Positions 1-64,000 of a stretch of 64,000 nt of DNA are shown piece after piece. A program made the translations under genes and the position numbers. This DNA is from Agromyces sp. Leaf222 (lineage in GTDB: Bacteria; Actinomycetota; Actinomycetes; Actinomycetales; Microbacteriaceae), in contig NZ_LMKQ01000001.1 of assembly GCF_001421565.1 (NCBI RefSeq), positions 369,277-433,276 of the forward strand, given 5' to 3'. Every line of letters starts with the position of its first letter. The stretch's first letter is position 1. Below the pieces are notes generated by a model. It was not told the origin of the DNA, searched no databases, and was given only the letters and a program-made list of their open reading frames with translations.

Positions 1-2
1 AC

Positions 3-431
3 TTCGCCTACCAGCAGGAGGTCGAGGGCAACCCCGCCAGGCGCCACCACGTGCGGTTCTGGCGCACGCCCGACGGGTGGCTGCTTCCCGGCGGACGACG
101 CGTCGACTGGCTCGCGGCCGGCACCTTCGACCGGTCGGTGGGCTTCTCGCTGTTCACGCTGCAGGTCACGCACAAGATCGACGCCGACACCGACGTCGAG
201 CGCGACCACATCGTCGCGAGCGTGCTGGCGGCGGGTGTCGGCGCGCGCGTCGAGGTGCTCCGCGACTTCTCCACCGGCTACCACTCGCGCAACGGCGGCG
301 GCGACACGATCACGACCGACGGCGACCTGCCCGTGCTCGAGCTCGATGCGGTTCCGGATGCCGCGGCATCCGCCTCGCCGACGTCGACCTCGACGTCGAT
401 CTCGACCTCGACCTCGGCGGAGGCCCCGTGA
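3..431 (+). CDS. LssY-like C-terminal domain protein, 5' end outside window
   Basis: The reading frame is open from the first codon of the window and ends at TGA 429-431, so only the C-terminal 142 residues are visible. The segment RFWRTPDGWLLPGGRRVDW followed by GTFDRS and THKIDADTDVERDHI resembles the LssY C-terminal domain (PF14067), found in membrane proteins often joined to a PAP2/DedA region. Function is unknown. The end of the protein is low complexity (alternating Ser and Thr), encoded by a hexanucleotide-like run of tcgacc/tcgacg around 380-416. Its stop overlaps the GTG start of the next gene, so the two are translationally coupled. The family call rests on recognition by eye. Confidence 0.7.
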   Translation, partial: FAYQQEVEGNPARRHHVRFWRTPDGWLLPGGRRVDWLAAGTFDRSVGFSLFTLQVTHKIDADTDVERDHIVASVLAAGVGARVEVLRDFSTGYHSRNGGGDTITTDGDLPVLELDAVPDAAASASPTSTSTSISTSTSAEAP

Positions 432-985
432 GCCCCGGGGCCGACCCCCGCAAGCGCGCGGCGTACGAGCCGCCGGTGCTGCTCGCCCAGCCGGTGCAGC
501 CGCCGCCGAGCATGCCGCGGCCGGCGGCGACGACCCTCGGCGCGATCCTCGTGATGCTGCGCGTGCTCGCCGGCGTGATCTGGCTCGCGGCGCTCGCGAT
601 CACCTGGCGGCAGGTGGTCTACGACGAGGCGGGGCTCGCGGTCGTGCCGGGCAGCGAGGAGGACCACGCCCTCAACGGCGTGCTCATCGCGATCCTCGTG
701 GTCGGCGGGCTCGGCCTGCTCGTCGTGGCCGGCTTCGGCCTCGCCGTGTACCGCGGCAGCAACGTGGCGCGACTGCTCGTGATGACGTTCACCTCGCTCA
801 GCATCACGGCCGCCGCGATCGACTACTTCGCCGGCGGCGAGGACATCACGATCCGCACGACGCTGCTGACGCTCTCGCTCGACATCCTCGTGATGCTCGC
901 GCTCTCGAGCCGCGTCGCGCGCGCCTACGCCCGGCGGCCTCGCCCGCCCCGGCAGCGTCGCACGGGCCGGCCACCGGTCGAGTAG
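428..985 (+). CDS. Small polytopic membrane protein, function unknown
   Basis: This 185-residue protein starts at GTG 428, overlapping the TGA of the gene before it. It has a proline-rich cytoplasmic N-terminus of about 35 residues and then four hydrophobic segments (around LGAILVMLRVLAGVIWLAAL, VLIAILVVGGLGLLVVAGFGL, LLVMTFTSLSITAAAI and LLTLSLDILVMLAL), ending in an Arg-rich tail. I do not recognise a family. Coupling to the LssY-like gene suggests they act together. Its last residues and stop codon (PVE, TAG 983-985) are supplied by a copy of the 27-bp dispersed repeat, so the natural C-terminus may have been altered by the repeat. Confidence 0.75.
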   Translation: MSPGADPRKRAAYEPPVLLAQPVQPPPSMPRPAATTLGAILVMLRVLAGVIWLAALAITWRQVVYDEAGLAVVPGSEEDHALNGVLIAILVVGGLGLLVVAGFGLAVYRGSNVARLLVMTFTSLSITAAAIDYFAGGEDITIRTTLLTLSLDILVMLALSSRVARAYARRPRPPRQRRTGRPPVE

Positions 986-1043
986 CGAAGCGCATCGAGA
1001 CCCGCCTGCGTTCGCCGGTCGAGTAGCGAAGCGTATCGAGACC
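976..1043 (+). repeat. Two copies of 27-bp dispersed repeat, left side of GIY-YIG gene
   Basis: Copies lie at 976-1002 and 1017-1043. Both begin GGTCGAGTAGCGAAGCG and end ATCGAGACC; they differ at one base (cgcatc versus cgtatc). The element is an imperfect inverted repeat (GGTC..GACC outer arms). The same element recurs inverted at 1436-1546, at 14941-14967, and as fragments near 12811, 14871, 14896 and 40386. The first copy supplies the stop codon of the preceding membrane-protein gene. Confidence 0.9.
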
Positions 1044-1131
1044 CGTCCTCGACAGCAGCATGAGCCGCCCGACGTTCGGTAGGCGCCGGACATGACCGTC
1101 ACGAATGGGACCAGCTTCCGAGAATGTCGGG

Positions 1132-1410
1132 ATGGCCCATATGTACATCCTCCGATGCGGTGACGGTTCGTTCTACGTCGGCAGCACCCGAGACCTCGAC
1201 CGTCGACTCGCCGAGCATGCAAGCGGGAATGGCGCTGCCTACACCCGCCGACGGCTTCCGGTCGAGCTGGTGTATCGACAGCAGTTCGATCGAATCGACG
1301 ACGCGTACGTCGTGGAGAAGCAGGTGCAAGGGTGGAGTCGCGGCAAGCGCATGGCGTTGATCGCCGGGCGCTTCGATCTGCTTCCAGAACTGGCGAGGAA
1401 GCGGGTCTGA
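1132..1410 (+). CDS. GIY-YIG nuclease domain protein
   Basis: A 92-residue single-domain protein. The GIY-YIG hallmarks are all visible: MYIL near the N-terminus (GIY position), YVG (YIG position), the catalytic-type Arg in RDLDRRLAEH, the LPVELVY strand and the Glu of VEKQVQGW. Small proteins of this class (UvrC N-terminal/URI group) are predicted nicking nucleases; most are uncharacterised. No good ribosome-binding site decides the start, and ATGs at 1105, 1132 and 1141 are all in frame. I chose 1132. It stands alone between inverted copies of the 27-bp repeat, two on the left and three on the right, which gives it the layout of a mobile cassette. This linkage is observed; mobility is inferred. 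Confidence 0.85.
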   Translation: MAHMYILRCGDGSFYVGSTRDLDRRLAEHASGNGAAYTRRRLPVELVYRQQFDRIDDAYVVEKQVQGWSRGKRMALIAGRFDLLPELARKRV

Positions 1411-1435
1411 GAGAGAATCGGCGCTCGGCGGCGCT

Positions 1436-1546
1436 GGTCTCGATACGCTTCGCTACTCGACCGGCGTGAACCGTGCTGGTCTCGATACGTTTCGCTACTC
1501 GACCGGCGTGAACCGTGCTGGTCTCGATACGCTTCGCTACTCGACC
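1436..1546 (-). repeat. Three copies of the 27-bp repeat with exact 42-bp period
   Basis: Copies at 1436-1462, 1478-1504 and 1520-1546 lie in the opposite orientation to those at 976-1043. They are separated by an identical 15-base spacer (GGCGTGAACCGTGCT), giving a 42-bp tandem unit. The middle copy has one change (tacgtttcg for tacgcttcg). The last copy runs into the 3' end of the SIS-domain gene and supplies its TAG at 1537-1539. The stretch 1411-1435 holds nothing else recognisable. Confidence 0.92.
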
Positions 1547-2520
1547 GGCGAGGCGGCGCGCAGCCAGTGGTCGGCGACGAGCTCGGCGACGAGCAGCTCG
1601 GTGAGCACGGCGACCGAGTCGTCGGTGTCGCCCGCGAACCGGATCACCTGCTCGGCGCCCGGCAACTCGCGTCCGACCGATGCGAACCGCGAGCCGCGCT
1701 GCGCCATCCAGTCGAGCGCCTGCGCGTCCCACGCCGACCCGGCGAACACGAGGGCGCGGTAGTCCTGCGTCTTCGTGAGGTACACGTCGACGTGCGACCA
1801 GTCGCCGGTCTCCGACGCGAAGGCGCTGCGGCGCGGCACCTCGCGCAGCATGAGCGCCGACTGCTGCGCGCTCGACGCCCGCTCGGCCGGCGCCAGCGCC
1901 CACGTGCCCATGGGCCCCGCGAGCAGGTCGGCGAGCTGCGGCATCCATTCGTCGACCGTGCCGAGCAAGGTCGCGTTGGCGGATGCCGCGGCGCGCACGG
2001 CTGCGCCATCGAAGCGTTCGTCGGGCGCCGTGCCGAGCAGCTCCTCGAGCACCGCGTCGAGCACGGCGAACGTCGCGCGGAACGTGCGGCACGCCACCCC
2101 GGATGCCTCGACCCCGGCGAGCAGCGGCACGACGACGTCGGCGAGGCGCCCGAGCTCGGAGTCGGGACGATTCGTGACGGCGACGAGCCGCCCGGTGCCG
2201 CGGTAGCGTTCGACGGCGCGGAGCACCTCGACGCTGCCTCCGGTCGCCGAGACCGCGACCACCGCGAGGTCGGGCGCCGCGGGCGGCAGCAGCTCTGCGC
2301 TCGCGAGCTCGACGACGACGGTCGCGCCGACGCTGCGGTAGCGGCGGGCGACGACGTCGGCCGCGTATCGGCTCGACCCCATGCCGAGCACGAGCACGCG
2401 AGACGCACCGAGCATCGGCAGTCGTTCGAGTCCGGGCAGTCCGGCGTCGAGGGCGTCGGCGAGCCGTTCGAGCGTCGAGGGGATCAGGTCGAGGTCGGCT
2501 CGAAAGGCGGCGGTGTCCAC
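1537..2520 (-). CDS. SIS-domain sugar phosphate isomerase/deaminase-like protein
   Basis: Starts at GTG 2520 with a clear GGAGG four bases upstream, and encodes 327 residues. It holds two SIS (sugar isomerase) domains: the first around VLVLGMGSSRYAAD and VSATGGSVEVL, the second around WALAPAERASSAQQSALMLRE and DYRALVFAGSAWDAQAL. This is the layout of the isomerase half of GlmS and of AgaS/FrlB deglycase or deaminase proteins, without a glutaminase domain. The start lies inside the 3' end of the glucosamine kinase gene (37-base overlap), so the two are one operon. A glucosamine-6-phosphate deaminase/isomerase role is inferred from that pairing. The C-terminal PVE and stop come from the 27-bp repeat. 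Confidence 0.85.
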   Translation of the reverse strand: MDTAAFRADLDLIPSTLERLADALDAGLPGLERLPMLGASRVLVLGMGSSRYAADVVARRYRSVGATVVVELASAELLPPAAPDLAVVAVSATGGSVEVLRAVERYRGTGRLVAVTNRPDSELGRLADVVVPLLAGVEASGVACRTFRATFAVLDAVLEELLGTAPDERFDGAAVRAAASANATLLGTVDEWMPQLADLLAGPMGTWALAPAERASSAQQSALMLREVPRRSAFASETGDWSHVDVYLTKTQDYRALVFAGSAWDAQALDWMAQRGSRFASVGRELPGAEQVIRFAGDTDDSVAVLTELLVAELVADHWLRAASPVE

Positions 2521-3716
2521 GGGTCCTCCGGGGTCTCGTTCGTCGAAGCGTAGCGGTGCGTGATCGCGGCGTCGGGCGCGTAGCGCCATGGCGGCAGGAA
2601 GCGGTCGGCATAGTGCAGCTCGGCGGCGAGCTGCTCGGCCTCGAAGCCGGGCAGCAGTGCCGGGTCGAAGAGCTCGGTGCGCGCGAGCTCGGCGCGATAG
2701 GCCGCGAGCAGGTCGGCGCGGGCTCGGTCGGCCCAGCTCCACGCGCGGTCGTCTGACCGGCGCAGGCGCTTCTGCGCGACGGCGGCGACGAGGTCGAGCG
2801 AGACGAGCAGGTGGGCGACGTCGCGAGCCGCGGCATCCGCTCGCTCGCGGTCGGCGGCGTCGAGCTGCGGATCGCCGTCGAAGTCGATGACCGTGTAGCG
2901 CCGGCCGTCCGCTGCGCCGGCGTCGGGCGAGGCGAGCACCTGCCCGAGGTGCAGGTCGCCGTGGATGGGGAACTCGAGGCCGGGCGAGGTGCCTTCGAGC
3001 GAGCGGATGTCGCGCGCGAGCGCCTCGCGGCGGTTGGCCAGGCGGCTCCCGGTCGGCCCGTCGCCCGCGGCCACGGCCCTGGCCAGCGCGTCGGCGGCGC
3101 GGTCGCGGCGTGCGGATGCGGCATCCGCCCCGCTGGGCACCGCGGCGGCGCCGAGCACGTCGTGGATGCGCGCGACCTGGGCGCCGAGCGCCGCGGGCCA
3201 CGTCGGGTCGGGGGCGGCACCCGCACCCGCATCCGCACCCGCACCCGCACCGGCACCCGCACCGGCACCCGCACCCTCGACCGTCGCCACGACGTCGTCG
3301 ACGGCCCAGGTCCAGCCGTCTTCAGCACCGGGGAGGTACTCGGTCACGATCGCGAGCGTCGACTCGCCGAGCTCGGGATGCCGCCAGCCGACGCGCCCGT
3401 GCAGGCGGGCCACATCGTCGGAGCCGGCGGCCGCGAGCCGTTCGAGCAGGTGGCCGGCGCGGTCGGCCGCCGCCCAGCGCCCGACGACCTTCACGACGAA
3501 GCGGTCGTCGACGATGACCGAGGTGTTCGTCTGGTCGACGGCGATGCCGCGCTCGGGGGCGTCGGCGGCGAGCCCGTCGGCGACGAGTGCGGAGATCGCG
3601 CGGGCCACGCCGTCGCCGGCCTCGGGCCGCCGCCCGTCGACGAGCACGCGGCCGTCGCCATCGACGGACAGCACGTGTCCATCGATGACCGGATGCTGGC
3701 CTTCGAACGAGTTCAT
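2484..3716 (-). CDS. Glucosamine kinase (maltokinase-like fold)
   Basis: 410 residues from ATG 3716. The C-terminal half has the aminoglycoside-phosphotransferase/maltokinase signature: IHGDLHLGQ (catalytic loop) and VIDFDGDP (metal-binding Asp). This matches the actinobacterial glucosamine kinases, which phosphorylate GlcN at position 6. Overlap with a SIS-domain gene supports amino-sugar use. An Ala-Gly run of about 20 residues (hexanucleotide GCACCC/GCACCG array at 3215-3275) interrupts the middle and is probably a flexible loop. No Shine-Dalgarno precedes ATG 3716, but TACAAT lies at 3731-3726, so a leaderless message is plausible. A TTG at 3743 is less likely. Substrate is inferred from family resemblance. 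Confidence 0.8.
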   Translation of the reverse strand: MNSFEGQHPVIDGHVLSVDGDGRVLVDGRRPEAGDGVARAISALVADGLAADAPERGIAVDQTNTSVIVDDRFVVKVVGRWAAADRAGHLLERLAAAGSDDVARLHGRVGWRHPELGESTLAIVTEYLPGAEDGWTWAVDDVVATVEGAGAGAGAGAGAGADAGAGAAPDPTWPAALGAQVARIHDVLGAAAVPSGADAASARRDRAADALARAVAAGDGPTGSRLANRREALARDIRSLEGTSPGLEFPIHGDLHLGQVLASPDAGAADGRRYTVIDFDGDPQLDAADRERADAAARDVAHLLVSLDLVAAVAQKRLRRSDDRAWSWADRARADLLAAYRAELARTELFDPALLPGFEAEQLAAELHYADRFLPPWRYAPDAAITHRYASTNETPEDPWTPPPFEPTST

Positions 3717-3832
3717 TGAATTGGGATTGTAACTATTGTGCAAACTCCTCGCCAGTATGTCCGCACATCCATTGCGGTTTCTTCAGTGCCGGTGCAACAA
3801 TCGCTCAACCTTTCAGCCCCCAAGGAGGACTC
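3717..3832. promoter_or_regulatory. Divergent promoter region, glucosamine kinase / amine importer
   Basis: This is the only AT-rich stretch between the minus-strand kinase operon and the plus-strand importer. On the minus strand TACAAT (3731-3726) makes a -10 box with the ATG nine bases downstream. On the plus strand TTGCGG (3772-3777) and AACAAT (3796-3801), 18 bases apart, form a candidate promoter upstream of a strong AAGGAGG (3822-3828). Hexamers were picked by eye. Confidence 0.45.
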
Positions 3833-4924
3833 ATGCCCACCACACGACGCATCGTCGCCGTCGCGGCCGGCACCATCGCCGTCGCGCTCGCCGCAACCTC
3901 GTGCTCCACCGGTGGCGGCGAGGTCGATCCGTCCGCCGACATCTCCGAGCAGACCCTCACGGTCTCGATCTGGGCGGACTACTACCCCGAGGACCTGGCC
4001 GAGCAGTTCGAGGAGGCGACCGGCGTCAAGACGACGATCGTGAACCACACCACGAACGAGGACATCGTCGCGAAGCTCACCGCGAGCGCCGACTCGGGCA
4101 TCGACGTGGCCTTCGTCTCGGGCCAGTACGCCCAGGCGCTCGGCGAGCAGGGCCTGCTCGCGAAGCTCGACAAGTCGCTCATCCCGAACGAGGCGAACCT
4201 CTACCCCGAGGCGCTCGAGCTCGACTACGACAAGGGCAACGTCTACTCGGAGCCGTACGCGTGGGGCACGACGGGCCTCTGCTACCGCCCCGACCTCACC
4301 GGGTTCGCCCCGACCTCGTGGAACGACCTGCTGAACCCCAAGCCCGAACTCGAGGGCAAGACGACGATGCTCTCGACCGACCGCTGGCTCGCGATGCCGG
4401 CGCTGAAGGCCGCGGGCCACTCGCTGAACACGACCGACGACGACGAGCTCGCCGAGGCGAAGGCGCAGCTCATCGAGACCAAGCCGACGCTGCTCGCCTA
4501 CGACGACACCACGTTCTACTCCAAGCTCGTCTCGGGCGAGGCCGCCATGGTCGAGGCGTGGGACGGCTGGTGCAACTACGGCATCGCCGAAGACCCCACG
4601 ATCGAGTTCGTCGTGCCCGACGAGGGCGCCGACCTCTGGGTCGACACCATGACCGTGCTCGAGTCGTCGAAGAACAAGGAGGCCGCCATGGCCTTCATCG
4701 ACTACATCCTCGACCCCGAGGTGCAGAGCTGGGTGGCCGAGAACATCCTCTACAAGGTGCCGAACCAGGCCGCCATGGAGGCGCTCGACCCGGCGCTCAT
4801 CGAGTCGTACCCGACGCTCGGCATCACCGTCGACGAGCTCTTCGAGCAGGAGGTCATCGTCGACCTCGGCGAGGACTCGCTGAAGTACGTCGACCTCAAC
4901 TCCGAAGTCCTGGCGACGAACTGA
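3833..4924 (+). CDS. ABC transporter substrate-binding lipoprotein, spermidine/putrescine type
   Basis: 363 residues from ATG 3833, with AAGGAGG at 3822-3828. The signal peptide ends in a lipobox LAATSC (Cys24), so the mature protein is tethered to the membrane. The body (LTVSIWADYYPEDLAEQFEEATG, then DVAFVSGQYA and the EAWDGWCNYG segment) is that of PotD/PotF-like periplasmic binding proteins. It delivers substrate to the two permeases encoded next. Family members bind putrescine, spermidine or other compact cations, and the ligand cannot be read from sequence. First gene of the importer operon (3833-7790). Confidence 0.9.
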   Translation: MPTTRRIVAVAAGTIAVALAATSCSTGGGEVDPSADISEQTLTVSIWADYYPEDLAEQFEEATGVKTTIVNHTTNEDIVAKLTASADSGIDVAFVSGQYAQALGEQGLLAKLDKSLIPNEANLYPEALELDYDKGNVYSEPYAWGTTGLCYRPDLTGFAPTSWNDLLNPKPELEGKTTMLSTDRWLAMPALKAAGHSLNTTDDDELAEAKAQLIETKPTLLAYDDTTFYSKLVSGEAAMVEAWDGWCNYGIAEDPTIEFVVPDEGADLWVDTMTVLESSKNKEAAMAFIDYILDPEVQSWVAENILYKVPNQAAMEALDPALIESYPTLGITVDELFEQEVIVDLGEDSLKYVDLNSEVLATN

Positions 4925-4943
4925 CGCGAGCGACCCTGAGACC

Positions 4944-5846
4944 GTGACCTCGACGCCCCACCAGACGACCCCCGGCGTGCGCGCGACCCGCGCTCGCCGG
5001 GGGCTCGCCCCCGTTCCGTTCCTCGCACCGGGGATGCTCTTCCTCATCGTCTTCATGGCGATCCCGGTGGGGCTGCTCGCCTTCTACACGTTCTTCAAGC
5101 GCGGTCGCTTCGGCGGCCTCGTGTTCGAGTTCACGTTCGACAACTGGATCAAGCTGCTCGAGCCGCTCTACCTCGGCGTCATCGTGCAGTCGATCGGCAT
5201 GGCCCTCGTCGTCACGCTGCTCGCCCTCGCGATCGGCTACCCGATGGCCTATGCGATCGCCGGGCTCTCGCCGAAGTGGCGCACGATCGCCCTCATCGCC
5301 GTGGTACTGCCGTTCTGGACGAACTTCCTCGTGCGCACCTACGCGTGGATCCTGCTGCTGAACAACGCCGGATGGGTGAACCAGGCCCTGCAGGGACTCG
5401 GCCTCACCGACGAGCCGATCAGCATGCTCTACACCCCGCAGGCCATCGTCGTCGGCCTGCTCTACATGTACCTGCCGCTCATGGTGCTGCCGCTCTACGC
5501 CTCGCTGCAGCAGCTCGATCCGTCGCTCCGCGAGGCGGCGACGAACCTCGGTGCGAACCCGTGGCGCGCGTTCCGCACGGTCACGCTGCCGCTCTCGCTG
5601 CCGGGGGCGCTGACCGGCTGCGTGTTCGTCTTCGTGCCGGCGATGTCGAACTTCGTCATCCCGGAGCTCATCGGCGGCGGCAAGACGATCATGGTCGGCA
5701 ACCTCGTGCGCGACCAGTTCTTCGAGGCCCGCGACTGGCCCTTCGGGGCGACGCTCGCGCTGCTGCTGACCATCATCCTCGTGCTCGTCATCGTGCTGCA
5801 GTCCGCGGTCTCGCGCCGCGTCACCGAAGGGCCGCGCCGTGGCTGA
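4944..5846 (+). CDS. ABC transporter permease, PotB type
   Basis: 300 residues from GTG 4944, 20 bases after the binding-protein gene. Six hydrophobic segments are visible, starting with FLAPGMLFLIVFMAIPVGLLAF. The EAA loop that docks to the ATPase is present in the C-terminal half (REAATNLGANPWRAF followed by TLPLSLPG). It forms the membrane channel with the next protein. Its stop lies inside the start of the next gene, so the two are translationally coupled. Confidence 0.92.
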   Translation: MTSTPHQTTPGVRATRARRGLAPVPFLAPGMLFLIVFMAIPVGLLAFYTFFKRGRFGGLVFEFTFDNWIKLLEPLYLGVIVQSIGMALVVTLLALAIGYPMAYAIAGLSPKWRTIALIAVVLPFWTNFLVRTYAWILLLNNAGWVNQALQGLGLTDEPISMLYTPQAIVVGLLYMYLPLMVLPLYASLQQLDPSLREAATNLGANPWRAFRTVTLPLSLPGALTGCVFVFVPAMSNFVIPELIGGGKTIMVGNLVRDQFFEARDWPFGATLALLLTIILVLVIVLQSAVSRRVTEGPRRG

Positions 5847-6708
5847 GCCGATCACCAGACCGGATGTCGCGGCATCCGTGAATCCCGACACCACCGCGAT
5901 GCGCGAGCTCGAGCCGTCGGCGAAGCCGCGCGCGGTGCGCATGCCCCGCGGCATCCTGATTCCGCTCTGGCTCGGCTACGTGTTCCTCTACCTGCCGATC
6001 CTCATCGTCGTCATCATGAGCTTCAACGACTCCGAGAACCTCTTCGTCTGGCGGGGCTTCTCGCTGCGCTGGTATCCGGAGGTGTTCGCCGACGGGGCGC
6101 TCATGCAGGGGCTCGGCAACACGCTCATCGTCGCGACGGGGGCGACCACGATCGCCACCGTGCTCGGCACGCTGCTCGCCTACGGCATCCAGCACTACAC
6201 GCGCGGCGGGTTCGTGCGGGCGTTCGCGATCGCCCCGGCGATCCTGCCCGACCTGCTGCTCGGCATCGGCCTGCTCACGCTGTTCTCGCTGCTCGGCATC
6301 ACGCTCGGGCTGCACTCGGTGATCCTCGCGCACGCGGTGTTCGCGACGGCATTCGTCACGGCGATCGTGCTCGCGCGCATGGCGAGCCTCGACCCGAGCC
6401 TCGAGGAGGCCTCGCGCGACCTCGGCGCCGGGCCGGTGCGCACGTTCGTGCGGGTCACGCTGCCGCAGCTCGCACCCGGCATCGTGGCGGGCGCCCTGCT
6501 CGCGTTCACGCTCTCGCTCGACGAGTTCGTGATCGCGTTCTTCACGACCGCGCCCACCCAGCCGACCCTGCCGATCGTCATCTACTCGATGGTGCGCTTC
6601 GGGGTGACCCCCGAGGTCAACGCCCTCGCCACCCTCCTCCTGTTCGTGAGCGTCGTGACCGTCATCGCGGCGCAGCGCCTGACCCGACTGACTGGACCCT
6701 CGAAATGA
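5839..6708 (+). CDS. ABC transporter permease, PotC type
   Basis: 289 residues from GTG 5839, overlapping the previous gene by 8 bases. A 40-residue hydrophilic N-terminus precedes six membrane segments. The EAA loop reads EEASRDLGAGPVRTF followed by TLPQLAPG. Pairs with the PotB-type permease. It ends in an ATGA overlap with the ATPase gene, the usual arrangement for a stoichiometric complex. Confidence 0.92.
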   Translation: MAEPITRPDVAASVNPDTTAMRELEPSAKPRAVRMPRGILIPLWLGYVFLYLPILIVVIMSFNDSENLFVWRGFSLRWYPEVFADGALMQGLGNTLIVATGATTIATVLGTLLAYGIQHYTRGGFVRAFAIAPAILPDLLLGIGLLTLFSLLGITLGLHSVILAHAVFATAFVTAIVLARMASLDPSLEEASRDLGAGPVRTFVRVTLPQLAPGIVAGALLAFTLSLDEFVIAFFTTAPTQPTLPIVIYSMVRFGVTPEVNALATLLLFVSVVTVIAAQRLTRLTGPSK

Positions 6709-7790
6709 CCTCTGCCCCTCTGCTCAGGGTCGACGGCGTGCGCGCCGTCTACGGCGACACGGTCGCGCTGCACGACGTCTCGCTCGACATCGGCGACAAC
6801 GAGTTCTTCGCACTGCTCGGCCCGTCGGGATGCGGCAAGACCACGCTGCTGCGCTCGATCGCGGGCTTCGAGACGCCGGCAGAGGGTCGCATCGAGGTCG
6901 ACGGCCAGGACCTGCTCCGGATGCCGGCGCACAAGCGGCCCGTCAACATGATGTTCCAGAGCTACGCGCTGTTCCCGCACATGAGCGTCGAGAAGAACAT
7001 CGCCTACGGACTCGAGTCCGAGGGGCTCGGCCGCGCCGAGATCGCCCGTCGCGTCGCCGAGGTGGTCGAGGTGGTCGGGCTCGGTGATCTCGCCAAGCGC
7101 CGCCCTGCGCAGCTGTCGGGCGGCCAGCGCCAGCGCGTCGCGCTCGCCAGGGCGATCGTCAAGCGGCCGCGCCTGCTGCTGCTCGACGAGCCGCTCTCGG
7201 CGCTCGATCGCCAGGTTCGGGCCTCGATGCAGCTCGAGCTGAAGCGCCTGCAGCACGAGGTCGGCCTGACGTTCGTGGTCGTCACGCACGACCAGGAGGA
7301 GGCCATGTCGATGGCCGACCGCATCGCGGTGCTGCGCGACGGGCGGCTCGAGCAGCTCGCCACGCCGCAGGAGCTCTACGCGAACCCGGCCTCGCGCTTC
7401 GTCGCCTCGTTCATCGGCACGGCGAACCTGCTCGACGGCACGGCCACGGCGACCGGCGTCGACGTGCCCGGCGTCGGCGTCGTCGAGGCGACGCACGCCA
7501 AGCCCGTCGGCGCGCCCGTGACGGCGGTCGTGCGGCCGGAGGACCTCGAGCTGACGGATGCCGCGACGGCCGGCATGCGCGGAACGGTCATCGACACGTA
7601 CTTCCTCGGCGGGGCCTCCACCATCTCGGTCGAGGTGCCCGGCCTCGCGGCGCCGCTGCTCGCGACCGTGCACGGGGCGAGTCGCCTCGCACGCGGCGAC
7701 TCGGTCGGGGTGCGCTTCGGGCGCACGTCGGTGGTCGTGCGCGACGACGCCGGCGCCGCGGCATCCGTTCAGGAGGCGGTCAGCGCATGA
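6705..7790 (+). CDS. ABC transporter ATP-binding protein, PotA type
   Basis: 361 residues. Walker A GPSGCGKTT at 39-47, signature LSGGQ at 137-141, Walker B LLLLDEP at 157-163 and a C-terminal TOBE-type domain (from about residue 250, with VVRPEDLEL) give the full polyamine/spermidine importer ATPase layout. It powers the importer encoded by the three genes upstream. Start ATG 6705 overlaps the permease stop. Its last 22 bases overlap the 3' end of the convergent TetR gene. Confidence 0.93.
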   Translation: MTSAPLLRVDGVRAVYGDTVALHDVSLDIGDNEFFALLGPSGCGKTTLLRSIAGFETPAEGRIEVDGQDLLRMPAHKRPVNMMFQSYALFPHMSVEKNIAYGLESEGLGRAEIARRVAEVVEVVGLGDLAKRRPAQLSGGQRQRVALARAIVKRPRLLLLDEPLSALDRQVRASMQLELKRLQHEVGLTFVVVTHDQEEAMSMADRIAVLRDGRLEQLATPQELYANPASRFVASFIGTANLLDGTATATGVDVPGVGVVEATHAKPVGAPVTAVVRPEDLELTDAATAGMRGTVIDTYFLGGASTISVEVPGLAAPLLATVHGASRLARGDSVGVRFGRTSVVVRDDAGAAASVQEAVSA

Positions 7791-8380
7791 CCCGTCGCGA
7801 GCCTCGCGTTGGCCACGATGAGCTCGAGGGCTGCGGCGTGGTCGATCGTGGGGTGCTCGGCGATGATGCGGTAGCCGTAGGCGTCTTCGAGTGCGACGAG
7901 GTTGCGGGCGATCACCAGCGAGGGCTGCGCGAGCGTGAAGATGCCGCGCGCGGCGCCCTGCTCGAGCACGACCTGGTACATGCCGACCTGGCGGTCGTAG
8001 AGGGTCGTGAGCAGCGACGCCATGAGCGGGTTGCGGCCGGCCGAGCCGCCCAGTTCGCAGAGCAGGCGCACCTCGGTGTCGCCGGAGCCGCTCGGCAGGC
8101 CGGACTTCGCGAGGGCGAGCAGCCGCACCACCGGGTCGTCGGGCAGCCCCTCGAGCATGCGCACGCGCCCCTCGTAGAACCGCTCCATGCCGGCGCGGTT
8201 CGCCTCGAACATCAGCTCGTCGATGTCGGGGTAGTAGTAGAGCACCGCGCCGGAGGTGAGACCGGCCTCTTCGGCCACGCGGTTCAGTCGCGCACCGTCG
8301 GGACCGTGCGCCGCGATCGCCCGCTGCGCCGCCGCGACCAGCTGGCTGCGACGTTCCTCCTGCCGCTTGGGCCTGGCCAT
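7769..8380 (-). CDS. TetR family regulator of the amine locus
   Basis: 203 residues from ATG 8380, with GAGGAG just upstream. The N-terminal helix-turn-helix reads LNRVAEEAGLTSGAVLYYYPDIDELM (about residues 31-56), typical of TetR; the ligand-binding C-terminal part is divergent. It is convergent with the importer ATPase gene and divergent from the glycosyltransferase gene. A perfect 17-bp palindrome sits 16 bases upstream of its start (8396-8412) and is probably its own operator, controlling both itself and the 8514-12811 genes. Ligand unknown; an amine is the obvious guess. Confidence 0.88.
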   Translation of the reverse strand: MARPKRQEERRSQLVAAAQRAIAAHGPDGARLNRVAEEAGLTSGAVLYYYPDIDELMFEANRAGMERFYEGRVRMLEGLPDDPVVRLLALAKSGLPSGSGDTEVRLLCELGGSAGRNPLMASLLTTLYDRQVGMYQVVLEQGAARGIFTLAQPSLVIARNLVALEDAYGYRIIAEHPTIDHAAALELIVANARLATGHALTAS

Positions 8381-8395
8381 CTGGCTCCTCTCGTG

Positions 8396-8412
8396 GCAGA
8401 CAGATTGTCTGC
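8396..8412. promoter_or_regulatory. Perfect palindromic operator for TetR regulator
   Basis: Arms GCAGACA (8396-8402) and TGTCTGC (8406-8412) are exact inverse complements around GAT. The site lies between the TetR start (8380) and the glycosyltransferase start (8514). TTGACC at 8459-8464 and the AT-rich run to 8480 are the likely promoter of the plus-strand genes. The palindrome itself lies just upstream of the regulator's own start. Confidence 0.8.
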
Positions 8413-8513
8413 ATTGTCACTGAATCTTAGGCCGTATCGCCCACTTTCCGTATAGGTCTTGACCGACCAGATTCTCTATAGCAACATTCAAGAAATTCAC
8501 GAACGGAGACCCG

Positions 8514-9836
8514 ATGACCGAGGAACGTCGCACCTACCTCTTCATGCCCGAGAGCGCGTACGGCCCGACGAACAACTGCATCGGCATCGGCAACGAACTG
8601 CTGAAGCGCGGTCACCGAGTGGTCTTCGCCGCCGAGCGCTCGTGGCAGGGCAAGCTCGTCGCACTGGGCTTCGAGGAGGACCTCGTCGACCTCGCGCCGG
8701 CGGCCGAGCCGGCCGACGCGGTCGAGGGCGAGGTCGCCGAGCAGGACGCCGGCGCGTTCTGGAAGGACTACATCAAGGCCGTCTCGCCCGAGTTCCGCAA
8801 GACCACCGCCGAGCAGCTCGAGACCGTGACCCTGCCCATCTGGGAGGAGCTCGCGAACGGCGCGAAGTACTGCGAGCCGCAGCTGAAGGCGATCATCGAG
8901 CGCGTGCAGCCCGACGTCGTCATCGAGGACAACGTCATCGCGTTCCCCGCCCTCGTCACGGCCGGCGTGCCGTTCGTGCGCATCACGAGCTGCAACCCGC
9001 TCGAGGTGCCGGGCGACGCCATCGCCCCCGTCTTCTCGGGCCTCGGCAAGGACGACCGCGAGGGCTGGGCCGCCTTCCGCACCGAGTACGAGCGCACCCA
9101 CCGCCCCCTCTGGGAGTCGTACAACGCCTGGGTGCAGGAGCAGGGTGCGCCCGCGCTGCCCGACCTCGAGTTCATCCACGCGGGTGACGCGAACCTCTAC
9201 GTCTACCCCGAGGTGCTCGACTACACCGCAGAGCGCCCGCTCGACGAGAGCTGGACCCGCCTCGACTCCTCGGTGCGCGAGACCGAGCAGGCGCCGGCCG
9301 ACCTGCCCGCCTCGTTCACCGACGGCACTCGCCCGCTCGTCTACTTCAGCCTCGGCTCGCTCGGCTCGGCCGACGTCGGCCTCATGCAGCGCGTCATCTC
9401 GGTGCTCGCCGAGCTGCCCGTGAACGTCATCGTCTCGAAGGGACCGCTGCACGACGAGTTCGAGCTCGCCGAGAACATGTGGGGCGCCGAGTTCCTGCCG
9501 CAGACGAAGATCCTGCCGCTCGTCGACCTCGTCATCACGCACGGCGGCAACAACACGACGACCGAGGCCCTGCACTTCGGCAAGCCGATGATCCTCCTGC
9601 CGCTGTTCTGGGACCAGTACGACAACGCGCAGCGCGTGCACGAGCAGGGCTACGGCATCCGCCTCGACACCTACGGGTTCACCACGCAGCAGCTGCAGGG
9701 GGCCGTGACCGGGCTGCTCGCCGACGCCGCCCTGCGCGAGCGCATTGCCGCCGTCGGCGCCGACATCCGCTCGAAGGACGGCGTCTCGGCTGCAGCCGAC
9801 GTCATCGAGCGCGTGGGCGCCAGGGTGCGCGTGTGA
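8514..9836 (+). CDS. MGT-type (UDP-glucuronosyl/UDP-glucosyl transferase family) glycosyltransferase
   Basis: 440 residues from ATG 8514 (ACGGAGA upstream). It has the GT-B fold of macrolide-type glycosyltransferases: N-terminal acceptor domain (GPTNNCIGIGNELLKRGHRV), then a C-terminal donor domain with ITHGGNNTTTEAL, GKPMILLPLFWDQYDNAQRV, the nucleotide-sugar binding motif of the family. It would transfer a sugar from a UDP- or dTDP-sugar to a small molecule. GTGA overlap with the oxidase gene shows it belongs to the amine catabolism operon, which is unexpected. Either it conjugates the substrate or a toxic aldehyde, or it acts on an unrelated metabolite. Acceptor unknown. Confidence 0.85.
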   Translation: MTEERRTYLFMPESAYGPTNNCIGIGNELLKRGHRVVFAAERSWQGKLVALGFEEDLVDLAPAAEPADAVEGEVAEQDAGAFWKDYIKAVSPEFRKTTAEQLETVTLPIWEELANGAKYCEPQLKAIIERVQPDVVIEDNVIAFPALVTAGVPFVRITSCNPLEVPGDAIAPVFSGLGKDDREGWAAFRTEYERTHRPLWESYNAWVQEQGAPALPDLEFIHAGDANLYVYPEVLDYTAERPLDESWTRLDSSVRETEQAPADLPASFTDGTRPLVYFSLGSLGSADVGLMQRVISVLAELPVNVIVSKGPLHDEFELAENMWGAEFLPQTKILPLVDLVITHGGNNTTTEALHFGKPMILLPLFWDQYDNAQRVHEQGYGIRLDTYGFTTQQLQGAVTGLLADAALRERIAAVGADIRSKDGVSAAADVIERVGARVRV

Positions 9837-11251
9837 GCCAGGCGCAGATGGCGACGGATGCCGCGGCCGAGGCACTGCGCGACGCATCGCCCACGGCCTA
9901 CTGGCTCGACCGCGCAGCGGCCCCGGCCGGGCGCCCGCGCGTCGAGGGCACCCTCGAGGCGGATCTCGTCATCGTCGGCGGCGGATTCACCGGACTCTGG
10001 ACCGCGTGGCAGGCGACCGAGCGCGACCCGGGCCGATCGGTCGTGATCCTCGAGGCCGAGCGCATCGCGCACGGTGCGACGGGTCGCAACGGCGGCTTCG
10101 TCGCGGCCTCGCTCACGCACGGCCTCACGCACGGCGAGGCGATCTGGCCGAAGCAGGTCGCCGCGATGCACGAGGAGGGCGACCGCAACCTCACCGGGCT
10201 CATCGCCGCCATCGAGGGCGCCGGCATCGACTGCGACCTGCGGCGTGCGGGCAAGACCACGCTCGCCATCGAGCCGTGGCAGGTCGGCGGACTCCGCGAG
10301 GCGCAGGCGCTCGGCGAGAAGTACGGCGTCGAGCTCGAACTGCTCACGCGCGACGAGGTGCAGGCCGACGTGCACTCGCCGACCTATCTGGGCGGCCTCC
10401 GCGACCGCACCGGCACCGTGCTCGTCGACCCCGCGAAGCTCGCATGGGGCATGGCCGCCGAGCTCGAGCGTCGCGGAGTGCGCGTGTTCGAGGCATCCGC
10501 CGTCTCCGGGCTCGCCCGTCGCGGCGAGGGCGTGCGGGTCTCGACCAGGCACGGACACGTCGACACGCGCGACGTCGTGATCGCGACCGCCGCCTACCCG
10601 GGCCCCCTCAAGCGGCTCGGGAACTACATCATGCCGCTCTACGACCACGTGCTCATGACCGAGCCGCTCACCGACGCGCAGCGCGCCTCGATCGGCTGGG
10701 GCGAGGGCCAGGGGCTCACCGACGCGGGCAACCAGTTCCACTACTACCGGCCCACTGCCGACGGCCGCATCCTCTTCGGCGGGTGGGACGCCGTCTACTA
10801 CTTCGGCGGCAAGGTCGACGCGAGCCTCGAGCAGCGCGACAGCTCGCACGAGCTGCTCGCCCGGCACTTCTTCGAGACGTTCCCGCAGCTGGCGGGGCTC
10901 CGCTTCACGAACCGCTGGGCCGGGCCGATCGACTCCACCACCCGCTTCACGGCCGCCTACGGCACCGCGCTCGGCGGGCGCGTCGCCTACGCGGTCGGGC
11001 ACACCGGCCTCGGGGTCGGCGCGTCGAGGTTCTCGGCGGATGTCGCACTCGACCTGCTGGCCGGCGAACCCACGTCGCGGCTGCGGTACGACATCGTGCG
11101 CAAGCGGCCCTTCCCCGTGCCGCCCGAGCCATTCCGCAATCCCATCATCCAGTTCACGCGCCATTCGATCCTCAGCGCCGACGCGCACGAGGGCCGACGC
11201 AACCTGTGGCTGCGCACCCTCGACCACTTCGGACTCGGCTTCAACTCGTAA
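9833..11251 (+). CDS. FAD-dependent amine oxidoreductase (DAO family, PuuB-like)
   Basis: 472 residues starting at GTG 9833, which overlaps the glycosyltransferase stop. The dinucleotide-binding motif VIVGGGFTGLWTAW lies at residues 46-59, followed by ATGRNGGFV, typical of the gamma-glutamylputrescine oxidase/glycine oxidase group (DAO, PF01266). The C-terminal GHTGLGVGASRF closes the FAD site. Family members oxidise a primary or secondary amine to aldehyde, releasing hydrogen peroxide. The aldehyde dehydrogenase encoded next would oxidise the product. No gamma-glutamylputrescine synthetase or hydrolase is seen here, so the amine may be used unconjugated or those genes lie elsewhere. Confidence 0.87.
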   Translation: MSQAQMATDAAAEALRDASPTAYWLDRAAAPAGRPRVEGTLEADLVIVGGGFTGLWTAWQATERDPGRSVVILEAERIAHGATGRNGGFVAASLTHGLTHGEAIWPKQVAAMHEEGDRNLTGLIAAIEGAGIDCDLRRAGKTTLAIEPWQVGGLREAQALGEKYGVELELLTRDEVQADVHSPTYLGGLRDRTGTVLVDPAKLAWGMAAELERRGVRVFEASAVSGLARRGEGVRVSTRHGHVDTRDVVIATAAYPGPLKRLGNYIMPLYDHVLMTEPLTDAQRASIGWGEGQGLTDAGNQFHYYRPTADGRILFGGWDAVYYFGGKVDASLEQRDSSHELLARHFFETFPQLAGLRFTNRWAGPIDSTTRFTAAYGTALGGRVAYAVGHTGLGVGASRFSADVALDLLAGEPTSRLRYDIVRKRPFPVPPEPFRNPIIQFTRHSILSADAHEGRRNLWLRTLDHFGLGFNS

Positions 11252-11356
11252 CGGGCAGCACCGACCCGCCCGCACCCCGACCCCACCGACCCGGCGAACG
11301 CCCCTCGACCCAGCACGACCGTGACGCGGCATCCGTCACCTGAAAGGAAGCACCAC

Positions 11357-12811
11357 ATGACCACCGGCACCTTCATCGGCGAGTACCGCGCCGGCACGGG
11401 CGGCGACACCGTCATCACGAACCCGGCGACCGAGCAGGAGGTCGCGGCCTTCACGACCTCGGGGGTCGCGGATGTCGACGAGGCCGCCGCGGCCGCGCGG
11501 GCAGCGCAGCCCGAGTGGGCCGCGAAGACGCCGGGGGAGCGCTCGCTCGCGCTGCTGAAGCTCGCCGACGCGCTCGAGGCGGATGGCGAGAACCTCGCGC
11601 GCCTCGAGGTCGAGGACTCCGGAAAGCCGTGGACCACCGCCTTCGACGGCGAACTGCCGTTCGGCGTCGACAACCTGCGCTTCTTCGCCGGCGCCGCCCG
11701 CTCGCTCGACGGCACGGGCGCCGGGTCGTTCTCGAACGGGTACACGTCGATCCTCACGCGCCGCCCGGTCGGCGTCGTCGCCGGCATCACGCCGTGGAAC
11801 TTCCCGCTCATCATGGCGATCTGGAAGGCCGGACCCGCGCTCGCCGCCGGCAACGCCGTCATCGTCAAGCCCGCGCCAGCGACGCCGCGCACCACGCTGC
11901 GGTTCGCCGAGCTCGCACTCGAAGCCGGACTGCCCGCCGGCCTCTTCAACGTGGTGACGGGCGACGCCGAGGTGGGTCAGGCGCTCGTGACCCACAAGGA
12001 GGTCGACATGGTGAGCGTGACCGGGTCGACGCAGACCGGCAAGGCCGTCATGCGCGGCGCCGTCGAGGGCGTGAAGCGCGTGCACCTCGAGCTCGGCGGC
12101 AAGGCACCCGTGATCGTCTTCAAGGACGCCGATCTGGGTGCCATGGCCCATGCGGTCGCCCTCGGCGCGACCTACAACACGGGCCAGGACTGCACCGCGG
12201 CGACGCGCGTCTACCTCGAGCGCTCGGTGTACGACGACGGCGTCGCGGCCCTTCGTCACGCGATCTCGCAGATCAAGGCCGGCGACCCGATGGACGCCGA
12301 GACGCACATCGGCCCGCTCATCTCGCCCGCGCACCGCACGCGCGTCGAGGGCTTCGTCTCGCGCGCCGTCGCCGAGGGCGCCGAGGCGCTCGTCGGCGGC
12401 CACGCCATCGACCGCGTCGGCTCGTACTTCGCGCCGACCCTGCTCGTCGGCGCCGCGCAGTCGTCGGAGATCGTGCAGGGCGAGGTCTTCGGGCCCGTGC
12501 TCGTCGTGCTGCCCTTCGACGGCGAGGCCGAGGGCGTCGCGCTCGCGAACGACAACGCCTACGGGCTCGCGTCGTCGGTCTGGACCTCGGATGTCTCGCG
12601 CGCCCTGCGCGTCAGCCAGTCGCTCGACGTCGGGGTCACCTGGGTCAACGACCACCTGCCGATCGCGTCGGAGGCGCCGCACGGCGGAGTCAAGGGATCC
12701 GGCTTCGGCAAGGACATGTCGATGGAGCCGCTGCTCGACTACTCCGTTACCCGGCACCTCATGATCCGGCACGCGGCGCCGCCCGAGACGACGGGCTTCC
12801 GGCCGGCCTGA
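11357..12811 (+). CDS. Aldehyde dehydrogenase, gamma-aminobutyraldehyde type
   Basis: 484 residues from ATG 11357 with AAAGGAAG upstream; an in-frame ATG at 11321 is discounted because it lacks a site. Catalytic residues of NAD-dependent ALDHs are present: Asn148 in TPWNFPL, Glu245 in LELGGKAP and Cys279 in NTGQDCTAAT. Overall it resembles PatD/YdcW gamma-aminobutyraldehyde dehydrogenases. It would convert the aldehyde made by the upstream oxidase to an acid such as GABA. A small inverted repeat (GTGACG/CGTCAC, 11321-11339) lies in the 105-base gap before it. Confidence 0.9.
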   Translation: MTTGTFIGEYRAGTGGDTVITNPATEQEVAAFTTSGVADVDEAAAAARAAQPEWAAKTPGERSLALLKLADALEADGENLARLEVEDSGKPWTTAFDGELPFGVDNLRFFAGAARSLDGTGAGSFSNGYTSILTRRPVGVVAGITPWNFPLIMAIWKAGPALAAGNAVIVKPAPATPRTTLRFAELALEAGLPAGLFNVVTGDAEVGQALVTHKEVDMVSVTGSTQTGKAVMRGAVEGVKRVHLELGGKAPVIVFKDADLGAMAHAVALGATYNTGQDCTAATRVYLERSVYDDGVAALRHAISQIKAGDPMDAETHIGPLISPAHRTRVEGFVSRAVAEGAEALVGGHAIDRVGSYFAPTLLVGAAQSSEIVQGEVFGPVLVVLPFDGEAEGVALANDNAYGLASSVWTSDVSRALRVSQSLDVGVTWVNDHLPIASEAPHGGVKGSGFGKDMSMEPLLDYSVTRHLMIRHAAPPETTGFRPA

Positions 12812-12833
12812 GTATCGCGCCTACTCGACCGGC
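12812..12833 (-). repeat. Decayed fragment of the 27-bp repeat
   Basis: The bases GTATCG and CTACTCGACCGGC match parts of the 27-bp dispersed repeat, with the centre altered. The fragment joins the 3' ends of the convergent aldehyde dehydrogenase and monooxygenase genes and supplies the TAG (12821-12823) of the latter. Confidence 0.65.
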
Positions 12834-14158
12834 TGAGGTGCCGCGGTCTGCTCGGCGGGCAGCGGCAGGTCCTCGGCGTCGCCGGCGAAGAGCTTCTTCG
12901 CGAGCGGGCGCATCGGACGCGAGAGCATGAGCTTCACGTTCACGCGTGCGAGCGCCGACATGATCCTGGTGCGGGGCAGCATGACGGCGAGGCTGCCTCC
13001 GGGGATCTGCCGCGACCGCTCGGCGTGCGGTGCGAGCTGCTCCTCGAACCGGGCGAGGGCGGCGGCCAGCGCCACGGGGTCGCCGAGGCCGCCGACCCCA
13101 CCGCCACCGTCGCCCGACCCGGCCGCGGTGGCCGCGGCATCCGCGAGCCCGATGACCTCGAGGCCGAGCAGGTACGCGCCGAGGATCGCCATCGCCGTGC
13201 CCATGCCCGTGAGCGGGGAACCGCAGGTCGCGGCGTCGCCGATGAGCACGACGCGGCCGCTCGACAGGCTCGGCATGTCGACCCGTGCAAGCTCGTCGAA
13301 GTAGAAGTCGTCTGCGCGTTCCATCGCCTCGAGGATGCGCGTGGCGTGCCATCCGCCGTCCGCGATCGCGCTGCGGATGAGCGCCCGCTGCGCCGCCGGA
13401 TCGCCCCTGAGTGCCGGGTCGCGGTCGGTGCGCACGTTGATGATCGCCTTCGAGGTCGCCGGATCGCCGTCGGGCCGGATGCCGAACATCGCGCCGGGCA
13501 CGAGGCGCATCGCGAACCAGCCCGGCTCGAGGTCGGCGGGGGTCGGCATGGTGAAGAACGCGGCATACCCGCCGAGGTTCGTGACGTATCGGTCCTCCGG
13601 GCCGAACGCGAGGCGCCGGGTCGCCGAGTGCACGCCGTCGGCGCCGACGACGAGGTCGTAGCGTTCGCGTCGGCCCGAGGCGAACGTCGCGTCGACCCCA
13701 TCGGTCTGCTGATCGAGGGCGACGAGGTGCTCGCCGTAGCGCTGGTCGAGCAGGCTCTCGTCGGCGCCGACCGGGTTCGAAGGGCCTCCGGATGCCGCGG
13801 CCTCGCGCAGCGCGTCGAGCAGCACGTCGTTCAGGTCGCCGCGCGTGATCTCGATCTCGGCGATCGCGCCCTTGCCGTCGAAGTCCTCCATCGACATGCG
13901 GCCGTAGACCCGGCCGTGCCCGTCGACGTAGCTCATGCCGCGCTCGTCGAGCTGGTGGCGTCGGATGCCCGGCATGAGGCCCAGGCGTTCGGCGGCCTCG
14001 CGGCTGGCACCGCGCAGGTCGACGGCCTGGCCGCCGGGGCGCGGGGCTCGAGCGCGCTCGACGATCGTGGTCGGAATGCCGGCCCGCACGAGTTGCAGGG
14101 CGAGGGCGTTGCCGGCGATGCCGCCGCCGGAGATCAGGATGCGCGGTGCGGTGCTCAT
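12821..14158 (-). CDS. FAD-dependent aromatic-type monooxygenase (PHBH fold)
   Basis: 445 residues from ATG 14158 (GAAAGG upstream). Three flavin motifs are visible: GGGIAGNALALQL near residue 11, the DG motif in YDLVVGADGVHS, and the GD motif in VVLIGDAATCGSPLTGMG. This is the class A flavoprotein monooxygenase fold (PF01494; TetX, PHBH). Substrate unknown. Members next to a TetR gene often hydroxylate an antibiotic or aromatic compound. The region after GLADAAATAAG carries a glycine-rich insertion. C-terminal PVE and stop derive from a decayed 27-bp repeat. It is divergent from the TetR gene at 14290 and shares an operator region with it. Confidence 0.87.
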   Translation of the reverse strand: MSTAPRILISGGGIAGNALALQLVRAGIPTTIVERARAPRPGGQAVDLRGASREAAERLGLMPGIRRHQLDERGMSYVDGHGRVYGRMSMEDFDGKGAIAEIEITRGDLNDVLLDALREAAASGGPSNPVGADESLLDQRYGEHLVALDQQTDGVDATFASGRRERYDLVVGADGVHSATRRLAFGPEDRYVTNLGGYAAFFTMPTPADLEPGWFAMRLVPGAMFGIRPDGDPATSKAIINVRTDRDPALRGDPAAQRALIRSAIADGGWHATRILEAMERADDFYFDELARVDMPSLSSGRVVLIGDAATCGSPLTGMGTAMAILGAYLLGLEVIGLADAAATAAGSGDGGGGVGGLGDPVALAAALARFEEQLAPHAERSRQIPGGSLAVMLPRTRIMSALARVNVKLMLSRPMRPLAKKLFAGDAEDLPLPAEQTAAPQPVE

Positions 14159-14210
14159 GGTGCGGCCTTTCGATCGATTCGCGGTTCCGTTGCCGGAGAG
14201 AATTGCACAT

Positions 14211-14272
14211 ATGTCTTACACGAATGTCTAACACCGCTCGCCGCGAATGTCTAGGACATATGTCTCAGACAT
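14211..14272. promoter_or_regulatory. ATGTCT operator array between monooxygenase and TetR genes
   Basis: Four copies of ATGTCT start at 14211, 14224, 14247 and 14260. The last joins AGACAT to form the perfect 13-bp palindrome ATGTCTCAGACAT (14260-14272). The decamer ACATATGTCT occurs at 14207 and 14256. The palindrome ends five bases before the TAACCT -10 box (14278-14283) of the TetR gene, so bound repressor would block that promoter. Confidence 0.78.
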
Positions 14273-14289
14273 CCGGCTAACCTGTCGGC

Positions 14290-14880
14290 ATGGGCAATCG
14301 TGAAGACCTCCTGGCCGGCGCTCGCAAGGTGATCGTGGAGCAGGGCGTGGCCAAGGCCACCGCGCGCGACATCGCCGCGGCCGCGGGCGTGAGCCTCGCC
14401 GCGATCGGCTACCACTTCGGCTCGAAGGAGCAGCTCATCACCGAGGCGCTGCTCGACGCGCTCGGCACGGCCATCGGCGACGGCATGGGCGAGCTCATCC
14501 GCGCCGGTGCCGACGACGCGCCGCTCGACGGCTTCGCCCGCCTCTGGAACGGCATGCCCGCCGTCTTCGCCGAGAACCGCGAGGCCCTGCTCGCCAGCCT
14601 CGAGAACACGCTGCGCATCGTGCGCGATCCCGTGGGGCGCGGGCAGATGCAGGCTGCGGTCGAGGGGGCCTACGAGGGCATCGCCGAGGAGTTCGAGCAG
14701 GCGCACCCCGACCTCGACGCCGACCGGGCGCGCGCACTCTCGGAGTTCAGCTTCGCGCTCGTGCAGGGCCTCGCGATCCTCTGGCTCCTGAACCCCGAGG
14801 GCACCCCGTCAGGCGACCGACTCGCATCGGCGGTCAGGGCGCTGGTGCCGGCGGGCACGTCGGCGACGTCGGTCGAGTAG
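14290..14880 (+). CDS. TetR family regulator of the divergent monooxygenase
   Basis: 196 residues. The helix-turn-helix reads TARDIAAAAGVSLAAIGYHFGSKEQLI (about residues 24-50). ATG 14290 has no Shine-Dalgarno but a TAACCT -10 box six bases upstream, so it is probably translated leaderless. It most likely represses itself and the monooxygenase through the ATGTCT array. Its last residues (SVE) and TAG lie in a fragment of the 27-bp repeat (14871-14880). Confidence 0.9.
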   Translation: MGNREDLLAGARKVIVEQGVAKATARDIAAAAGVSLAAIGYHFGSKEQLITEALLDALGTAIGDGMGELIRAGADDAPLDGFARLWNGMPAVFAENREALLASLENTLRIVRDPVGRGQMQAAVEGAYEGIAEEFEQAHPDLDADRARALSEFSFALVQGLAILWLLNPEGTPSGDRLASAVRALVPAGTSATSVE

Positions 14881-14895
14881 GCGCCTCTGACCGTC

Positions 14896-15008
14896 GGTCG
14901 AGTGAGCGCCCCGGCGCCGGTTCGAGACCCGTCAGCGCCGGGGCTCGATACGCTTCGCTACTCGACCGGCGAGACCGGCGAGACCGGCGAGACCGGCGCG
15001 ACCGGCGC
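14896..15008. repeat. Cluster of 27-bp repeat copies and a 9-bp tandem tract
   Basis: A diverged copy (GGTCGAGT at 14896, TCGAGACC to 14929) is followed by a near-perfect copy at 14941-14967 (one mismatch) in the opposite orientation. It continues into a tract of 9-base units ACCGGCGAG, later ACCGGCGCG, to about 15008. The tract encodes a Pro-Val-Ser/Ala tail on the tRNA hydroxylase. Confidence 0.85.
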
Positions 15009-15911
15009 GGCCCGGACGCCCGCACCCGCGTGCTCGGCGCACTCGGCCGTGTCGCACGACTCGCACACCACGAGCTGCGTGCGGCACGAGGCATCCGTGC
15101 AGTTCACGGTGCGCTTCGTCGCCGTGCCGCACACCGCGCAGGCGCCGATGACGGCCGTGTGCTCGCTGAAGTCGATCGAGCCGCGCCCGTCGAAGACGTA
15201 GAGCGAGCCGTTCCAGAGTCCGTCGTCGCCGAAGCGCTCGCCGTAGCGCACGATGCCGCCCTCGAGCTGGTAGACCTCGCCGAATCCGCGACTCGTCATG
15301 AGGCTCGACAGCACCTCGCAGCGGATGCCGCCCGTGCAGTAGGTGACGACGGGTCGCCCCTTGAGCTCGTCGTACTCGCCCGAGTCGAGCAGCTCGACGA
15401 AGTCGCGCGTCGTCTCGACGTCGGGAACGATCGCGCCGGCGAACCGCCCGATGGCGGCTTCGAGCGCGTTGCGGCCGTCGAAGAACACGACGTCGTCGCC
15501 GCGCTCGGCGACGAGTTCGTGCAGCGCATCGGGCGTGAGTCGCGTGCCCCCGCCGACCACGCCCGAGTCGTCGACCTGCAGTTCGCCCGGGGCGCCGAAC
15601 GAGACGATCTCGTCGCGCACCTTCACGCTGAGCTTGGGGAAGTCGAGGGTCGTGCCCTGCTCGTCGAGCCCGGTGCCCTCGCTCCACTTGAAGTCGATGT
15701 GCTTGAACGCGGGGTACTCGCGGGTCTTGCGCACGTACCGCTTGAGCGCGCCCATCTCGCCGCCGAGCGTGCCGTTGATGCCGTCCTTCGAGAGCAGGAT
15801 GCGCCCGCGCAGCCCGAGCGACTCGGCGAGGTCGCGCTGCCACAGGCGCACGGCATCGGGGTCGGCGAGGGGCGCGAAGGCGTAGTAGAGGAGGATCTTG
15901 GCGAGGGCCAC
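14958..15911 (-). CDS. trhO: Oxygen-dependent tRNA uridine-34 hydroxylase, rhodanese type
   Basis: 317 residues from GTG 15911. TrhO (YceA) makes 5-hydroxyuridine at position 34 of tRNAs. Features: an N-terminal acylphosphatase-like region with [12 protein letters not shown], then a rhodanese domain with the active-site loop CTGGIRCE (Cys192), then a Cys-rich C-terminus (CAVCG, CTDASC, CESCD), as in longer TrhO proteins. The start is set by TAGAAT six bases upstream (15923-15918), a leaderless promoter. The last dozen residues, a repeated SPV pattern ending PVE, come from the 27-bp repeat and its 9-bp tandem tract, and are not part of the family core. Confidence 0.93.
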
Positions 15912-15972
15912 CCCGAGATTCTACGAGCGGATGCCGGGAGCAGACCGAGTGCGTTCCCTGCCCGGGTTCCTC

Positions 15973-16039
15973 ACCTTTTCAGGACCACATCGGCGATACG
16001 TGCAATATGCGGCTCTGACCGATGTGGCCCTGAAAAGGT
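15973..16039. repeat. Large inverted repeat, 21-bp arms
   Basis: Arms 15973-15993 (begins ACCTTTTCAGG) and 16019-16039 (ends CCTGAAAAGGT) pair with a single mismatch. The 25-base centre (15994-16018) is much more AT-rich than the surroundings. It lies between the end of the LysE gene and the start of trhO, both on the minus strand. The arms are longer and the loop larger than in ordinary terminators here, so it may be a small non-autonomous element, though it could also stop lysE transcription. Confidence 0.85.
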
Positions 16040-16055
16040 CTCGCGCCCGTTCGCC

Positions 16056-16694
16056 TCAGTGCTTGGTGCCGCTGAGGGCCAGCACCCCGCCGAGACCGAT
16101 CATCATGACGCCACCGGTCGCCGAGAGGTGCTCGATGCGCTTCGGCGACCGCGCGAACCACCCGCGGGCGGCGCTCGCCGCCAGCGCCCACACCGAGTCG
16201 CAGAGCAGTGCGAGCACGATGAACACGACGCCGAGCTCGAACAGCTGCAGCGGGATCGATCCGGTGCCGAACGACACGAACTGCGGCAGCACCGCCACGA
16301 AGAACGCGATCGTCTTCGGGTTCGTGACGCCGACCACGAAGCCCTCGCCCAGCTGGCGCCAGTGCGAGCGCGGTGCGGTCTTGCGATCGACGGATGCCGC
16401 GGCATCCGCTCGGTGCCTGATGGCCTGCACGCCGAGGTAGACGAGGTAGGCCGCGCCGGCGAACTTGATGATCGTGAACAGCACGACCGACTGCGCCACG
16501 ATCGCGCCGACCCCGAGGGCCACGGCGGCGACGAGCGGCAGCATGCCGAGCGCGTTGCCGATGACGCTGAGCAGCCCGCCGACACGCCCGAGCGCGAGCG
16601 AGCGCCCGATGACGAACAGCACGCTCGGGCCGGGGATCACGATCAGCACGACGGATGCCACGACGAACGCCCAAAGGGACTCGAGGGGGACCAT
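16056..16694 (-). CDS. LysE family amino acid/metabolite exporter
   Basis: 212 residues, six hydrophobic segments. The N-terminal VVLIVIPGPSVLFVIGRSLALGR is the signature of the LysE/RhtB family (PF01810), and VGVTNPKTIAFFVAVLPQFV is its second conserved block. Exports amino acids or related compounds; the substrate is not predictable. Start ATG 16694 is preceded by only 64 bases to the divergent hydrolase gene. Confidence 0.92.
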   Translation of the reverse strand: MVPLESLWAFVVASVVLIVIPGPSVLFVIGRSLALGRVGGLLSVIGNALGMLPLVAAVALGVGAIVAQSVVLFTIIKFAGAAYLVYLGVQAIRHRADAAASVDRKTAPRSHWRQLGEGFVVGVTNPKTIAFFVAVLPQFVSFGTGSIPLQLFELGVVFIVLALLCDSVWALAASAARGWFARSPKRIEHLSATGGVMMIGLGGVLALSGTKH

Positions 16695-16758
16695 CCGGCG
16701 ATGCTACTCCGCTCGCCGGATCACCGAGCGTCCTGCTGCGGGCGATACGGTGGCAGGC

Positions 16759-17808
16759 GTGAGCGAGCACATCTCCGCGAGCGTCGCCGACGGTGTCGGC
16801 CACGTCACGCTGAACCGTCCGAAGGCGCTCAACGCGCTCAGCTACGACATGGTCGTCGCGCTCACCGAGGTGTTCGACGCCTGGCGAGACGACAGCGAGG
16901 TCGCCGTCGTCGTGCTCGACGGGGCGGGCGACCGCGGCTTCTGCGCCGGCGGCGACATCCGCGAACTGCACGGCTACGCCACGGCGGGCCACACCGAGGA
17001 GGCGCGCACGTTCTTCCGCACCGAGTACCGCCTGAACGCGGCGATCGCGCGCTACCCCAAGCCCGTCGTCGCGATCATGGACGGCATCACCATGGGCGGC
17101 GGCGTCGGCCTCGCGGGTCACGCCTCGGTGCGCGTGGTGACCGAGCGCTCGAGGGTCGCGATGCCCGAGACGCGCATCGGCTTCACGCCCGACGTCGGCG
17201 GAACCTGGCTGCTCGCCAAGGCCCCGGGCGAGCTCGGCTCGCACCTCGCCCTCAACTCCCGCACCATGGATGCCGCCGACGCGATCCACGCCGGATTCGC
17301 CGATGCCCTCGTGCCCTCCGAGAGCCTCCCGCACTTGCTGCAGGCCCTCGCCGAGCGGGCCGATCCCGGCAGCCCGGCCGAGATCGTCATGCTCTTCGAC
17401 GAGACCCCGGGCCCGTCGGCGCTCGCGGCGAGCCGCGCCTGGGTCGACGCGTGCTACTCGGCGCCCACGGTCGCCGAGGTCGTCGAGCGCCTCCGGGCGC
17501 GCACCGAGCCGGATGCCGCGGCCGCCGCCGACGAGCTCGAGACCCTCTCGCCGACCGCGCTCGCCGTGACCCACGACGCCGTGCGCCGCGCCCGGACGCT
17601 GCCGCGCCTCGAGGACGCCCTCGAGCAGGAGTTCCAGCTCGTGTCGTGGTTCATCGAGCAGCCCGACCTGCACGAGGGGATCCGCGCCCAGGTCATCGAC
17701 AAGGACCGCTCGCCGACGTGGAATCCGGCCGCGCTCGCCGACGTCGAACCCGGAATCCTCGACCGCGTCCTCGCCGCACAGGTATACGGGCGGGTGTGGC
17801 CGGGATAG
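16759..17808 (+). CDS. 3-hydroxyisobutyryl-CoA hydrolase / enoyl-CoA hydratase family
   Basis: 349 residues. Crotonase-fold motifs: FCAGGDIREL (oxyanion hole), MGGGVGLAGHAS and PETRIGFTPDVGGTW. The long C-terminal part (WFIEQPDLHEGIRAQVIDKDRSPTW) marks the ECH_2 branch, 3-hydroxyisobutyryl-CoA hydrolase of valine breakdown. GTG 16759 is chosen over GTG 16750 because TACGGT (16746-16751) fits a leaderless -10 seven bases before it. Followed within 10 bases by prpD: valine catabolism ends in propionyl-CoA, which the methylcitrate enzymes process. Confidence 0.88.
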   Translation: MSEHISASVADGVGHVTLNRPKALNALSYDMVVALTEVFDAWRDDSEVAVVVLDGAGDRGFCAGGDIRELHGYATAGHTEEARTFFRTEYRLNAAIARYPKPVVAIMDGITMGGGVGLAGHASVRVVTERSRVAMPETRIGFTPDVGGTWLLAKAPGELGSHLALNSRTMDAADAIHAGFADALVPSESLPHLLQALAERADPGSPAEIVMLFDETPGPSALAASRAWVDACYSAPTVAEVVERLRARTEPDAAAAADELETLSPTALAVTHDAVRRARTLPRLEDALEQEFQLVSWFIEQPDLHEGIRAQVIDKDRSPTWNPAALADVEPGILDRVLAAQVYGRVWPG

Positions 17809-17817
17809 CGTTGCAGG

Positions 17818-19353
17818 GTGAAGACCCACCACCTGCGCACACACCGGAGTGACGAGAACCTCGCACGTGAGGGCCAGCTCGCTTGGCAGCTCGCCGGCCT
17901 CGCCACCGATCCCGTCGAACTCGACGACGACGTCGTCGACATGGTCGTCAACCGCGTCATCGACAATGCGGCGGTCGCCGCGGCATCCCTCGCCCGCCGG
18001 CCGGTCGTCTCGGCCCGCAGCCAGGCGCTCGCGCATCCCGTCTCGATCGGCGGCGACGGCGCCACCGTCTTCGGTGCGGATGCCGCACGCCGCACGAGCC
18101 CCGAATGGGCGGCGTGGGCCAATGGGGTCGCCGTTCGCGAACTCGACTTCCACGACACGTTCCTCGCGGCGGAGTACTCGCACCCCGGCGACAACATCCC
18201 CCCGATCGTCGCCGTCGCGCAGCACCTCGCCGCGAGCCGGGGCCTCACCGGGCGCGACGTCGTGCGCGGCATCGCGACCGGCTACGAGATCCAGATCGAC
18301 CTCGCCAAGGCCATCTCGCTGCACGAGCACAAGATCGACCACGTCGCCCACCTCGGCCCGTCGGCCGCCGCCGGCATCGGCACCCTCCTTGGCCTCGATC
18401 AGGAGACGATCTTCCAGTCCATCGGACAGGCCCTGCACACGACCACAGCCACCCGACAGTCCCGCAAGGGCGAGATCTCGACGTGGAAGGCGCACGCCCC
18501 CGCGTTCGCGGGCAAGATGGCCGTCGAGTCGGTCGACCGCGCGATGCGCGGCGAGACCAGCCCCGTGCCGATCTACGAGGGCGAAGACGGCGTCATCGCC
18601 TGGCTCCTCGGCGGGCCGGATGCCAGCTACGACGTGCCGCTGCCCGAGATCGGCGAGGCGAAGCGCGCGATCCTCGACTCGTACACGAAGGAGCACTCGG
18701 CCGAGTACCAGGCGCAGGCGTGGATCGACCTGGCCCGCAAGCTCCACGAGGAGTACCCGCTGATCCTCGACGCCGACCGCGTCGAGTCGATCACGCTGCA
18801 CACCTCCCACCACACGCACTACGTCATCGGCTCGGGGGCGAACGACCCGCAGAAGTACGACCCGGATGCCTCGCGCGAGACGCTCGACCACTCGATCCCG
18901 TACATCTTCACGGTGGCCCTGCAAGACGGCACGTTCAACCACGAGACGTCGTACGACCCCGAGCGCGCGCACCGCGCCGACACGGTCGACCTCTGGAAGA
19001 AGGTCTCCACGGTCGAAGACCCCGAGTGGACCCGCCGGTACCACTCCACCGACATCGCCGAGAAGGCGTTCGGCGGTCGCGTCGTGATCAAGCTCGCCGA
19101 CGGCGGCGAGATCGTCGACGAGATCGCGGTGGCCGACGCGCATCCGCTCGGCGCACGTCCGTTCGCTCGCGAGCAGTACGTGGCGAAGTTCCGCACGCTG
19201 GCCGAATGGGTGCTCGAGGAGGCCGAGATCGAGCGGTTCCTCGACCTCGCGCAGCGACTGCCCGAGCTCGGCCCCGACGAGCTCGGCGGGCTGACGCTCA
19301 CGGCAGCGCCCGGCGCACTCGTCAGCGTCGAGATCCCGACCGGCCTCTTCTAG
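17818..19353 (+). CDS. prpD: 2-methylcitrate dehydratase
   Basis: 511 residues of the MmgE/PrpD family. The family blocks [32 protein letters not shown] and [14 protein letters not shown] are clear. It dehydrates 2-methylcitrate to 2-methylaconitate in propionate catabolism. GTG 17818 has TAGCGT six bases upstream (17806-17811), overlapping the stop of the hydrolase gene, so prpD may have its own leaderless transcript as well as read-through. The 2-methylcitrate synthase follows at 20673, but the usual prpB between them is missing; a repeat-flanked nuclease gene occupies that place. Confidence 0.93.
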
Positions 19354-19368
19354 CCGACCGCGTTCGTT

Positions 19369-19427
19369 CGAGAGGACGGGTTTCAGCGGTCGGCGATGCC
19401 CGATCACGGCCGAAACCCGTCCTCTCG
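19369..19427. repeat. Palindromic repeat copy 1 flanking the DUF559 gene
   Basis: Arms CGAGAGGACGGGTTTC plus AGC (19369-19387) and the near-exact inverse complement at 19409-19427, one mismatch. A second copy in the same orientation sits at 20476-20534, on the other side of the nuclease gene. The central part GGTCGGCG..CCCGATCA is also shared. The stop codon of the nuclease gene (19404-19406) falls in the loop of this copy. Confidence 0.92.
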
Positions 19428-20372
19428 GCGCACCGGGCTGCCCGGGAACCAGCGGGAGCCGCGGAGAGCGCCGCTCCACCCCGCTCGGCCGAGGTTGCGC
19501 GTGATGCGTTCGACGAGCTCGCGCGGCCGGTGGAGGTCGGCGGCCGTCACCTCCATCACGTGGAACCCGAGCGACTCGAGCTCGGCTTCGCGCGACCGGT
19601 CGCGGCGCCACTGCGCGACATCCGTGCGGTGATGGTCGCCCTGGTACTCGAGGATCTCGCGGTACCCCTCGAACAGCAGATCCACGCGCGCCACGAAGCG
19701 TCCGTCATCGTGACGGATGGTCGGGTTCGCGACCGGTCGGGGGAGCCCGGCGAGCACGACGAGTGCGCGAAGCTCCGATTCCTTCGGAGATTCGGATGCC
19801 GCGTCGAGCAGTTCGAGCGCCGCCACGAGTGCTCGAGTGCCCCGCCGGTCGACGCGCGCGGCGATGCTCTCGGCGAGTGATGTCGCCGTCGCCAGCCCGC
19901 TGCGGAGCAGCCAGTCGCCGGCGGCGACGAGTTCGGGAACGGTGATCTGCGTGCCGAGGTCGCACCCCGTGCGCTCGGGTGTCGTCACCGGCAACGTCGA
20001 CCACGTGATGAGCTCACCGTCTCGAATGGTCGAGACGGCTCCCGCGATGCCGCCGCGGCGCACGGCGCGCGCCGGGGCGGGCAGCCCGACGTCCACGAGG
20101 GTGCGCGCGAGGAAGCGCGTCGGCACTGGCATGCCGATCACCCTGGCCGCCGTCGCCCCTCGCAGATACGCGTCGGGCGGGCACCCGAGCAGGGCCGCCC
20201 GGCAGTGATCGATGGGTCCGGACGCCCGAGCAGCCGGCATCCGGATGCCCCAGAACGGTCGTGCGAGGTCCTGCCGGGCGAGGCGATCGCGTCCGACTCC
20301 TGCGGCCACGGCCGTGGCCACGGTGAACGGTGCGTCGACGAACTCCGAGGGGAGGTCTCGACGCGCCGTCAT
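19404..20372 (-). CDS. AbiEi-like wing plus DUF559 endonuclease-domain protein
   Basis: 322 residues from ATG 20372 (an upstream in-frame start at 20432 is possible). Residues near the N-terminus (FTVATAVAAGVGRDRLARQDLARPFWGIRMP) match the AbiEi-type antitoxin winged helix. The C-terminus has a PD-(D/E)xK nuclease core of the DUF559/Vsr type: RVDLLFEGYREILEYQGDHH, with Asp, Glu and Gln in the expected places, then RRDRSREAELESLGFHVMEV. Such genes are common and uncharacterised in Microbacteriaceae. Here it lies between prpD and prpC, antisense to both, flanked by two copies of a palindromic repeat. The last residues (REDGFRP) are encoded by the repeat. Confidence 0.83.
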   Translation of the reverse strand: MTARRDLPSEFVDAPFTVATAVAAGVGRDRLARQDLARPFWGIRMPAARASGPIDHCRAALLGCPPDAYLRGATAARVIGMPVPTRFLARTLVDVGLPAPARAVRRGGIAGAVSTIRDGELITWSTLPVTTPERTGCDLGTQITVPELVAAGDWLLRSGLATATSLAESIAARVDRRGTRALVAALELLDAASESPKESELRALVVLAGLPRPVANPTIRHDDGRFVARVDLLFEGYREILEYQGDHHRTDVAQWRRDRSREAELESLGFHVMEVTAADLHRPRELVERITRNLGRAGWSGALRGSRWFPGSPVRREDGFRP

Positions 20373-20475
20373 GCAGACAGCCTCACGCCGCCCCATCGGC
20401 CCGAGGCCCTGCGGACCGGCCGCCGGATGCACCCGGCCGCCCGGCCCCGCTGCGGAGGACGAGTCGGGAGCAGGT

Positions 20476-20534
20476 CGAGAGGACGGATTTCGGCGGTCGG
20501 CGGGGCCCGATCAGGGCCGAAACCCGTCCTCTCG
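20476..20534. repeat. Palindromic repeat copy 2 flanking the DUF559 gene
   Basis: Arms at 20476-20494 and 20516-20534 (GCCGAAACCCGTCCTCTCG) with one mismatch. Same orientation as the copy at 19369-19427. The 300 bases between the nuclease start (20372) and prpC (20673) contain this repeat, a TAGGCT hexamer at 20615-20620 that may be the prpC -10 box, and no other gene. Confidence 0.92.
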
Positions 20535-20672
20535 GCGCATTCATCGGCTGCGCAGGATGCCGCGCCACCCAGAGGCGCATGCGGGAAGGGAGGGGCTGAC
20601 GTGCCCGGGCATCGTAGGCTGGGGGAGCGGTCGCATCGTGGCGCCGCCACGTCAGCACTCACGAGGAGCACG

Positions 20673-21818
20673 ATGAGCGACCAGCAGCAGGCGCCCGAGA
20701 TCTACAAGGGACTCGCGGGGGTCCCCGTCGACTACACGGCCGTCTCGAAGGTGAACCCCGAGACGAACTCGCTGCTGTACCGCGGCTACCCCGTGCAGGA
20801 GCTTGCGGCATCCGCGACCTTCGAGGAGGTCGCCTACCTGCTCTGGCACGGCGAACTGCCCGATGAGCGCCAGCTGGCCGAGTTCGAGCAGCTCGAGCGG
20901 TCGCTGCGCGGACTCGACCACGAGATCAAGCGCATCATCGACGAGCTCCCGCTCACCGCGCACCCGATGGACGTCGTGCGCACGGCGGTGAGCGTCATCG
21001 GCGCGATCGACCCGCTCACGCCCGACGACTCCCGCGAGGCCAACCTCGAGAAGTCGATCCGCCTGTTCGCGAAGCTCCCGTCGATCGTCTCCTACGACCA
21101 GCGGCGCCGGCACGACCTCGACTTCGTCGAGCCCCGCGAAGACCTCGGCTACTCGGCGAACTTCCTGTGGCAGACGTTCGGCGAGCTGCCGGAGCTGCCC
21201 GTCGTCAGCGCGTTCGACGTGTCGATGATCCTCTACGCCGAGCACTCGTTCAACGCCTCGACGTTCACGGCGCGGGTCATCGCGTCGACGCTCGCCGACC
21301 TGTACTCCGCGGTCACCGGCGCGATCGGCGCCCTCAAGGGCCCGCTGCACGGCGGCGCCAACGAGGCCGTCATGCACGCCTTCGACGAGATCGGCTCGGG
21401 TGAGGGCGCTGCCGAGCGCGCCACCGCCTGGCTCGACGAGGCCCTCGCCGAGAAGCGCAAGATCATGGGCTTCGGGCATCGCGTCTACAAGAACGGCGAC
21501 TCGCGCGTGCCCACCATGCGCGACGCCCTCGAGCGCATGGTCGAGTACTACGACCGCCCCGACCTGCTCGAGCTCTACACGGCGCTCGAGACCGGCATGG
21601 GCGAGCGCAAGAACATCAAGCCGAACCTCGACTACCCGGCGGGCCCGACCTACCACCTCATGGGCTTCGACACCGAGACGTTCACGCCGCTGTTCGTGGC
21701 GAGCCGGGTCACCGGCTGGACCGCGCACATCATGGAGCAACTCGCGTCGAACGCGCTCATCCGCCCGCTGTCGGTCTACAACGGCCCCGACGAGCGGCAC
21801 GTGCCAGAGGGCCGCTGA
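20673..21818 (+). CDS. prpC: 2-methylcitrate synthase / citrate synthase II
   Basis: 381 residues from ATG 20673 (ACGAGGAG upstream). Citrate-synthase catalytic motifs: GPLHGGANEAVM, IMGFGHRVYK and the Asp region LMGFDTETFTPLFVASRVTGW. The short length and the N-terminal IYKGLAGVPVDYTAVSKV are typical of the methylcitrate synthase subgroup. It joins propionyl-CoA to oxaloacetate. It would be in one operon with prpD but for the nuclease cassette between them. Some members also use acetyl-CoA, so the distinction from citrate synthase rests on context. Confidence 0.92.
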   Translation: MSDQQQAPEIYKGLAGVPVDYTAVSKVNPETNSLLYRGYPVQELAASATFEEVAYLLWHGELPDERQLAEFEQLERSLRGLDHEIKRIIDELPLTAHPMDVVRTAVSVIGAIDPLTPDDSREANLEKSIRLFAKLPSIVSYDQRRRHDLDFVEPREDLGYSANFLWQTFGELPELPVVSAFDVSMILYAEHSFNASTFTARVIASTLADLYSAVTGAIGALKGPLHGGANEAVMHAFDEIGSGEGAAERATAWLDEALAEKRKIMGFGHRVYKNGDSRVPTMRDALERMVEYYDRPDLLELYTALETGMGERKNIKPNLDYPAGPTYHLMGFDTETFTPLFVASRVTGWTAHIMEQLASNALIRPLSVYNGPDERHVPEGR

Positions 21819-21922
21819 CCTCTCGCATCCGCACAAGGCGGGCCCGCGGCATCCGCTCGCCCGCTGTGGCGACCCGCCAATGATGGGCGATCTCCGACGA
21901 AACCGTCGTACAGTCGTCGACT

Positions 21923-22507
21923 ATGCACATGTTCTTCCGCACGCTGCTGCACGTGTTGTTCCTGTCGCGCCGCAAGCCCGACCTGGCGCACGACGATGTG
22001 GCGCGCACGAACTTCATCACGCTGCCGACCGATCTCGACATCAACCGGCACATGAACAACGGCGTGTACTTCTCGATCATGGATGTCGCGCGCTTCGACA
22101 TGCTCGTGCGCAACGGCGTCTGGCGCACGATGCGCGAGAAGGAGTGGTACCCGGTCGTCGCGAGCGAGACGATCACGTTCCGCAAGTCGCTGCAGCTCTG
22201 GCAGCGGTTCACGATCGAGTCGCGCATCACGGGCTACGACGACAAGGCGGTCTACCTCGAGCAGCGCTACGTGCGCCCGGCGGCCGACGGCACGCCCGAG
22301 ATCTACGCGCAGGGGTTCATCCGCGCGCGGTTCCTGCGCAAGGCGGGCGGCATCGTGCCCGTGTCCGAGCTCATCGAGGTGTTCGGCGCCCCCGCGACCG
22401 GCGGGCTGCCCGAATGGATCGAACGCTGGGGCGCGGATGTCGCGCTGCCGGCCACGCGCGCCGAGGCGCCGTCGGTCTGGCCGACCGAAGTCGAGCAGCG
22501 CGCCTGA
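21923..22507 (+). CDS. Acyl-CoA thioesterase-like hotdog protein
   Basis: 194 residues with a single hotdog domain: DINRHMNNGVYFSIMDVARFDM resembles the 4HBT_2/THEM6 family. A hydrophobic N-terminal stretch (MFFRTLLHVLFLS) may associate with the membrane. Probably a thioesterase; substrate unknown. ATG 21923 follows TACAGT (21909-21914) by eight bases without a Shine-Dalgarno, so it is likely leaderless. It converges on the AI-2E family gene with a 19-base gap. Confidence 0.85.
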   Translation: MHMFFRTLLHVLFLSRRKPDLAHDDVARTNFITLPTDLDINRHMNNGVYFSIMDVARFDMLVRNGVWRTMREKEWYPVVASETITFRKSLQLWQRFTIESRITGYDDKAVYLEQRYVRPAADGTPEIYAQGFIRARFLRKAGGIVPVSELIEVFGAPATGGLPEWIERWGADVALPATRAEAPSVWPTEVEQRA

Positions 22508-22526
22508 TCCGGGCGACTCGAGCGGC

Positions 22527-23621
22527 CTAGAGCCTGGCCTGCTTCGGGATCACGATCTCGCGGATGATGAGCAGAATGCCCGCCGAGATCGGGATCGCGA
22601 CGAGGGCTCCGAGCAGGCCGAGCAGCGTTCCACCGGCCAGGGCCGAGATCAGCACGATCGTGCCCGGCACCTGCACGGCCTTGCCCATGACCCTGGGGGT
22701 GAGGATGTACGCCTCGACCTGCATGTAGACGAGCATGAAGATCAGGACGATGAGGCCGGCCGTCGGCGAGACGAACAGCGAGATGATCGTCATGAGGATC
22801 GTGGTGAGCACGGTACCGATGAGCGGGATGAGCGTGACGAAGAACGCGACGACGCCGATGATGAGGGCGTAGGGAACGCCCACGAGCACCAACAGGATCA
22901 CGGAGTAGGTCGCGTTCATGAACGCCAGGATCACCATGCCGCTGAGGTACTTGCCGACCGAGAGCATGATGCGTTCGGCCAGATCGGAGATCTGCGCCCG
23001 ATTCGACTTGCGGATCAGGGTGTAGCAGGCCTGCTTGGTGCTGTCGAGCGTCGCGATGAAGTAGATCGACAGCACGAACACGAAGAACCCCGTCGAGACG
23101 GCGCCGATCACCGACGCGCCGAACGCGAGCGCGCCGCCGCCGACCGTGGCCCAGAGGTTGGGGTCGCTCAGGGCATCCTGGACGGACTTGACGACGGTCG
23201 CGAGCACGCCGTTCGTCGCGTCGTTGGCCTGGTCGTACCAGCCGGCGTCCTGCGCGTTCTTGACCATCGTCGGGATGTTCTTCACGAGTGCGACGGCCTG
23301 CTCGACGACGGGCGGCACCAGGACCCAGATGACCGCGACGACGACGCCCACGAACAGCAGGATCACGACCACGATCGCCATGCCGCGCTTGAGCCCGCGT
23401 CGCTGGAACCACCGGATGAGCGGGTCGAGGCCGAGCGCGACGAACGCGGCGATGAACACCGAGAGCAGCACGCTCTGCAGGTTCGACACGACGATGCCGA
23501 GCAGGATCGCGAGCAGCACGCCGAGGGTGACGATGAACCCCCATCGCAGCGGATGGTTCGCGAAGAAGGTTCCGTTGCTCTGTGCGGGCTCGCGTCGCCG
23601 CATGCGCTCTGCCTGATTCAC
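22527..23621 (-). CDS. AI-2E family transporter (PF01594)
   Basis: 364 residues, about seven hydrophobic segments, with the family block VTLIPLIGTVLTTILMTIISL and the C-terminal pair VLISALAGGTLLGLLGALVAIPISAG. Members are exporters or Na+/H+ antiporters of unclear substrate despite the name. GTG 23621 is supported by TAGACT six bases upstream (23633-23628), a leaderless promoter; an internal ATG at 23603 is the alternative. Confidence 0.92.
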   Translation of the reverse strand: MNQAERMRRREPAQSNGTFFANHPLRWGFIVTLGVLLAILLGIVVSNLQSVLLSVFIAAFVALGLDPLIRWFQRRGLKRGMAIVVVILLFVGVVVAVIWVLVPPVVEQAVALVKNIPTMVKNAQDAGWYDQANDATNGVLATVVKSVQDALSDPNLWATVGGGALAFGASVIGAVSTGFFVFVLSIYFIATLDSTKQACYTLIRKSNRAQISDLAERIMLSVGKYLSGMVILAFMNATYSVILLVLVGVPYALIIGVVAFFVTLIPLIGTVLTTILMTIISLFVSPTAGLIVLIFMLVYMQVEAYILTPRVMGKAVQVPGTIVLISALAGGTLLGLLGALVAIPISAGILLIIREIVIPKQARL

Positions 23622-23706
23622 GGCGTCAGTCTAGGGGTGCGCCTGCCCCGCCGTCCCCTCTGCCGCGCCGGAGTGGGAGGCTGCGTCATTCGAGATCGCC
23701 GGCCGC

Positions 23707-24351
23707 CTACCGCGGAGGTCTCGCCGGGGCGTTGAGGTCCGCGTCGTGGGCCGGGTCGTACCCGGCCTCGGGGCCGTGTCCGGGTTCGCCGCGACCGTCG
23801 GCGCCGAGTACGGCCTCGGCGGGCGTCCGTGTCGACGCGCGAGGGGGGACCGTCAGTTCCCTGTAGTAGCGAGTGAACGCCGGGAAGTACGACTCCCAGG
23901 CGGGCATCGCGGCGCCGTTGCGTGCGGCGATGAGTCGATCGAGGTAGTAGTCCCAGCCCGGCCCGACGCTCGCGACATCCGTATCGGGCATGACGTACTG
24001 CGCGAGCGTGAGCGTGGTCATCCCGCCACCCTCGGTGAGGTGGCAGTACAGCCGCATGTGAGCCGGCGGTGCGGTGCTGTCGGCGACGAAACGATGGGGC
24101 CGATCGCACTGCAGGATGGTGACGTTCATCCAGCCCTCGTCTTCGGCGTACTCCTCCTCGGCGTTCATGCGGAATCGCACTGCACCGGTCGCCGGCCTGC
24201 CCGTGTAGGTGCCGATCCACGCCTTCATCGCCGACGGGTTCGTGAGCGAGTACCAGACGTCTTCGATCGGCGCGTGGAACAGTCGGTCGAATGCCAGATG
24301 CAGGCCGTCGGGCCTGGTCAGGTAATGTCCTGTGGGCTTCACGGTCATCAT
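23707..24351 (-). CDS. SRPBCC (AHSA1-like) domain protein
   Basis: 214 residues. The N-terminal FDRLFHAPIEDVWYSLTNPSAMKAWIGTYTG is the start of a Bet v1/AHSA1 ligand-binding fold, and the GPGWDYYLDRLIAA helix closes it. The last 45 residues are Pro/Gly/Ala-rich and probably disordered. Such proteins bind hydrophobic ligands or act as co-chaperones; nothing here shows which. ATG 24351 and ATG 24348 are both possible, with GGGG just upstream. Confidence 0.82.
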   Translation of the reverse strand: MMTVKPTGHYLTRPDGLHLAFDRLFHAPIEDVWYSLTNPSAMKAWIGTYTGRPATGAVRFRMNAEEEYAEDEGWMNVTILQCDRPHRFVADSTAPPAHMRLYCHLTEGGGMTTLTLAQYVMPDTDVASVGPGWDYYLDRLIAARNGAAMPAWESYFPAFTRYYRELTVPPRASTRTPAEAVLGADGRGEPGHGPEAGYDPAHDADLNAPARPPR

Positions 24352-24414
24352 CGTCCCCGATCGTCGGTGTTTTCAGGCTAATCCCGCGAGCCTCCTACTA
24401 CTAGAGTTGGCCGC

Positions 24415-24780
24415 ATGAGTTCGAAGGCGCAGAAGCAGCACGAAGAGGCGATGCACGTCGACGAGGGCAAGTCGGGGCTGTGGGGCTTCCTCGCGGGCCT
24501 CATCGTCGCGGCGTTCATCGCCGTCCCGCTCTCGGGAGCGTTCGCGTTCGCAACCCACCCCAACACGCAGCAGCTGTTCTCGGGCCGTCTCGACGAGACC
24601 AGCCAGGGCGGCTACACCGCGTTCTGGTGGATCGTCACGATCTTCCTGCTCGCGCTGCCGTTCCTCGTGGGCTACGCCGTGGCGAACCTCTCGGTCAAGT
24701 CGCTCGCGATCGTCGGCTCCATCATCGTGATCTTCATCATCGCGGCGCTGGTCTTCGGCCAGCTCTTCCTCATCGTCTGA
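24415..24780 (+). CDS. Small two- or three-segment membrane protein, unknown
   Basis: 121 residues. A hydrophilic N-terminus (SSKAQKQHEEAMHVDEGKSG) precedes a membrane segment GLWGFLAGLIVAAFIAVPLSG, then two more (FWWIVTIFLLALPFLVGYAV and the C-terminal IVGSIIVIFIIAALVFGQLFLIV). No family recognised. TAGAGT at 24402-24407, seven bases before ATG 24415, indicates a leaderless message. A very strong terminator follows 20 bases after its stop, so it is transcribed alone. Confidence 0.82.
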   Translation: MSSKAQKQHEEAMHVDEGKSGLWGFLAGLIVAAFIAVPLSGAFAFATHPNTQQLFSGRLDETSQGGYTAFWWIVTIFLLALPFLVGYAVANLSVKSLAIVGSIIVIFIIAALVFGQLFLIV

Positions 24781-24799
24781 TCGACGACCCGACACGTTC

Positions 24800-24838
24800 G
24801 ACGAAGGCCGATCCGCCATCTGCGGGTCGGCCTTCGTC
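24800..24838 (+). terminator. Strong hairpin terminator after the small membrane protein
   Basis: Arms 24800-24816 (GACGAAGGCCGATCCGC) and 24822-24838 pair over 17 bases with one G-T type mismatch around a 5-base loop CATCT. No T-run follows, as is usual in high-GC actinobacteria. It may also stop the convergent HxlR transcript, which ends at 24877. Confidence 0.88.
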
Positions 24839-24876
24839 ATGCGTCGTGCGCGAGCGGATGTCGCGTGGCGGCGTCG

Positions 24877-25308
24877 TCACTCGCGCGCGGCGTCGAACGC
24901 GTCGCGTGAATCCGTGATGCTCGCGTGGTGCGTCGACGCCCACTCGACGAGGCCGAGCACCGGCAGCGCGAGGGAGCGGCCGAGCTCCGTCGCCGTGTAC
25001 TCGACGCGCGGCGGGATCTCGGGGTAGCTGCGGCGCGACACGAGCCCGTCGCGCTCGAGGTTGCGCAGGGTCTGGGTGAGCATGCGGTGCGAGATGCCGT
25101 CGATGCTGCGGTGCAGTTCGGTGAACCGTCGGGGCCCGTTGTGCAGCATCCGGATGACGAGCAGGCTCCACTTGTCGCCGACGCGCGAGAGCACGTCGCG
25201 GATGATGCGCGCCTCGCCGCTCTCGGCGCCGCACGGGTCGACCGGCGCGCCGGAGCAGGCGTCGAGGTCGGGGGAGAGGCGCGGGGCTGCGGCATCCGTG
25301 ATCGTCAT
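24877..25308 (-). CDS. HxlR family winged-helix regulator
   Basis: 143 residues from ATG 25308, chosen for the GAAAGG seven bases upstream; longer in-frame starts run through the operator region. HxlR motifs: VLSRVGDKWSLLVIRML, GPRRFTELHRSIDGISHRMLTQTLRNLERDGLV and the wing RVEYTATELG. Four Cys/Asp residues near the N-terminus (DACSGAPVDPCG) could sense redox or electrophiles, as in other HxlR proteins, but this is inference. Divergent from the DoxX gene, with two identical palindromes between them. Confidence 0.92.
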   Translation of the reverse strand: MTITDAAAPRLSPDLDACSGAPVDPCGAESGEARIIRDVLSRVGDKWSLLVIRMLHNGPRRFTELHRSIDGISHRMLTQTLRNLERDGLVSRRSYPEIPPRVEYTATELGRSLALPVLGLVEWASTHHASITDSRDAFDAARE

Positions 25309-25351
25309 GGGGGCCTTTCGGGTGTGGCGGCTCGGGGTCACGCACCTCGAG

Positions 25352-25416
25352 GTGCGTGACGCACGGTGAAGTGCGGGGCGGTGCTGGGCTAGAGTCACCG
25401 ATCGTGCGTCACGCAC
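25352..25416. promoter_or_regulatory. Paired 13-bp palindromic operators for HxlR/DoxX
   Basis: GTGCGTGACGCAC at 25352-25364 and GTGCGTCACGCAC at 25404-25416 are each perfect palindromes apart from the central base. Their centres are 52 bp apart, close to five helical turns, which would place two repressor dimers on one face. They lie between the HxlR start (25308) and the DoxX start (25460). Confidence 0.87.
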
Positions 25417-25459
25417 TGATCGTAACCGACTTCTATGTGAACCTTCTTTGGAGAACCCC

Positions 25460-25819
25460 GTGATCATCGCCCTCTGGATCGCCACCGTACTGCTGGCGCT
25501 CGTCTTCCTCGCCGCCGGCACCGTGAAGAGCCTGACCCCGCGCGAGAAGCTCGTCGAGAAGATGGGCTACATGGAGGACCTCTCCGACGGCCAGGCCCGC
25601 GCCGTCGGCATCCTCGAGTTCCTCGGGGCGCTCGGCCTCATCCTTCCGGCCGCGACCGGCGTGCTGCCGTGGCTGACCCCGGTCGCCGCGTTCGCGCTCG
25701 CCCTCACGATGGCCGTGGGCACCGCGCTGCACGTCAAGCGCCACGAGACCGCGGTGCCGAGCATCGTGCTGGGCGTCTTCGCGCTCCTCGTCGGCTTCGG
25801 CTGGGTGTTCCTCGGCTGA
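25460..25819 (+). CDS. DoxX family membrane protein
   Basis: 119 residues with four membrane segments in DoxX/DoxD layout: LVFLAAGTVKSL, VGILEFLGALGLILPAATG, VAAFALALTMAVGTALHVKR and SIVLGVFALLVGFGWVFL. GTG 25460 is preceded by TTGGAG at proper spacing. DoxX proteins are linked to quinone or sulfur redox and oxidative stress. Divergent HxlR regulator and shared palindromes suggest inducible expression. Confidence 0.88.
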   Translation: MIIALWIATVLLALVFLAAGTVKSLTPREKLVEKMGYMEDLSDGQARAVGILEFLGALGLILPAATGVLPWLTPVAAFALALTMAVGTALHVKRHETAVPSIVLGVFALLVGFGWVFLG

Positions 25820-25839
25820 GTCGAAGCGCTCGGGGGCGA

Positions 25840-27609
25840 TCAGGCGGCGGATGCCTCGAGCACGGCCATCGCCGCATTGTGTCCGCCGATGCCGCTCACC
25901 GCGCCGCCGCGCACCGCACCCGATCCGCAGAGCAGGACGCGCGGATGCCGCGTCGCCACGCCCCATCGTTCGGCGGGCGTCGTGAGCGACGCGCCGGGCT
26001 CCGCCCACGGCCACGACAGCGGTCCGTGGAAGATGTTGCCGCCCGGCATCGCGAGCGCGTGCTCGAGATCGAGGGTCGTCTTCACCTCGATGCACGGCCT
26101 GCCGGCGGCATCCGTCGCGATGACGTCTTCGATGGGCTCGGCGAGCACGGAGTTCAGCGACGCGAGCACCTCGGCCTGCAGGCGCTTGCGCAGGCCGTCG
26201 TTGCCGAGGCGCTCGACGAGCCGGTGCGGCGCGTGCAGGCCGAAGACGGTGAGCGTCTGCCATCCGGCCTCGACGAGCTCGGGCGCGAGGATCGACGGGT
26301 CGCTCAGCGTGTGGCAGTAGATCTCGCAGGGCAGCGGTGACGGCACCTCGCCGCGCGCGGCCGTGCGGTAGGCGCGCGCGAGCTGCGACTCGAGCTCGTT
26401 GATGTGGAAGGTGCCCGCGAACGCGGCCTCTGGCGCGACCGACGTGTCGCGCAGGCGCGGCAGGCGGGTGAGCAGGAGGTTGACCTTCACCTGCGCGCCC
26501 TCCGGCATGTCGAGCTGACGCAGGCGCTCGCGCACCACGGCCGGGAGGCCGATCGGCACGTCGCGCGAGAACGGCGACTGGTTGCGCGGGGCGACGGCGG
26601 TGGGGTCGGATGCCGCGGAGGCCGATGTCGCGGGGGCCGCGGTCGCGACGGGCTCCGCCGCTCGGCGGGCGGCCTCGTCGGCGCCCGCGTCGAGCAGGCG
26701 GTCGAGCACCGCGGGGGCGACGTTCGCGAGCACGGTGCCCGCGGTCGCCTCGACCTCCACGGCGGAGCCGGAGGCATCCGTCGCCCGGTAGCGCACGCGC
26801 CCCTCGACGTCGACGGAGAGCACCTCGGCGCCCGTCACGAGCTCGGCACCGGCCTCGTGGGCCGCTCGTGCGAGCTCGCCGGTGACGGCGCCCATGCCGC
26901 CGACGGGCACGTCCCAGTCGCCGGTGCCGCCGCCGATCACGTGGTACAGGAAGCACCGGTTCGCGTCGAGCGACGGGTCGTCGAGCTCGGTGAACGTGCC
27001 GATGAGGCTGTCGGTCGCGACGACGCCGCGCACGAGGTCGCTCGTGAAGCGGGCGTCGACGACCTCGCCCAGCGGCCGCTCGACGAACGCCGACCAGGCC
27101 TCTTCGTCGGCCACGAGTGCACGAGCCTCGTCACGGGTCGGCAGTGGCTCGGTGAGCGTCGGGAAGAGGCGCTCGGCCAGCCGCGCGGTGCCGGCGTAGA
27201 ACGAGGCCCAGGCCGCGGCATCCGCTTCGGCATCGACCCGTGCGAAGGCGGCGACGGATGCCTCGGGCGAGGCGTCGGCGTCGATGAGCAGGCCGCGCGA
27301 CGGGTCGCGGGGGTCGGGCGTGTACGACGAGAAGCGTCGGCGCACGAGCCGGATGTCGAGCGAGAGGTCGTCGATGATGCGCTGCGGCAGCAGGCTGACG
27401 AGGTAGGAGTAGCGCGAGAGGCGGGCGTCGACGCCGTCGAACGCCTGCGCCGAGACGGCGGCGCCGCCGAGGTGGTCGTCGCGTTCGAGCAGCAGCACGC
27501 GGCGGCCGGCTCTCGCGAGATAGGCGGCGGCGGTGAGGCCGTTGTGCCCTCCGCCGACGATCACGACGTCGTGGTCTGCGGAGGCGTTGCCTGGCTGGGG
27601 GAAGGACAT
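25840..27609 (-). CDS. FAD-dependent phytoene desaturase/PYROXD2-like oxidoreductase
   Basis: 589 residues from ATG 27609. N-terminal VVIVGGGHNGLTAAAYLARAGRRVLLLE is the FAD-binding motif of the carotenoid desaturase/amine oxidase superfamily, and the C-terminal RVLLCGSGAVRGGAVSGIGGHNAAMA closes the flavin site. Length and motifs fit the PYROXD2 group rather than true carotenoid enzymes; no carotenoid genes are nearby. An Ala-rich insertion (PVATAAPATSASAASD) interrupts the middle. Reaction unknown. A perfect TetR-type palindrome lies 74 bases upstream, shared with the divergent secreted protein gene. Confidence 0.85.
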   Translation of the reverse strand: MSFPQPGNASADHDVVIVGGGHNGLTAAAYLARAGRRVLLLERDDHLGGAAVSAQAFDGVDARLSRYSYLVSLLPQRIIDDLSLDIRLVRRRFSSYTPDPRDPSRGLLIDADASPEASVAAFARVDAEADAAAWASFYAGTARLAERLFPTLTEPLPTRDEARALVADEEAWSAFVERPLGEVVDARFTSDLVRGVVATDSLIGTFTELDDPSLDANRCFLYHVIGGGTGDWDVPVGGMGAVTGELARAAHEAGAELVTGAEVLSVDVEGRVRYRATDASGSAVEVEATAGTVLANVAPAVLDRLLDAGADEAARRAAEPVATAAPATSASAASDPTAVAPRNQSPFSRDVPIGLPAVVRERLRQLDMPEGAQVKVNLLLTRLPRLRDTSVAPEAAFAGTFHINELESQLARAYRTAARGEVPSPLPCEIYCHTLSDPSILAPELVEAGWQTLTVFGLHAPHRLVERLGNDGLRKRLQAEVLASLNSVLAEPIEDVIATDAAGRPCIEVKTTLDLEHALAMPGGNIFHGPLSWPWAEPGASLTTPAERWGVATRHPRVLLCGSGAVRGGAVSGIGGHNAAMAVLEASAA

Positions 27610-27682
27610 GTCACGAGCGTAGGCGACGTGGCGCGTGCGCCTCGAACGCCGTACGTGCACCCCGAAATGGGGGCAAAAGAAA

Positions 27683-27700
27683 TTACTGACAAGTCAGTAA
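27683..27700. promoter_or_regulatory. Perfect 18-bp palindromic operator with no adjacent regulator
   Basis: TTACTGACAAGTCAGTAA is a perfect palindrome of 8-bp arms around AA. It overlaps CTGACA (27686-27691), a -35-like box 18 bases before TATGCT (27710-27715), a likely promoter of the gene at 27825. It is also upstream of the divergent flavoprotein. The shape is that of a TetR-family operator, but no TetR gene is adjacent. Confidence 0.82.
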
Positions 27701-27824
27701 GTGTTCCAATATGCTGACCTCGCGACCGCGCCGAGGATGGCGTCGGCCGTGCACCACCTCGCACTGACCCGGTACAACGGCGGCGCGATCTGCCGCCGGC
27801 CGACGTTCAAAGGAGAACTCTGTG

Positions 27825-30224
27825 ATGCATCGCAATCGGGCGGACCATCCGCCCACCCGCCACGGGCGGCTGATCGGCGCCGGCGCGACGATCGCCGCGC
27901 TGGCCATCGCCGGCAGCACGCTCGGCGCGGTCCCCGCCTACGCCGCCGAGCCCGACTTCGGGCCCAACGTCACGATCTTCGACGAGACGTGGACCGCCGA
28001 CCAGATCAGCGCGGCCCTCATGGCCGCGTCGACCGAGGCGGAGTTCAGCCTCAACCGGCACCAGTTCTTCTTCAAGCCGGGCACCTACGGATCCGCGGCC
28101 GGCCAGGACAACCCCGCCACGGCGACCGGCATCGTCAACTCCGAGCTCGGCTACTACCAAGCGGTCGCCGGACTCGGAGCATCGCCTGAGGACGTGCGCA
28201 TCAACGGCGCGATCCACGTCGAGCCCGTTCGCCAGTGCGAGGCGAACCCGTGGGACTGCCAGCAGCCCGGCTCGCTCACGCGGTTCTGGCGGTCGATGTC
28301 GAACCTGACGTTCAACCCCATCCAGCGCCCGGTCGGGGTCGACGCGAACCGCCCGTTCCCGAGCGGCATCACGAACGCCCACCAGATGCGCTTCGCCGTG
28401 TCGCAGGCCGCGCCGCTGCGCCGCATCAACATCGAGGGCGACCTCACGCTGATGGGCCGTGTCGGCGAGTACGCCTCCGGCGGCTACCTCGCGAACTCGA
28501 AGGTCTCCGGTGAGATCCTCAGCGGCTCGCAGCAGCAGTGGTTCACCCGCGACTCGACCGTCGGCACGTGGAACGGCGGTGTCTGGAACATGGTGTTCTC
28601 GGGCGTCGACGGCGCTCCGGCGACCGACTTCGGGCCCCTGCCCGGCGGCGGCAACGGCAACAAGACGAACATCGGCGACACCCCGATCAACCGCGAGACG
28701 CCGTTCCTCTACCTCGACGGCGACGACTACAAGGTGTTCGTGCCGAAGGCCAAGCAGGACACGAGCGGCCACGACTGGTCGACGGATGCCTCGGCCGGGG
28801 AGTCGATCTCCATCGACGACTTCTTCATCGCGCACGAGGGCGCCACGGCTGCGCAGCTGAACGCCGCGCTCGCCTCGGGCAAGCACCTGCTGATCACGCC
28901 CGGCGTCTACTCCCTCGACGCACCGCTCCAGGTGGACGATGCCGGCACCGTGGTGCTCGGACTCGGCTACGCCTCGCTCGTGCCCACCGCGGGCAACGCG
29001 GCGATCGAGGTCGGCGACGTCGCCGGCGTGAAGATCGCCGGACTCACGATCGACGCCGGCGAGGTGCTCTCCGACGTGCTGCTGAAGGTCGGCCCCGACG
29101 GCGCGAGCGCGTCCGACGCAGCCGACCCGACGACGCTCAGCGACGTGTTCATCCGCGTCGGCGGCCCGTGGGCCGGCAAGGCCACGACCAGCATCGAGGT
29201 CAACAGCCCCGACACGCTGCTCGACCACATCTGGGCCTGGCGCGCCGACCACGGCGATGGCGTCGGCTGGACCTCGAACGTGGGCGACCACGGCGTCGTC
29301 GTGAACGGCGACGACGTCACCGCGCTCGGCCTCTTCGTCGAGCACTACCAGAAGAACCAGGTGATCTGGAACGGCGAGCGCGGACGCACCGTGTTCTTCC
29401 AGAGCGAGATCCCGTACGACCCGCCCACCCAGGGCGCGTACATGGACGGCACCCGTCTCGGCTACGCGGCGTACCGCGTCGGCGACCAGGTGCGGCACCA
29501 CCTCGCGCAGGGCGTCGGCGTGTACTCGTTCTTCGACGCGCAGTACAACCAGAGCCAGAACATCTACGTCGAGAGCGGCGTCCAGGTGCCGCAGCGACCG
29601 GGTGTGCGCATCGAGTCCGCGGTCTCGGTCATGCTCAACGGCACGGGCGGCATCAACCACATCGTCAACGACCAGGGCGATGCGGCGCACGCGCCGGGCG
29701 GCGGCATCTCGAAGTTCCTCGCGGTCTACGAGACGGCGGTCGACCCGAACGCGCAGAGCCTGCAGGTGACCGTGCCCGAGGGCGCGCCCGGCGAGTTCGT
29801 CTGGAGCATCGACGGCACGAACGACATCGTCGACCTCGGCACGGCCGTCGAGAACGGCGACCACTTCGCGGCCAGCGGCTCGATCAACCCGGTGCGCGTC
29901 ACCGACACGCGCCGGAGCGCAGCACCGTGGTCGGTCTCGGCGCAGGTCGGCGACTTCGACTCGCCGGTGGCCTCGTTCTCGGGCAAGTACCTCGGCTGGA
30001 CGCCGAAGGTCACCGAGGCCGGAGGCGGAGCCGTCGCGGGCGGGGCCGTGCAGTCGGGCTTCATCGGCGGCAACGGCCTGGCAGACTCGTCGACGCTCGG
30101 CAACGCGCCGTCGGGCCACGAGCGCGGATCTGCCAAGCTCGGAGCCGACCTCGATCTGCGGATCCCGGTCAGCGCCACCGACGGCACCTACCGCGCCACC
30201 CTCACGATCACCGGCCTCGGCTGA
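27825..30224 (+). CDS. Secreted beta-helix (pectate-lyase-like) protein with WxL-like C-terminus
   Basis: 799 residues; start ATG 27825 (or GTG 27822) after AGGAGA. Signal peptide ends near AYAAEP. The body from about residue 130 to 600 has the strand-rich pattern of right-handed beta-helix proteins (GVKIAGLTIDAGEVLSDVLLKVG, SPDTLLDHIWAWRADHGDGVGW). The last 110 residues (APWSVSAQVGDF, FSGKYLGWTPKV, then LGADLDLRIPVSATDGTYRATLTI) resemble the WxL cell-surface domain, with degenerate W-x-V/W-x-P motifs. The next gene encodes a DUF916 protein, the known partner of WxL domains. Probably a wall-associated carbohydrate-binding or -degrading protein. The catalytic activity is not evident. Confidence 0.8.
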   Translation: MHRNRADHPPTRHGRLIGAGATIAALAIAGSTLGAVPAYAAEPDFGPNVTIFDETWTADQISAALMAASTEAEFSLNRHQFFFKPGTYGSAAGQDNPATATGIVNSELGYYQAVAGLGASPEDVRINGAIHVEPVRQCEANPWDCQQPGSLTRFWRSMSNLTFNPIQRPVGVDANRPFPSGITNAHQMRFAVSQAAPLRRINIEGDLTLMGRVGEYASGGYLANSKVSGEILSGSQQQWFTRDSTVGTWNGGVWNMVFSGVDGAPATDFGPLPGGGNGNKTNIGDTPINRETPFLYLDGDDYKVFVPKAKQDTSGHDWSTDASAGESISIDDFFIAHEGATAAQLNAALASGKHLLITPGVYSLDAPLQVDDAGTVVLGLGYASLVPTAGNAAIEVGDVAGVKIAGLTIDAGEVLSDVLLKVGPDGASASDAADPTTLSDVFIRVGGPWAGKATTSIEVNSPDTLLDHIWAWRADHGDGVGWTSNVGDHGVVVNGDDVTALGLFVEHYQKNQVIWNGERGRTVFFQSEIPYDPPTQGAYMDGTRLGYAAYRVGDQVRHHLAQGVGVYSFFDAQYNQSQNIYVESGVQVPQRPGVRIESAVSVMLNGTGGINHIVNDQGDAAHAPGGGISKFLAVYETAVDPNAQSLQVTVPEGAPGEFVWSIDGTNDIVDLGTAVENGDHFAASGSINPVRVTDTRRSAAPWSVSAQVGDFDSPVASFSGKYLGWTPKVTEAGGGAVAGGAVQSGFIGGNGLADSSTLGNAPSGHERGSAKLGADLDLRIPVSATDGTYRATLTITGLG

Positions 30225-30263
30225 TCGGGTTCGGGCCGGCTCCGGCCGGCCCGGATCACCCTG

Positions 30264-30296
30264 GCCGGGCGGGCGCGTGTGCGGCGCCCGCCCGGC
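30264..30296 (+). terminator. Hairpin between beta-helix gene and DUF916 gene
   Basis: Arms GCCGGGCGGGCGC (30264-30276) and its exact complement (30284-30296) around a 7-base loop. It lies inside the two-gene operon, so it may attenuate expression of the downstream anchor protein relative to the secreted protein rather than end transcription fully. Confidence 0.72.
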
Positions 30297-30334
30297 ACCC
30301 CTCCCACCACCCTCGACGACGAGGAGCACCACCC

Positions 30335-31495
30335 ATGCGCACCGCGCCCCCCACCGACATCCGCCATCTCCGCCGCCGTCGCGCCGTGCTCGCGGGGGGT
30401 GTCGCTGCCGGGCTCGCCCTGGCGCTCGCGTTCGCGGGCGGCACGGCCCCCGCCTTCGCGGAGGGAGAAGACGGCCCGGAGGTCACCTGGGGCGTGCGCA
30501 CGGCCGACGGCGCCTGGGGCGACGGGCGCGAGAACTACGCCTACGAGGTCGACGCGGGCGAGACCCTCGAGGACGCCCTCATCATCGCGAACCACGACGC
30601 GGTGCCGATCGAGCTCGACGTCTACGCCGCCGACGCGTTCACCACCGCCGACGGCCAGCTCGACGTCGCGGCCCGCGACGTGCGCCCGCGCGAACTCGGC
30701 GCCTGGGCGGTGCCCGCGGCCGACCGCGTGACCGTGCAGCCCGGCGAGGCCGTGGAGGTGCCCTTCACGATCGACGTGCCGGCCAACGCGACGCCCGGAG
30801 ACCACGCCGGCGGCATCCTGACCTCGCTGGCCACCCCCGAGGTCGAGAACGGCCTGTCCGTCGACCGCCGACTCGGCATCCGCATCCACCTGCGCGTCGG
30901 CGGCGAACTCGCGCCCGCGCTCGCGATCGACGACCTGCACGTCGACTACGCCGGAACCCTGAACCCGTTCGGCACGGGCGCCGCGACCGTGTCGTACACC
31001 GTGCGCAACGCGGGCAACACGCGGCTCGCTGCAGCGCAGGACGTCGCGCTGACCGGTCCGTTCGGCATGCTCCCGGTGAACGCATCGGGCGTCGCCGACG
31101 TTCCCGAACTCCTGCCGGGCGAGACCTGGCCGGTCGAGGTCGAGGTCGAGGGCGTCGTGCCGGCGTTCGTGCTGACGGCCGCCGTGGCGCTCGACCCCGT
31201 CTCGCCGACCGAGACGAAGCCCGTGCCGAAGTCCGTCGAGGAGGCCGCCTCGACCGCGGCCGTGCCGTGGACGCTGCTCGCGCTCGTGCTGCTGCTCGCC
31301 GCGGCGATCTTCGTCTGGGTGCGACTCGGACGACGACGCCGTGCCCAGCGCAAGGTCCGCGAGGACGCCCGCGTGCAGGAGGCCGTCGACCGGGCGCTGC
31401 GCGAGCGCGAGGCCGCGACGACCCCGCAGCCCGAGCCGGCGCCCGCCGTCGAGCCGGCGCCGGAGCCCGAGCGGGCGCCCGAGCCGGTCACGTGA
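30335..31495 (+). CDS. DUF916 (WxL-interacting) membrane-anchored surface protein
   Basis: 386 residues from ATG 30335 (GAGGAG upstream). A signal peptide (to about residue 42, AFAEG) is followed by a DUF916-like domain: VTWGVRTADGAW, ENYAYEVDAGETLEDALIIAN, then VEVPFTIDVPANATPGDHAGGILTSL. A second Ig-like domain follows, then a membrane segment VPWTLLALVLLLAAAIFVWV, an Arg-rich stop-transfer and a Pro/Glu/Ala-rich cytoplasmic tail. In Firmicutes, DUF916 proteins hold WxL proteins at the cell surface. The pairing with the WxL-like protein suggests the same here. Its stop (31493-31495) lies in an inverted repeat. Confidence 0.87.
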   Translation: MRTAPPTDIRHLRRRRAVLAGGVAAGLALALAFAGGTAPAFAEGEDGPEVTWGVRTADGAWGDGRENYAYEVDAGETLEDALIIANHDAVPIELDVYAADAFTTADGQLDVAARDVRPRELGAWAVPAADRVTVQPGEAVEVPFTIDVPANATPGDHAGGILTSLATPEVENGLSVDRRLGIRIHLRVGGELAPALAIDDLHVDYAGTLNPFGTGAATVSYTVRNAGNTRLAAAQDVALTGPFGMLPVNASGVADVPELLPGETWPVEVEVEGVVPAFVLTAAVALDPVSPTETKPVPKSVEEAASTAAVPWTLLALVLLLAAAIFVWVRLGRRRRAQRKVREDARVQEAVDRALREREAATTPQPEPAPAVEPAPEPERAPEPVT

Positions 31496-31551
31496 TGTCG
31501 CGCGAACCGCCGCCACCCGCATCGGGAGGGAGCAGTCCGCGCGACATCACG
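31491..31551. terminator. Inverted repeat between convergent genes, 14-bp arms
   Basis: CGTGATGTCGCGCG (31491-31504) and its exact complement (31538-31551) surround 33 bases. It sits between the convergent DUF916 and ABC permease genes and could terminate both. The long centre and the fact that it supplies the DUF916 stop codon recall the dispersed palindromic elements elsewhere in the window. Confidence 0.7.
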
Positions 31552-31573
31552 GGTTCGGAGTGGGGAGCCCCGC

Positions 31574-32356
31574 TCAGCGGGCCCGGCGCATCGACCGCAC
31601 CCCGACGAACACGCCGACGGCGCAGGTGGCGATCGCCGCGATGACGCCGCCGAGCACGCTCGGGTCCGCGAAGTCGCCGGCGAGCAGGGCGCGCTCGGCA
31701 TCGACGAGGTAGCTCAGCGGGTTGACGGCGGCCGCGACCTGCATCCATCCCGGGCCGTCCTCGAGCGGCAGCAGCATGCCCGACAGGATCATCAGGGGGA
31801 ACAGCACCGTCTGGTGCACCATCCAGAACATCCAGTCGCGGTTGCGGCAGGCGAGGGCGAGGGCGTAGCTCAGGGCGCCGAAGCCGATGCCGAACACGGC
31901 GAGCATGGAAAGGCCGGCGATGAGCCCCGGCACGTCGACGCTGAAGCCGAACGGCACGGCGACGAGCACCACGATCGTGCCCTGGATCACGAGCGGCACG
32001 ACCTCCTTCAGCGCTCGGCCGACGAGCAGCGCGCTCCGCGAGAGCGGGGCGACGAGCGTGCGCTCGTGCGATCCGGTCTGCATCTCGAACAGCAGGTTCG
32101 CGCCGGTGCTCGCGGTGCCGAAGAGGGCGACCATCACGAGGATGCCGGGCACGAACCACTGCAGCGTGCTCGCGACGTCGCCGCCGGACGCGCCGACGAG
32201 CAGCGGACCGAACAGGCCGAGGAACACGAGCGGCTGCACGAGCGAGAAGATGACGCTGAACGGGTCGCGCACGAGCGGGCGGGTCTCGCGCACGTACACC
32301 GCGGCGGTGTCGCGCACGAAGCCGGTGGGGCGGGCGGTGGTGGATGTCGTGGTCAT
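31574..32356 (-). CDS. ABC-2 type transporter permease, daunorubicin-resistance type
   Basis: 260 residues from ATG 32356. Six hydrophobic segments with the ABC-2/DrrB features: SVIFSLVQPLVFLGLFGPLL, GSHERTLVAPLSRSALLVGR and the LPLEDGPGWMQVAAAVNPLSYLVDAERALL block. Forms an exporter with the ATPase encoded upstream. Likely exports drugs or lipids. Confidence 0.9.
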   Translation of the reverse strand: MTTTSTTARPTGFVRDTAAVYVRETRPLVRDPFSVIFSLVQPLVFLGLFGPLLVGASGGDVASTLQWFVPGILVMVALFGTASTGANLLFEMQTGSHERTLVAPLSRSALLVGRALKEVVPLVIQGTIVVLVAVPFGFSVDVPGLIAGLSMLAVFGIGFGALSYALALACRNRDWMFWMVHQTVLFPLMILSGMLLPLEDGPGWMQVAAAVNPLSYLVDAERALLAGDFADPSVLGGVIAAIATCAVGVFVGVRSMRRAR

Positions 32357-32473
32357 GATGAAAGTCCTTCGCTTCGTGAGAACAGGGCGTTCTCGGGCGG
32401 GCGTTGCGTGTGGTTCGTGAGTCGGTGCCGGATGCCGCGTGGGCACCTGTCTTCGTGGTGCAGGCGGTGGCGG

Positions 32474-33484
32474 TCAGGCCGCGACGGCCGCGACGGCCTC
32501 GGCCGCGGCGGGGTCGGCCGGTGCGGCGTGCGCGGCCTCCTCGCGGAGGCTCCGGCCGGTGAGGGCGAGGAACACGTCGTCGAGCGTCGGCTGCCGGTGG
32601 GTCGCCGCGACGACGTCGAGGCCGGCGTCGCCGAGCTCGCGGATCCACGTGGGCAGCGCGCGGTCGCCGCCCTGCGCGGTGACGGCGACCACGCGGGGGT
32701 CGCCCGCCTCGACGGCGCCGCCGATGCGCGCGGCGGCGGCCGCGGCATCCGTCGTCGAATCGAACGACAGCGTCACCCGGTCGCCCGCGAGCGACGCCTT
32801 GAGCGCGTCGGCCGTGTCGTCGGCGATGACCGTGCCGTGGTCCATGACCATGACGCGCTCGGCGAGCTGGTCGGCCTCGTCGAGGTAGTGCGTGGTGAGG
32901 AAGATCGTCGTGCCGGTCGCGCGGCGGAGGTCGACGATGTGCTCCCACAGGTTGGCCCTGCTGTGCGGGTCGAGGCCGGTCGAGGGCTCGTCGAGGAACA
33001 GCAGCTCCGGCCGGTGGATGAGCCCCAGCGCGATGTCGAGCCGGCGCTTCTGGCCGCCCGAGAGCGCCTGCACGGTTCGCGTCGCGACCTGTTCGAGCTC
33101 GAGCGACTCGATGAGCTCGGCCACCCTCGCCCTGGTCTCGCGGCGGCCCATGCCGTAGAACGCGCCCTGCGCGAGCAACTCGTCGCGCACGCGCTGCGTG
33201 TGGCCGCCCGAGTTGCCCTGGCCGACGTAGCCGATGCGACGGCGCACACCAGCGGCATCCGAGCGGATGTCGCAGCCGGCGACGGTCGCCTCGCCCGCGG
33301 TCGGCGGCAGCAGGGTCGTGAGCATGCGGAGCGTCGTCGACTTGCCGGCCCCGTTCGGGCCGAGGAACGCGACGAGCTCTCCCTCGCCGACGGCGAGGTC
33401 GAGGGGGCGGACGGCCTCGACGGTCTGCCCCTTGGAGCGGAATGTCTTCGTCAGGCCTCGTGCGGTGATCATCTGGTTCGTCAT
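32474..33484 (-). CDS. ABC transporter ATP-binding protein, daunorubicin-resistance type
   Basis: 336 residues from ATG 33484; an in-frame ATG at 33505 would add seven residues and abut the operator. Walker A GPNGAGKST, signature LSGGQKRRLDIA and Walker B LLFLDEPSTGLD are intact. The C-terminal LDDVFLALTGRSLREEAAHAAPAD tail is that of DrrA-type exporters. Pairs with the permease at 31574. Divergent from a WYL regulator whose likely operator lies at 33507-33523. Confidence 0.92.
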   Translation of the reverse strand: MTNQMITARGLTKTFRSKGQTVEAVRPLDLAVGEGELVAFLGPNGAGKSTTLRMLTTLLPPTAGEATVAGCDIRSDAAGVRRRIGYVGQGNSGGHTQRVRDELLAQGAFYGMGRRETRARVAELIESLELEQVATRTVQALSGGQKRRLDIALGLIHRPELLFLDEPSTGLDPHSRANLWEHIVDLRRATGTTIFLTTHYLDEADQLAERVMVMDHGTVIADDTADALKASLAGDRVTLSFDSTTDAAAAAARIGGAVEAGDPRVVAVTAQGGDRALPTWIRELGDAGLDVVAATHRQPTLDDVFLALTGRSLREEAAHAAPADPAAAEAVAAVAA

Positions 33485-33506
33485 ACCTGCAGTCTTCTCG
33501 GCCATG

Positions 33507-33523
33507 CGGACAGTTCCTGTCCG
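33507..33523. promoter_or_regulatory. Palindromic operator for WYL regulator / ABC exporter
   Basis: Arms CGGACAG (33507-33513) and CTGTCCG (33517-33523) around TTC, a perfect palindrome. It lies in the 60 bases between the divergent ABC ATPase and WYL regulator starts, so it can control both. Confidence 0.8.
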
Positions 33524-33544
33524 GTTTCGCGAGAGAATTCAGGT

Positions 33545-34567
33545 ATGGCCGCAACCACCTCGAGGACCCTCGAACTGCTCTCGCTGCTGCAGAGCCACCG
33601 GCACTGGACCGCCCGCGAACTCGTCGACCGCCTCGACGTCAGCGACCGCACCCTGCGGCGCGACGTCGAGCGGCTGCGCGAGCTCGGCTACGGCATCGAG
33701 TCGCTGCGGGGAAGTGCAGGCGGCTACCGCCTCGAAGCCGGAACCGGGCTGCCGCCGCTGCTGCTCACCGACGACGAGGGCGTCGCGATCGCCGTGGGCC
33801 TGCGCTCGCAGGCGACCGCCGGACTGCGCGGTGCCGAGCACACCACGCTCAGCGCGCTCGCGAAGATCGAGCAGGTGCTGCCCGCCGCCCTCCGTCGCCG
33901 CATCGAGGCGCTGCAGTCGCACGCGGCGGTCGGCACGGGCGGCGTCGGGTCGGCGCGTTCCGCCCGCCCGTCGCCCGAGATCGATTCCGAGCTGCTCGGC
34001 CTGCTCGCGCTGGCGTGCCGCGATTCCGAGCGACTGCGGTTCCGGTACACGGATGCCGCGGGCGAGGCATCCGCTCGCGTGGTCGAGCCCTACCGGCTCG
34101 TGCCCGTCGCCCGCCGCTGGTACCTGCTCGCGTTCGACCGCGACCGCGACGACTGGCGCACGTTCCGCCTCGACCGCATGAGCGAGCCGTTCCAGACGCG
34201 CGTGAACTTCGCGCCACGGCCCATGACCGACGACGAGGCGCGCGAACGCGTCGAACACGCCCTGCGCTGGCGCGAGCGCGGCGTCTCGGCGCGGGTCGTC
34301 GCCGCGATCCCGAGGGAGGACCTCGTCGCGCACCTCGGCTGGTACGGGCGGGACGTCGTGGAGATCGACGCCGGCCACTGCGCCTGGCCGCTCGAGGCCG
34401 ACGCCGTCGAGAACCTCGTCATGGCGCTGATGTGGATGCCGCGCGGCGTCGAGTACCGCGTCGAGGGGTCGCCGGAGGTGCTCGCGTTCCTCGCCGAGCA
34501 GGCGTCGCGGTTCGCGGCCGCCGCGCCGGCCGCCGCGCCGGCCCCCGCGCCGTCCGCTGGGGCCTGA
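33545..34567 (+). CDS. HTH/WYL-domain transcriptional regulator
   Basis: 340 residues from ATG 33545. N-terminal winged helix of the HTH_11/DeoR kind (RTLELLSLLQSHRHWTARELVDRLDVSDRTLRRDVERLRELG), then a WYL domain (RLRFRYTDAAGEASARVVEPYRLVPVARRWYLLAFDRDRDDWRTFRLDRM) and a C-terminal WCX extension. WYL regulators sense small molecules or nucleic acids. Divergent position and the palindrome between them make it the likely regulator of the exporter genes. An Ala/Pro-rich tail ends the protein. Confidence 0.92.
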   Translation: MAATTSRTLELLSLLQSHRHWTARELVDRLDVSDRTLRRDVERLRELGYGIESLRGSAGGYRLEAGTGLPPLLLTDDEGVAIAVGLRSQATAGLRGAEHTTLSALAKIEQVLPAALRRRIEALQSHAAVGTGGVGSARSARPSPEIDSELLGLLALACRDSERLRFRYTDAAGEASARVVEPYRLVPVARRWYLLAFDRDRDDWRTFRLDRMSEPFQTRVNFAPRPMTDDEARERVEHALRWRERGVSARVVAAIPREDLVAHLGWYGRDVVEIDAGHCAWPLEADAVENLVMALMWMPRGVEYRVEGSPEVLAFLAEQASRFAAAAPAAAPAPAPSAGA

Positions 34568-34627
34568 GCGGGGGCCGATCCGGGCATCGGGGTGGCGGAT
34601 GTCGGTGGGCGGGCGTTTCATGGGCGC

Positions 34628-35056
34628 ATGGACATCGCCTTCGTGGCGGGCTTCGGCCCCATCGGCACGGCCGACTCGGCATCGCTCGACTTCTGGCGCG
34701 GGGCGCTCGGCATCCCGTTCCATGAGAACGCGCCGGGGTACTTCCACACCGAAGACCTGCGGGGGGTCAAGGCGTTCGCGATCTGGCCGTTGAGCCAGGC
34801 GGCCGAGGCCACGTTCGGGTCGACCGAGTGGCCGGACTCCATGCCGACGCCCCAGGCCTGGGTCGAGTTCGACGTCGCGTCGCCCGCCGCGGTCGCTGAG
34901 GCGGTCGACGAGCTGCGCGCCGCGGGCCACCAGATCCTGGTCGGTGCGCACGACGAGCCGTGGGGGCAGACGACCTCGCGCCTGATGAGTCCTGAAGGGC
35001 TGCTCGTCGGCGTGAGCTACACCCCCTGGATGCACGAGAGCAGCGCTGAGCGCTGA
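34628..35056 (+). CDS. VOC (glyoxalase/bleomycin-resistance) family protein
   Basis: 142 residues. MDIAFVAGFGPIG..SLDFWRGALGIPF and the C-terminal LMSPEGLLVGVSYTPWM are the two beta-alpha-beta-beta-beta modules of a VOC protein. Possible metal ligands include the Glu in WVEFDV. Function could be resistance to a small toxin or a lyase/dioxygenase-type reaction. ATG 34628 is preferred to an in-frame start at 34592. Confidence 0.82.
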   Translation: MDIAFVAGFGPIGTADSASLDFWRGALGIPFHENAPGYFHTEDLRGVKAFAIWPLSQAAEATFGSTEWPDSMPTPQAWVEFDVASPAAVAEAVDELRAAGHQILVGAHDEPWGQTTSRLMSPEGLLVGVSYTPWMHESSAER

Positions 35057-35114
35057 GCCCGGCCGGGCGCCGGCGACGGCGTCGTCGGGGCGCTCTCGCT
35101 GAGCCCGGCCGGGC
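35051..35114. repeat. Two 18-bp direct repeats containing a palindrome
   Basis: CGCTGAGCCCGGCCGGGC occurs at 35051-35068 and 35097-35114; each contains the 12-bp palindrome GCCCGGCCGGGC. The region separates the convergent VOC and META lipoprotein genes and probably works as a terminator for both. Confidence 0.7.
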
Positions 35115-35120
35115 CGAGCG

Positions 35121-35513
35121 TCAGTCCTCGCGCTCGAGCGTGCCGATCTCCGACCCGTCCTGATCGAGCACCGTCATCGTGTCGTCGGCGACGGTCGCCT
35201 GGCTCAGGCCTTCGAGCCAGGTGTCGACGCCCTCGCACGCCATGCGCGTCGAGGCGACGTTGTGGAACTGCACGTGGTCGGACTCATCGACCGTCCACGT
35301 GCCCGTCAGCTGGTTGCAGCCGTCGGTTCCGGTGAGGTCGCCGCCGTCCTCGATCACAAGAGACGGCGCAGTCGTGTCGGCGGTGTCGCCCCATGTGCCG
35401 GTGGGATCGACCGAACCACCTCGATCATCTCCCTGGTCGCCGGCGCAACCCGAAAGGAGGAGCAGGCCCATGACGGCACCTGCAGCGAATGTGACTCCCC
35501 GAAGTCGATTCAT
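35121..35513 (-). CDS. META-domain-like lipoprotein
   Basis: 130 residues from ATG 35513. Lipobox LLLSGCAG near residue 20 marks a lipoprotein. The rest (GTWGDTADTTAPSLVIEDGGDLTGTDGCNQLTGTWTV, then STRMACEG) resembles HslJ/META domains with their GC..L/GC motif and paired cysteines. Function unknown; HslJ-like proteins are linked to stress and novobiocin resistance. Likely single-gene transcript. Confidence 0.82.
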   Translation of the reverse strand: MNRLRGVTFAAGAVMGLLLLSGCAGDQGDDRGGSVDPTGTWGDTADTTAPSLVIEDGGDLTGTDGCNQLTGTWTVDESDHVQFHNVASTRMACEGVDTWLEGLSQATVADDTMTVLDQDGSEIGTLERED

Positions 35514-35565
35514 GGTCGCAGGGTATCCCCGTTCCGCGCGTGAGCGCCAGAGGATTCGCGCTGGA

Positions 35566-36528
35566 TCAGCCGTGAGCGGCGGAACCCTCGGGCGGCCCGT
35601 CGCCCGCCGGCGTCGCGGTGGCCGCAGCCGCTCGGGCGAGCGCGTCACGGCAGGCCACGACGGCGGGCCGGGTGGCCGCGGCCAGGCGCGTCGAGGTGAA
35701 GACCTCGCGATGCGGATAGCCGGGCAGGTCGAGCAGTGCGACGCTCGGCACCTCGCCGGCCCACACGAGGTCGGGCAGCAGCCCCACCGCGTTGCCCGTG
35801 CGGATGAGGCGGATGTGCGCCATCAGGTCGGCGGACTCGAACCGCACGTCGGGCTCGAAGCCGACCTCGCGGCAGAGCTGCTCGGCCCACTCGCGCGACG
35901 CGGTGCCTTTGGGCTCGAGCACCCACGGCATGCTGGTCGCCGCGGCGAGGATGGCCTGCGGATCGGGGTCGCCGCGCGGCGTCTGGCGCGTCGGGAGCGG
36001 CGGCAGCGCGAGGCGGATCGCGTCGGCGGCGAGGCGCACGCGGTCGAGGTCCTCGCGTTGCACGCGGGTGTGGCCGGGGTACTGCTCGGCGATCACGAGG
36101 TCGAAGTCGCGGGCGGCGACCTCGAAGAGCCCCGCGTCGGGCTCGCGCTCGGTGACCTCGACGCGCAGGTTCGGGTGCTCCGAGCGCAGCAGCGTGAGCG
36201 CCTGCGGCACGATGGCGTGGGCCGCCGACTGGAACACGGCGATGCGCACCGTTCCGCCGACGTCGGTGAGCGACCGCGCGACATCCGCCTCGGCCTCTTC
36301 GAGTCGGTCGAGCACGGCGCGCGCGTGGCCGACGAGTACCTCGGCCTGCGGGGTGAGCTGCACCCGCCGGCCGACCTGCACGAGCAGCGGGACCCCGGCC
36401 TCTCGCTCGAGCTGGCTGAGCTGCTGCGACACCGATGACGGGCTGTACGAGAGCGCCTCGGCGACCGCGGAGAGCGTGCCGCGCTGGCTCAATTCGACGA
36501 GCAGTCGCAGGCGTCGTACGTCGAGCAT
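35566..36528 (-). CDS. LysR family regulator, divergent from putA
   Basis: 320 residues from ATG 36528, with GGAGG seven bases upstream. The N-terminal LysR helix-turn-helix reads LRLLVELSQRGTLSAVAEALSYSPSSVSQQLSQLEREAG. A substrate-binding domain follows (VRIAVFQSAAHAIVPQAL, GLLPDLVWAGEV). Divergent from the proline catabolic gene, so it is the likely activator or repressor of putA; proline or a product would be the effector (inference). Confidence 0.92.
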   Translation of the reverse strand: MLDVRRLRLLVELSQRGTLSAVAEALSYSPSSVSQQLSQLEREAGVPLLVQVGRRVQLTPQAEVLVGHARAVLDRLEEAEADVARSLTDVGGTVRIAVFQSAAHAIVPQALTLLRSEHPNLRVEVTEREPDAGLFEVAARDFDLVIAEQYPGHTRVQREDLDRVRLAADAIRLALPPLPTRQTPRGDPDPQAILAAATSMPWVLEPKGTASREWAEQLCREVGFEPDVRFESADLMAHIRLIRTGNAVGLLPDLVWAGEVPSVALLDLPGYPHREVFTSTRLAAATRPAVVACRDALARAAAATATPAGDGPPEGSAAHG

Positions 36529-36683
36529 GGGATGGCCTCCCGCATCCGTCGGATCATTCACTTCTATTGAACAGTATCCTTCAGATTCATTTGCTTTACC
36601 GAACGGATGTCGGGACCCACACTTAACCCGACAGGCGCATCCAACCCCCGGCGCCCGAAGCAAAGGACACTACCCTCGTGACC
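36529..36683. promoter_or_regulatory. Divergent promoter region LysR / putA
   Basis: An AT-rich island (36556-36600) in a GC-rich setting contains TGAA, eight bases, TTCA (36568-36583), a plausible LysR half-site pair. TACCCT at 36671-36676, seven bases before ATG 36684, is the likely leaderless -10 box of putA. Confidence 0.5.
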
Positions 36684-39600
36684 ATGTCGGACACCGCCAC
36701 GCTCGAGTCGCACCGGACCGAGCGCGTCGTCGCCCTTGTACGCCGATGGCTCGCCGAGAGCGCCGAGCATCCCGCCGAAGTGTCGGCCGAACGCCTCGCC
36801 GGCGTGCTGAAGGATCCGAACGGGCTCGCGTTCACCGTCGGCTTCGTCGACGGCGTGATGCGGCCGGAAGACCTCGGCGTCGCCGGTCGCAACCTCGCCC
36901 AGGTCGCGAAGCTCACCCCCCGCTTCCTGCCCTGGTACCTCCGTGCCGCGATCCGCCTCGGCGGCGTCTTCGCGCCGGTCCTGCCGTGGATCGTGGTGCC
37001 GATCGCCCGCCGCGTGCTGCGCGCCATGGTCGGCCACCTCGTGCTCGACGCGACCCCCGCGAAGCTCGGCCCCGCGATCGCGCACCTGCGCGAGTCGGGC
37101 AACCGCCTGAACCTGAACCTCCTCGGCGAGGCCGTGCTCGGCGAGGACGAGGCCGACCGTCGCCTCAAGGGCACGACCGAGTTCCTCGCGCGCGACGACG
37201 TCGACTACGTCTCGATCAAGGTGTCGAGCGTCGTCAGCCAGCTCTCGATGTGGTCGTTCGACGAGGCCGTCGCGAAGGTCGTCGCCAAGCTCACGCCGCT
37301 CTACGAGCTCGCCGCGAAGGCGTCGACCGGCGGCACCGGCAACGCGAAGTTCATCAACCTCGACATGGAGGAGTACCGCGACCTCGACCTGACGATCGCG
37401 GTCTTCACGACCCTGCTCGACCAGCCGCAGCTGAAGCAGCTCGAGGCCGGCATCGTGCTGCAGACCTACCTGCCCGACGCGCTCGGCGCCATGCAGCATC
37501 TGAACGAGTGGGCGACGCGGCGCCGCGCCGACGGGGGTGCGCCCATCAAGGTGCGCGTCGTCAAGGGCGCCAACCTCGCCATGGAGCACGTCGACGCCGC
37601 CGTGCACGGCTGGCCCGTCGCGACCTACACGTCCAAGCAGGACTCCGACACCAACTACAAGCGCGTCCTGCGCTGGTCGATGACGCCCGAGCGAACGGAT
37701 GCCGTGAAGCTCGGCATCGCCGGCCACAACCTGTTCGACGTGGCCGACGCCTGGATCACGGCCGTCGACGGTGGCGTCACCGACCGCGTCGAGTTCGAGA
37801 TGCTGCTCGGCATGGCGACCGGACAGGCCGAGGCCGTTCGCGGCGACGTCGGCAACCTGCTCCTCTACACGCCGGTCGTGAACCCGAGCGAGTTCGACGT
37901 CGCGATCGCGTACCTCGTGCGCCGCCTCGAAGAGAACGCGAGCCAGGAGAACTTCATGTCGGCCGTGTTCGACCTCGCGTCGAGCAGGAGGCTCTTCGAC
38001 CGCGAGGAGGCCCGCTACCTCGCCTCGCTCGCCGCGCTCGAGGCCGACCCGGCCGAGCCCTCCCCGAACCGCGTGCAGAACCGCCGCACCGAGTGGACCG
38101 AGGAGTCGTTCGCCGCGGCCATGTCGCCGAAGGATGCCCCTGCGCCCGGCACCGAGCACGAGCAGGACGAGTCGCTCACGAGCGTCGTGCTCGGCATCCG
38201 CCGCGGCAGCCTCGGCGACGGCATCGACCTCGATGCGATCGACGGCGCGACGCCGATCTCCGGCGCCCCCGCCCCGCACGGCTCCGGCGTGACGCCCGGG
38301 TTCGCGAACGAGCCCGACACCGACCCGGCGCTCGCCGCGAACCGCGACTGGGGCCGCCGCATCCTCGCGCGCGTGCCCGAGTCCCGCCTCGGCGTCGACA
38401 CCGTCGCCGCCGCGCGCATCGACGACGTCGCGACGCTCGACCACGTCATCGCGGTCGCCGCCGAGCGCGGCCGCGACTGGGGCCGGCTCTCCGGCGACGA
38501 GCGCGCCGCCGTGCTGCACCGCGCCGGCCTCTCGCTCGCGGCGAACCGCGACCGCCTCATCGAGGTCATGGCCGCCGAGACCGGCAAGACCATCGCCGAG
38601 TCCGACCCCGAGATCAGCGAGGCCATCGACTTCGCCCACTACTACGCCGAGCGCGCCCGCGAGCTCGACCACGTGCAGGGCGCCGAGTTCGTGCCGTCGA
38701 AGGTCACGGTCGTCACCCCGCCGTGGAACTTCCCGGTCGCGATCCCCGCGGGCGGCGTGCTCGCCGCGCTCGCGGCGGGCTCCGCCGTCGTCATCAAGCC
38801 CGCGAAGCTCGCGCAGCGCTCGGGCGCCGTCATGGTCGAGGCGCTCTGGGAGGCGGGCATCCCGCGCGACCTGCTCGTGCTCGTCGACCTCGCCCAGCGC
38901 GAGCTCGGCAGCCGCCTCGTCAGCCACCAGGCCGTCGACCGCGTGATCCTCACGGGTGCGTACGAGACCGCGAAGCTGTTCCGCTCGTTCCGCCCCGACC
39001 TGCCGCTGCTCGCCGAGACGAGCGGCAAGAACGCCATCATCGTGACGCCGTCGGCGGACCTCGACCTCGCGGCATCCGACGTCGTGAAGAGCGCGTTCGG
39101 CCACGCGGGCCAGAAGTGCTCGGCCGCCTCGCTCGTGATCCTCGTGGGCTCGGTCGCGAAGTCCGAGCGCTTCATGCGCCAGCTCGTCGACGCGACGATG
39201 TCGCTCAAGGTCGGCTGGCCCGAGCACGCGACCAGCCAGATGGGCCCGCTCGTCGAGCCGGCGAACGGCAAGCTCGAGCACGCGCTCACCCAGCTCGGCA
39301 TCGGCGAGAAGTGGCTCGTCGAGCCGAAGCGCCTCGACGACACCGGCCGCCTCTGGTCGCCCGGCGTGCGCACCGGCGTCGCCGCGGGCTCCTACTTCCA
39401 CCTCACCGAGTTCTTCGGACCGGTGCTCGGCGTCATGCACGCGAAGAACCTCGACGAGGCGATCCGCATGCAGAACGCGGTCGACTACGGCCTGACCGCC
39501 GGCCTGCACTCGCTCGACTCCGACGAGGTCGCGACGTGGCTCGACCGCGTCGAGGCCGGCAACCTCTACGTCAACCGCGGCATCACCGGCGCGATCGTGC

Positions 39601-40328
39601 AGCGCCAGCCGTTCGGCGGCTGGAAGCGCTCGGCGGTCGGCGCTGGCTCGAAGGCCGGCGGCCCGAACTACCTGTTCGGGCTCGGCGACTGGGTTCCGCA
39701 GCACGACATCACGTCGGGCTCGCTGCACCTGCGCGGACTCGAGAAGCGCGTGTCGGAGCTCATCGAGGCGTCGCAGTCCTCGCTCGACTTCGACGCGTTC
39801 GAGGTGCTCCGCCGGTCGGCGCTGTCCGACCAGATCGCCTGGACCGAGGAGTACGCGACCGTCAAGGACGTCTCGGGCGTCGGCGTCGAGCGCAACCTGT
39901 TCCGCTACCGCTCGCTGCCCGTCGCGATCCGCATCGGCGAGGCGGCGACGCTCGGCGAGGGCCTGCGCGTGATCGCGGCCGGCGTGCTCGCGGGTTCGAG
40001 GCTCCGCGTCTCGACCGCGCACGAGCTGCCGAAGGGCGTCGTGCAGCTGCTCTCGTCGCGCAACGTCGACGTCACCCGCGAGGGCGACGCGTCGTGGCTC
40101 GCGAAGGTCTCGAAGAAGGGCGTCGGCGCCGCGCGCGTTCGCCTGATCGGCGGCGACCCCGCCGGCCTCGCGATCGCCCTCGACGGCACCCCGGATGTCG
40201 CGGTGTGGTCGCACCCGGCCACGCCCTCGGGCCGCGTCGAGCTGCTGCCGTTCCTGCACGAGCAGGCGATCTCGATCACCAACCACCGCTTCGGCAACCC
40301 GACGACGATCACCGACGGCGTGATCTGA
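36684..40328 (+). CDS. putA: Bifunctional proline dehydrogenase / P5C dehydrogenase
   Basis: 1214 residues from ATG 36684; GTG 36678 is the alternative. The N-terminal half is the FAD-dependent proline dehydrogenase barrel (DYVSIKVSSVVSQLS, YLPDALGAM, IKVRVVKGANLAMEH, FEMLLGMA). The second half is the NAD-dependent glutamate-semialdehyde dehydrogenase: TPPWNFPVAIPAGG, LLAETSGKNAII (general-base Glu) and FGHAGQKCSAASL (catalytic Cys). A C-terminal domain of about 150 residues follows. There is no N-terminal DNA-binding domain, so it does not regulate itself. Converts proline to glutamate with channelling. Divergent LysR regulator; strong terminator downstream. Confidence 0.95.
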   Translation: MSDTATLESHRTERVVALVRRWLAESAEHPAEVSAERLAGVLKDPNGLAFTVGFVDGVMRPEDLGVAGRNLAQVAKLTPRFLPWYLRAAIRLGGVFAPVLPWIVVPIARRVLRAMVGHLVLDATPAKLGPAIAHLRESGNRLNLNLLGEAVLGEDEADRRLKGTTEFLARDDVDYVSIKVSSVVSQLSMWSFDEAVAKVVAKLTPLYELAAKASTGGTGNAKFINLDMEEYRDLDLTIAVFTTLLDQPQLKQLEAGIVLQTYLPDALGAMQHLNEWATRRRADGGAPIKVRVVKGANLAMEHVDAAVHGWPVATYTSKQDSDTNYKRVLRWSMTPERTDAVKLGIAGHNLFDVADAWITAVDGGVTDRVEFEMLLGMATGQAEAVRGDVGNLLLYTPVVNPSEFDVAIAYLVRRLEENASQENFMSAVFDLASSRRLFDREEARYLASLAALEADPAEPSPNRVQNRRTEWTEESFAAAMSPKDAPAPGTEHEQDESLTSVVLGIRRGSLGDGIDLDAIDGATPISGAPAPHGSGVTPGFANEPDTDPALAANRDWGRRILARVPESRLGVDTVAAARIDDVATLDHVIAVAAERGRDWGRLSGDERAAVLHRAGLSLAANRDRLIEVMAAETGKTIAESDPEISEAIDFAHYYAERARELDHVQGAEFVPSKVTVVTPPWNFPVAIPAGGVLAALAAGSAVVIKPAKLAQRSGAVMVEALWEAGIPRDLLVLVDLAQRELGSRLVSHQAVDRVILTGAYETAKLFRSFRPDLPLLAETSGKNAIIVTPSADLDLAASDVVKSAFGHAGQKCSAASLVILVGSVAKSERFMRQLVDATMSLKVGWPEHATSQMGPLVEPANGKLEHALTQLGIGEKWLVEPKRLDDTGRLWSPGVRTGVAAGSYFHLTEFFGPVLGVMHAKNLDEAIRMQNAVDYGLTAGLHSLDSDEVATWLDRVEAGNLYVNRGITGAIVQRQPFGGWKRSAVGAGSKAGGPNYLFGLGDWVPQHDITSGSLHLRGLEKRVSELIEASQSSLDFDAFEVLRRSALSDQIAWTEEYATVKDVSGVGVERNLFRYRSLPVAIRIGEAATLGEGLRVIAAGVLAGSRLRVSTAHELPKGVVQLLSSRNVDVTREGDASWLAKVSKKGVGAARVRLIGGDPAGLAIALDGTPDVAVWSHPATPSGRVELLPFLHEQAISITNHRFGNPTTITDGVI

Positions 40329-40354
40329 GCGGATTCGAACCGAGCACGGCGCCG

Positions 40355-40387
40355 GCGCGCGGCATCCGATCTCCGGATGTCGCGCGC
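40355..40387. terminator. Hairpin terminator between putA and the convergent retropepsin-like gene
   Basis: GCGCGCGGCATCCG (40355-40368) pairs with CGGATGTCGCGCGC (40374-40387), one wobble mismatch, loop of five bases. It serves putA and probably also the convergent gene. Its right arm adjoins a fragment of the 27-bp repeat (GCTTCGCTACTCG). Confidence 0.85.
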
Positions 40388-40391
40388 TTCG

Positions 40392-40889
40392 CTACTCGGT
40401 CGGCGGCAGCGGGTCGCGCCCGCGGTTCTGGCGACGGATGCCGCGGGGCGCCCGCCCGCCGAGGAAGGACTCGCCGGCGGCGACGAGGAACCCGTTGCGC
40501 AGCGCCTCGCGCCCGATGAGCATGCGGAAGCCCATCTCGTCGCGGTTGCTGAGCGTGACCTCGGCCTGCATCTCGCGGCCGAGCAGCACGATGTCGAGCA
40601 GCACCACGATGCGCTCCTCGGAGTGGCCCGACGAGCTGCGGACGATGCGTCGATCGTGCACGCGCGACTCGACGACGACTCCGTCTTCGTCGGAGTTCTG
40701 CCAGGGCCTCACGCCGTAGCGCACCCACGGTTCGCCGTCGCGCTCGAACTCCTCGAGGTCGAACGCGTGCAGCGACGACGACCGGGCACCGGTGTCGAGC
40801 TTGACCTTGATCCACCCGACGTCGATCGCGGGAAGGCTCGCCCACTCGCGCCATCCGGCGATGGTGCTTGAATGGTCTGGCTCTCTCAT
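40392..40889 (-). CDS. Retropepsin-like protease (RimB/ATP-dependent zinc protease family)
   Basis: 165 residues from ATG 40889. The active-site triad motif DTGARSSSLHAF (Asp32) and the C-terminal FRMLIGREALRNGFLV are those of PF05618, a retropepsin-fold family (RimB) that accompanies RimK-like ATP-grasp ligases. Divergent from the rimK-type gene with only 27 bases between starts, so both share a promoter region. It may trim or cleave glutamate-tagged targets made by the ligase. The last residues (PPTE) and stop lie in a decayed 27-bp repeat. Confidence 0.85.
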   Translation of the reverse strand: MREPDHSSTIAGWREWASLPAIDVGWIKVKLDTGARSSSLHAFDLEEFERDGEPWVRYGVRPWQNSDEDGVVVESRVHDRRIVRSSSGHSEERIVVLLDIVLLGREMQAEVTLSNRDEMGFRMLIGREALRNGFLVAAGESFLGGRAPRGIRRQNRGRDPLPPTE

Positions 40890-40916
40890 CTCGATCAATC
40901 ATGGCAGGGGCTGACT

Positions 40917-42107
40917 TTGAAACTGGCGATTCTCTCGCGTGCCCCGCAGGCGTACTCGACGCAACGACTCCGGGCGGCGGCGCTGCAGCGCGGTCACCAG
41001 GTGAAGGTGCTGAACACCCTGCGGTTCGCGATCGACCTCGCCGGGGCCGAACCCGACCTGCAGTACCGCGGTCGTCCGCTGAGCGACTACGACGCGATCC
41101 TGCCGCGCATCGGCAACTCGATCACGTACTTCGGCACGGCCGTGGTGCGCCAGTTCGAGCAGATGGACGTCTACACGCCGAACACCGCGAACGGCATCAC
41201 GAACGCGAGAGACAAGCTCCGCGCGAACCAGATCCTGTCGCGGCACAATATCGCGCTGCCCCCGACGTCGTTCGTGCGCAATCGCGCCGACGTGCGCCAG
41301 GCGATCGAGCTGGTCGGCGGTGCGCCGGTCGTCATCAAGCTGCTCGAGGGCACGCAGGGCATCGGCGTGATCCTCGCGCCACAGGTCAAGGTCGCCGAGG
41401 CGATCATCGAGACCCTGCACTCGACGAAGCAGAACGTGCTGATCCAGAAGTTCATCGCCGAGAGCCGGGGCCGAGACATCCGCGCCCTCGTCGTGGGCGA
41501 CCGCGTGGTCGCGGCCATGCGCCGGGTCGCGAACGGCGACGAGTTCCGCTCGAACGTGCACCGCGGCGGCAGCGTCGAACCGGTCGAGCTCACGCCCGAC
41601 TACGAGCTCGCCGCCGTGCGGTCGGCGCAGATCATGGGCCTGAAGGTCGCGGGCGTCGACATGCTCGAGGGCAACGACGGGCCGCTCGTCATGGAGGTCA
41701 ACTCCTCGCCGGGCCTGCAGGGCATCGAGACGGCGACGAACCTCGACGTCGCCGGCGCGATCATCGACTACATGGCCAACCAGGTCGCCTTCCCCGAGAT
41801 CGACGTGCGCCAGCGCCTCACGGTCTCGACCGGCTACGGCGTGGCCGAGCTGCTCGTGCACGGCAACGCCGACCTCATCGGCAAGACCCTGGGCGAGTCG
41901 GGACTGTGGGAGCGCGACATCACGGTGCTCACGCTGCACCGCGGCACGAACGTGATCCCGAACCCCCGCAAGGGCGTGCTGCTCGAGGCCGGCGACCGGC
42001 TGCTGTGCTTCGGTCGCCTCGAGGAGATGCGCTCGATGATCCCCGAGCGCCGCAAGCGCCGTGCGAAGGTGCGCCGCCTGCCCAAGGAGCCCATCCCCGA
42101 GAGCTGA
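40917..42107 (+). CDS. rimK: RimK-type ATP-grasp glutamate ligase with RCK-C-like tail
   Basis: 396 residues from TTG 40917 (GGCAGGGG upstream), giving MKLAILSRAPQAYSTQRL, the conserved RimK start. ATP-grasp motifs: VVIKLLEGTQGIGVIL, VLIQKFIAESRGRDIRALVVG and LVMEVNSSPGLQGIE. E. coli RimK, which adds glutamates to ribosomal protein S6, is about 300 residues. This protein has about 95 more: VAELLVHGNADLIGKTLGESGLWERDITVLTLHRGTNVIPNPRKGVLLEAGDRLLCFG, which matches a TrkA-C/RCK-C ligand-binding domain. Target protein unknown. Divergent retropepsin-like gene. Confidence 0.9.
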   Translation: MKLAILSRAPQAYSTQRLRAAALQRGHQVKVLNTLRFAIDLAGAEPDLQYRGRPLSDYDAILPRIGNSITYFGTAVVRQFEQMDVYTPNTANGITNARDKLRANQILSRHNIALPPTSFVRNRADVRQAIELVGGAPVVIKLLEGTQGIGVILAPQVKVAEAIIETLHSTKQNVLIQKFIAESRGRDIRALVVGDRVVAAMRRVANGDEFRSNVHRGGSVEPVELTPDYELAAVRSAQIMGLKVAGVDMLEGNDGPLVMEVNSSPGLQGIETATNLDVAGAIIDYMANQVAFPEIDVRQRLTVSTGYGVAELLVHGNADLIGKTLGESGLWERDITVLTLHRGTNVIPNPRKGVLLEAGDRLLCFGRLEEMRSMIPERRKRRAKVRRLPKEPIPES

Positions 42108-42168
42108 GCGGATGCCGCGGGCCGGCGCCGCGTCGTCGGTGCGCGCCCGCAGGGGGTAACGTCATCCG

Positions 42169-43320
42169 GTGCGCATCGCGATCGTCGGCGGAGTGCTGCT
42201 GCTCGTCGGGGCCGCGGCGACGGTGTTCGGCGTGCTTCCGCTCTCGTCGGTGGCCGAGCTCGCGGGGCGCGTGGTGCCGATCCTCGTGTTCGTGGTGGCG
42301 GTCACGGTCGTGGCCGAGCTCGCCGATGCGGCGGGGCTGTTCCGGGTCATCGCCGAGCGGCTCGCGGGGCTTGCGCGTGGGCGGGCCATCGTGCTCTGGC
42401 TCCTCGTGCTGGTGCTCGCCACGGCGTCGACCGTGTTCCTCTCGCTCGACACCACGGCGGTGCTGCTGACCCCGGTGGTCGTCGCGTTGGCCGCGCACGC
42501 GCGCATCTCGCCGATCCCGTTCGCACTCACGACGGTGTGGATCGCGAACACCGGCTCGCTGCTGCTGCCCGTGTCGAACCTCACGAACCTGCTCGCGGCC
42601 GAGCACCTGGGGCTGCATCCGCTGCAGTTCGCGGCGATCACCGCCGCTCCGGCGCTCGTCGCGGTCGTCGTGACGGCGGCCGTGCTGTTCGCGACGCGGC
42701 CGCGGCAGCTGCTCGCGCGGTTCGAGCCCGAGGCGGCGACGCCGCCAGACGACCGCGTGCTCTTCCGCATCGCCGCGATCACGCTCGCGGTGCTCGTGCC
42801 GCTGCTCGTGTCGGGCATCGAGGTGTGGATCCCGGCCTGCGCCGCGGCCGCCGTGCTCGTCGTGGCCTTCGCGATCCGCCGCCCCTCCGTGCTCACCGGC
42901 TCGCTCGTGCCGTGGCAGCTCGTGGTGTTCGCGTCGGGGCTGTTCCTCGCGGTCGAGGCGCTGCACGCCGCACGGGCGACCGACGTGCTCGCCCTGGTCG
43001 CGGGCACCGGCGACGGCCCGCTCGAGCTGCTGCGCCTCGCGGGCGTGGGCGCGACCTCGGCGAACCTCGTGAACAACCTGCCCGCCTACCTCGCGCTCGA
43101 GCCGTTCGCCGACGACCCCGTTCGCCTGGTGGCGCTGCTCATCGGCGTGAACGCCGGCGCGATCATCACCCCGTGGGGGTCGCTGGCGACCCTGCTCTGG
43201 CATCAGCGCCTGGTGTCGATGGGCGTCGAGATCTCGTGGCCGCGGTTCATGCTGCTCGGCCTGCTCGCGGCGCCGCTCGTCGTGGTGTCGGCGACGCTGG
43301 CGCTGGCGTTCACCGCCTGA
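42169..43320 (+). CDS. ArsB/SLC13-type ion transporter
   Basis: 383 residues, about ten hydrophobic segments. The duplicated motifs TASTVFLSLDTTAVLLTPV with VWIANTGSLLLPVSNLTNLL, and later LVNNLPAYLALEPF with NAGAIITPWGSLATLLW, are those of the ion transporter superfamily (ArsB, NhaD, SLC13). Could export arsenite or move Na+ or dicarboxylates; no arsenic genes are adjacent. GTG 42169 with TAACGT six bases upstream (42157-42162) indicates a leaderless message. Confidence 0.85.
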   Translation: MRIAIVGGVLLLVGAAATVFGVLPLSSVAELAGRVVPILVFVVAVTVVAELADAAGLFRVIAERLAGLARGRAIVLWLLVLVLATASTVFLSLDTTAVLLTPVVVALAAHARISPIPFALTTVWIANTGSLLLPVSNLTNLLAAEHLGLHPLQFAAITAAPALVAVVVTAAVLFATRPRQLLARFEPEAATPPDDRVLFRIAAITLAVLVPLLVSGIEVWIPACAAAAVLVVAFAIRRPSVLTGSLVPWQLVVFASGLFLAVEALHAARATDVLALVAGTGDGPLELLRLAGVGATSANLVNNLPAYLALEPFADDPVRLVALLIGVNAGAIITPWGSLATLLWHQRLVSMGVEISWPRFMLLGLLAAPLVVVSATLALAFTA

Positions 43321-43328
43321 CGGGCGGG

Positions 43329-43715
43329 TCAGCGACGCGCGCGAAGCGCCGTCTCGACGAGGGCGATCGCCGCGGCGTCGTCGAGGCCGAGGTGGTGCAC
43401 GCGGTCGGCGAAGGCGATCGCGGCGAGCTGCGCCTGCTGCGAGGCCGGGTCGCCGGTCGCCGACACGAAGGTGCCGGCCCGCCCGCGGGTCTCGATGACG
43501 TGGTCGGCCTCGAGCGCCCGATAGGCCTTCGCGACGGTGTTCACGGCGAGCTCGAGGTCGGCGGCGAGGGCGCGCACCGTCGGCAGGCGGGTGCCCGGCG
43601 CGAGCGATCCGTCGGCCACGCCGTCGGCGACCTGGCGCCGCAACTGCTCGAACGGCGCTGCGGATGCCGCGTGGTCGATCGTGAGCGCGAGCGGGCCGGC
43701 CGCGGCATCCGTCAT
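43329..43715 (-). CDS. GntR family regulator, YtrA-like short form
   Basis: 128 residues. The winged helix PFEQLRRQVADGVADGSLAPGTRLPTVRALAADLELAVNTVAKAYRALEADHVIETRGRAGTFV is GntR, and the short C-terminus (LAAIAFADRVHHLGLDDAAAIALVETAL) is of the YtrA type, which lacks a large effector domain. ATG 43715 lies 5 bases from the end of the upstream Lrp gene, so they are co-transcribed. Confidence 0.9.
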   Translation of the reverse strand: MTDAAAGPLALTIDHAASAAPFEQLRRQVADGVADGSLAPGTRLPTVRALAADLELAVNTVAKAYRALEADHVIETRGRAGTFVSATGDPASQQAQLAAIAFADRVHHLGLDDAAAIALVETALRARR

Positions 43716-43717
43716 GC

Positions 43718-44155
43718 TCAGTCCCTGCTGCGGTTGACCAGGCGCGAGAGCACGATCGCGCTGCGCGTGTGGTCGACGTTGGGGGCGATGCGCACGCGTT
43801 CGAGCGCGTCTTCGAGCGAGGCGATGTCCCGGGCACGCATGTGCACGATCGCGTCGGCGCTGCCCGTGACGGTGCCGGCGTAGACGACCTCGGGCACGCC
43901 CTGCAGGATGCGCTGCAGTTCGTCGGGCGCGACCGTTCCGCGGCAGAAGAGCTCGACGTAGGCCTCGGTCGACATGCCGTCGACGGCGGGGTCGACCTGG
44001 ATCGTGAACGAGCGGATGACGCCGTCGGCGACGAGGCGGTCGACGCGTCGCTTCACCGCGGAGGCGGACAGTCCGACCGACGATCCGATGTCGCCGTACC
44101 CCGCTCGCGCATTCTGGCGGAGGAGGTCGAGGATGGCGCGATCGAGGTTGTCCAT
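43718..44155 (-). CDS. Lrp/AsnC family regulator
   Basis: 145 residues. N-terminal MDNLDRAILDLLRQNARAGYGDIGSSVGLSASAVKRRVDRLVADGVI is the Lrp helix-turn-helix and the rest is an RAM/AsnC ligand domain (VPEVVYAGTVTGSADAIVHMRARD). TACACT (44167-44162) six bases before ATG 44155 indicates a leaderless promoter. First gene of a two-regulator operon. It may respond to an amino acid; the divergent gamma-glutamyltransferase gene is a possible target. Confidence 0.92.
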   Translation of the reverse strand: MDNLDRAILDLLRQNARAGYGDIGSSVGLSASAVKRRVDRLVADGVIRSFTIQVDPAVDGMSTEAYVELFCRGTVAPDELQRILQGVPEVVYAGTVTGSADAIVHMRARDIASLEDALERVRIAPNVDHTRSAIVLSRLVNRSRD

Positions 44156-44360
44156 CCTCGGAGTGTACGACGATCGGTTGCGCGATCACAGGTGCCTACG
44201 CGGGAATGTTGCGTGCGACTGTCGGATCGACCGAGTGCGAAGCCTTCCATGGGCACCGTCGTGCCGCAACCCCTCGCGGATCGCGCTCGACGCGTCGTAG
44301 CGTGACCGCATCGGCCAGCGTCGTGTGATTGTCGTGTCGTGTGATTCGAGGGGGACTCCC

Positions 44361-46256
44361 ATGCACCAGGTTGCGGCGCGTCGTGCGCTCACGTTCTCGA
44401 TCGCGGCGGTCGCCGTCGGCGGGCTGCTCGCCGTCGGCGCGTCGGCCACCGCGGCCGCTCCGCCGGCGCTCGCCCAGGCAACCGCGAGCGGCCTCGCGGC
44501 GGGGGTGTCGGCATCCGCCTCGTCGCGTTGGTCGCCGCAACCGCAGGCGACCGCGGTCGGATCCGGTGGCGCCGTGTCATCCGTCGACGCCGTGGCCAGT
44601 CGCGTCGGCGTCGAGGTCCTCCGCCTCGGCGGCAACGCGGCCGACGCCGCCGTCGCGACCGCGGCCGCGCTCGGCGTCACCGAGCCGTACAGCGCGGGCA
44701 TCGGCGGCGGGGGGTACTTCGTGCACTTCGACGCGAAGACCGGCGAGGTGACCACGATCGACGGCCGCGAGACCGCGCCGGCCGCGATGCCGACCGATGC
44801 GTTCCTCGACCCGGCCACCGGCCAGCCCTACCGGTTCACGCCCGAGCTCGTCTCGTCGGGCGTCTCGGTGGGCGTGCCGGGCACGCTCGCGACCTGGGAG
44901 GCGGCGCTCGACCGGTACGGCACGAAGCGGCTGTCGACGATGCTCGCCCCGGCGATCGCGGTCGCAGCCACCGGGTTCACGGTCGACGAGACGTTCCGCA
45001 GCCAGACGCTCGACAACAAGGCGCGGTTCGCGGCCTTCCCCGACACCGCGAAGCTGTTCCTCCCGAAGGGCGACGCGCCCGTCGTCGGCTCGACCTTCCG
45101 CAACCCCGACCTCGCGAAGACGCTCGGGCTCATCGCGCTGCGCGGCACCGACGCCTTCTACGAGGGCCGCCTCGCCAGCGAGATCGCCGATGTCGTGCAG
45201 CACCCGCGCAAGGATCCGGCCTCGCCGCTGCCGGCACCGCCCGGCACCCTCACGGCCGACGACCTCGCCGCCTACGAGGTCGTCGAGCAGGCGCCGACCC
45301 ACGTCGAGTACCGCGGGCTCGACGTCTACGGCATGGCGCCGAGCTCGTCGGGCGGCACCACCGTCGGCGAGTCGCTGAACATCCTCGAGAACCACGAGCT
45401 CGCGGGCGACACCCCCGAGGCGACGGCGCAGAGCCTGCACCTGTTCCTCGAGGCCACCGCGCGCGCGTTCGCCGATCGCAACGCCTACGTCGGCGACCCC
45501 GCCTTCGTCGACGTGCCGACCGAGACCCTGCTGAGCCAGGGCTTCGCCGACGCCCGCGACTGCACGATCGACCCGTCGGCGGCATCCGCCCGGCCGGTCG
45601 CGCCCGGGGCGCTCGACGCGAGCGGGTGCGCGACGGTCGATGCCGCCGAGCCGACCGACACCGAGAACGTCTCGACCACCCATCTCTCCGTGGTCGACCG
45701 GTGGGGCAACGCGGTCGCGTACACGCTCACGATCGAGCAGACCGGGGGATCCGCGATGACCGTTCCCGGGCGGGGATTCCTGCTCAACAACGAGCTGACC
45801 GACTTCTCGACCGTCTACAACGAGGCCGACCCGAATCGCATCGAGCCCGGCAAGCGGCCGCGCTCGTCGATGTCGCCGACGATCGTGCTCGACGGCGGCG
45901 ACGTGCGGTACGTGCTCGGTTCGCCCGGCGGCGCGACGATCATCACGACGGTCACGCAGATCCTGCTGAACCGCATCGACCTCGGGATGTCGCTTCCCGA
46001 AGCGGTCGCCGCACCGCGGGCCTCGCAGCGCAACGCCGCCGTGACCCCGGCCGAGCCGGAGTTCATCGACGCGTACGGCGCGGCCCTCGGCGCGTACGGG
46101 CAGACGTTCACGCCATCCGGCGACCGGTTCACGTCGGCCTCGCAGATCGGCGCCGCCGCGGCGATCGAGGCCGCACCCGACGGCACGATGACGGCGGCCG
46201 CCGAGCCGGTGCGGCGTGGCGGCGGCACCGCGCTCGTGGTCAGGCCGCGCCGCTGA
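44361..46256 (+). CDS. ggt: Secreted gamma-glutamyltransferase
   Basis: 631 residues from ATG 44361 with GAGGGGG upstream. A signal peptide (to about residue 40) indicates export. The GGT Ntn-hydrolase blocks are visible: GGNAADAAVATAAALGVTEPYSAGIGGGGYF in the large subunit and STTHLSVVDRWGNAVAYT, whose first Thr after NVS is the catalytic nucleophile created by self-cleavage. Then DFS, RPRSSMSPTIV and GSPGGATIITTV line the active site. Cleaves gamma-glutamyl bonds, e.g. in glutathione. TAGCGT at 44298-44303 may be its -10 box. Confidence 0.93.
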   Translation: MHQVAARRALTFSIAAVAVGGLLAVGASATAAAPPALAQATASGLAAGVSASASSRWSPQPQATAVGSGGAVSSVDAVASRVGVEVLRLGGNAADAAVATAAALGVTEPYSAGIGGGGYFVHFDAKTGEVTTIDGRETAPAAMPTDAFLDPATGQPYRFTPELVSSGVSVGVPGTLATWEAALDRYGTKRLSTMLAPAIAVAATGFTVDETFRSQTLDNKARFAAFPDTAKLFLPKGDAPVVGSTFRNPDLAKTLGLIALRGTDAFYEGRLASEIADVVQHPRKDPASPLPAPPGTLTADDLAAYEVVEQAPTHVEYRGLDVYGMAPSSSGGTTVGESLNILENHELAGDTPEATAQSLHLFLEATARAFADRNAYVGDPAFVDVPTETLLSQGFADARDCTIDPSAASARPVAPGALDASGCATVDAAEPTDTENVSTTHLSVVDRWGNAVAYTLTIEQTGGSAMTVPGRGFLLNNELTDFSTVYNEADPNRIEPGKRPRSSMSPTIVLDGGDVRYVLGSPGGATIITTVTQILLNRIDLGMSLPEAVAAPRASQRNAAVTPAEPEFIDAYGAALGAYGQTFTPSGDRFTSASQIGAAAAIEAAPDGTMTAAAEPVRRGGGTALVVRPRR

Positions 46257-46291
46257 ACGGGCCCTCGCGGCATCCGTCTCGTCTCACGGAT

Positions 46292-46308
46292 CGGCCCGAA
46301 CCGGGCCG
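46292..46308 (+). terminator. Hairpin after ggt
   Basis: CGGCCCG (46292-46298) and CGGGCCG (46302-46308) pair perfectly around AAC. The stem is short but all G-C. It lies between ggt and the LLM oxidoreductase gene. Confidence 0.55.
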
Positions 46309-46338
46309 CGGGCCCCGACCCGGATCTAGGCTTGGAGG

Positions 46339-47154
46339 ATGAGCCCTACCTCGTCCGTGCGCCTCGGCATCCAGGTGCAGCCCCAGCACGCCCAGTACAC
46401 CGCGATCCGCGACACGGTGCTCCGCCTCGAAGAGCTCGGCGCCGACGTCGTCTTCAACTGGGATCACTTCTTCCCGCTCTCCGGCGACCGCGACGGCCTG
46501 CACTTCGAGGCCTGGACCATGCTCGGCGCGTGGGCCGAGCAGACCGAGCGCATCGAGTTCGGCACGCTCGTGAACTGCAACTCGTATCGCAACGCCGACC
46601 TGCAGGCCGACATGGCCCGCACGCTCGACCACATCAGCTCGAAGGGCGGCGAGGGCCGCTTCATCTTCGGCACCGGGTCCGGATGGTTCGAGCGCGACTA
46701 CGACGAGTACGGCTACGAGTTCGGCACGGTCGGCGGCCGGCTGAACGCCCTCGCCGACGCACTGCCCCGCATCGAGGCGCGCTGGGCGAAGCTCAACCCG
46801 GCGCCGACCCGCAAGATCCCCGTCATGATCGGCGGCAAGGGCGAGCAGAAGACGCTGAAGATCGTAGCGAAGCACGCCGACATCTGGCACTCGTTCGTGG
46901 CGCCCGACGAGCTCGGCCGCAAGCTCGACGTGCTGAAGCGCTGGGGCGACGAGGTCGGCCGCGACGTCTCCGAGATCACCGTGTCGAACGAGCTCGGGCG
47001 CGGCACGGCCGATCTCGAGCACGCCGATGCGCTCTACGACGCGGGGGTGCGCCTCTTCACGCTCGGCATCAGCGGCCCCGACTACGACCTCTCGGCCGTG
47101 CGCGAGTACCTCGCCTGGCGCGACGCGAAGAACGACCTGGCTCGGGTCGCCTGA
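46339..47154 (+). CDS. LLM class F420-dependent oxidoreductase
   Basis: 271 residues. Luciferase-like barrel: LGIQVQPQHAQYTAIRDTVLRLEELGADVVFNWDHFFP, GRFIFGTGSGWFERDYDEYGYEFG and IPVMIGGKGEQKTLKIVAKHADIWHSF. This pattern (with WDHF) is the F420-dependent branch seen in actinobacteria. Substrate unknown. TAGGCT at 46327-46332 lies six bases before ATG 46339; the GGAGG that abuts the ATG is too close to act as a ribosome site, so a leaderless message is likely. Three 15-base tandem units of the CGAGCTCGGGTCGCC type follow the stop. Confidence 0.92.
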   Translation: MSPTSSVRLGIQVQPQHAQYTAIRDTVLRLEELGADVVFNWDHFFPLSGDRDGLHFEAWTMLGAWAEQTERIEFGTLVNCNSYRNADLQADMARTLDHISSKGGEGRFIFGTGSGWFERDYDEYGYEFGTVGGRLNALADALPRIEARWAKLNPAPTRKIPVMIGGKGEQKTLKIVAKHADIWHSFVAPDELGRKLDVLKRWGDEVGRDVSEITVSNELGRGTADLEHADALYDAGVRLFTLGISGPDYDLSAVREYLAWRDAKNDLARVA

Positions 47155-47217
47155 GCTCGGGTCGCCCGAGCTCGGCTCGCCCGGTCGCTGCCATCGAGCG
47201 GATGTCGCGGCGCGGCG

Positions 47218-47964
47218 TCAGGGGCCGGTCACCGTTCCGAAGGTGAGCCGCCCGTCGGCGGCGAGCGTGACGTCGATGCTCGTCGGCGTGTCATCTGCGC
47301 TGACCGACGTGGCGACGTTGAGCCCCTTTTCTGGGAACCTCCCATCGACCGTGCAGGTCGATGCGGCGCCTCCGAGGTCGGGGAACGCGACCACGACGCA
47401 GAGTTCGGCCGCGTCGCGGGCGAGGAAGACGAGCGTCCCGTCGGGGCGTGTCGCGAGAAGGCGGTATTCGAGCGAGCCGTTCCCGAATCCGAACTCCGGC
47501 GGCAGGGGTGCGGCGTCGGCCTCGGTCGCGGGTCGCAGGAACACGTCGGCCGCCGACGCCTCGCCGGCGAGGGGTTGCTCGGCGAGGGAGTCCGCCATGG
47601 AGGGCTGATCCGTGAACGGCGTGGCCGTCGGGGTCGGCATCGCCGACTCCGCGGTCGCGTGCAGAGTCGTGCCGAGCTGCCAGCCCGCGAGGAGGCCGAC
47701 GACGAGCGCCGCGAGGCCCACGATGATCGTCCCGCGGAGCCGCCCGCTCGGAACGGAGTCGGCGGCCACCGGGGTGACGGCCGGCTGAACCTCGGGCTCG
47801 GCGGGTGGTTCGCCCGCCGCGACCTCGGCCTCGACGGCCGCCGCCGAGCGAGCCTCCCGCAGCGCATCCAGCTCGCGCGCGGCATCCGCTCGCTCCGCAT
47901 CGGAGGCGCCGGAGCCGAACGCGAGGCGTTGCAGGCGGGCGAGGTCGGCGTCGGGTTCGGGCAC
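47218..47964 (-). CDS. Single-pass membrane protein with DADxARLQRxAFGSG motif (copy 1)
   Basis: 248 residues from GTG 47964, chosen for GGAGG five bases upstream; an ATG at 48024 would add 20 residues. Opens with PDADLARLQRLAFGSGASDAER, has a membrane segment GTIIVGLAALVVGLLAGWQLG in the middle and an extracytoplasmic domain with ELCVVVAFPDLGG..C..DGRFPEKG. The protein encoded at 54578 shares all these features. Family not recognised. Divergent from the split amine oxidase genes, so it may regulate or assist them. Confidence 0.78.
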   Translation of the reverse strand: MPEPDADLARLQRLAFGSGASDAERADAARELDALREARSAAAVEAEVAAGEPPAEPEVQPAVTPVAADSVPSGRLRGTIIVGLAALVVGLLAGWQLGTTLHATAESAMPTPTATPFTDQPSMADSLAEQPLAGEASAADVFLRPATEADAAPLPPEFGFGNGSLEYRLLATRPDGTLVFLARDAAELCVVVAFPDLGGAASTCTVDGRFPEKGLNVATSVSADDTPTSIDVTLAADGRLTFGTVTGP

Positions 47965-48205
47965 GGCATCCTCCGTCGGGCGGCGAGGTTCGGGCACGCC
48001 GTGATCTGGTTCAGGATGCCGCATCGCCCGTGGACGGGCAACCGTGCCCGCCGCGCCCACCGGTGCGGCATCGCGGCGCCTGCGGTGCCGCCGGTGTCCC
48101 AACCGGGTTCACGCCGACGAAACACGCTGCTCGGCAGCGCCGAAACACCGGCTTCCTAAGTTCGGCTCATTCGCATTCCGCGAATGCCCGTGTCCAGGAG
48201 GTTCG

Positions 48206-48955
48206 ATGCAATCACCACCGAGCAACACCCGAACGAGACGACTGCCGTACGCGATCCTCGGTGGCGGCGTCATCGCCGCGGCCGCGATCGTCGGCGGCTT
48301 CATGGCCATCCCGGCCGTGAGCGGTGCGAGCGGCGCCGACAGCTCCGCGACCGAGGAGCTCGAGGCGGTCACGTCCAAGCCCGAGCTCGGTGCGCCGCGC
48401 GACCCGCTGAGCCCCGACGAACTGAGCTACGCGATCCACCTCGCGAGCACCGATGAGAGCGTGCCGGCGGACGTCACGTCCGTCGACGGATCGGACGCGC
48501 CCCAGGTGCTCTCCGTCGACATCGCGAACGGAGACGTCGACGCCACCGGACGCCTCGTCGACGTGTACCTGTTCGACTACACGTCGAACCAGACGTTCCT
48601 GCAGCGGGTCGACCTCGCCGCGGGCGACGTCGAGAGCACGTCGAAGGCGGGCGTCCAGCCGCCGCCCACTCCCGACGAGGTCGACTACGCGTTCGGCGTC
48701 TTCCTCGGCGACGCCGCGGCCAGCGCCGCCGTGCGCGCCGAGTACACGTCGGTCGCCGGCGGCGAGCTCGAGTCGATCGAGCAGCTCGCGGTCACCGGCG
48801 GGGCCTTCGTGCCGGACGCAGGAACCCTCGGCGCCGAGGCCTGCGGCATCGACCGATGCGTGGAGATGCAGTTCCGCGTGCCCGGCGGCGGATACCTCGA
48901 CACGACCGCATTCGTGGTCGACCTGTCCACCGAGTCCGTGATCGGCATCAAGTGA
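48206..48955 (+). CDS. Copper amine oxidase N2/N3-domain subunit (tyramine oxidase subunit B-like), secreted
   Basis: 249 residues from ATG 48206 with AGGAGG upstream. Twin-Arg-like start (RTRRLP) and a hydrophobic segment (residues 15-38) suggest export. Residues 66-180 (PLSPDELSYAIHLAS, then GRLVDVYLFDYTSNQTFLQRVDLAAGDVESTSKAGVQPPPTPDEVDYAFGVF) follow the pattern of the CuAO_N2/N3 domains: LsxxEi, then R-A-x-V, VdL and the xqPpxtxeE motif. These domains normally lie in the same chain as the catalytic domain. Here that domain is encoded in the next gene, 11 bases on. A Cys213/Cys218 pair may form a disulfide. Confidence 0.75.
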   Translation: MQSPPSNTRTRRLPYAILGGGVIAAAAIVGGFMAIPAVSGASGADSSATEELEAVTSKPELGAPRDPLSPDELSYAIHLASTDESVPADVTSVDGSDAPQVLSVDIANGDVDATGRLVDVYLFDYTSNQTFLQRVDLAAGDVESTSKAGVQPPPTPDEVDYAFGVFLGDAAASAAVRAEYTSVAGGELESIEQLAVTGGAFVPDAGTLGAEACGIDRCVEMQFRVPGGGYLDTTAFVVDLSTESVIGIK

Positions 48956-48966
48956 GAGGCATGACC

Positions 48967-50880
48967 ATGAAGAGGATCTCCCGCGCGATCGCCGTCGCGG
49001 CGGCCGCCGTCGCCGTCGCCGCCGGCCTCGCCGTCATCCCGGTGACCTCGGCCACGGCCGCGGCGCCGGTCGTGAACTGCTCCGGTGACGCGCTCATCGA
49101 GAAGTCGTTCGACAACGGCACCGACTGGCAGATGTGCTGGCGCATCGACAGCAAGCACGGTCTCGTGCTCGAACAGGTGGCCGTCAAGGCCCCGGGGGAG
49201 GACTCGTTCCGCCGGGTCCTCGACTCGGTGAGCCTCGGACAGCTCAACGTGCCCTACGACACCGGCAAGAACGTCTGGAACGACATCACGTCGTACGGCT
49301 TCGGCAACCAGTACCTGCAGAAGCTCAGCGCGGCCGAGTGCAGCACCGGCACGCTCCGCGACTACGGACAGGCGTGGAGCGTCACCCGCCGCGGCGTGAC
49401 GACGAACTACCTGCGCACGATCCCGTCGCTCTGCATCACGGACACCACGCGCGACATGTCGTACCGCTCGCACGAGCAGAGCTGGGGGTCGATCGAGGAC
49501 AAGCCGCTCTTCACCGCGACGGGGCAGGCGTTCAACCTCACCATCGTCTCGAAGGTCGACTGGTACGAGTACGCGACCAAGGTCGAGTTCACCGACGAGG
49601 GGGCGATCTCGTTCAACCTCGGTGCGACCGGGGACATCTCCTACGAGGACTTCGACGCGGATGCGACCACCGGCTGGCCTGTGGGAACGGATGCGGCGAA
49701 CTACGCGGCCTCGCACTGGCACAACGCGTTCTGGCGCCTCGACTTCGGTCTCGACGGCCAGAGCCTGCAGCAGGTCGAGCAGTACGACTCGACGCTGGGC
49801 GAGCCCGGCGAGATGGCACCGCTGATGCACACCACCGGCGCGACGATCGAGCACCCGGCGAACCTCGTGCCCGCCGCCGACACCACGTGGTGGCGGGTGG
49901 TGGCGCCCGAGAGCCGCAACACCGACAACCACGCGCGTTCGTACGAGTTCGTGTTCCCCGGTTCGCAGCTCTACCAGGGCAACCCGATCACGCAGCCGCT
50001 CATCAGCGTCACGAACTACGCCGACTGCGAGCAGTTCGCGAGCAACAACCTCAACCCCGCCTGCCCCAACCTGAGCGTGCTCGACTACGTCGCGAACAGT
50101 GCGGATGCCGCCCTGACCGACCCGGTCGCCTGGGTCAACAGCGGGTTCCACCACGTCGTGCGCGACGAGGACCAGAGTCCGATGCAGACGCACTGGCAGT
50201 CGTTCTCGATCATGCCGCGCGACTGGACGGCGCAGTCGATGAGCACCCCCGATGCGAGGACCTGCATCAACGGCGACACCGGCGGCGAGATCCACAGCGA
50301 CGAGACGCCGTGCGAGGCGGTCGTGCCGACGGACCCCGAGCCGACCGACCCGCCGGCGACGACCGAGCCGACGGACCCGCCCGCGACGACCGAGCCGACC
50401 GACTCCCCGGAGCCGACCGACCCGGCCGAGCCGGGCGAGGGCGACGGCCAGGATGCCCCGAGCCTCTCGATCTCGGCGAAGGATCTCGCCCCGGGCGAGA
50501 GCTTCGCGCTCGAGGGCGCGGGCTTCGCGCCCGATGAGACCGTCGCGGTCGTGCTGCACTCCGACCCGATCACGGTGGGCACCCTCACCGCGAACGACGA
50601 GGGTGAGATCGCGGGCACCCTGAAGGTGCCCTCGGACGCGCCCGACGGCTCGCACAGGATCGTCGTGACGGGCGCCGAGTCCGGGCTGACGGCGGAGGTC
50701 GACGTCACGATCGCCACGGCGGCGGCACCGGCAGGCGCCGCCGGACCGGTCGCCGCGCTGCTCGCCTCCACGGGCACGGCGCTGCCGATCGCGGCCGCGT
50801 CGGTGGCGCTCGCGCTCCTCGTCGCGGGCGGGGCGCTCATGCTCCGCCGGCGTCGCCGGTCGGCGATCACGTCGATCTGA
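48967..50880 (+). CDS. Copper amine oxidase catalytic subunit with LAxTG wall anchor
   Basis: 637 residues from ATG 48967 (GAGAGG seven bases upstream). Signal peptide to about residue 33. Residues 38-430 align by eye with the CuAO catalytic domain: base Asp106 (WNDITSYGFG), topaquinone-precursor Tyr200 (VDWYEY, replacing the usual NYDY), copper ligands His250 and His252 (SHWHNAFWRLDFGLDG) and probably His396 (FHHVVRDEDQSPM). The spacing of Tyr and the two His (50, 52) fits known enzymes. The usual Asn before the Tyr is Trp. A Pro/Thr linker, an Ig-like domain (about 498-582), LASTG (599-603), membrane segment and Arg tail follow, a class E sortase signal. Oxidises amines at the cell surface (inferred). 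Confidence 0.82.
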   Translation: MKRISRAIAVAAAAVAVAAGLAVIPVTSATAAAPVVNCSGDALIEKSFDNGTDWQMCWRIDSKHGLVLEQVAVKAPGEDSFRRVLDSVSLGQLNVPYDTGKNVWNDITSYGFGNQYLQKLSAAECSTGTLRDYGQAWSVTRRGVTTNYLRTIPSLCITDTTRDMSYRSHEQSWGSIEDKPLFTATGQAFNLTIVSKVDWYEYATKVEFTDEGAISFNLGATGDISYEDFDADATTGWPVGTDAANYAASHWHNAFWRLDFGLDGQSLQQVEQYDSTLGEPGEMAPLMHTTGATIEHPANLVPAADTTWWRVVAPESRNTDNHARSYEFVFPGSQLYQGNPITQPLISVTNYADCEQFASNNLNPACPNLSVLDYVANSADAALTDPVAWVNSGFHHVVRDEDQSPMQTHWQSFSIMPRDWTAQSMSTPDARTCINGDTGGEIHSDETPCEAVVPTDPEPTDPPATTEPTDPPATTEPTDSPEPTDPAEPGEGDGQDAPSLSISAKDLAPGESFALEGAGFAPDETVAVVLHSDPITVGTLTANDEGEIAGTLKVPSDAPDGSHRIVVTGAESGLTAEVDVTIATAAAPAGAAGPVAALLASTGTALPIAAASVALALLVAGGALMLRRRRRSAITSI

Positions 50881-50887
50881 CCCATGC

Positions 50888-50919
50888 GGTGGCGGCCGGG
50901 CGCGTGCCCGGCCGCCACC
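50888..50919 (+). terminator. Perfect 14-bp hairpin after amine oxidase gene
   Basis: GGTGGCGGCCGGGC (50888-50901) and its exact complement (50906-50919) surround GCGT. It lies 8 bases after the amine oxidase stop and 26 before the DUF305 gene, so it would reduce read-through into DUF305 and the signal peptidase gene. Confidence 0.82.
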
Positions 50920-50945
50920 TTCGCACCACCACGGAAGGAGCACCG

Positions 50946-51626
50946 ATGCGACGTCCCATCGCGACGACGGTCGCCCTGGCGGTCGTCCTCGTCGCCGGCG
51001 CGGCCCTGATCGGGCCGAGGCTCGCGGCGGCCGACGCCGCACAGGCGACCGAGCGCATCGACGGCGCCCCGGGCAGCACCGTCATGGCGGCCTCCGGCCG
51101 GGCCGAGACATCCGAGGCCCTCGTGCCGTCGGGCGCCGCGGACGGAACAGCGGCCTCGGTCGACGACGTGCCCGACGACGCGGACATGCTGTTCGCGATG
51201 ATGATGGTGCCGCATCACGAGCAGGCCGTCGAGCTCTCGCGGATGCTCGCTGCGACGCCGGGCATCGACGGCTTTTCGACCTCGCTCGCAGCCTTCATCG
51301 ATGCGGACCAGACCAAGGAGATCGTGGCCATGAACGCGTGGCTCGACGCCTGGCACGGGGTCGGCATCATGAACCACGACCGCGGCGGGGCGATGGCGGG
51401 CATGGCGACGCCCGAGCAGATCGCCGAGTTCGACGCCCTGTCGGGTGCGGCCGCGGAGGCCAGGTTCCTCGAGTTGATGATCGCCCACCATCGTGGTGCG
51501 CTCGCCATGGCCGACGATGCGATCGCCGACGGCCGCAACAGCTACATCCGCTCGCTCGCGAAGCACATCGCCGCAGAGCAGGAGCGGGAGATCGCCGCGA
51601 TGACCCTCAGGCTGGGCGAGCTGTGA
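50946..51626 (+). CDS. Secreted DUF305 protein
   Basis: 226 residues from ATG 50946 (AAGGAG upstream). Signal peptide in the first 30 residues. Two DUF305 modules are visible: DADMLFAMMMVPHHEQAVELSRML and EARFLELMIAHHRGALAMADDAI, each with a His-His pair; MNHDRGGAMAGM sits between them. DUF305 proteins are ferritin-like bundles often linked to copper. Position after a copper amine oxidase suggests a role in copper supply or handling. Its stop overlaps the signal peptidase gene. Confidence 0.88.
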   Translation: MRRPIATTVALAVVLVAGAALIGPRLAAADAAQATERIDGAPGSTVMAASGRAETSEALVPSGAADGTAASVDDVPDDADMLFAMMMVPHHEQAVELSRMLAATPGIDGFSTSLAAFIDADQTKEIVAMNAWLDAWHGVGIMNHDRGGAMAGMATPEQIAEFDALSGAAAEARFLELMIAHHRGALAMADDAIADGRNSYIRSLAKHIAAEQEREIAAMTLRLGEL

Positions 51627-52162
51627 ACCGTCGCGGCGTCGCCGTCGCGGTCGTCGGTGCCGGGGCCGTGCTCGCCGTCGCGCTCGGTCTCGGCGCGGTG
51701 ACCGGCGCGGCGGTGCACCGGGCCGACTCCCCGTCGATGGCGCCGGCGATCGAGGTCGGCGACGTCGTGGTCTCCGCAGGACTCAACGGCGTGCCGGAGC
51801 GGGGCGACGTGGTGGTCTTCTCCGATCCCGGCGGATGGGGGCCGCGCGTCGCGCGGCTGCTCGGCCGGGACCGGGTGTCGGAGACGTTCGTGAAGCGCGT
51901 GGTCGGCCTCGCGGGGGAGCGCGTCGCGTGCTGCACCGCCGCCGGCGCGCTCACCGTCGACGGCGCGCCGTTGCCGGAGCCATACCGGGTGCCGAACGAC
52001 GGGCTCGCGAGCGTGCTCGCCTTCGACGAGATCGTCCCCGACGGCGAGGTGTTCGTGCTCGGCGACGCGCGCTCGGCCTCGATCGACTCCCGCTACCTCG
52101 GCAGCGTGCCCCTCGAGTCGGTGACCGGCGTCGTGCAGTTCGTGGTGCCGCTCGGCGGATGA
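51623..52162 (+). CDS. Small type I signal peptidase (S26 family)
   Basis: 179 residues from GTG 51623, overlapping the DUF305 stop. One N-terminal membrane segment, then the S26 motifs: DSPSMAPAIEVGD (nucleophile Ser38), FVKRVVGLAGE (Lys91) and VFVLGDARSASIDSRYLG (GDN-like). A peptidase so tightly coupled to secreted-protein genes may be devoted to processing the amine oxidase subunits or DUF305. The main housekeeping signal peptidase is presumably elsewhere. Confidence 0.87.
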   Translation: MNRRGVAVAVVGAGAVLAVALGLGAVTGAAVHRADSPSMAPAIEVGDVVVSAGLNGVPERGDVVVFSDPGGWGPRVARLLGRDRVSETFVKRVVGLAGERVACCTAAGALTVDGAPLPEPYRVPNDGLASVLAFDEIVPDGEVFVLGDARSASIDSRYLGSVPLESVTGVVQFVVPLGG

Positions 52163-52208
52163 GCCGCAGCGGTCGCCCGACTCGCGCCGCGACATCCGGC
52201 GAACGCCT

Positions 52209-52970
52209 TCAGCCGGCCGTCGAGCCCACCGGATAGGCGAGACGCGCCAACTCGTCGCACGCTTCGAGCAGCACGCCCAGGTGCCGCTCGGCAGACGCGA
52301 GGTCGCCGCCGGCCGATGAGAGCACGACCGCCGCGACCAGCTCCCCGTCGGGGGAGCGAACGGGAACGGCGATGCACGCACGCGGGGCGGGACCGCGCTC
52401 GGTGCACCGCGCATGGCCCAGCTGCGCGACCTCCGATGCGATGCGCCGGCGCTCCTCGATCGAGATGCCCGAGGCACGCGCCGAGTCCGCGACGACCTTC
52501 GCCGCGCGAGGATCGCTGGTTGCCTGCAGCGGTGGGAACGCGGCGATGAGGAGCCGGCCGATGGCCGTCGCGCCGAGTTGACGGCGGGTGCGGTCGATCG
52601 AGAGCAGCGGCAGGTCGGGATCCTCGTCGACGACCACGACCCGACCGCCCGGGTACCGCACGAAGTGCACGGCTTCGCCGGTGCGCTCCCGGAGCGCGGC
52701 GATGATGCCCGGGATCGGGTCGGCCCGGCTCGGCGCGATGAGGTGGGCGAGCTCGACCACGCGAACGCCGAGCACGAAGCCGTCGAGCGTCGGATGCCGC
52801 AGCAGGTACTCGTCGCTCGTGAGCGAGTTGATGAGGCGGTACGCGCTCGCGCGCGGCATGCCGAGCAGCTGCGCGATGCGGTTGGCCGAGAGCGTCGGAC
52901 CGCCACGGGCGACCTCCTCGAGCACCGCGAGTGCGAGGGCGACGCCGCTGACGCCCGATGGGCCGCTCAT
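52209..52970 (-). CDS. IclR family regulator
   Basis: 253 residues from ATG 52970, overlapping the stop of the permease gene upstream. N-terminal winged helix LALAVLEEVARGGPTLSANRIAQLLGMPRASAYRLINSLTSDEYL, then an IclR effector domain (EAVHFVRYPGGRVVVVD, LGATAIGRLLIAAFPP, CIAVPVRSPDGELVAAVVLSS). Encoded with an amino acid/amine permease, whose expression it may control. Convergent with the signal peptidase gene. Confidence 0.92.
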   Translation of the reverse strand: MSGPSGVSGVALALAVLEEVARGGPTLSANRIAQLLGMPRASAYRLINSLTSDEYLLRHPTLDGFVLGVRVVELAHLIAPSRADPIPGIIAALRERTGEAVHFVRYPGGRVVVVDEDPDLPLLSIDRTRRQLGATAIGRLLIAAFPPLQATSDPRAAKVVADSARASGISIEERRRIASEVAQLGHARCTERGPAPRACIAVPVRSPDGELVAAVVLSSAGGDLASAERHLGVLLEACDELARLAYPVGSTAG

Positions 52971-54436
52971 GGCCGCCGAGCCGGAGCCGAGGAGATCGCG
53001 TCGGCGGCCACGGGCGTGTCGTAGGCGCCGACGCGGTCGGCGAGCCCGGGGCCCGAGCGCACGCGCAGCAGGTGCGCGATCGTCGCCGCCGCGATGAGGG
53101 CGACCAGGATGCACAGCGCCGTCGCGTCGTCGGCGGCCTCGGCGAGCATCTCGGTGGCTGCGACCCCGGTGAGCGCGATCGTGCCGAGCAGCGCGGGCCA
53201 CGCCTCTCGCAGGCTGAACTCGCGGATGCGCACCAGGTAGGGGATCGCCGCCGCGCAGACCGCGAGGTAGGCGATGATGAACGCCATGCTCTCGGCCAGG
53301 TGCACGACGTCGCGGTAGAGCGATTCTCGGCCCGCCCCGACGAGCAGGAGCGTTCCGGCGATGAGCACCGCACCCACGGCGACGGCCGCGACGTGGGGCG
53401 TCGCGAACCTGGTCGACGTGCGTCCGAGTGCCTTCGGGAGGACCCCCTCGCGGGCCATGGTGAACACGAGGCGCACGAGCGCGTTCGTGCAGGCGAGCGT
53501 GCACGCGATCCACGATGCGGCGACGACGGCGTGGATCACGGGGTCGAGCCACGGGCTCGCGGCGACGTCGGCCTCGGTCAGCAGCGACGCGTCTCGACCG
53601 GCAGCGACGGCGGAGAGCTGGGCGAGCATGCCGAACAGGTACACCGCGGCGACGGAACCGACGGTCCACACCAGCGCGCGGGGCACGGCGGCGAGCGGGC
53701 GTCGGCTCTCGGGCCCGAGCGCGGTGCCGCTCTCGAAGCCGACGAAGCAGATGAGCGCGAACCCGATGCCCTCGGCGAACGAGGAGAGCGAGGGTGCTGC
53801 GCCGAGATCGGGCACGACGCCCTCGATGTTCCAGCCGGTCGCCGCGAACACGGTGAACGAGACCGCGATGAGGGCCGCGACCACGACGGCCTCGACGACG
53901 AGCATGACCCGCGTCGATGTGCGCGCGCCGAGGGCGATGACGACGGTGACGGCCGCGCCGATGCCGATCACGAGCAGCACGGAGGCGGGGCCGTCGGCGG
54001 CCCATCGCTCGGCGCCCCCGAATGCGGCGTCGAGCCGGCGCACGGCGCTGCGCAGGGTGTCGATCGAGACGCCCGCGTAGCCGAGCAGCAGGGCGACGCC
54101 GGCGACCATGCCGGCGGCCGGGCCGAGGCCCCGCGTCACGAAGGTGTAGATGCCGCCGGCGGCGGAGATCCGCCGGGCGAAGACGGACATCGACAGTGCG
54201 ACGAGGATCACCGCCGCTGCGGTCAGCAGCAGGGTCACGAACGCGAACGAGCCGGTGCGGTCGACGAGTCCGCCGGTCAGGATGAGGAGGCCGCCCGCCG
54301 GCGCCACCGCGGCCACCGATTGCGCGACGAGGTCGAGCGTCGTCACCGATCCGCGTCGCAGGCCGTGCAGCGGTGACACGGATGCGAGGCTCGCGTCTGG
54401 TGTCCGTCGCGCGATCGCGTCGCTGAGTGCGCTCAC
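52967..54436 (-). CDS. APC superfamily amino acid/amine permease
   Basis: 489 residues, twelve hydrophobic segments. LRRGSVTTLDLVAQSVAAVAPAGG near the N-terminus and GGIYTFVTRGLGPAAGMVAGVALLLGYAG are typical APC features; FEEG-like motif appears as FVGFESGTALGPESRRP. Imports amino acids or amines. Operon with the IclR gene, and next to the split amine oxidase locus on the opposite strand; the product aldehyde or the amine itself may link them (inference). No clear Shine-Dalgarno at ATG 54436. Confidence 0.92.
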   Translation of the reverse strand: MSALSDAIARRTPDASLASVSPLHGLRRGSVTTLDLVAQSVAAVAPAGGLLILTGGLVDRTGSFAFVTLLLTAAAVILVALSMSVFARRISAAGGIYTFVTRGLGPAAGMVAGVALLLGYAGVSIDTLRSAVRRLDAAFGGAERWAADGPASVLLVIGIGAAVTVVIALGARTSTRVMLVVEAVVVAALIAVSFTVFAATGWNIEGVVPDLGAAPSLSSFAEGIGFALICFVGFESGTALGPESRRPLAAVPRALVWTVGSVAAVYLFGMLAQLSAVAAGRDASLLTEADVAASPWLDPVIHAVVAASWIACTLACTNALVRLVFTMAREGVLPKALGRTSTRFATPHVAAVAVGAVLIAGTLLLVGAGRESLYRDVVHLAESMAFIIAYLAVCAAAIPYLVRIREFSLREAWPALLGTIALTGVAATEMLAEAADDATALCILVALIAAATIAHLLRVRSGPGLADRVGAYDTPVAADAISSAPARRP

Positions 54437-54577
54437 CGGTGCCTCCTCGTGGTCCCTGCACCGTATGCTCCACCGATTTCGCGGCCGTCAGCGTCGTGTT
54501 ACGCGGGTGTGACCTCGTGCGGGACAGCGGCAGGGCCGATGCGGGTCCGGCACGCCCTCGCGGGGCCGGCGCCCGGG

Positions 54578-55348
54578 TCAGCGCGCGACGGCCGTGACGG
54601 TGACCGTGCCGTCGGACAGCCAGACGACCTCGAACCGGGCTGCCTCGCGCTCGGCGACCACGTGGATGCCGCCCTCGGGGAACCGACCGCTCTCGGTGCA
54701 GCGGCTGAGCCCGCCCTCCGTCGGGAATGCGACGACCAGGCAGGCCTCGCCGTCGCGGAGCGCCGCGAAGGCGCGCGAGCCGTCGGGCAGGGTGAGCAGC
54801 AGTCGTTGCTGGCGGAATCCGTCGCGCACCCACGAGCGGGGCAGGGCGTCGCCCGAGATCGACTCGCGCGTGAAGACCGCAGCGGCCCCCGCCTCCGAGA
54901 CGAGCGGCAGCGACTCGAGGTACTCCGCGTACGCCTGAGCGGTCGGAGGCGTCGACGGCGCGGAGAGCGTGGTCGGGTCGACGGCGCCGCGCGAGCCGAG
55001 TCCCCAGCCGATGAGCACCCCGAACGCGAGGGCGAGCGCACCCGCCGCGAGAGCCCACCGCATGCGCGACTCCGGTCGGTCGGGGGCGACGGATGCCGGT
55101 GCGCGGCCGTCCGGCGCGGCGTCGCCCGCCGATCGGCCTGCTGGGGGCATCGCCGACCGCGGCACGGTGAGCATCGGCGAACCGTCGGCGGAGCCGGCCT
55201 CGGCGAGCTCGCGGACGGCCACCTCACGCTCCGCGTCGGTCGCCCCGGAGCCGAAGGCGATGCGCTGCAGGCGGGCGATGTCGGCATCGCGCCCGCTCGC
55301 GGCATCCGGAATCGGACCGGCGTCGTCCTGCTGGTCGTTGCCCGTCAT
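54578..55348 (-). CDS. Single-pass membrane protein with DADxARLQRxAFGSG motif (copy 2)
   Basis: 256 residues from ATG 55348 (GGAGGG five bases upstream). N-terminal RDADIARLQRIAFGSGATDAERE, membrane segment WALAAGALALAFGVLIGWGLGSRG and an outer domain with GEACLVVAFPTEGGLSRCTESGRFPEGGI. It is a paralogue of the product of 47218-47964, with the same order of features. The two conserved outer Cys could form a disulfide. Function unknown. The stretch 54437-54577 before the permease gene shows no further feature. Confidence 0.8.
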   Translation of the reverse strand: MTGNDQQDDAGPIPDAASGRDADIARLQRIAFGSGATDAEREVAVRELAEAGSADGSPMLTVPRSAMPPAGRSAGDAAPDGRAPASVAPDRPESRMRWALAAGALALAFGVLIGWGLGSRGAVDPTTLSAPSTPPTAQAYAEYLESLPLVSEAGAAAVFTRESISGDALPRSWVRDGFRQQRLLLTLPDGSRAFAALRDGEACLVVAFPTEGGLSRCTESGRFPEGGIHVVAEREAARFEVVWLSDGTVTVTAVAR

Positions 55349-55486
55349 GACGCCCTCCATCGGCGGTCGTCATGAGGGCGGCGACCGCCGCGGTGTCAGG
55401 TCCCCTTCAGGATCCCTCACCGGTCGGGCTGCGGCAACCTTCCGTGCGCGGATGGCTCGCCGCGACGCCGGCGGCGCCACCCGACG

Positions 55487-56227
55487 TCAGCGTTCGGTGA
55501 CCGAGATCGACCCGTTCGACGTGCCGAGGTCGAGCGTGAACTCGCCGTCGGAATCCTCGTCGATGTCGACCTCGACCGACCCGTTCGACGTGTCGGTCTC
55601 GACCCGGTAGCCGACGCCCTCGGTCGGCACCTCGAGTTCGATCGCCCCGTTCGAGGTGCGGGCCTCGACGTCCTGCGCGGCCGAGAGGCGCAGGTCGATC
55701 GCTCCGTTCGAGGTCGACGCCCGCACGCCGGTGCCGGCGAGACCCCGGCCCTCGATGCGGCCGTTGCTGGACTCGACCTCGATCGCGCCCGTGACGTCGT
55801 CGAGCTCGATGCGTCCGTTGCTCGTCGCGACGTCGACCTCGTTCACCCCGCTCAGCTCGATCGCGCCGTTCGAGGTCGCGCCGCGCACGTCGACGCCGGC
55901 CGGCAGCTCGATCGTGTAGTCGACGACGCAGTTCCGCCCGCATCCGCTGAGCACGAGCACGCCGTCGTCGACCTCGAACGTCACCCCGACGGTTCGCTCG
56001 CCCCGGTACGAGACCGTGCGCGAGACCTCGATCTCGGTGCCCTCTCCGGCGCCCTTCACGATGACGCTGCCCGCAGGCTCGTCGATCTCGATCGTCTGCA
56101 CCCGGGCGTCGAGGGTCTCGTCGTCGCTGAACCGCTCGGGCGGGGCCAGGAGCCCGCATCCGCTGAACGCCAGGGCTGCTGCCGCGGCGACGGCGCCGAC
56201 CGCGATCATGCGTGCTGTGTGAATCAT
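55487..56227 (-). CDS. DUF4097 lipoprotein with seven TSNG repeats
   Basis: 246 residues from ATG 56227 (GGGGGAAG upstream). Lipobox LAFSGCG marks a lipoprotein. The mature part starts with an adhesin-like strand domain and then seven repeats of about 17-22 residues, each with (T/S)SNG followed by alternating hydrophobic residues (TSNGAIEL, TSNGRIEL, SSNGRIEG, TSNGAIDL and so on), predicting a right-handed beta-solenoid as in DUF4097 proteins. Possibly a surface scaffold. Repeat similarity is visible in the DNA too, which allows copy-number change by recombination. Confidence 0.88.
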   Translation of the reverse strand: MIHTARMIAVGAVAAAAALAFSGCGLLAPPERFSDDETLDARVQTIEIDEPAGSVIVKGAGEGTEIEVSRTVSYRGERTVGVTFEVDDGVLVLSGCGRNCVVDYTIELPAGVDVRGATSNGAIELSGVNEVDVATSNGRIELDDVTGAIEVESSNGRIEGRGLAGTGVRASTSNGAIDLRLSAAQDVEARTSNGAIELEVPTEGVGYRVETDTSNGSVEVDIDEDSDGEFTLDLGTSNGSISVTER

Positions 56228-56291
56228 CGTTCTTCCCCCCGCGGGCTTCCACCCTGCCTCCGACCATAACGAGGCCGCCGTCGCAGCCGCA

Positions 56292-56307
56292 CGGGGGCAT
56301 GCCCCCG
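56292..56307. promoter_or_regulatory. Perfect 16-bp GC palindrome between divergent genes
   Basis: CGGGGGCATGCCCCCG is a perfect palindrome in the 153-base gap between the DUF4097 lipoprotein and the POT transporter genes. TAGGCT (56368-56373), seven bases before ATG 56381, is the likely leaderless -10 of the transporter; it is itself framed by GCGGGTC and GACCCGC. Operator role is a guess. Confidence 0.5.
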
Positions 56308-56380
56308 GAGTCCGGAGTGGGGGAGCACCCGCCGGAGCGCTGCTCGCGGCATCCGACCACGCGGGTCTAGGCTGACCCGC

Positions 56381-57898
56381 ATGGGCAAGGTCACCGAACC
56401 TGCCCCGGGGGAGTACGGCCCGCCTGAGCCTGCGAGCGAGGGCTCGAGCGAGCACGACACCCGGGGGGACCACGGCTTCTTCGGACAGCCGCGACCGCTG
56501 GTGCACATCTTCGGGGTGGAGATGTGGGAGCGGTTCAGCTTCTACGGCATGCAGGGCATCCTGCTGCTGTACCTGTACTACTCGATCGCCGACGGCGGCC
56601 TCGGCATGGACCAGGCTGCCGCGGCGGGCATCGTCGGCGCATACGGCGGGGCCGTCTACCTCTCGACGATCCTCGGCGCGTGGGTCGCCGACCGGTTGCT
56701 CGGCTCCGAGCGCGTGCTGTTCTACAGCGCCATCGTGATCATGGGCGGCCACATCGCGCTCGCCGCGCTGCCGGGATTCCTCGGCGTGGGCGTCGGGCTC
56801 GTGCTCGTGGCGTTCGGCTCCGGCGGCCTCAAGGCGAACGCGACGAGCGTCGTCGGCTCGCTCTACTCCGAGCACGACCCGCGGCGCGACGCCGGCTTCT
56901 CCCTCTTCTACCTCGGCATCAACCTCGGGGCGTTCCTCGGCCCGCTCATCACCGGCCTCGTGCAGGACACCTGGGGCTTCCACTGGGGCTTCGCCGTCGC
57001 CGCGGTCGGCATGGCGCTCGGCCTCATCCAGTACGCCTTCGGACGCAAGGGGCTGCCGGCCGTGGCATCCGTCGTCCCGAACCCGCTGCCCAGGTCGAGG
57101 CGGGGACTCGTGATCGGCATCGCGATCGCCGCGGTGCTGCTCATCGCCGTGCTCGTGCTGACCGGGCTGGTGAACGCCGGCAACCTCGTGTCGTGGGTGA
57201 TCGGGGCCACCGTGGTCGCCGCCGTCTCGTACTTCGTCGTGATCCTGCGCAGCAGCCGCATCACGTCGACCGAGCGCAGCCGCGTGTACGCGTTCATCCC
57301 GTTGTTCATCGCGAGCGTCGCGTTCTGGTCGCTGTACCAGCAGCAGTTCACGGTGCTCACGATCTACGCCGACGAGCAGCTGAACCGGAACATCTTCGGC
57401 TGGGTGATGCCGGTGCCGTGGGTGCAGTCGATCAACCCGGTCTTCATCATCGTGCTGTCGGGGGTATTCGCCGCGATCTGGACGAAGCTCGGCGACCGCC
57501 AGCCGTCGACGCCGATCAAGTTCGCCCTCGGTACGGCGCTCATGGGTGTCGCGTTCCTGCTGTTCCTGCCGTTCGCGGGCGGCGGCGAGAACTCGACGCC
57601 GCTGCTCTGGATGGTGCTCATCCTGCTCGTCTTCACGGTCGCCGAACTGCTGCTGTCGCCGGTGGGCCTGTCGGTCGCCACGAAGCTCGCGCCTGGGGTG
57701 TTCCACACCCAGATGGTCGCGCTGTTCTTCCTCTCGGTCGCGCTCGGCTCGTCGATCGCCGGGCTGCTGGCGGGCTTCTACACGGTCGTGAACGAGGCGA
57801 CGTACTTCGGCGTGCTCGGTGCCATCGCGATCGTGCTCGGCGCCGGGTTGTGGCTCGGCCGCAAGCCCGTGCTGCGGCTCATGGCGGGCGTCCGCTGA
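56381..57898 (+). CDS. Proton-dependent di/tripeptide transporter (POT/PTR2 family)
   Basis: 505 residues with 12-14 hydrophobic segments. PTR2 motifs: EMWERFSFYGMQGILLLYL, GAYGGAVYLSTILGAWVADRLLG, GSGGLKANATSVVGSLY and FSLFYLGINLGAFLGPLI. Imports small peptides with protons. A 35-residue hydrophilic N-terminus precedes the first segment. ATG 56381 with leaderless -10 TAGGCT. Peptide import fits the gamma-glutamyl and amine catabolism seen nearby. Confidence 0.94.
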   Translation: MGKVTEPAPGEYGPPEPASEGSSEHDTRGDHGFFGQPRPLVHIFGVEMWERFSFYGMQGILLLYLYYSIADGGLGMDQAAAAGIVGAYGGAVYLSTILGAWVADRLLGSERVLFYSAIVIMGGHIALAALPGFLGVGVGLVLVAFGSGGLKANATSVVGSLYSEHDPRRDAGFSLFYLGINLGAFLGPLITGLVQDTWGFHWGFAVAAVGMALGLIQYAFGRKGLPAVASVVPNPLPRSRRGLVIGIAIAAVLLIAVLVLTGLVNAGNLVSWVIGATVVAAVSYFVVILRSSRITSTERSRVYAFIPLFIASVAFWSLYQQQFTVLTIYADEQLNRNIFGWVMPVPWVQSINPVFIIVLSGVFAAIWTKLGDRQPSTPIKFALGTALMGVAFLLFLPFAGGGENSTPLLWMVLILLVFTVAELLLSPVGLSVATKLAPGVFHTQMVALFFLSVALGSSIAGLLAGFYTVVNEATYFGVLGAIAIVLGAGLWLGRKPVLRLMAGVR

Positions 57899-57959
57899 CG
57901 CGGCGACCGTACTCTCCTCGTCCGGATACGATTGGCGGGCACGCACGAGGGGAGTACGG

Positions 57960-58727
57960 ATGTCGCGCGCCCTCGTCGTGATCCCGACGTACAACGAACG
58001 GGAGAACATCGCCGAGACCGTCGCCCGCGTGCGGGCGGCCGTGCCAGAGGCATTCGTCGTGGTCGTCGACGACAGCTCGCCCGACGGCACCGGATACATC
58101 GCCGAGGGCCTCGCCGCCGACGACGGCGCCGTGCACGTGCTGCACCGCACCACGAAGGACGGCCTCGGGGCCGCATACCTCGACGCGTTCGGCTGGGCGC
58201 TCGAGCGCGGACACGACCCGATCGTGCAGATGGACGCCGACGGCTCGCACCTGCCGGAGCAGCTGCCCTCGCTGCTCGCCGCGCTTGAGGCCCCGGATGC
58301 CGCGGGCCGGCCGGTCGACATCGTGATCGGCTCCCGGTGGATCCCCGGCGGCACCATCGAGAACTGGCCCAAGCGCCGTGAACTGCTCTCTCGATGGGGG
58401 AGCGCCTACGCGCGAACCATGCTGCGCCTCTCGACGCGTGACGCGACCGCCGGGTACCGGGTGTTCCGGGCATCGGCGCTGCGGGCGATCCGGCTCGACG
58501 ACGTGCACACCCGGGGCTACGGATTCCAGGTCGACATGCTCTGGCATGCCCGCCAGGCCGGACTCGTGGTGGTCGAGGTGCCGATCACCTTCGTCGAGCG
58601 CGTGCGCGGCCGATCGAAGATGAGCACCATGATCGTCGCCGAGGCGATGCTGAAGGTCACCGGATGGGGCATCGCCGGGCTGTTCCGGCGTTCCGACGCG
58701 GCATCCGGACGATTCGTCGGCTCCTGA
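57960..58727 (+). CDS. Polyprenol-phosphate mannose synthase (GT2)
   Basis: 255 residues from ATG 57960 (GAGGGGAG upstream). N-terminal ALVVIPTYNERENIAETVARV, VVVVDDSSPDGTG, VQMDADGSHLPEQLPSLL (DxD-type) and IPGGTIENWPKRRELLSRWGSAYARTML are those of dolichol/polyprenol-monophosphomannose synthases (Ppm1 catalytic domain, DPM1). Transfers mannose from GDP-mannose to polyprenyl phosphate for lipoglycan or protein O-mannosylation. No membrane segment is present, as in single-domain forms. A TACGAT hexamer upstream (around 57927) may be its -10. Confidence 0.92.
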   Translation: MSRALVVIPTYNERENIAETVARVRAAVPEAFVVVVDDSSPDGTGYIAEGLAADDGAVHVLHRTTKDGLGAAYLDAFGWALERGHDPIVQMDADGSHLPEQLPSLLAALEAPDAAGRPVDIVIGSRWIPGGTIENWPKRRELLSRWGSAYARTMLRLSTRDATAGYRVFRASALRAIRLDDVHTRGYGFQVDMLWHARQAGLVVVEVPITFVERVRGRSKMSTMIVAEAMLKVTGWGIAGLFRRSDAASGRFVGS

Positions 58728-58791
58728 CGACGAACGGTCGGGCGGGCGATCGCTCCCTTCGGAAGGGTGGAGTTCCACCTGAAGGAGCGCC

Positions 58792-60027
58792 ATGTCGACG
58801 AACACCGCGAGCACCACCGTCATCTCCCCATCGCCCGCCGGGTCGGCCGGCACCGGCCCGGCTGCCACGCACGGCCCGGTCGCCCCTCGCCGTGCTGCAT
58901 GGGCCGGCGTCGTCTCGCTCGGCCTCGGCATCTTCACGCTCGTCGCGAGCGAGTTCCTGCCGGCCAGCCTGCTCTCGCCGATCGCCGCCGACCTCGGCAT
59001 CACCGAGGGCGTCGCCGGGCAGCTCGTGACCGCCACGAGCATCATCGGCATCATCGGCGGCCCGCTGGTCGTGTCGGCGCTGCCGAGGGTCGACCGCCGC
59101 ACGGTCATGGTCGGGCTCACGACGCTCGCCATCGTCTCGAACGTGCTCGTCGCGATCGCGCCGGTGTTCGGGCTCATGCTGGCGTCGCGACTGCTGCTGG
59201 GCCTCGCGATCTCCGGATTCTGGGCCATGTCCCTCGCCGTGACCTCGCAGCTCGTTCCGGCCGAACGACTCGGCCGCGCGATGACGATCGTGAACACCGG
59301 CCTCTCGCTCGCGACGATCGCCGCCGTGCCCGCGGGCGCCGTGCTGGGCGAGCTCGTGGGCTGGCGCACCGTGTTCCTCGGCGCCGCCGCGGTCGGGGTC
59401 ATCGCCCTCACCGTGCAGATGGTCACGCTCCCGTCGGTGCCGCCGACCGGTTCGCCGGGCTTCGGCACCCTCGTTCGCACCGCCGCTCGGCCGGTGGTCG
59501 CCCTCGGGGTGCTCTCCGTCGTGCTCATCTCCGGCGGCCACTTCGCCGGATTCACCTACCTCCGCCCCGCCTTCGAGACGATCGGAGCGGTCACCCCCGC
59601 GACGCTCGCGCTGCTGCTCGCCGCCTTCGGCATCGCCTCGTTCGCCGGCAACCTGATCGCCGGGCCGTTGGCGGACCGCCGGTTGCGCGTGCTGCTCGTC
59701 GCGGCACCGACCGCCATCGGCGCGTCGATGGTCGCCTACGCGCTGCTGGGCGCGAACCCGGTCGTCGCGGTGATCGTGGTCGCCGTGTGGGGCGCCGGGT
59801 TCGGGGCCGTGCCGACGATGATCCAGACCTGGATGGCGCGCGTCGCGCCAGACCGGCTCGAGAGCGCGGGCGGACTCATCGTGGCCGCATTCCAGACGGC
59901 GATCACCATCGGCGCGGCCGTCGGCGGCCTGCTCGTGGACTCGGTCGGCGTGCAGGTCGCGTTCCTCGGCGGCGGCATCGCCGCAGTCATCGGCGGCATG
60001 GTGCTCGTCTCGGCGCGGGGGCGCTGA
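58792..60027 (+). CDS. MFS exporter, DHA1 type
   Basis: 411 residues, twelve membrane segments. SLGLGIFTLVASEFLPASLLSPIAADLGITEGVAGQLVTA and AISGFWAMSLAVTSQLVPAERLGRAMTI are typical of the AraJ/NepI efflux group for purine ribosides, arabinose or drugs. AAGGAG is at good spacing before ATG 58792. Convergent with an AraC regulator gene that may control it. Confidence 0.92.
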   Translation: MSTNTASTTVISPSPAGSAGTGPAATHGPVAPRRAAWAGVVSLGLGIFTLVASEFLPASLLSPIAADLGITEGVAGQLVTATSIIGIIGGPLVVSALPRVDRRTVMVGLTTLAIVSNVLVAIAPVFGLMLASRLLLGLAISGFWAMSLAVTSQLVPAERLGRAMTIVNTGLSLATIAAVPAGAVLGELVGWRTVFLGAAAVGVIALTVQMVTLPSVPPTGSPGFGTLVRTAARPVVALGVLSVVLISGGHFAGFTYLRPAFETIGAVTPATLALLLAAFGIASFAGNLIAGPLADRRLRVLLVAAPTAIGASMVAYALLGANPVVAVIVVAVWGAGFGAVPTMIQTWMARVAPDRLESAGGLIVAAFQTAITIGAAVGGLLVDSVGVQVAFLGGGIAAVIGGMVLVSARGR

Positions 60028-60079
60028 GGATCGGCCGGCGGCCGCGCGGACGGCATGCCCGTCGCGCGCCGGAGACCGG

Positions 60080-60961
60080 TCAGGCGACGGGCTGCAGCGC
60101 TGCGATCCGTCGCCAGCGGCTCGGGGCGACGCCGCTGTGCCGGCGGAATGCGCGGCTGAACCCGTCTTCACTGTCGTAGCCGAGGCGGTAGGCGATCCCG
60201 CTCACGGGCTCGCCGTCGCGGAGCATCCGCTCGGCCTGCGTCATTCGGATGCGGGTGACGTACCGCGCAGGGGTGTCGCCGACCGCGGCGCGGAACTGCT
60301 CGGCGAACTGCGAGCGCGACGCTCGCGCGATGCGGGCGAGCGACGCGACCGTCCACGGCGATCCGGGGTTCTGGTGGATCGCCGCGAGGGCGTCTCCGAC
60401 GTTCGGGTCGCTCGCGGCGGCCAGCCACGCTCGCGCCGTGCCGCAGCCGTGTTCGAGCCAGAACCGCACCGCCGCAGAGATGACCACGTCGGTCAGCCCG
60501 GCGAGCACGATGGCGGAGCCCGGTCGAGCGTCGGAGGCCTCGCGGTGCATGGTGTCGAGCAGGCTGGAGAAGCCGGGTTCGCTGCGGCCGAACCCGCGGG
60601 CGGCGAGCACCGGCGGCATCGCCTTCGTCATCGTCGGGCTGGGGACGACGAGTGCGATGGTCGCGCTGAGCAGGCGGGCATCGCCCGATGCCGTCAAGCG
60701 GGTCGGACCGCCCTGCGCGAGGAGGGCGACGTCGCCCCGGTCGAGGGTGACCGCCTCGTCGCCCCGAACGAGCTCGATGGTTCCCGAGAGCACCACGTGC
60801 AGCCGGGTCGACTCGTGGGTGTCACGACGCACCTCGCCGGGGGCGAGATCGCGTCCGGACGTCTCGATCACCGACCACCTCAGGTGCTCGAGGAACCGGC
60901 CGATCGTGACGGCGTCGTCGACCAGGCCATGGGCCTGCGGCAACGGCGTGATCCTGCACAT
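60080..60961 (-). CDS. AraC family regulator
   Basis: 293 residues. The N-terminal cupin-like sensor (HESTRLHVVLSGTIELVRGDEAVTLDRGDVALLAQGG) belongs to the cupin_6 type, and the C-terminal double helix-turn-helix is clear (WTVASLARIARASRSQFAEQFRAAVGDTPARYVTRIRMTQAERML, then VSGIAYRLGYDSEDGFSRAFRRHSGVAPSRWR). Convergent with the MFS exporter gene; regulating it is the likely job. No ribosome site is evident before ATG 60961. Confidence 0.92.
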   Translation of the reverse strand: MCRITPLPQAHGLVDDAVTIGRFLEHLRWSVIETSGRDLAPGEVRRDTHESTRLHVVLSGTIELVRGDEAVTLDRGDVALLAQGGPTRLTASGDARLLSATIALVVPSPTMTKAMPPVLAARGFGRSEPGFSSLLDTMHREASDARPGSAIVLAGLTDVVISAAVRFWLEHGCGTARAWLAAASDPNVGDALAAIHQNPGSPWTVASLARIARASRSQFAEQFRAAVGDTPARYVTRIRMTQAERMLRDGEPVSGIAYRLGYDSEDGFSRAFRRHSGVAPSRWRRIAALQPVA

Positions 60962-61042
60962 ATGAGGTGCAATCGCGACGGGACCGCGATCATTCCCGGA
61001 TGTCGCCCGGGGCCGTCATGCGCGTGAGGGTTCGGCTCCCGC

Positions 61043-61090
61043 CGATGCGCCGATGCGCCGATGCGCCGATGCGCCGATGCGCCGATGCGC
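61043..61090. repeat. 8-bp tandem repeat, six perfect units
   Basis: CGATGCGC is repeated six times without error (61043-61090), followed by about three degenerate 8-base units (CGCTCGAC type) to 61114. It lies between the end of the ROK gene (61117) and the upstream region of the AraC gene (start 60961), so its length could alter transcription. The rest of the 155-base gap has no feature. Confidence 0.95.
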
Positions 61091-61116
61091 CGCTCGACCG
61101 CTCGACCGCCCGACCG

Positions 61117-62352
61117 TCAGCCGACCAGCAGCAGCGGATCGGCGATGAGCCGCTCGCGCGCCTGCCGGCGGGCGCCGACGAGCGCGGCATCCGACCCTCC
61201 GACCGCGTGGGAGAAGACGGGGATCGCGCTGATCGCGCCGTTGCCGACCGTGGGGCGGTTGCCCTTCAGTGCGCTCTGGATGTCGTTGATGAAGCCCGAC
61301 CAGTAGCCGCCGACCACCACGACCGCCGGATCGATCGTCGGCACCACGATCTGCAGCGTGCGGCCGATCCAGTGGGCGGCGTCGAGCCAGGCCCAGCGGG
61401 CGCGGTCCTCGGCCTCGCCGATGCGCAGCACCAACTCCTCGAGGGCGGCGGCACGGCCGTCGGTGGCGGCGTATCCGGCGAGGCCGGCGCGCTCGAGCAC
61501 GACCTCGGGAGCCGCCACCGTCGCGAGGCAGCCGAGCTGGCCGCAACGGCAGCGAAGCCCGCCGGGCACGATCGGGAGGTGGCCGAAGGTCGCGCCGAGG
61601 CCGTGCGCCCCGGTGAGCGGCCGGCCGGCCGCGACGGCTGCGGCCGAGACCGCGGTGTCGCCGTCGAGGAAGAGCACGTCGCCGATGCCGGGCAGCGCCT
61701 CGAGCTCGACGCTCGCGGCCGCCGTGGCGGTGGGCGTGAGGCGGATGGGCAGCGGCAGCGACCGTTCGACCTCGGCGAGTGTCGGGACCATTGCGCGCAG
61801 CTCGCCGAGCACGTCGACCGGCTCGGCGCCGAATCGCGCATCGGTGATCACGACGGCCGGTGAGCCGACGACGGCGCCGTCGACGAGCACGGTGATGTCC
61901 GCGATGCGGTGGCCCGAGCGGTGGGCGCGTGCGATCGCACGCGACAGCACCACGGCGAGCGGGGTGACCGGGCTCTCGGGGCGCTCGGGGTCGGCGGGCG
62001 CGAGACGCTCGGTGAAGCGTGCGTCCTCGTCGCCGGCGAGGGTCGCGATCGTCGCGAGGGCGTCGTCGAGGGTCAGTCGTGCGGTCACGATCACCCGGTC
62101 GCCGCCCGCCAGCGAGAGCGGCGTGGATCGCCCGTCGCCGTGCGCGTCGCCGGATTCGCGGATCACGCCCGCGTCGAGCAGGCGCGCCGTGAGCCCAGCG
62201 ATCGTGCCGCGGCCGAGCCCGGTCGCGTTCACGAGTTCGCTCCGCGTCGCCGATCCGTGGATCACGAGGTGCTCGACGACGCGGGCGGATTGTTCGCGGT
62301 GCAGGTCGAGGGGGCCGGTGATGGTCGGGATCGTCGTATCGCCGGGTGTCAT
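61117..62352 (-). CDS. ROK family transcriptional regulator
   Basis: 411 residues from ATG 62352. N-terminal winged helix (QSARVVEHLVIHGSATRSELVNATGLGRGTIAGLTARLLDAGVI), then a ROK domain with GATFGHLPIVPGGLRCRCGQLGCLATVA: the zinc-binding Cys cluster and the conserved Gly/His of the family. The ATP-binding DxGxT motif of sugar kinases is not evident, so it is a regulator rather than a kinase. Likely senses a sugar. Its target is unknown; the esterase gene next to it is on the same strand, upstream. Confidence 0.9.
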   Translation of the reverse strand: MTPGDTTIPTITGPLDLHREQSARVVEHLVIHGSATRSELVNATGLGRGTIAGLTARLLDAGVIRESGDAHGDGRSTPLSLAGGDRVIVTARLTLDDALATIATLAGDEDARFTERLAPADPERPESPVTPLAVVLSRAIARAHRSGHRIADITVLVDGAVVGSPAVVITDARFGAEPVDVLGELRAMVPTLAEVERSLPLPIRLTPTATAAASVELEALPGIGDVLFLDGDTAVSAAAVAAGRPLTGAHGLGATFGHLPIVPGGLRCRCGQLGCLATVAAPEVVLERAGLAGYAATDGRAAALEELVLRIGEAEDRARWAWLDAAHWIGRTLQIVVPTIDPAVVVVGGYWSGFINDIQSALKGNRPTVGNGAISAIPVFSHAVGGSDAALVGARRQARERLIADPLLLVG

Positions 62353-62434
62353 GACGCAAGCATGAACCCGCGAGGTCTCCCGGTCACGTACCCCATTCGG
62401 GGGCCGCGACCGGGAGAGGCACCCGGATTCCGGC

Positions 62435-63934
62435 TCAGGCGGCCGGCAGCAGCGAGCGCACCGAGGCGTAGCCGTCGGCCACCACGCTCGACGGCGTGTC
62501 GTACACGCGCGTCGCGCGCGCGGCATCCGTGTACCGCGGCCAGCCCGGTTCGCCGGTCGTGATGAAGGCGACCGCTGCGCCGTGCACCTCGTCGGCGAGG
62601 GCCTGCGGCGGGTTCGGGCCGGCCAGCGGCTCGATCGCGATCGAGTCGAGGCAGTCGAAGAAGAACGGCACGTCGAGGCAGTGCTCGGCGAAGCCGAACG
62701 TGCCAGACGGCCACGAGAACCGGTAGACCCAGGTCGGCGCGTCGCCGCGCAGGGCGACGAGGCGCACGAGCGCGGTGCGGAACATGCGGTCGGTGAGGAA
62801 CCGGCCCGCGATGCGCGCGGTGCCCTTGCGGGCGACCTCGGCGTTCGCGGCGAGGTAGGGCTTCATGGCCTGCTTCTGCATGCCGAGCTTCTTCAGCATC
62901 AGCGACTTCGGGATCCAGCGGAGCTTCTTCTCGACCTCGGCGAACGCCATCGTGAACTCGTCGTCGGTCGCGCCGATCACGAGCGGCTTGCCGGCGCCGA
63001 CCCCGGCCGCCAGCGACTCCTTCGTCGAGCGCACGAGCAGCTCGCCGTCGATGCTCGGGCCCAGCGCCAGGCCGTTGTCGATCATGCTCTCGAGGGAGTC
63101 GGGGCCGAGCTCGGTCGCCTTCTTCTGCAGCTCGAGGATGCGCTCCTCGTCGAGGCTCGAGAAGCCGGCGACCGTCGGCTCGACGCCCGCCGCCGCCGCG
63201 AGCTCGCGCCCGAAGGCCTCGCTCCGCTCGGGCGTGACGTCGGCCAGGGCGCCCGAGATCGCGTAGACGCCGTGGAAGAGGTGCTGTGCGCGCTCCATGC
63301 CGAGCAGGGTGAGCACCGCGCCGCCGCCCGCCGACTGGCCGGCGATGGTCACGCGCGAGGGGTCGCCGCCGAACGCGGCGACGTTCTGCTGCACCCACTC
63401 GAGGGCGAGCAGCCAGTCGCGCACGCCGCGGTTGCTCGGTGCGCCGTCGATCCACCCGAAGCCGTCGAAGCCGAGCCGGTACGAGATCGTCACGGTCACG
63501 ACGCCGTCGCGGTTGAACCGGCCGCCGTCGTACCAGAGGCTCGCGGGCGAGCCGGCGAAGAACCCGCCGCCGTGGATCCAGACCAGCACCGGCAGGGCGG
63601 CATCCGTTCCGGCATCCGCAGCGGAGGGCCGGGGCGTGAACACGTTCACGTTCAGCGTCGACTCGCCCGGCACGCTCGGCTCGGGGATGAGCGTGACGCC
63701 GGGATCGCCGCGCTGCGCGGTCGCGCCGAACTCGAGGGCATCGCGCGCGCCCTCCCATGGGGCCTTCGGCACGGGTGCGGCGAAGCGGAGCTCGCCGACG
63801 GGCGCCTCGGCGAAGGGAATGCCGAGGAAGGCGGCGGATGCGCCTGGCGTGCCGGGCTCGCCGCGCCAGGCGCCGCGGACGCGGCCCGCCACGGTGTCGA
63901 CCTCGACGAAGGTGCCGGTGCTGGTCTGGGTCAT
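62435..63934 (-). CDS. Type B carboxylesterase/lipase
   Basis: 499 residues. Motifs of PF00135: FLGIPFAEAPVGELRFAAP, LPVLVWIHGGGFFAGSP (oxyanion hole) and VTIAGQSAGGGAVLTLL (nucleophile Ser). The catalytic Glu is likely in ATDDEFTMAF and the His in FAEHCLDVPFF. No signal peptide, so cytoplasmic. Hydrolyses carboxylic esters, possibly of imported compounds or drugs. It starts 11 bases after the stop of a membrane-protein gene, so they form an operon. Confidence 0.93.
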   Translation of the reverse strand: MTQTSTGTFVEVDTVAGRVRGAWRGEPGTPGASAAFLGIPFAEAPVGELRFAAPVPKAPWEGARDALEFGATAQRGDPGVTLIPEPSVPGESTLNVNVFTPRPSAADAGTDAALPVLVWIHGGGFFAGSPASLWYDGGRFNRDGVVTVTISYRLGFDGFGWIDGAPSNRGVRDWLLALEWVQQNVAAFGGDPSRVTIAGQSAGGGAVLTLLGMERAQHLFHGVYAISGALADVTPERSEAFGRELAAAAGVEPTVAGFSSLDEERILELQKKATELGPDSLESMIDNGLALGPSIDGELLVRSTKESLAAGVGAGKPLVIGATDDEFTMAFAEVEKKLRWIPKSLMLKKLGMQKQAMKPYLAANAEVARKGTARIAGRFLTDRMFRTALVRLVALRGDAPTWVYRFSWPSGTFGFAEHCLDVPFFFDCLDSIAIEPLAGPNPPQALADEVHGAAVAFITTGEPGWPRYTDAARATRVYDTPSSVVADGYASVRSLLPAA

Positions 63935-63945
63935 GGGTGGTGCTC

Positions 63946-64000
63946 CTATCGGACGCTCTTGATGGGGATGAGGACGAGCGCTGCGGCGACCACGGCGACG
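63946..64000 (-). CDS. C-terminal end of a membrane protein, 5' part outside window
   Basis: Only the last 17 codons are visible: a hydrophobic stretch VAVVAAALVLIPIKSVR ending at TAG (63948-63946). A last membrane segment with a basic end is typical of MFS transporters, and an MFS plus esterase operon is common, but the fragment is too short to be sure. Confidence 0.5.
   Translation of the reverse strand, partial: VAVVAAALVLIPIKSVR

Follow-up and report, generated by a model that had tools for sequence, protein, structure and literature searches.

Does the two-gene locus at positions 48206 to 50880 of the window (the whole stretch of 64,000 nucleotides that was analysed) encode a copper amine oxidase (CuAO) divided into two proteins, and if so, is the division an accident of one genome or a property of a family? 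According to a review, the CuAOs structurally characterised by 2012 are all homodimers, each monomer being a single chain that comprises D2 (N2), D3 (N3) and the catalytic domain (PMC3382800). In this locus, by contrast, these domains lie in separate reading frames, which departs from the one-chain layout of the canonical homodimeric topaquinone (TPQ) CuAO. We consider it very probable that the locus encodes a two-subunit CuAO, made of separately exported N2/N3 and catalytic halves that associate noncovalently and use topaquinone, the catalytic half being anchored to the cell wall in Microbacteriaceae. Homology of the two halves, their complementarity and near-universal pairing, the catalytic residues, the sorting signal and the gene neighbourhood are all computed results, and are taken up in turn below.

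The catalytic chain (48967..50880, + strand, 637 amino acids) is identified by PF01179, by NF058582 and by its conservation in 105 distinct domains. It consists of a leader, the CuAO catalytic domain, a Pro/Thr-rich linker, a weak Ig-like region and an LASTG sorting signal. Translation from the ATG at 48961 is possible, but the ATG at 48967, which leaves a gap of 11 nt from the small-chain stop, is better spaced behind GAGAGG. The HMM check suggested by the first-pass annotation gave a clear match to PF01179 (108.3 bits, cut-off 27; residues 55–426 counted from 48961), and no other Pfam family matched the chain at E 1. Profile comparison aligned it to columns 260–642 of classic CuAOs (E 2.3e-27), and its profile matched 41 distinct PDB sequences at E 0.001, 40 of them named amine or lysyl oxidases and the remaining one (3pgb_A) titled "Putative uncharacterized protein". 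The nearest named relatives are from Agromyces, with 97% to A. allii.

The small chain (48206..48955, + strand, 249 amino acids) is an N2/N3-like CuAO subunit with a hydrophobic N-terminal signal or anchor segment and an invariant Cys pair (C213/C218). That N2/N3-like domains occupy a gene of their own, as had been read from the sequence at first, is supported by profile comparison, whole-genome profile search and predicted structure, although Pfam is silent, with nothing over any cut-off. NCBIfam gave a faint match to a one-chain amine oxidase (E 0.02, residues 57–177 on model positions 8–129), whereas profile comparison aligned the chain to columns 13–200 of classic CuAOs (E 1.2e-10), and all 23 top rows obtained with its predicted structure (VIA-align) are CuAO N2-N3 regions; both the N2 and the N3 fold could be located on it by these two approaches. 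Against PDB sequences, the sole hit of the small-chain profile was an ECF sigma factor (E 0.35), and the single sequence returned no hit.

PF01179 was found in 121 of the 394 class-level genomes surveyed, and its scores are bimodal: classic matches at 470–561 bits cover nearly the whole profile, and a divergent kind scores 90–151 bits, three of these divergent matches spanning part of the profile. The matches outside both groups were either partial (G125, G617) or weak (G649, G629:C57). Besides the window, 40 low-scoring places were taken from the survey, leaving out G629:C57 (21.7 bits) and the two partial matches. A small gene lies directly upstream in 39 of the 40 genomes with a divergent catalytic chain, the exception being G466 (locus L071); in classic loci the catalytic match is preceded, within its own frame, by over 230 residues (30/30 examined). 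In the whole-genome profile search, all 39 strong small-chain matches were paired with a catalytic chain, and 21 of the 23 weak ones immediately preceded a CuAO catalytic match, 17 of these 21 in an open frame as long as a classic one-chain match. The catalytic profile, run against public genomes, found 75 loci, all in Actinomycetota (72 Actinomycetes, 3 Thermoleophilia). The two-gene pair is present in 112 of 116 actinobacterial loci (the window and 115 others) and in 102 of 105 after removal of ten duplicate catalytic domains; no fused form occurs in either set. The initial proposal of a CuAO split over two genes thus stands, as the halves match non-overlapping parts of one-chain CuAOs and are encoded together in these 102 loci, and the split characterises a whole actinobacterial family of these enzymes rather than being a peculiarity of the source genome. 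A description of a split CuAO was not found in the open-access literature, judged by titles and abstract starts among the matches listed.

Two further loci deserve mention. At locus L078 (G649) the profiles of the two chains match side by side, very weakly (22 and 26 bits), and the locus perhaps represents a third, far group. In the classic-type locus G342:C1:3909046-3910919, the N-terminal and catalytic matches lie in frames of 372 and 452 amino acids, which could reflect a broken gene, a sequencing error or an independent split.

In comparison with the one-chain phenylethylamine oxidase of Arthrobacter globiformis (AGAO) and the amine oxidase of E. coli, the split family shares PF01179, the precursor Tyr, the three copper His, the catalytic Asp, the VPY tyrosine and the N2 and N3 folds. 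It differs in having two genes and two chains instead of one of each, a cofactor motif in which Trp stands for Asn and K/R/Q stands for Thr, and an extra N-terminal Cys pair (C40/C59, 74/74 alignment rows). On a tree of 103 split rows and 30 classic actinobacterial enzymes, the two sets are separated by one branch of about 2.6 changes per site with support 100; the tree is a quick one, and the basal branching order within the family is uncertain, since the program warned of long branches joining one deep split group to the classics. Distances in the two chains are correlated (r 0.885, with 0 of 999 permutations as high), a correlation that shared descent alone would also give.

The pairing bears on whether the small chain is a subunit at all. 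It might be derived from N2/N3 domains and yet act as an export partner, a folding helper or a cofactor-assembly factor, while the catalytic chain works alone. A separate protein that usually has its own leader fits such a role, as do L071, L140 and L143, which have no small chain nearby and form one group nested in the split family. In L071 the small chain was absent from the whole-genome profile search, which implies that it is not always needed or has diverged beyond detection; L143 has little upstream sequence present. Against such a role, the small chain covers the part that the catalytic chain is missing, and it is kept directly upstream in 102 of 105 loci. Further, HPAO-1 of Hansenula polymorpha (1ekm; peroxisomal according to its PDB name) is a one-chain enzyme with N2/N3 joined to the catalytic domain, and the small-chain model matches its stretch 17–207, which contains residues 155 and 156; these line the amine channel (PMC3382800). 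We therefore regard a non-subunit role of the small chain as unlikely. The checked neighbours of L071 and L140 are large choice-of-anchor G surface proteins, and the catalytic chains of L071, L140 and L143 may possibly be oxidases with a surface protein as their target.

For the two-subunit enzyme that we favour, the active site should lie on the catalytic chain. The first-pass annotation had placed Asp106, Tyr200, His250, His252 and His396 there; the numbering is right when counted from 48967 (D108, Y202, H252, H254 and H398 in the alignments, which count from 48961), and each residue is conserved in every family row that is not gapped at its position. Across the 105 distinct domains, the precursor Tyr, the Tyr two residues further and the first and second copper His are each found in 105/105, the third copper His in 104/104 with one gap, and the catalytic-base Asp and the VPY Tyr each in 103/103 with two gaps. 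H250, H252 and H396 align with the known copper ligands in pairwise and profile alignments, and an Asp of the catalytic chain falls on the catalytic Asp in the profile comparison and again in AGAO alignments. A loss of the catalytic Asp was considered, since a pairwise alignment was gapped there and set the AGAO base opposite Phe, and was rejected when profile alignments and conservation restored the Asp. Tyr200, an invariant precursor position, is the putative source of topaquinone.

The residue before this Tyr departs from the classic enzymes. The motif in the window is WYEY (49561..49572, + strand), that is, Trp in place of the classic Asn, the topaquinone-precursor Tyr, Glu and Tyr. The Trp, already pointed out in the first reading, is real and family-wide (99/105), and the six members with Asn instead constitute one group on the tree. 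The residue after the precursor Tyr is Glu in 98 domains and Thr in 7; in a deep group formed by L064, L065, L072-L074, L076 and L077, WYTY replaces WYEY. At the position of the classic-consensus Thr, K, R or Q predominates, with A or E also found and Thr in 0/105 (K-x-x-W-Y-E in the window), so the split family departs from the topaquinone consensus T-x-x-N-Y-D/E at two letters, the T and the N; T-x-x-N-Y-E/D occurs in 29 of 30 classic loci, the other being unmatched by the search pattern. As for the surroundings of this deep group, genes beside L074 look like those for glycogen/trehalose-type enzymes.

A natural Trp is unexpected here because mutants of the Asn to Ala are strongly impaired. 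The AGAO mutant Asn381 to Ala does form topaquinone, with a 160-fold lower rate and a flipped quinone (PMC9491219), and the equivalent HPAO-1 mutant contains 5–10% topaquinone (PMC3382800). These mutants, together with the near-universal Trp, the complete loss of the consensus Thr and the long branch on which the family sits, would be consistent with a protein that has the shape of a CuAO and is not a normal topaquinone oxidase, its cofactor being altered or blocked by the Trp and its job being another redox reaction or one with a different cofactor. However, the Tyr, the three His, the catalytic Asp and the VPY Tyr have all been conserved over 2.6 changes per site, the Asn of six members in one tree group looks as if Trp and Asn were interchangeable, and retention of the catalytic Asp would be less expected if the protein had no amine chemistry; we hold such an altered function to be quite improbable. 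Finally, the two frames might be a single CuAO gene interrupted by a frameshift or an assembly error in the source genome. Nothing beyond their close spacing suggests this, and it is ruled out by the conservation of the two-gene layout in 112 of 116 loci, with no fused form and usually with leaders on both chains.

Returning to the two-subunit enzyme, of 102 chains of each kind, 86 small and 90 catalytic ones have a hydrophobic leader (a 17-residue stretch with mean hydropathy of at least 1.6), from which we expect the two chains to be exported and to join outside. Several Streptomyces sources label the small chain a Tat-signal protein; a twin-Arg-like motif was found in 22/102 small-chain and 18/105 catalytic leaders, and these counts did not make a case for exporting the small chain by the Tat route.

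The C-terminus of the catalytic chain, with LASTG, a hydrophobic stretch and an Arg tail, scores 31.6 bits with NF058582 (cut-off 27), which bears out the wall-sorting signal that had been read there, and 15.3 bits with TIGR01167, just under the cut-off of 15.9. The Ig-like domain claimed for the same chain is matched by NF058592, at a weak 26.6 bits against a cut-off of 45. Class E sortases prefer LAXTG. The catalytic chain resembles their substrates in all three C-terminal elements and differs in that the cargo is an amine oxidase. The source genome has two sortase genes (PF04203), either of which may act on it. Counting distinct named loci, Microbacteriaceae have the motif in 20 of 21 and other families in 0 of 44. 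The proposed anchoring at the cell surface would thus apply to the window and its family and not to the others, and most members of the split family would simply be exported.

The genes that follow were examined for roughly 6 kb on either side of each locus, where the contig allows, with profile searches, because gene calls covered the catalytic frame in only 87 of 105 loci; 20 classic loci, hand-picked from the survey matches, served as controls. Next to the catalytic gene, and likely in the same operon, lies a gene for an exported DUF305/CopM-like protein in which the HH motif occurs twice, at residues 90 and 181 (50946..51626, + strand; PF03713 123.4 bits, run on the longer frame from 50889). 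Its stop codon is overlapped by a gene for a signal peptidase I (S26; 51623..52162, + strand, start read from sequence; TIGR02227 89.7 bits, over the cut-off, and PF10502 103.7 bits, both on 51626-52162). On the other strand follow an IclR-type regulator (52209..52961, − strand, start approximate; PF09339 38.2 bits) and an APC-type amino acid/amine permease (52967..54436, − strand; PF00324 56.1 bits). DUF305 is found in 66 of 105 split loci compared with 0 of 20 classic loci, a contrast that is partly taxonomic because the control loci differ in taxonomy from the split ones; in 63 of the 66 it is directly downstream on the same strand, i.e., in an open frame starting within 150 nt of, or spanning, the catalytic stop. 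Profile search did not find it in the fetched stretches of the other 39 split loci, and 17 split loci without DUF305 have another conserved downstream gene, most of these loci lying in large genomes that probably belong to Streptomyces and its kin. Signal peptidase I occurs in 37/105 split and 0/20 classic loci, and an IclR match in 40/105 and 1/20. The permease was rejected as a specific partner, since an APC match is present in 12/20 classic loci as well as in 37/105 split loci; together with the IclR regulator, it suggests amines as a nutrient.

The DUF305 protein is a possible third component of the system. CopM of Synechocystis is a DUF305 protein that binds copper and has a described role in copper resistance (PMC4335983). 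The protein in the window is like it in having DUF305, HH motifs and a leader; it differs in that its gene follows an amine oxidase, and in its score of 76.1 bits with the CopM model NF049983, below the equivalog cut-off of 90, which leaves it outside the CopM metallochaperones. That it might donate copper to the oxidase is a guess from the neighbourhood and from the copper binding of CopM. Three DUF305 genes are present in the source genome, and this locus holds one of them. Also near the cluster, 47218-48102 and 54578-55360 (both − strand) flank it with similar proteins that have a hydrophobic stretch and cluster together; neither matches Pfam, and the second does not match NCBIfam either. 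Upstream, 44325-46256 (+ strand) encodes a gamma-glutamyltranspeptidase (PF01019 494.7 bits) and is in no shared gene cluster.

For assembly, topaquinone formation, activity, copper delivery and substrate, we infer the following course. The adjacent genes would yield an N2/N3 half and a catalytic half, each exported separately, which would join noncovalently outside the membrane and take on the shape typical of CuAOs, the assembly probably being a dimer of heterodimers. His250, His252 and His396 would bind copper, of which the DUF305 protein is a possible donor, and the metal would drive the self-conversion of Tyr200 to topaquinone. With Asp106 as the base, primary amines would be oxidised to aldehyde, ammonia and hydrogen peroxide, the latter being released at the cell surface, and in Microbacteriaceae a sortase would attach the catalytic chain to the cell wall. 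Part of the amine channel would be lined by the small chain, which likely helps to set substrate choice, because HPAO-1 residues 155 and 156 lie in its matched stretch. More tentatively, as an idea with rather less than an even chance, the system might be a modular topaquinone oxidase assembled outside the cell. Its N2/N3 subunit would be exchangeable and supply part of the amine channel, a CopM-type protein from the same operon would load copper after export, with topaquinone forming only then, and the cofactor pocket would be rebuilt by a Trp packed on the quinone that alters its movement between copper-bound and substrate-facing positions.

Many actinobacteria thus appear, from their gene content, to make a CuAO as two separately exported proteins, and a copper supply dedicated to this enzyme is suggested by the DUF305 gene next to it. 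The natural swap of Trp for Asn, with one group that has Asn, is a ready experiment on a residue held to control topaquinone motion. Further, since a two-chain form exists in nature beside a nested group without the small chain, the role of N2/N3 becomes directly testable by mixing chains.
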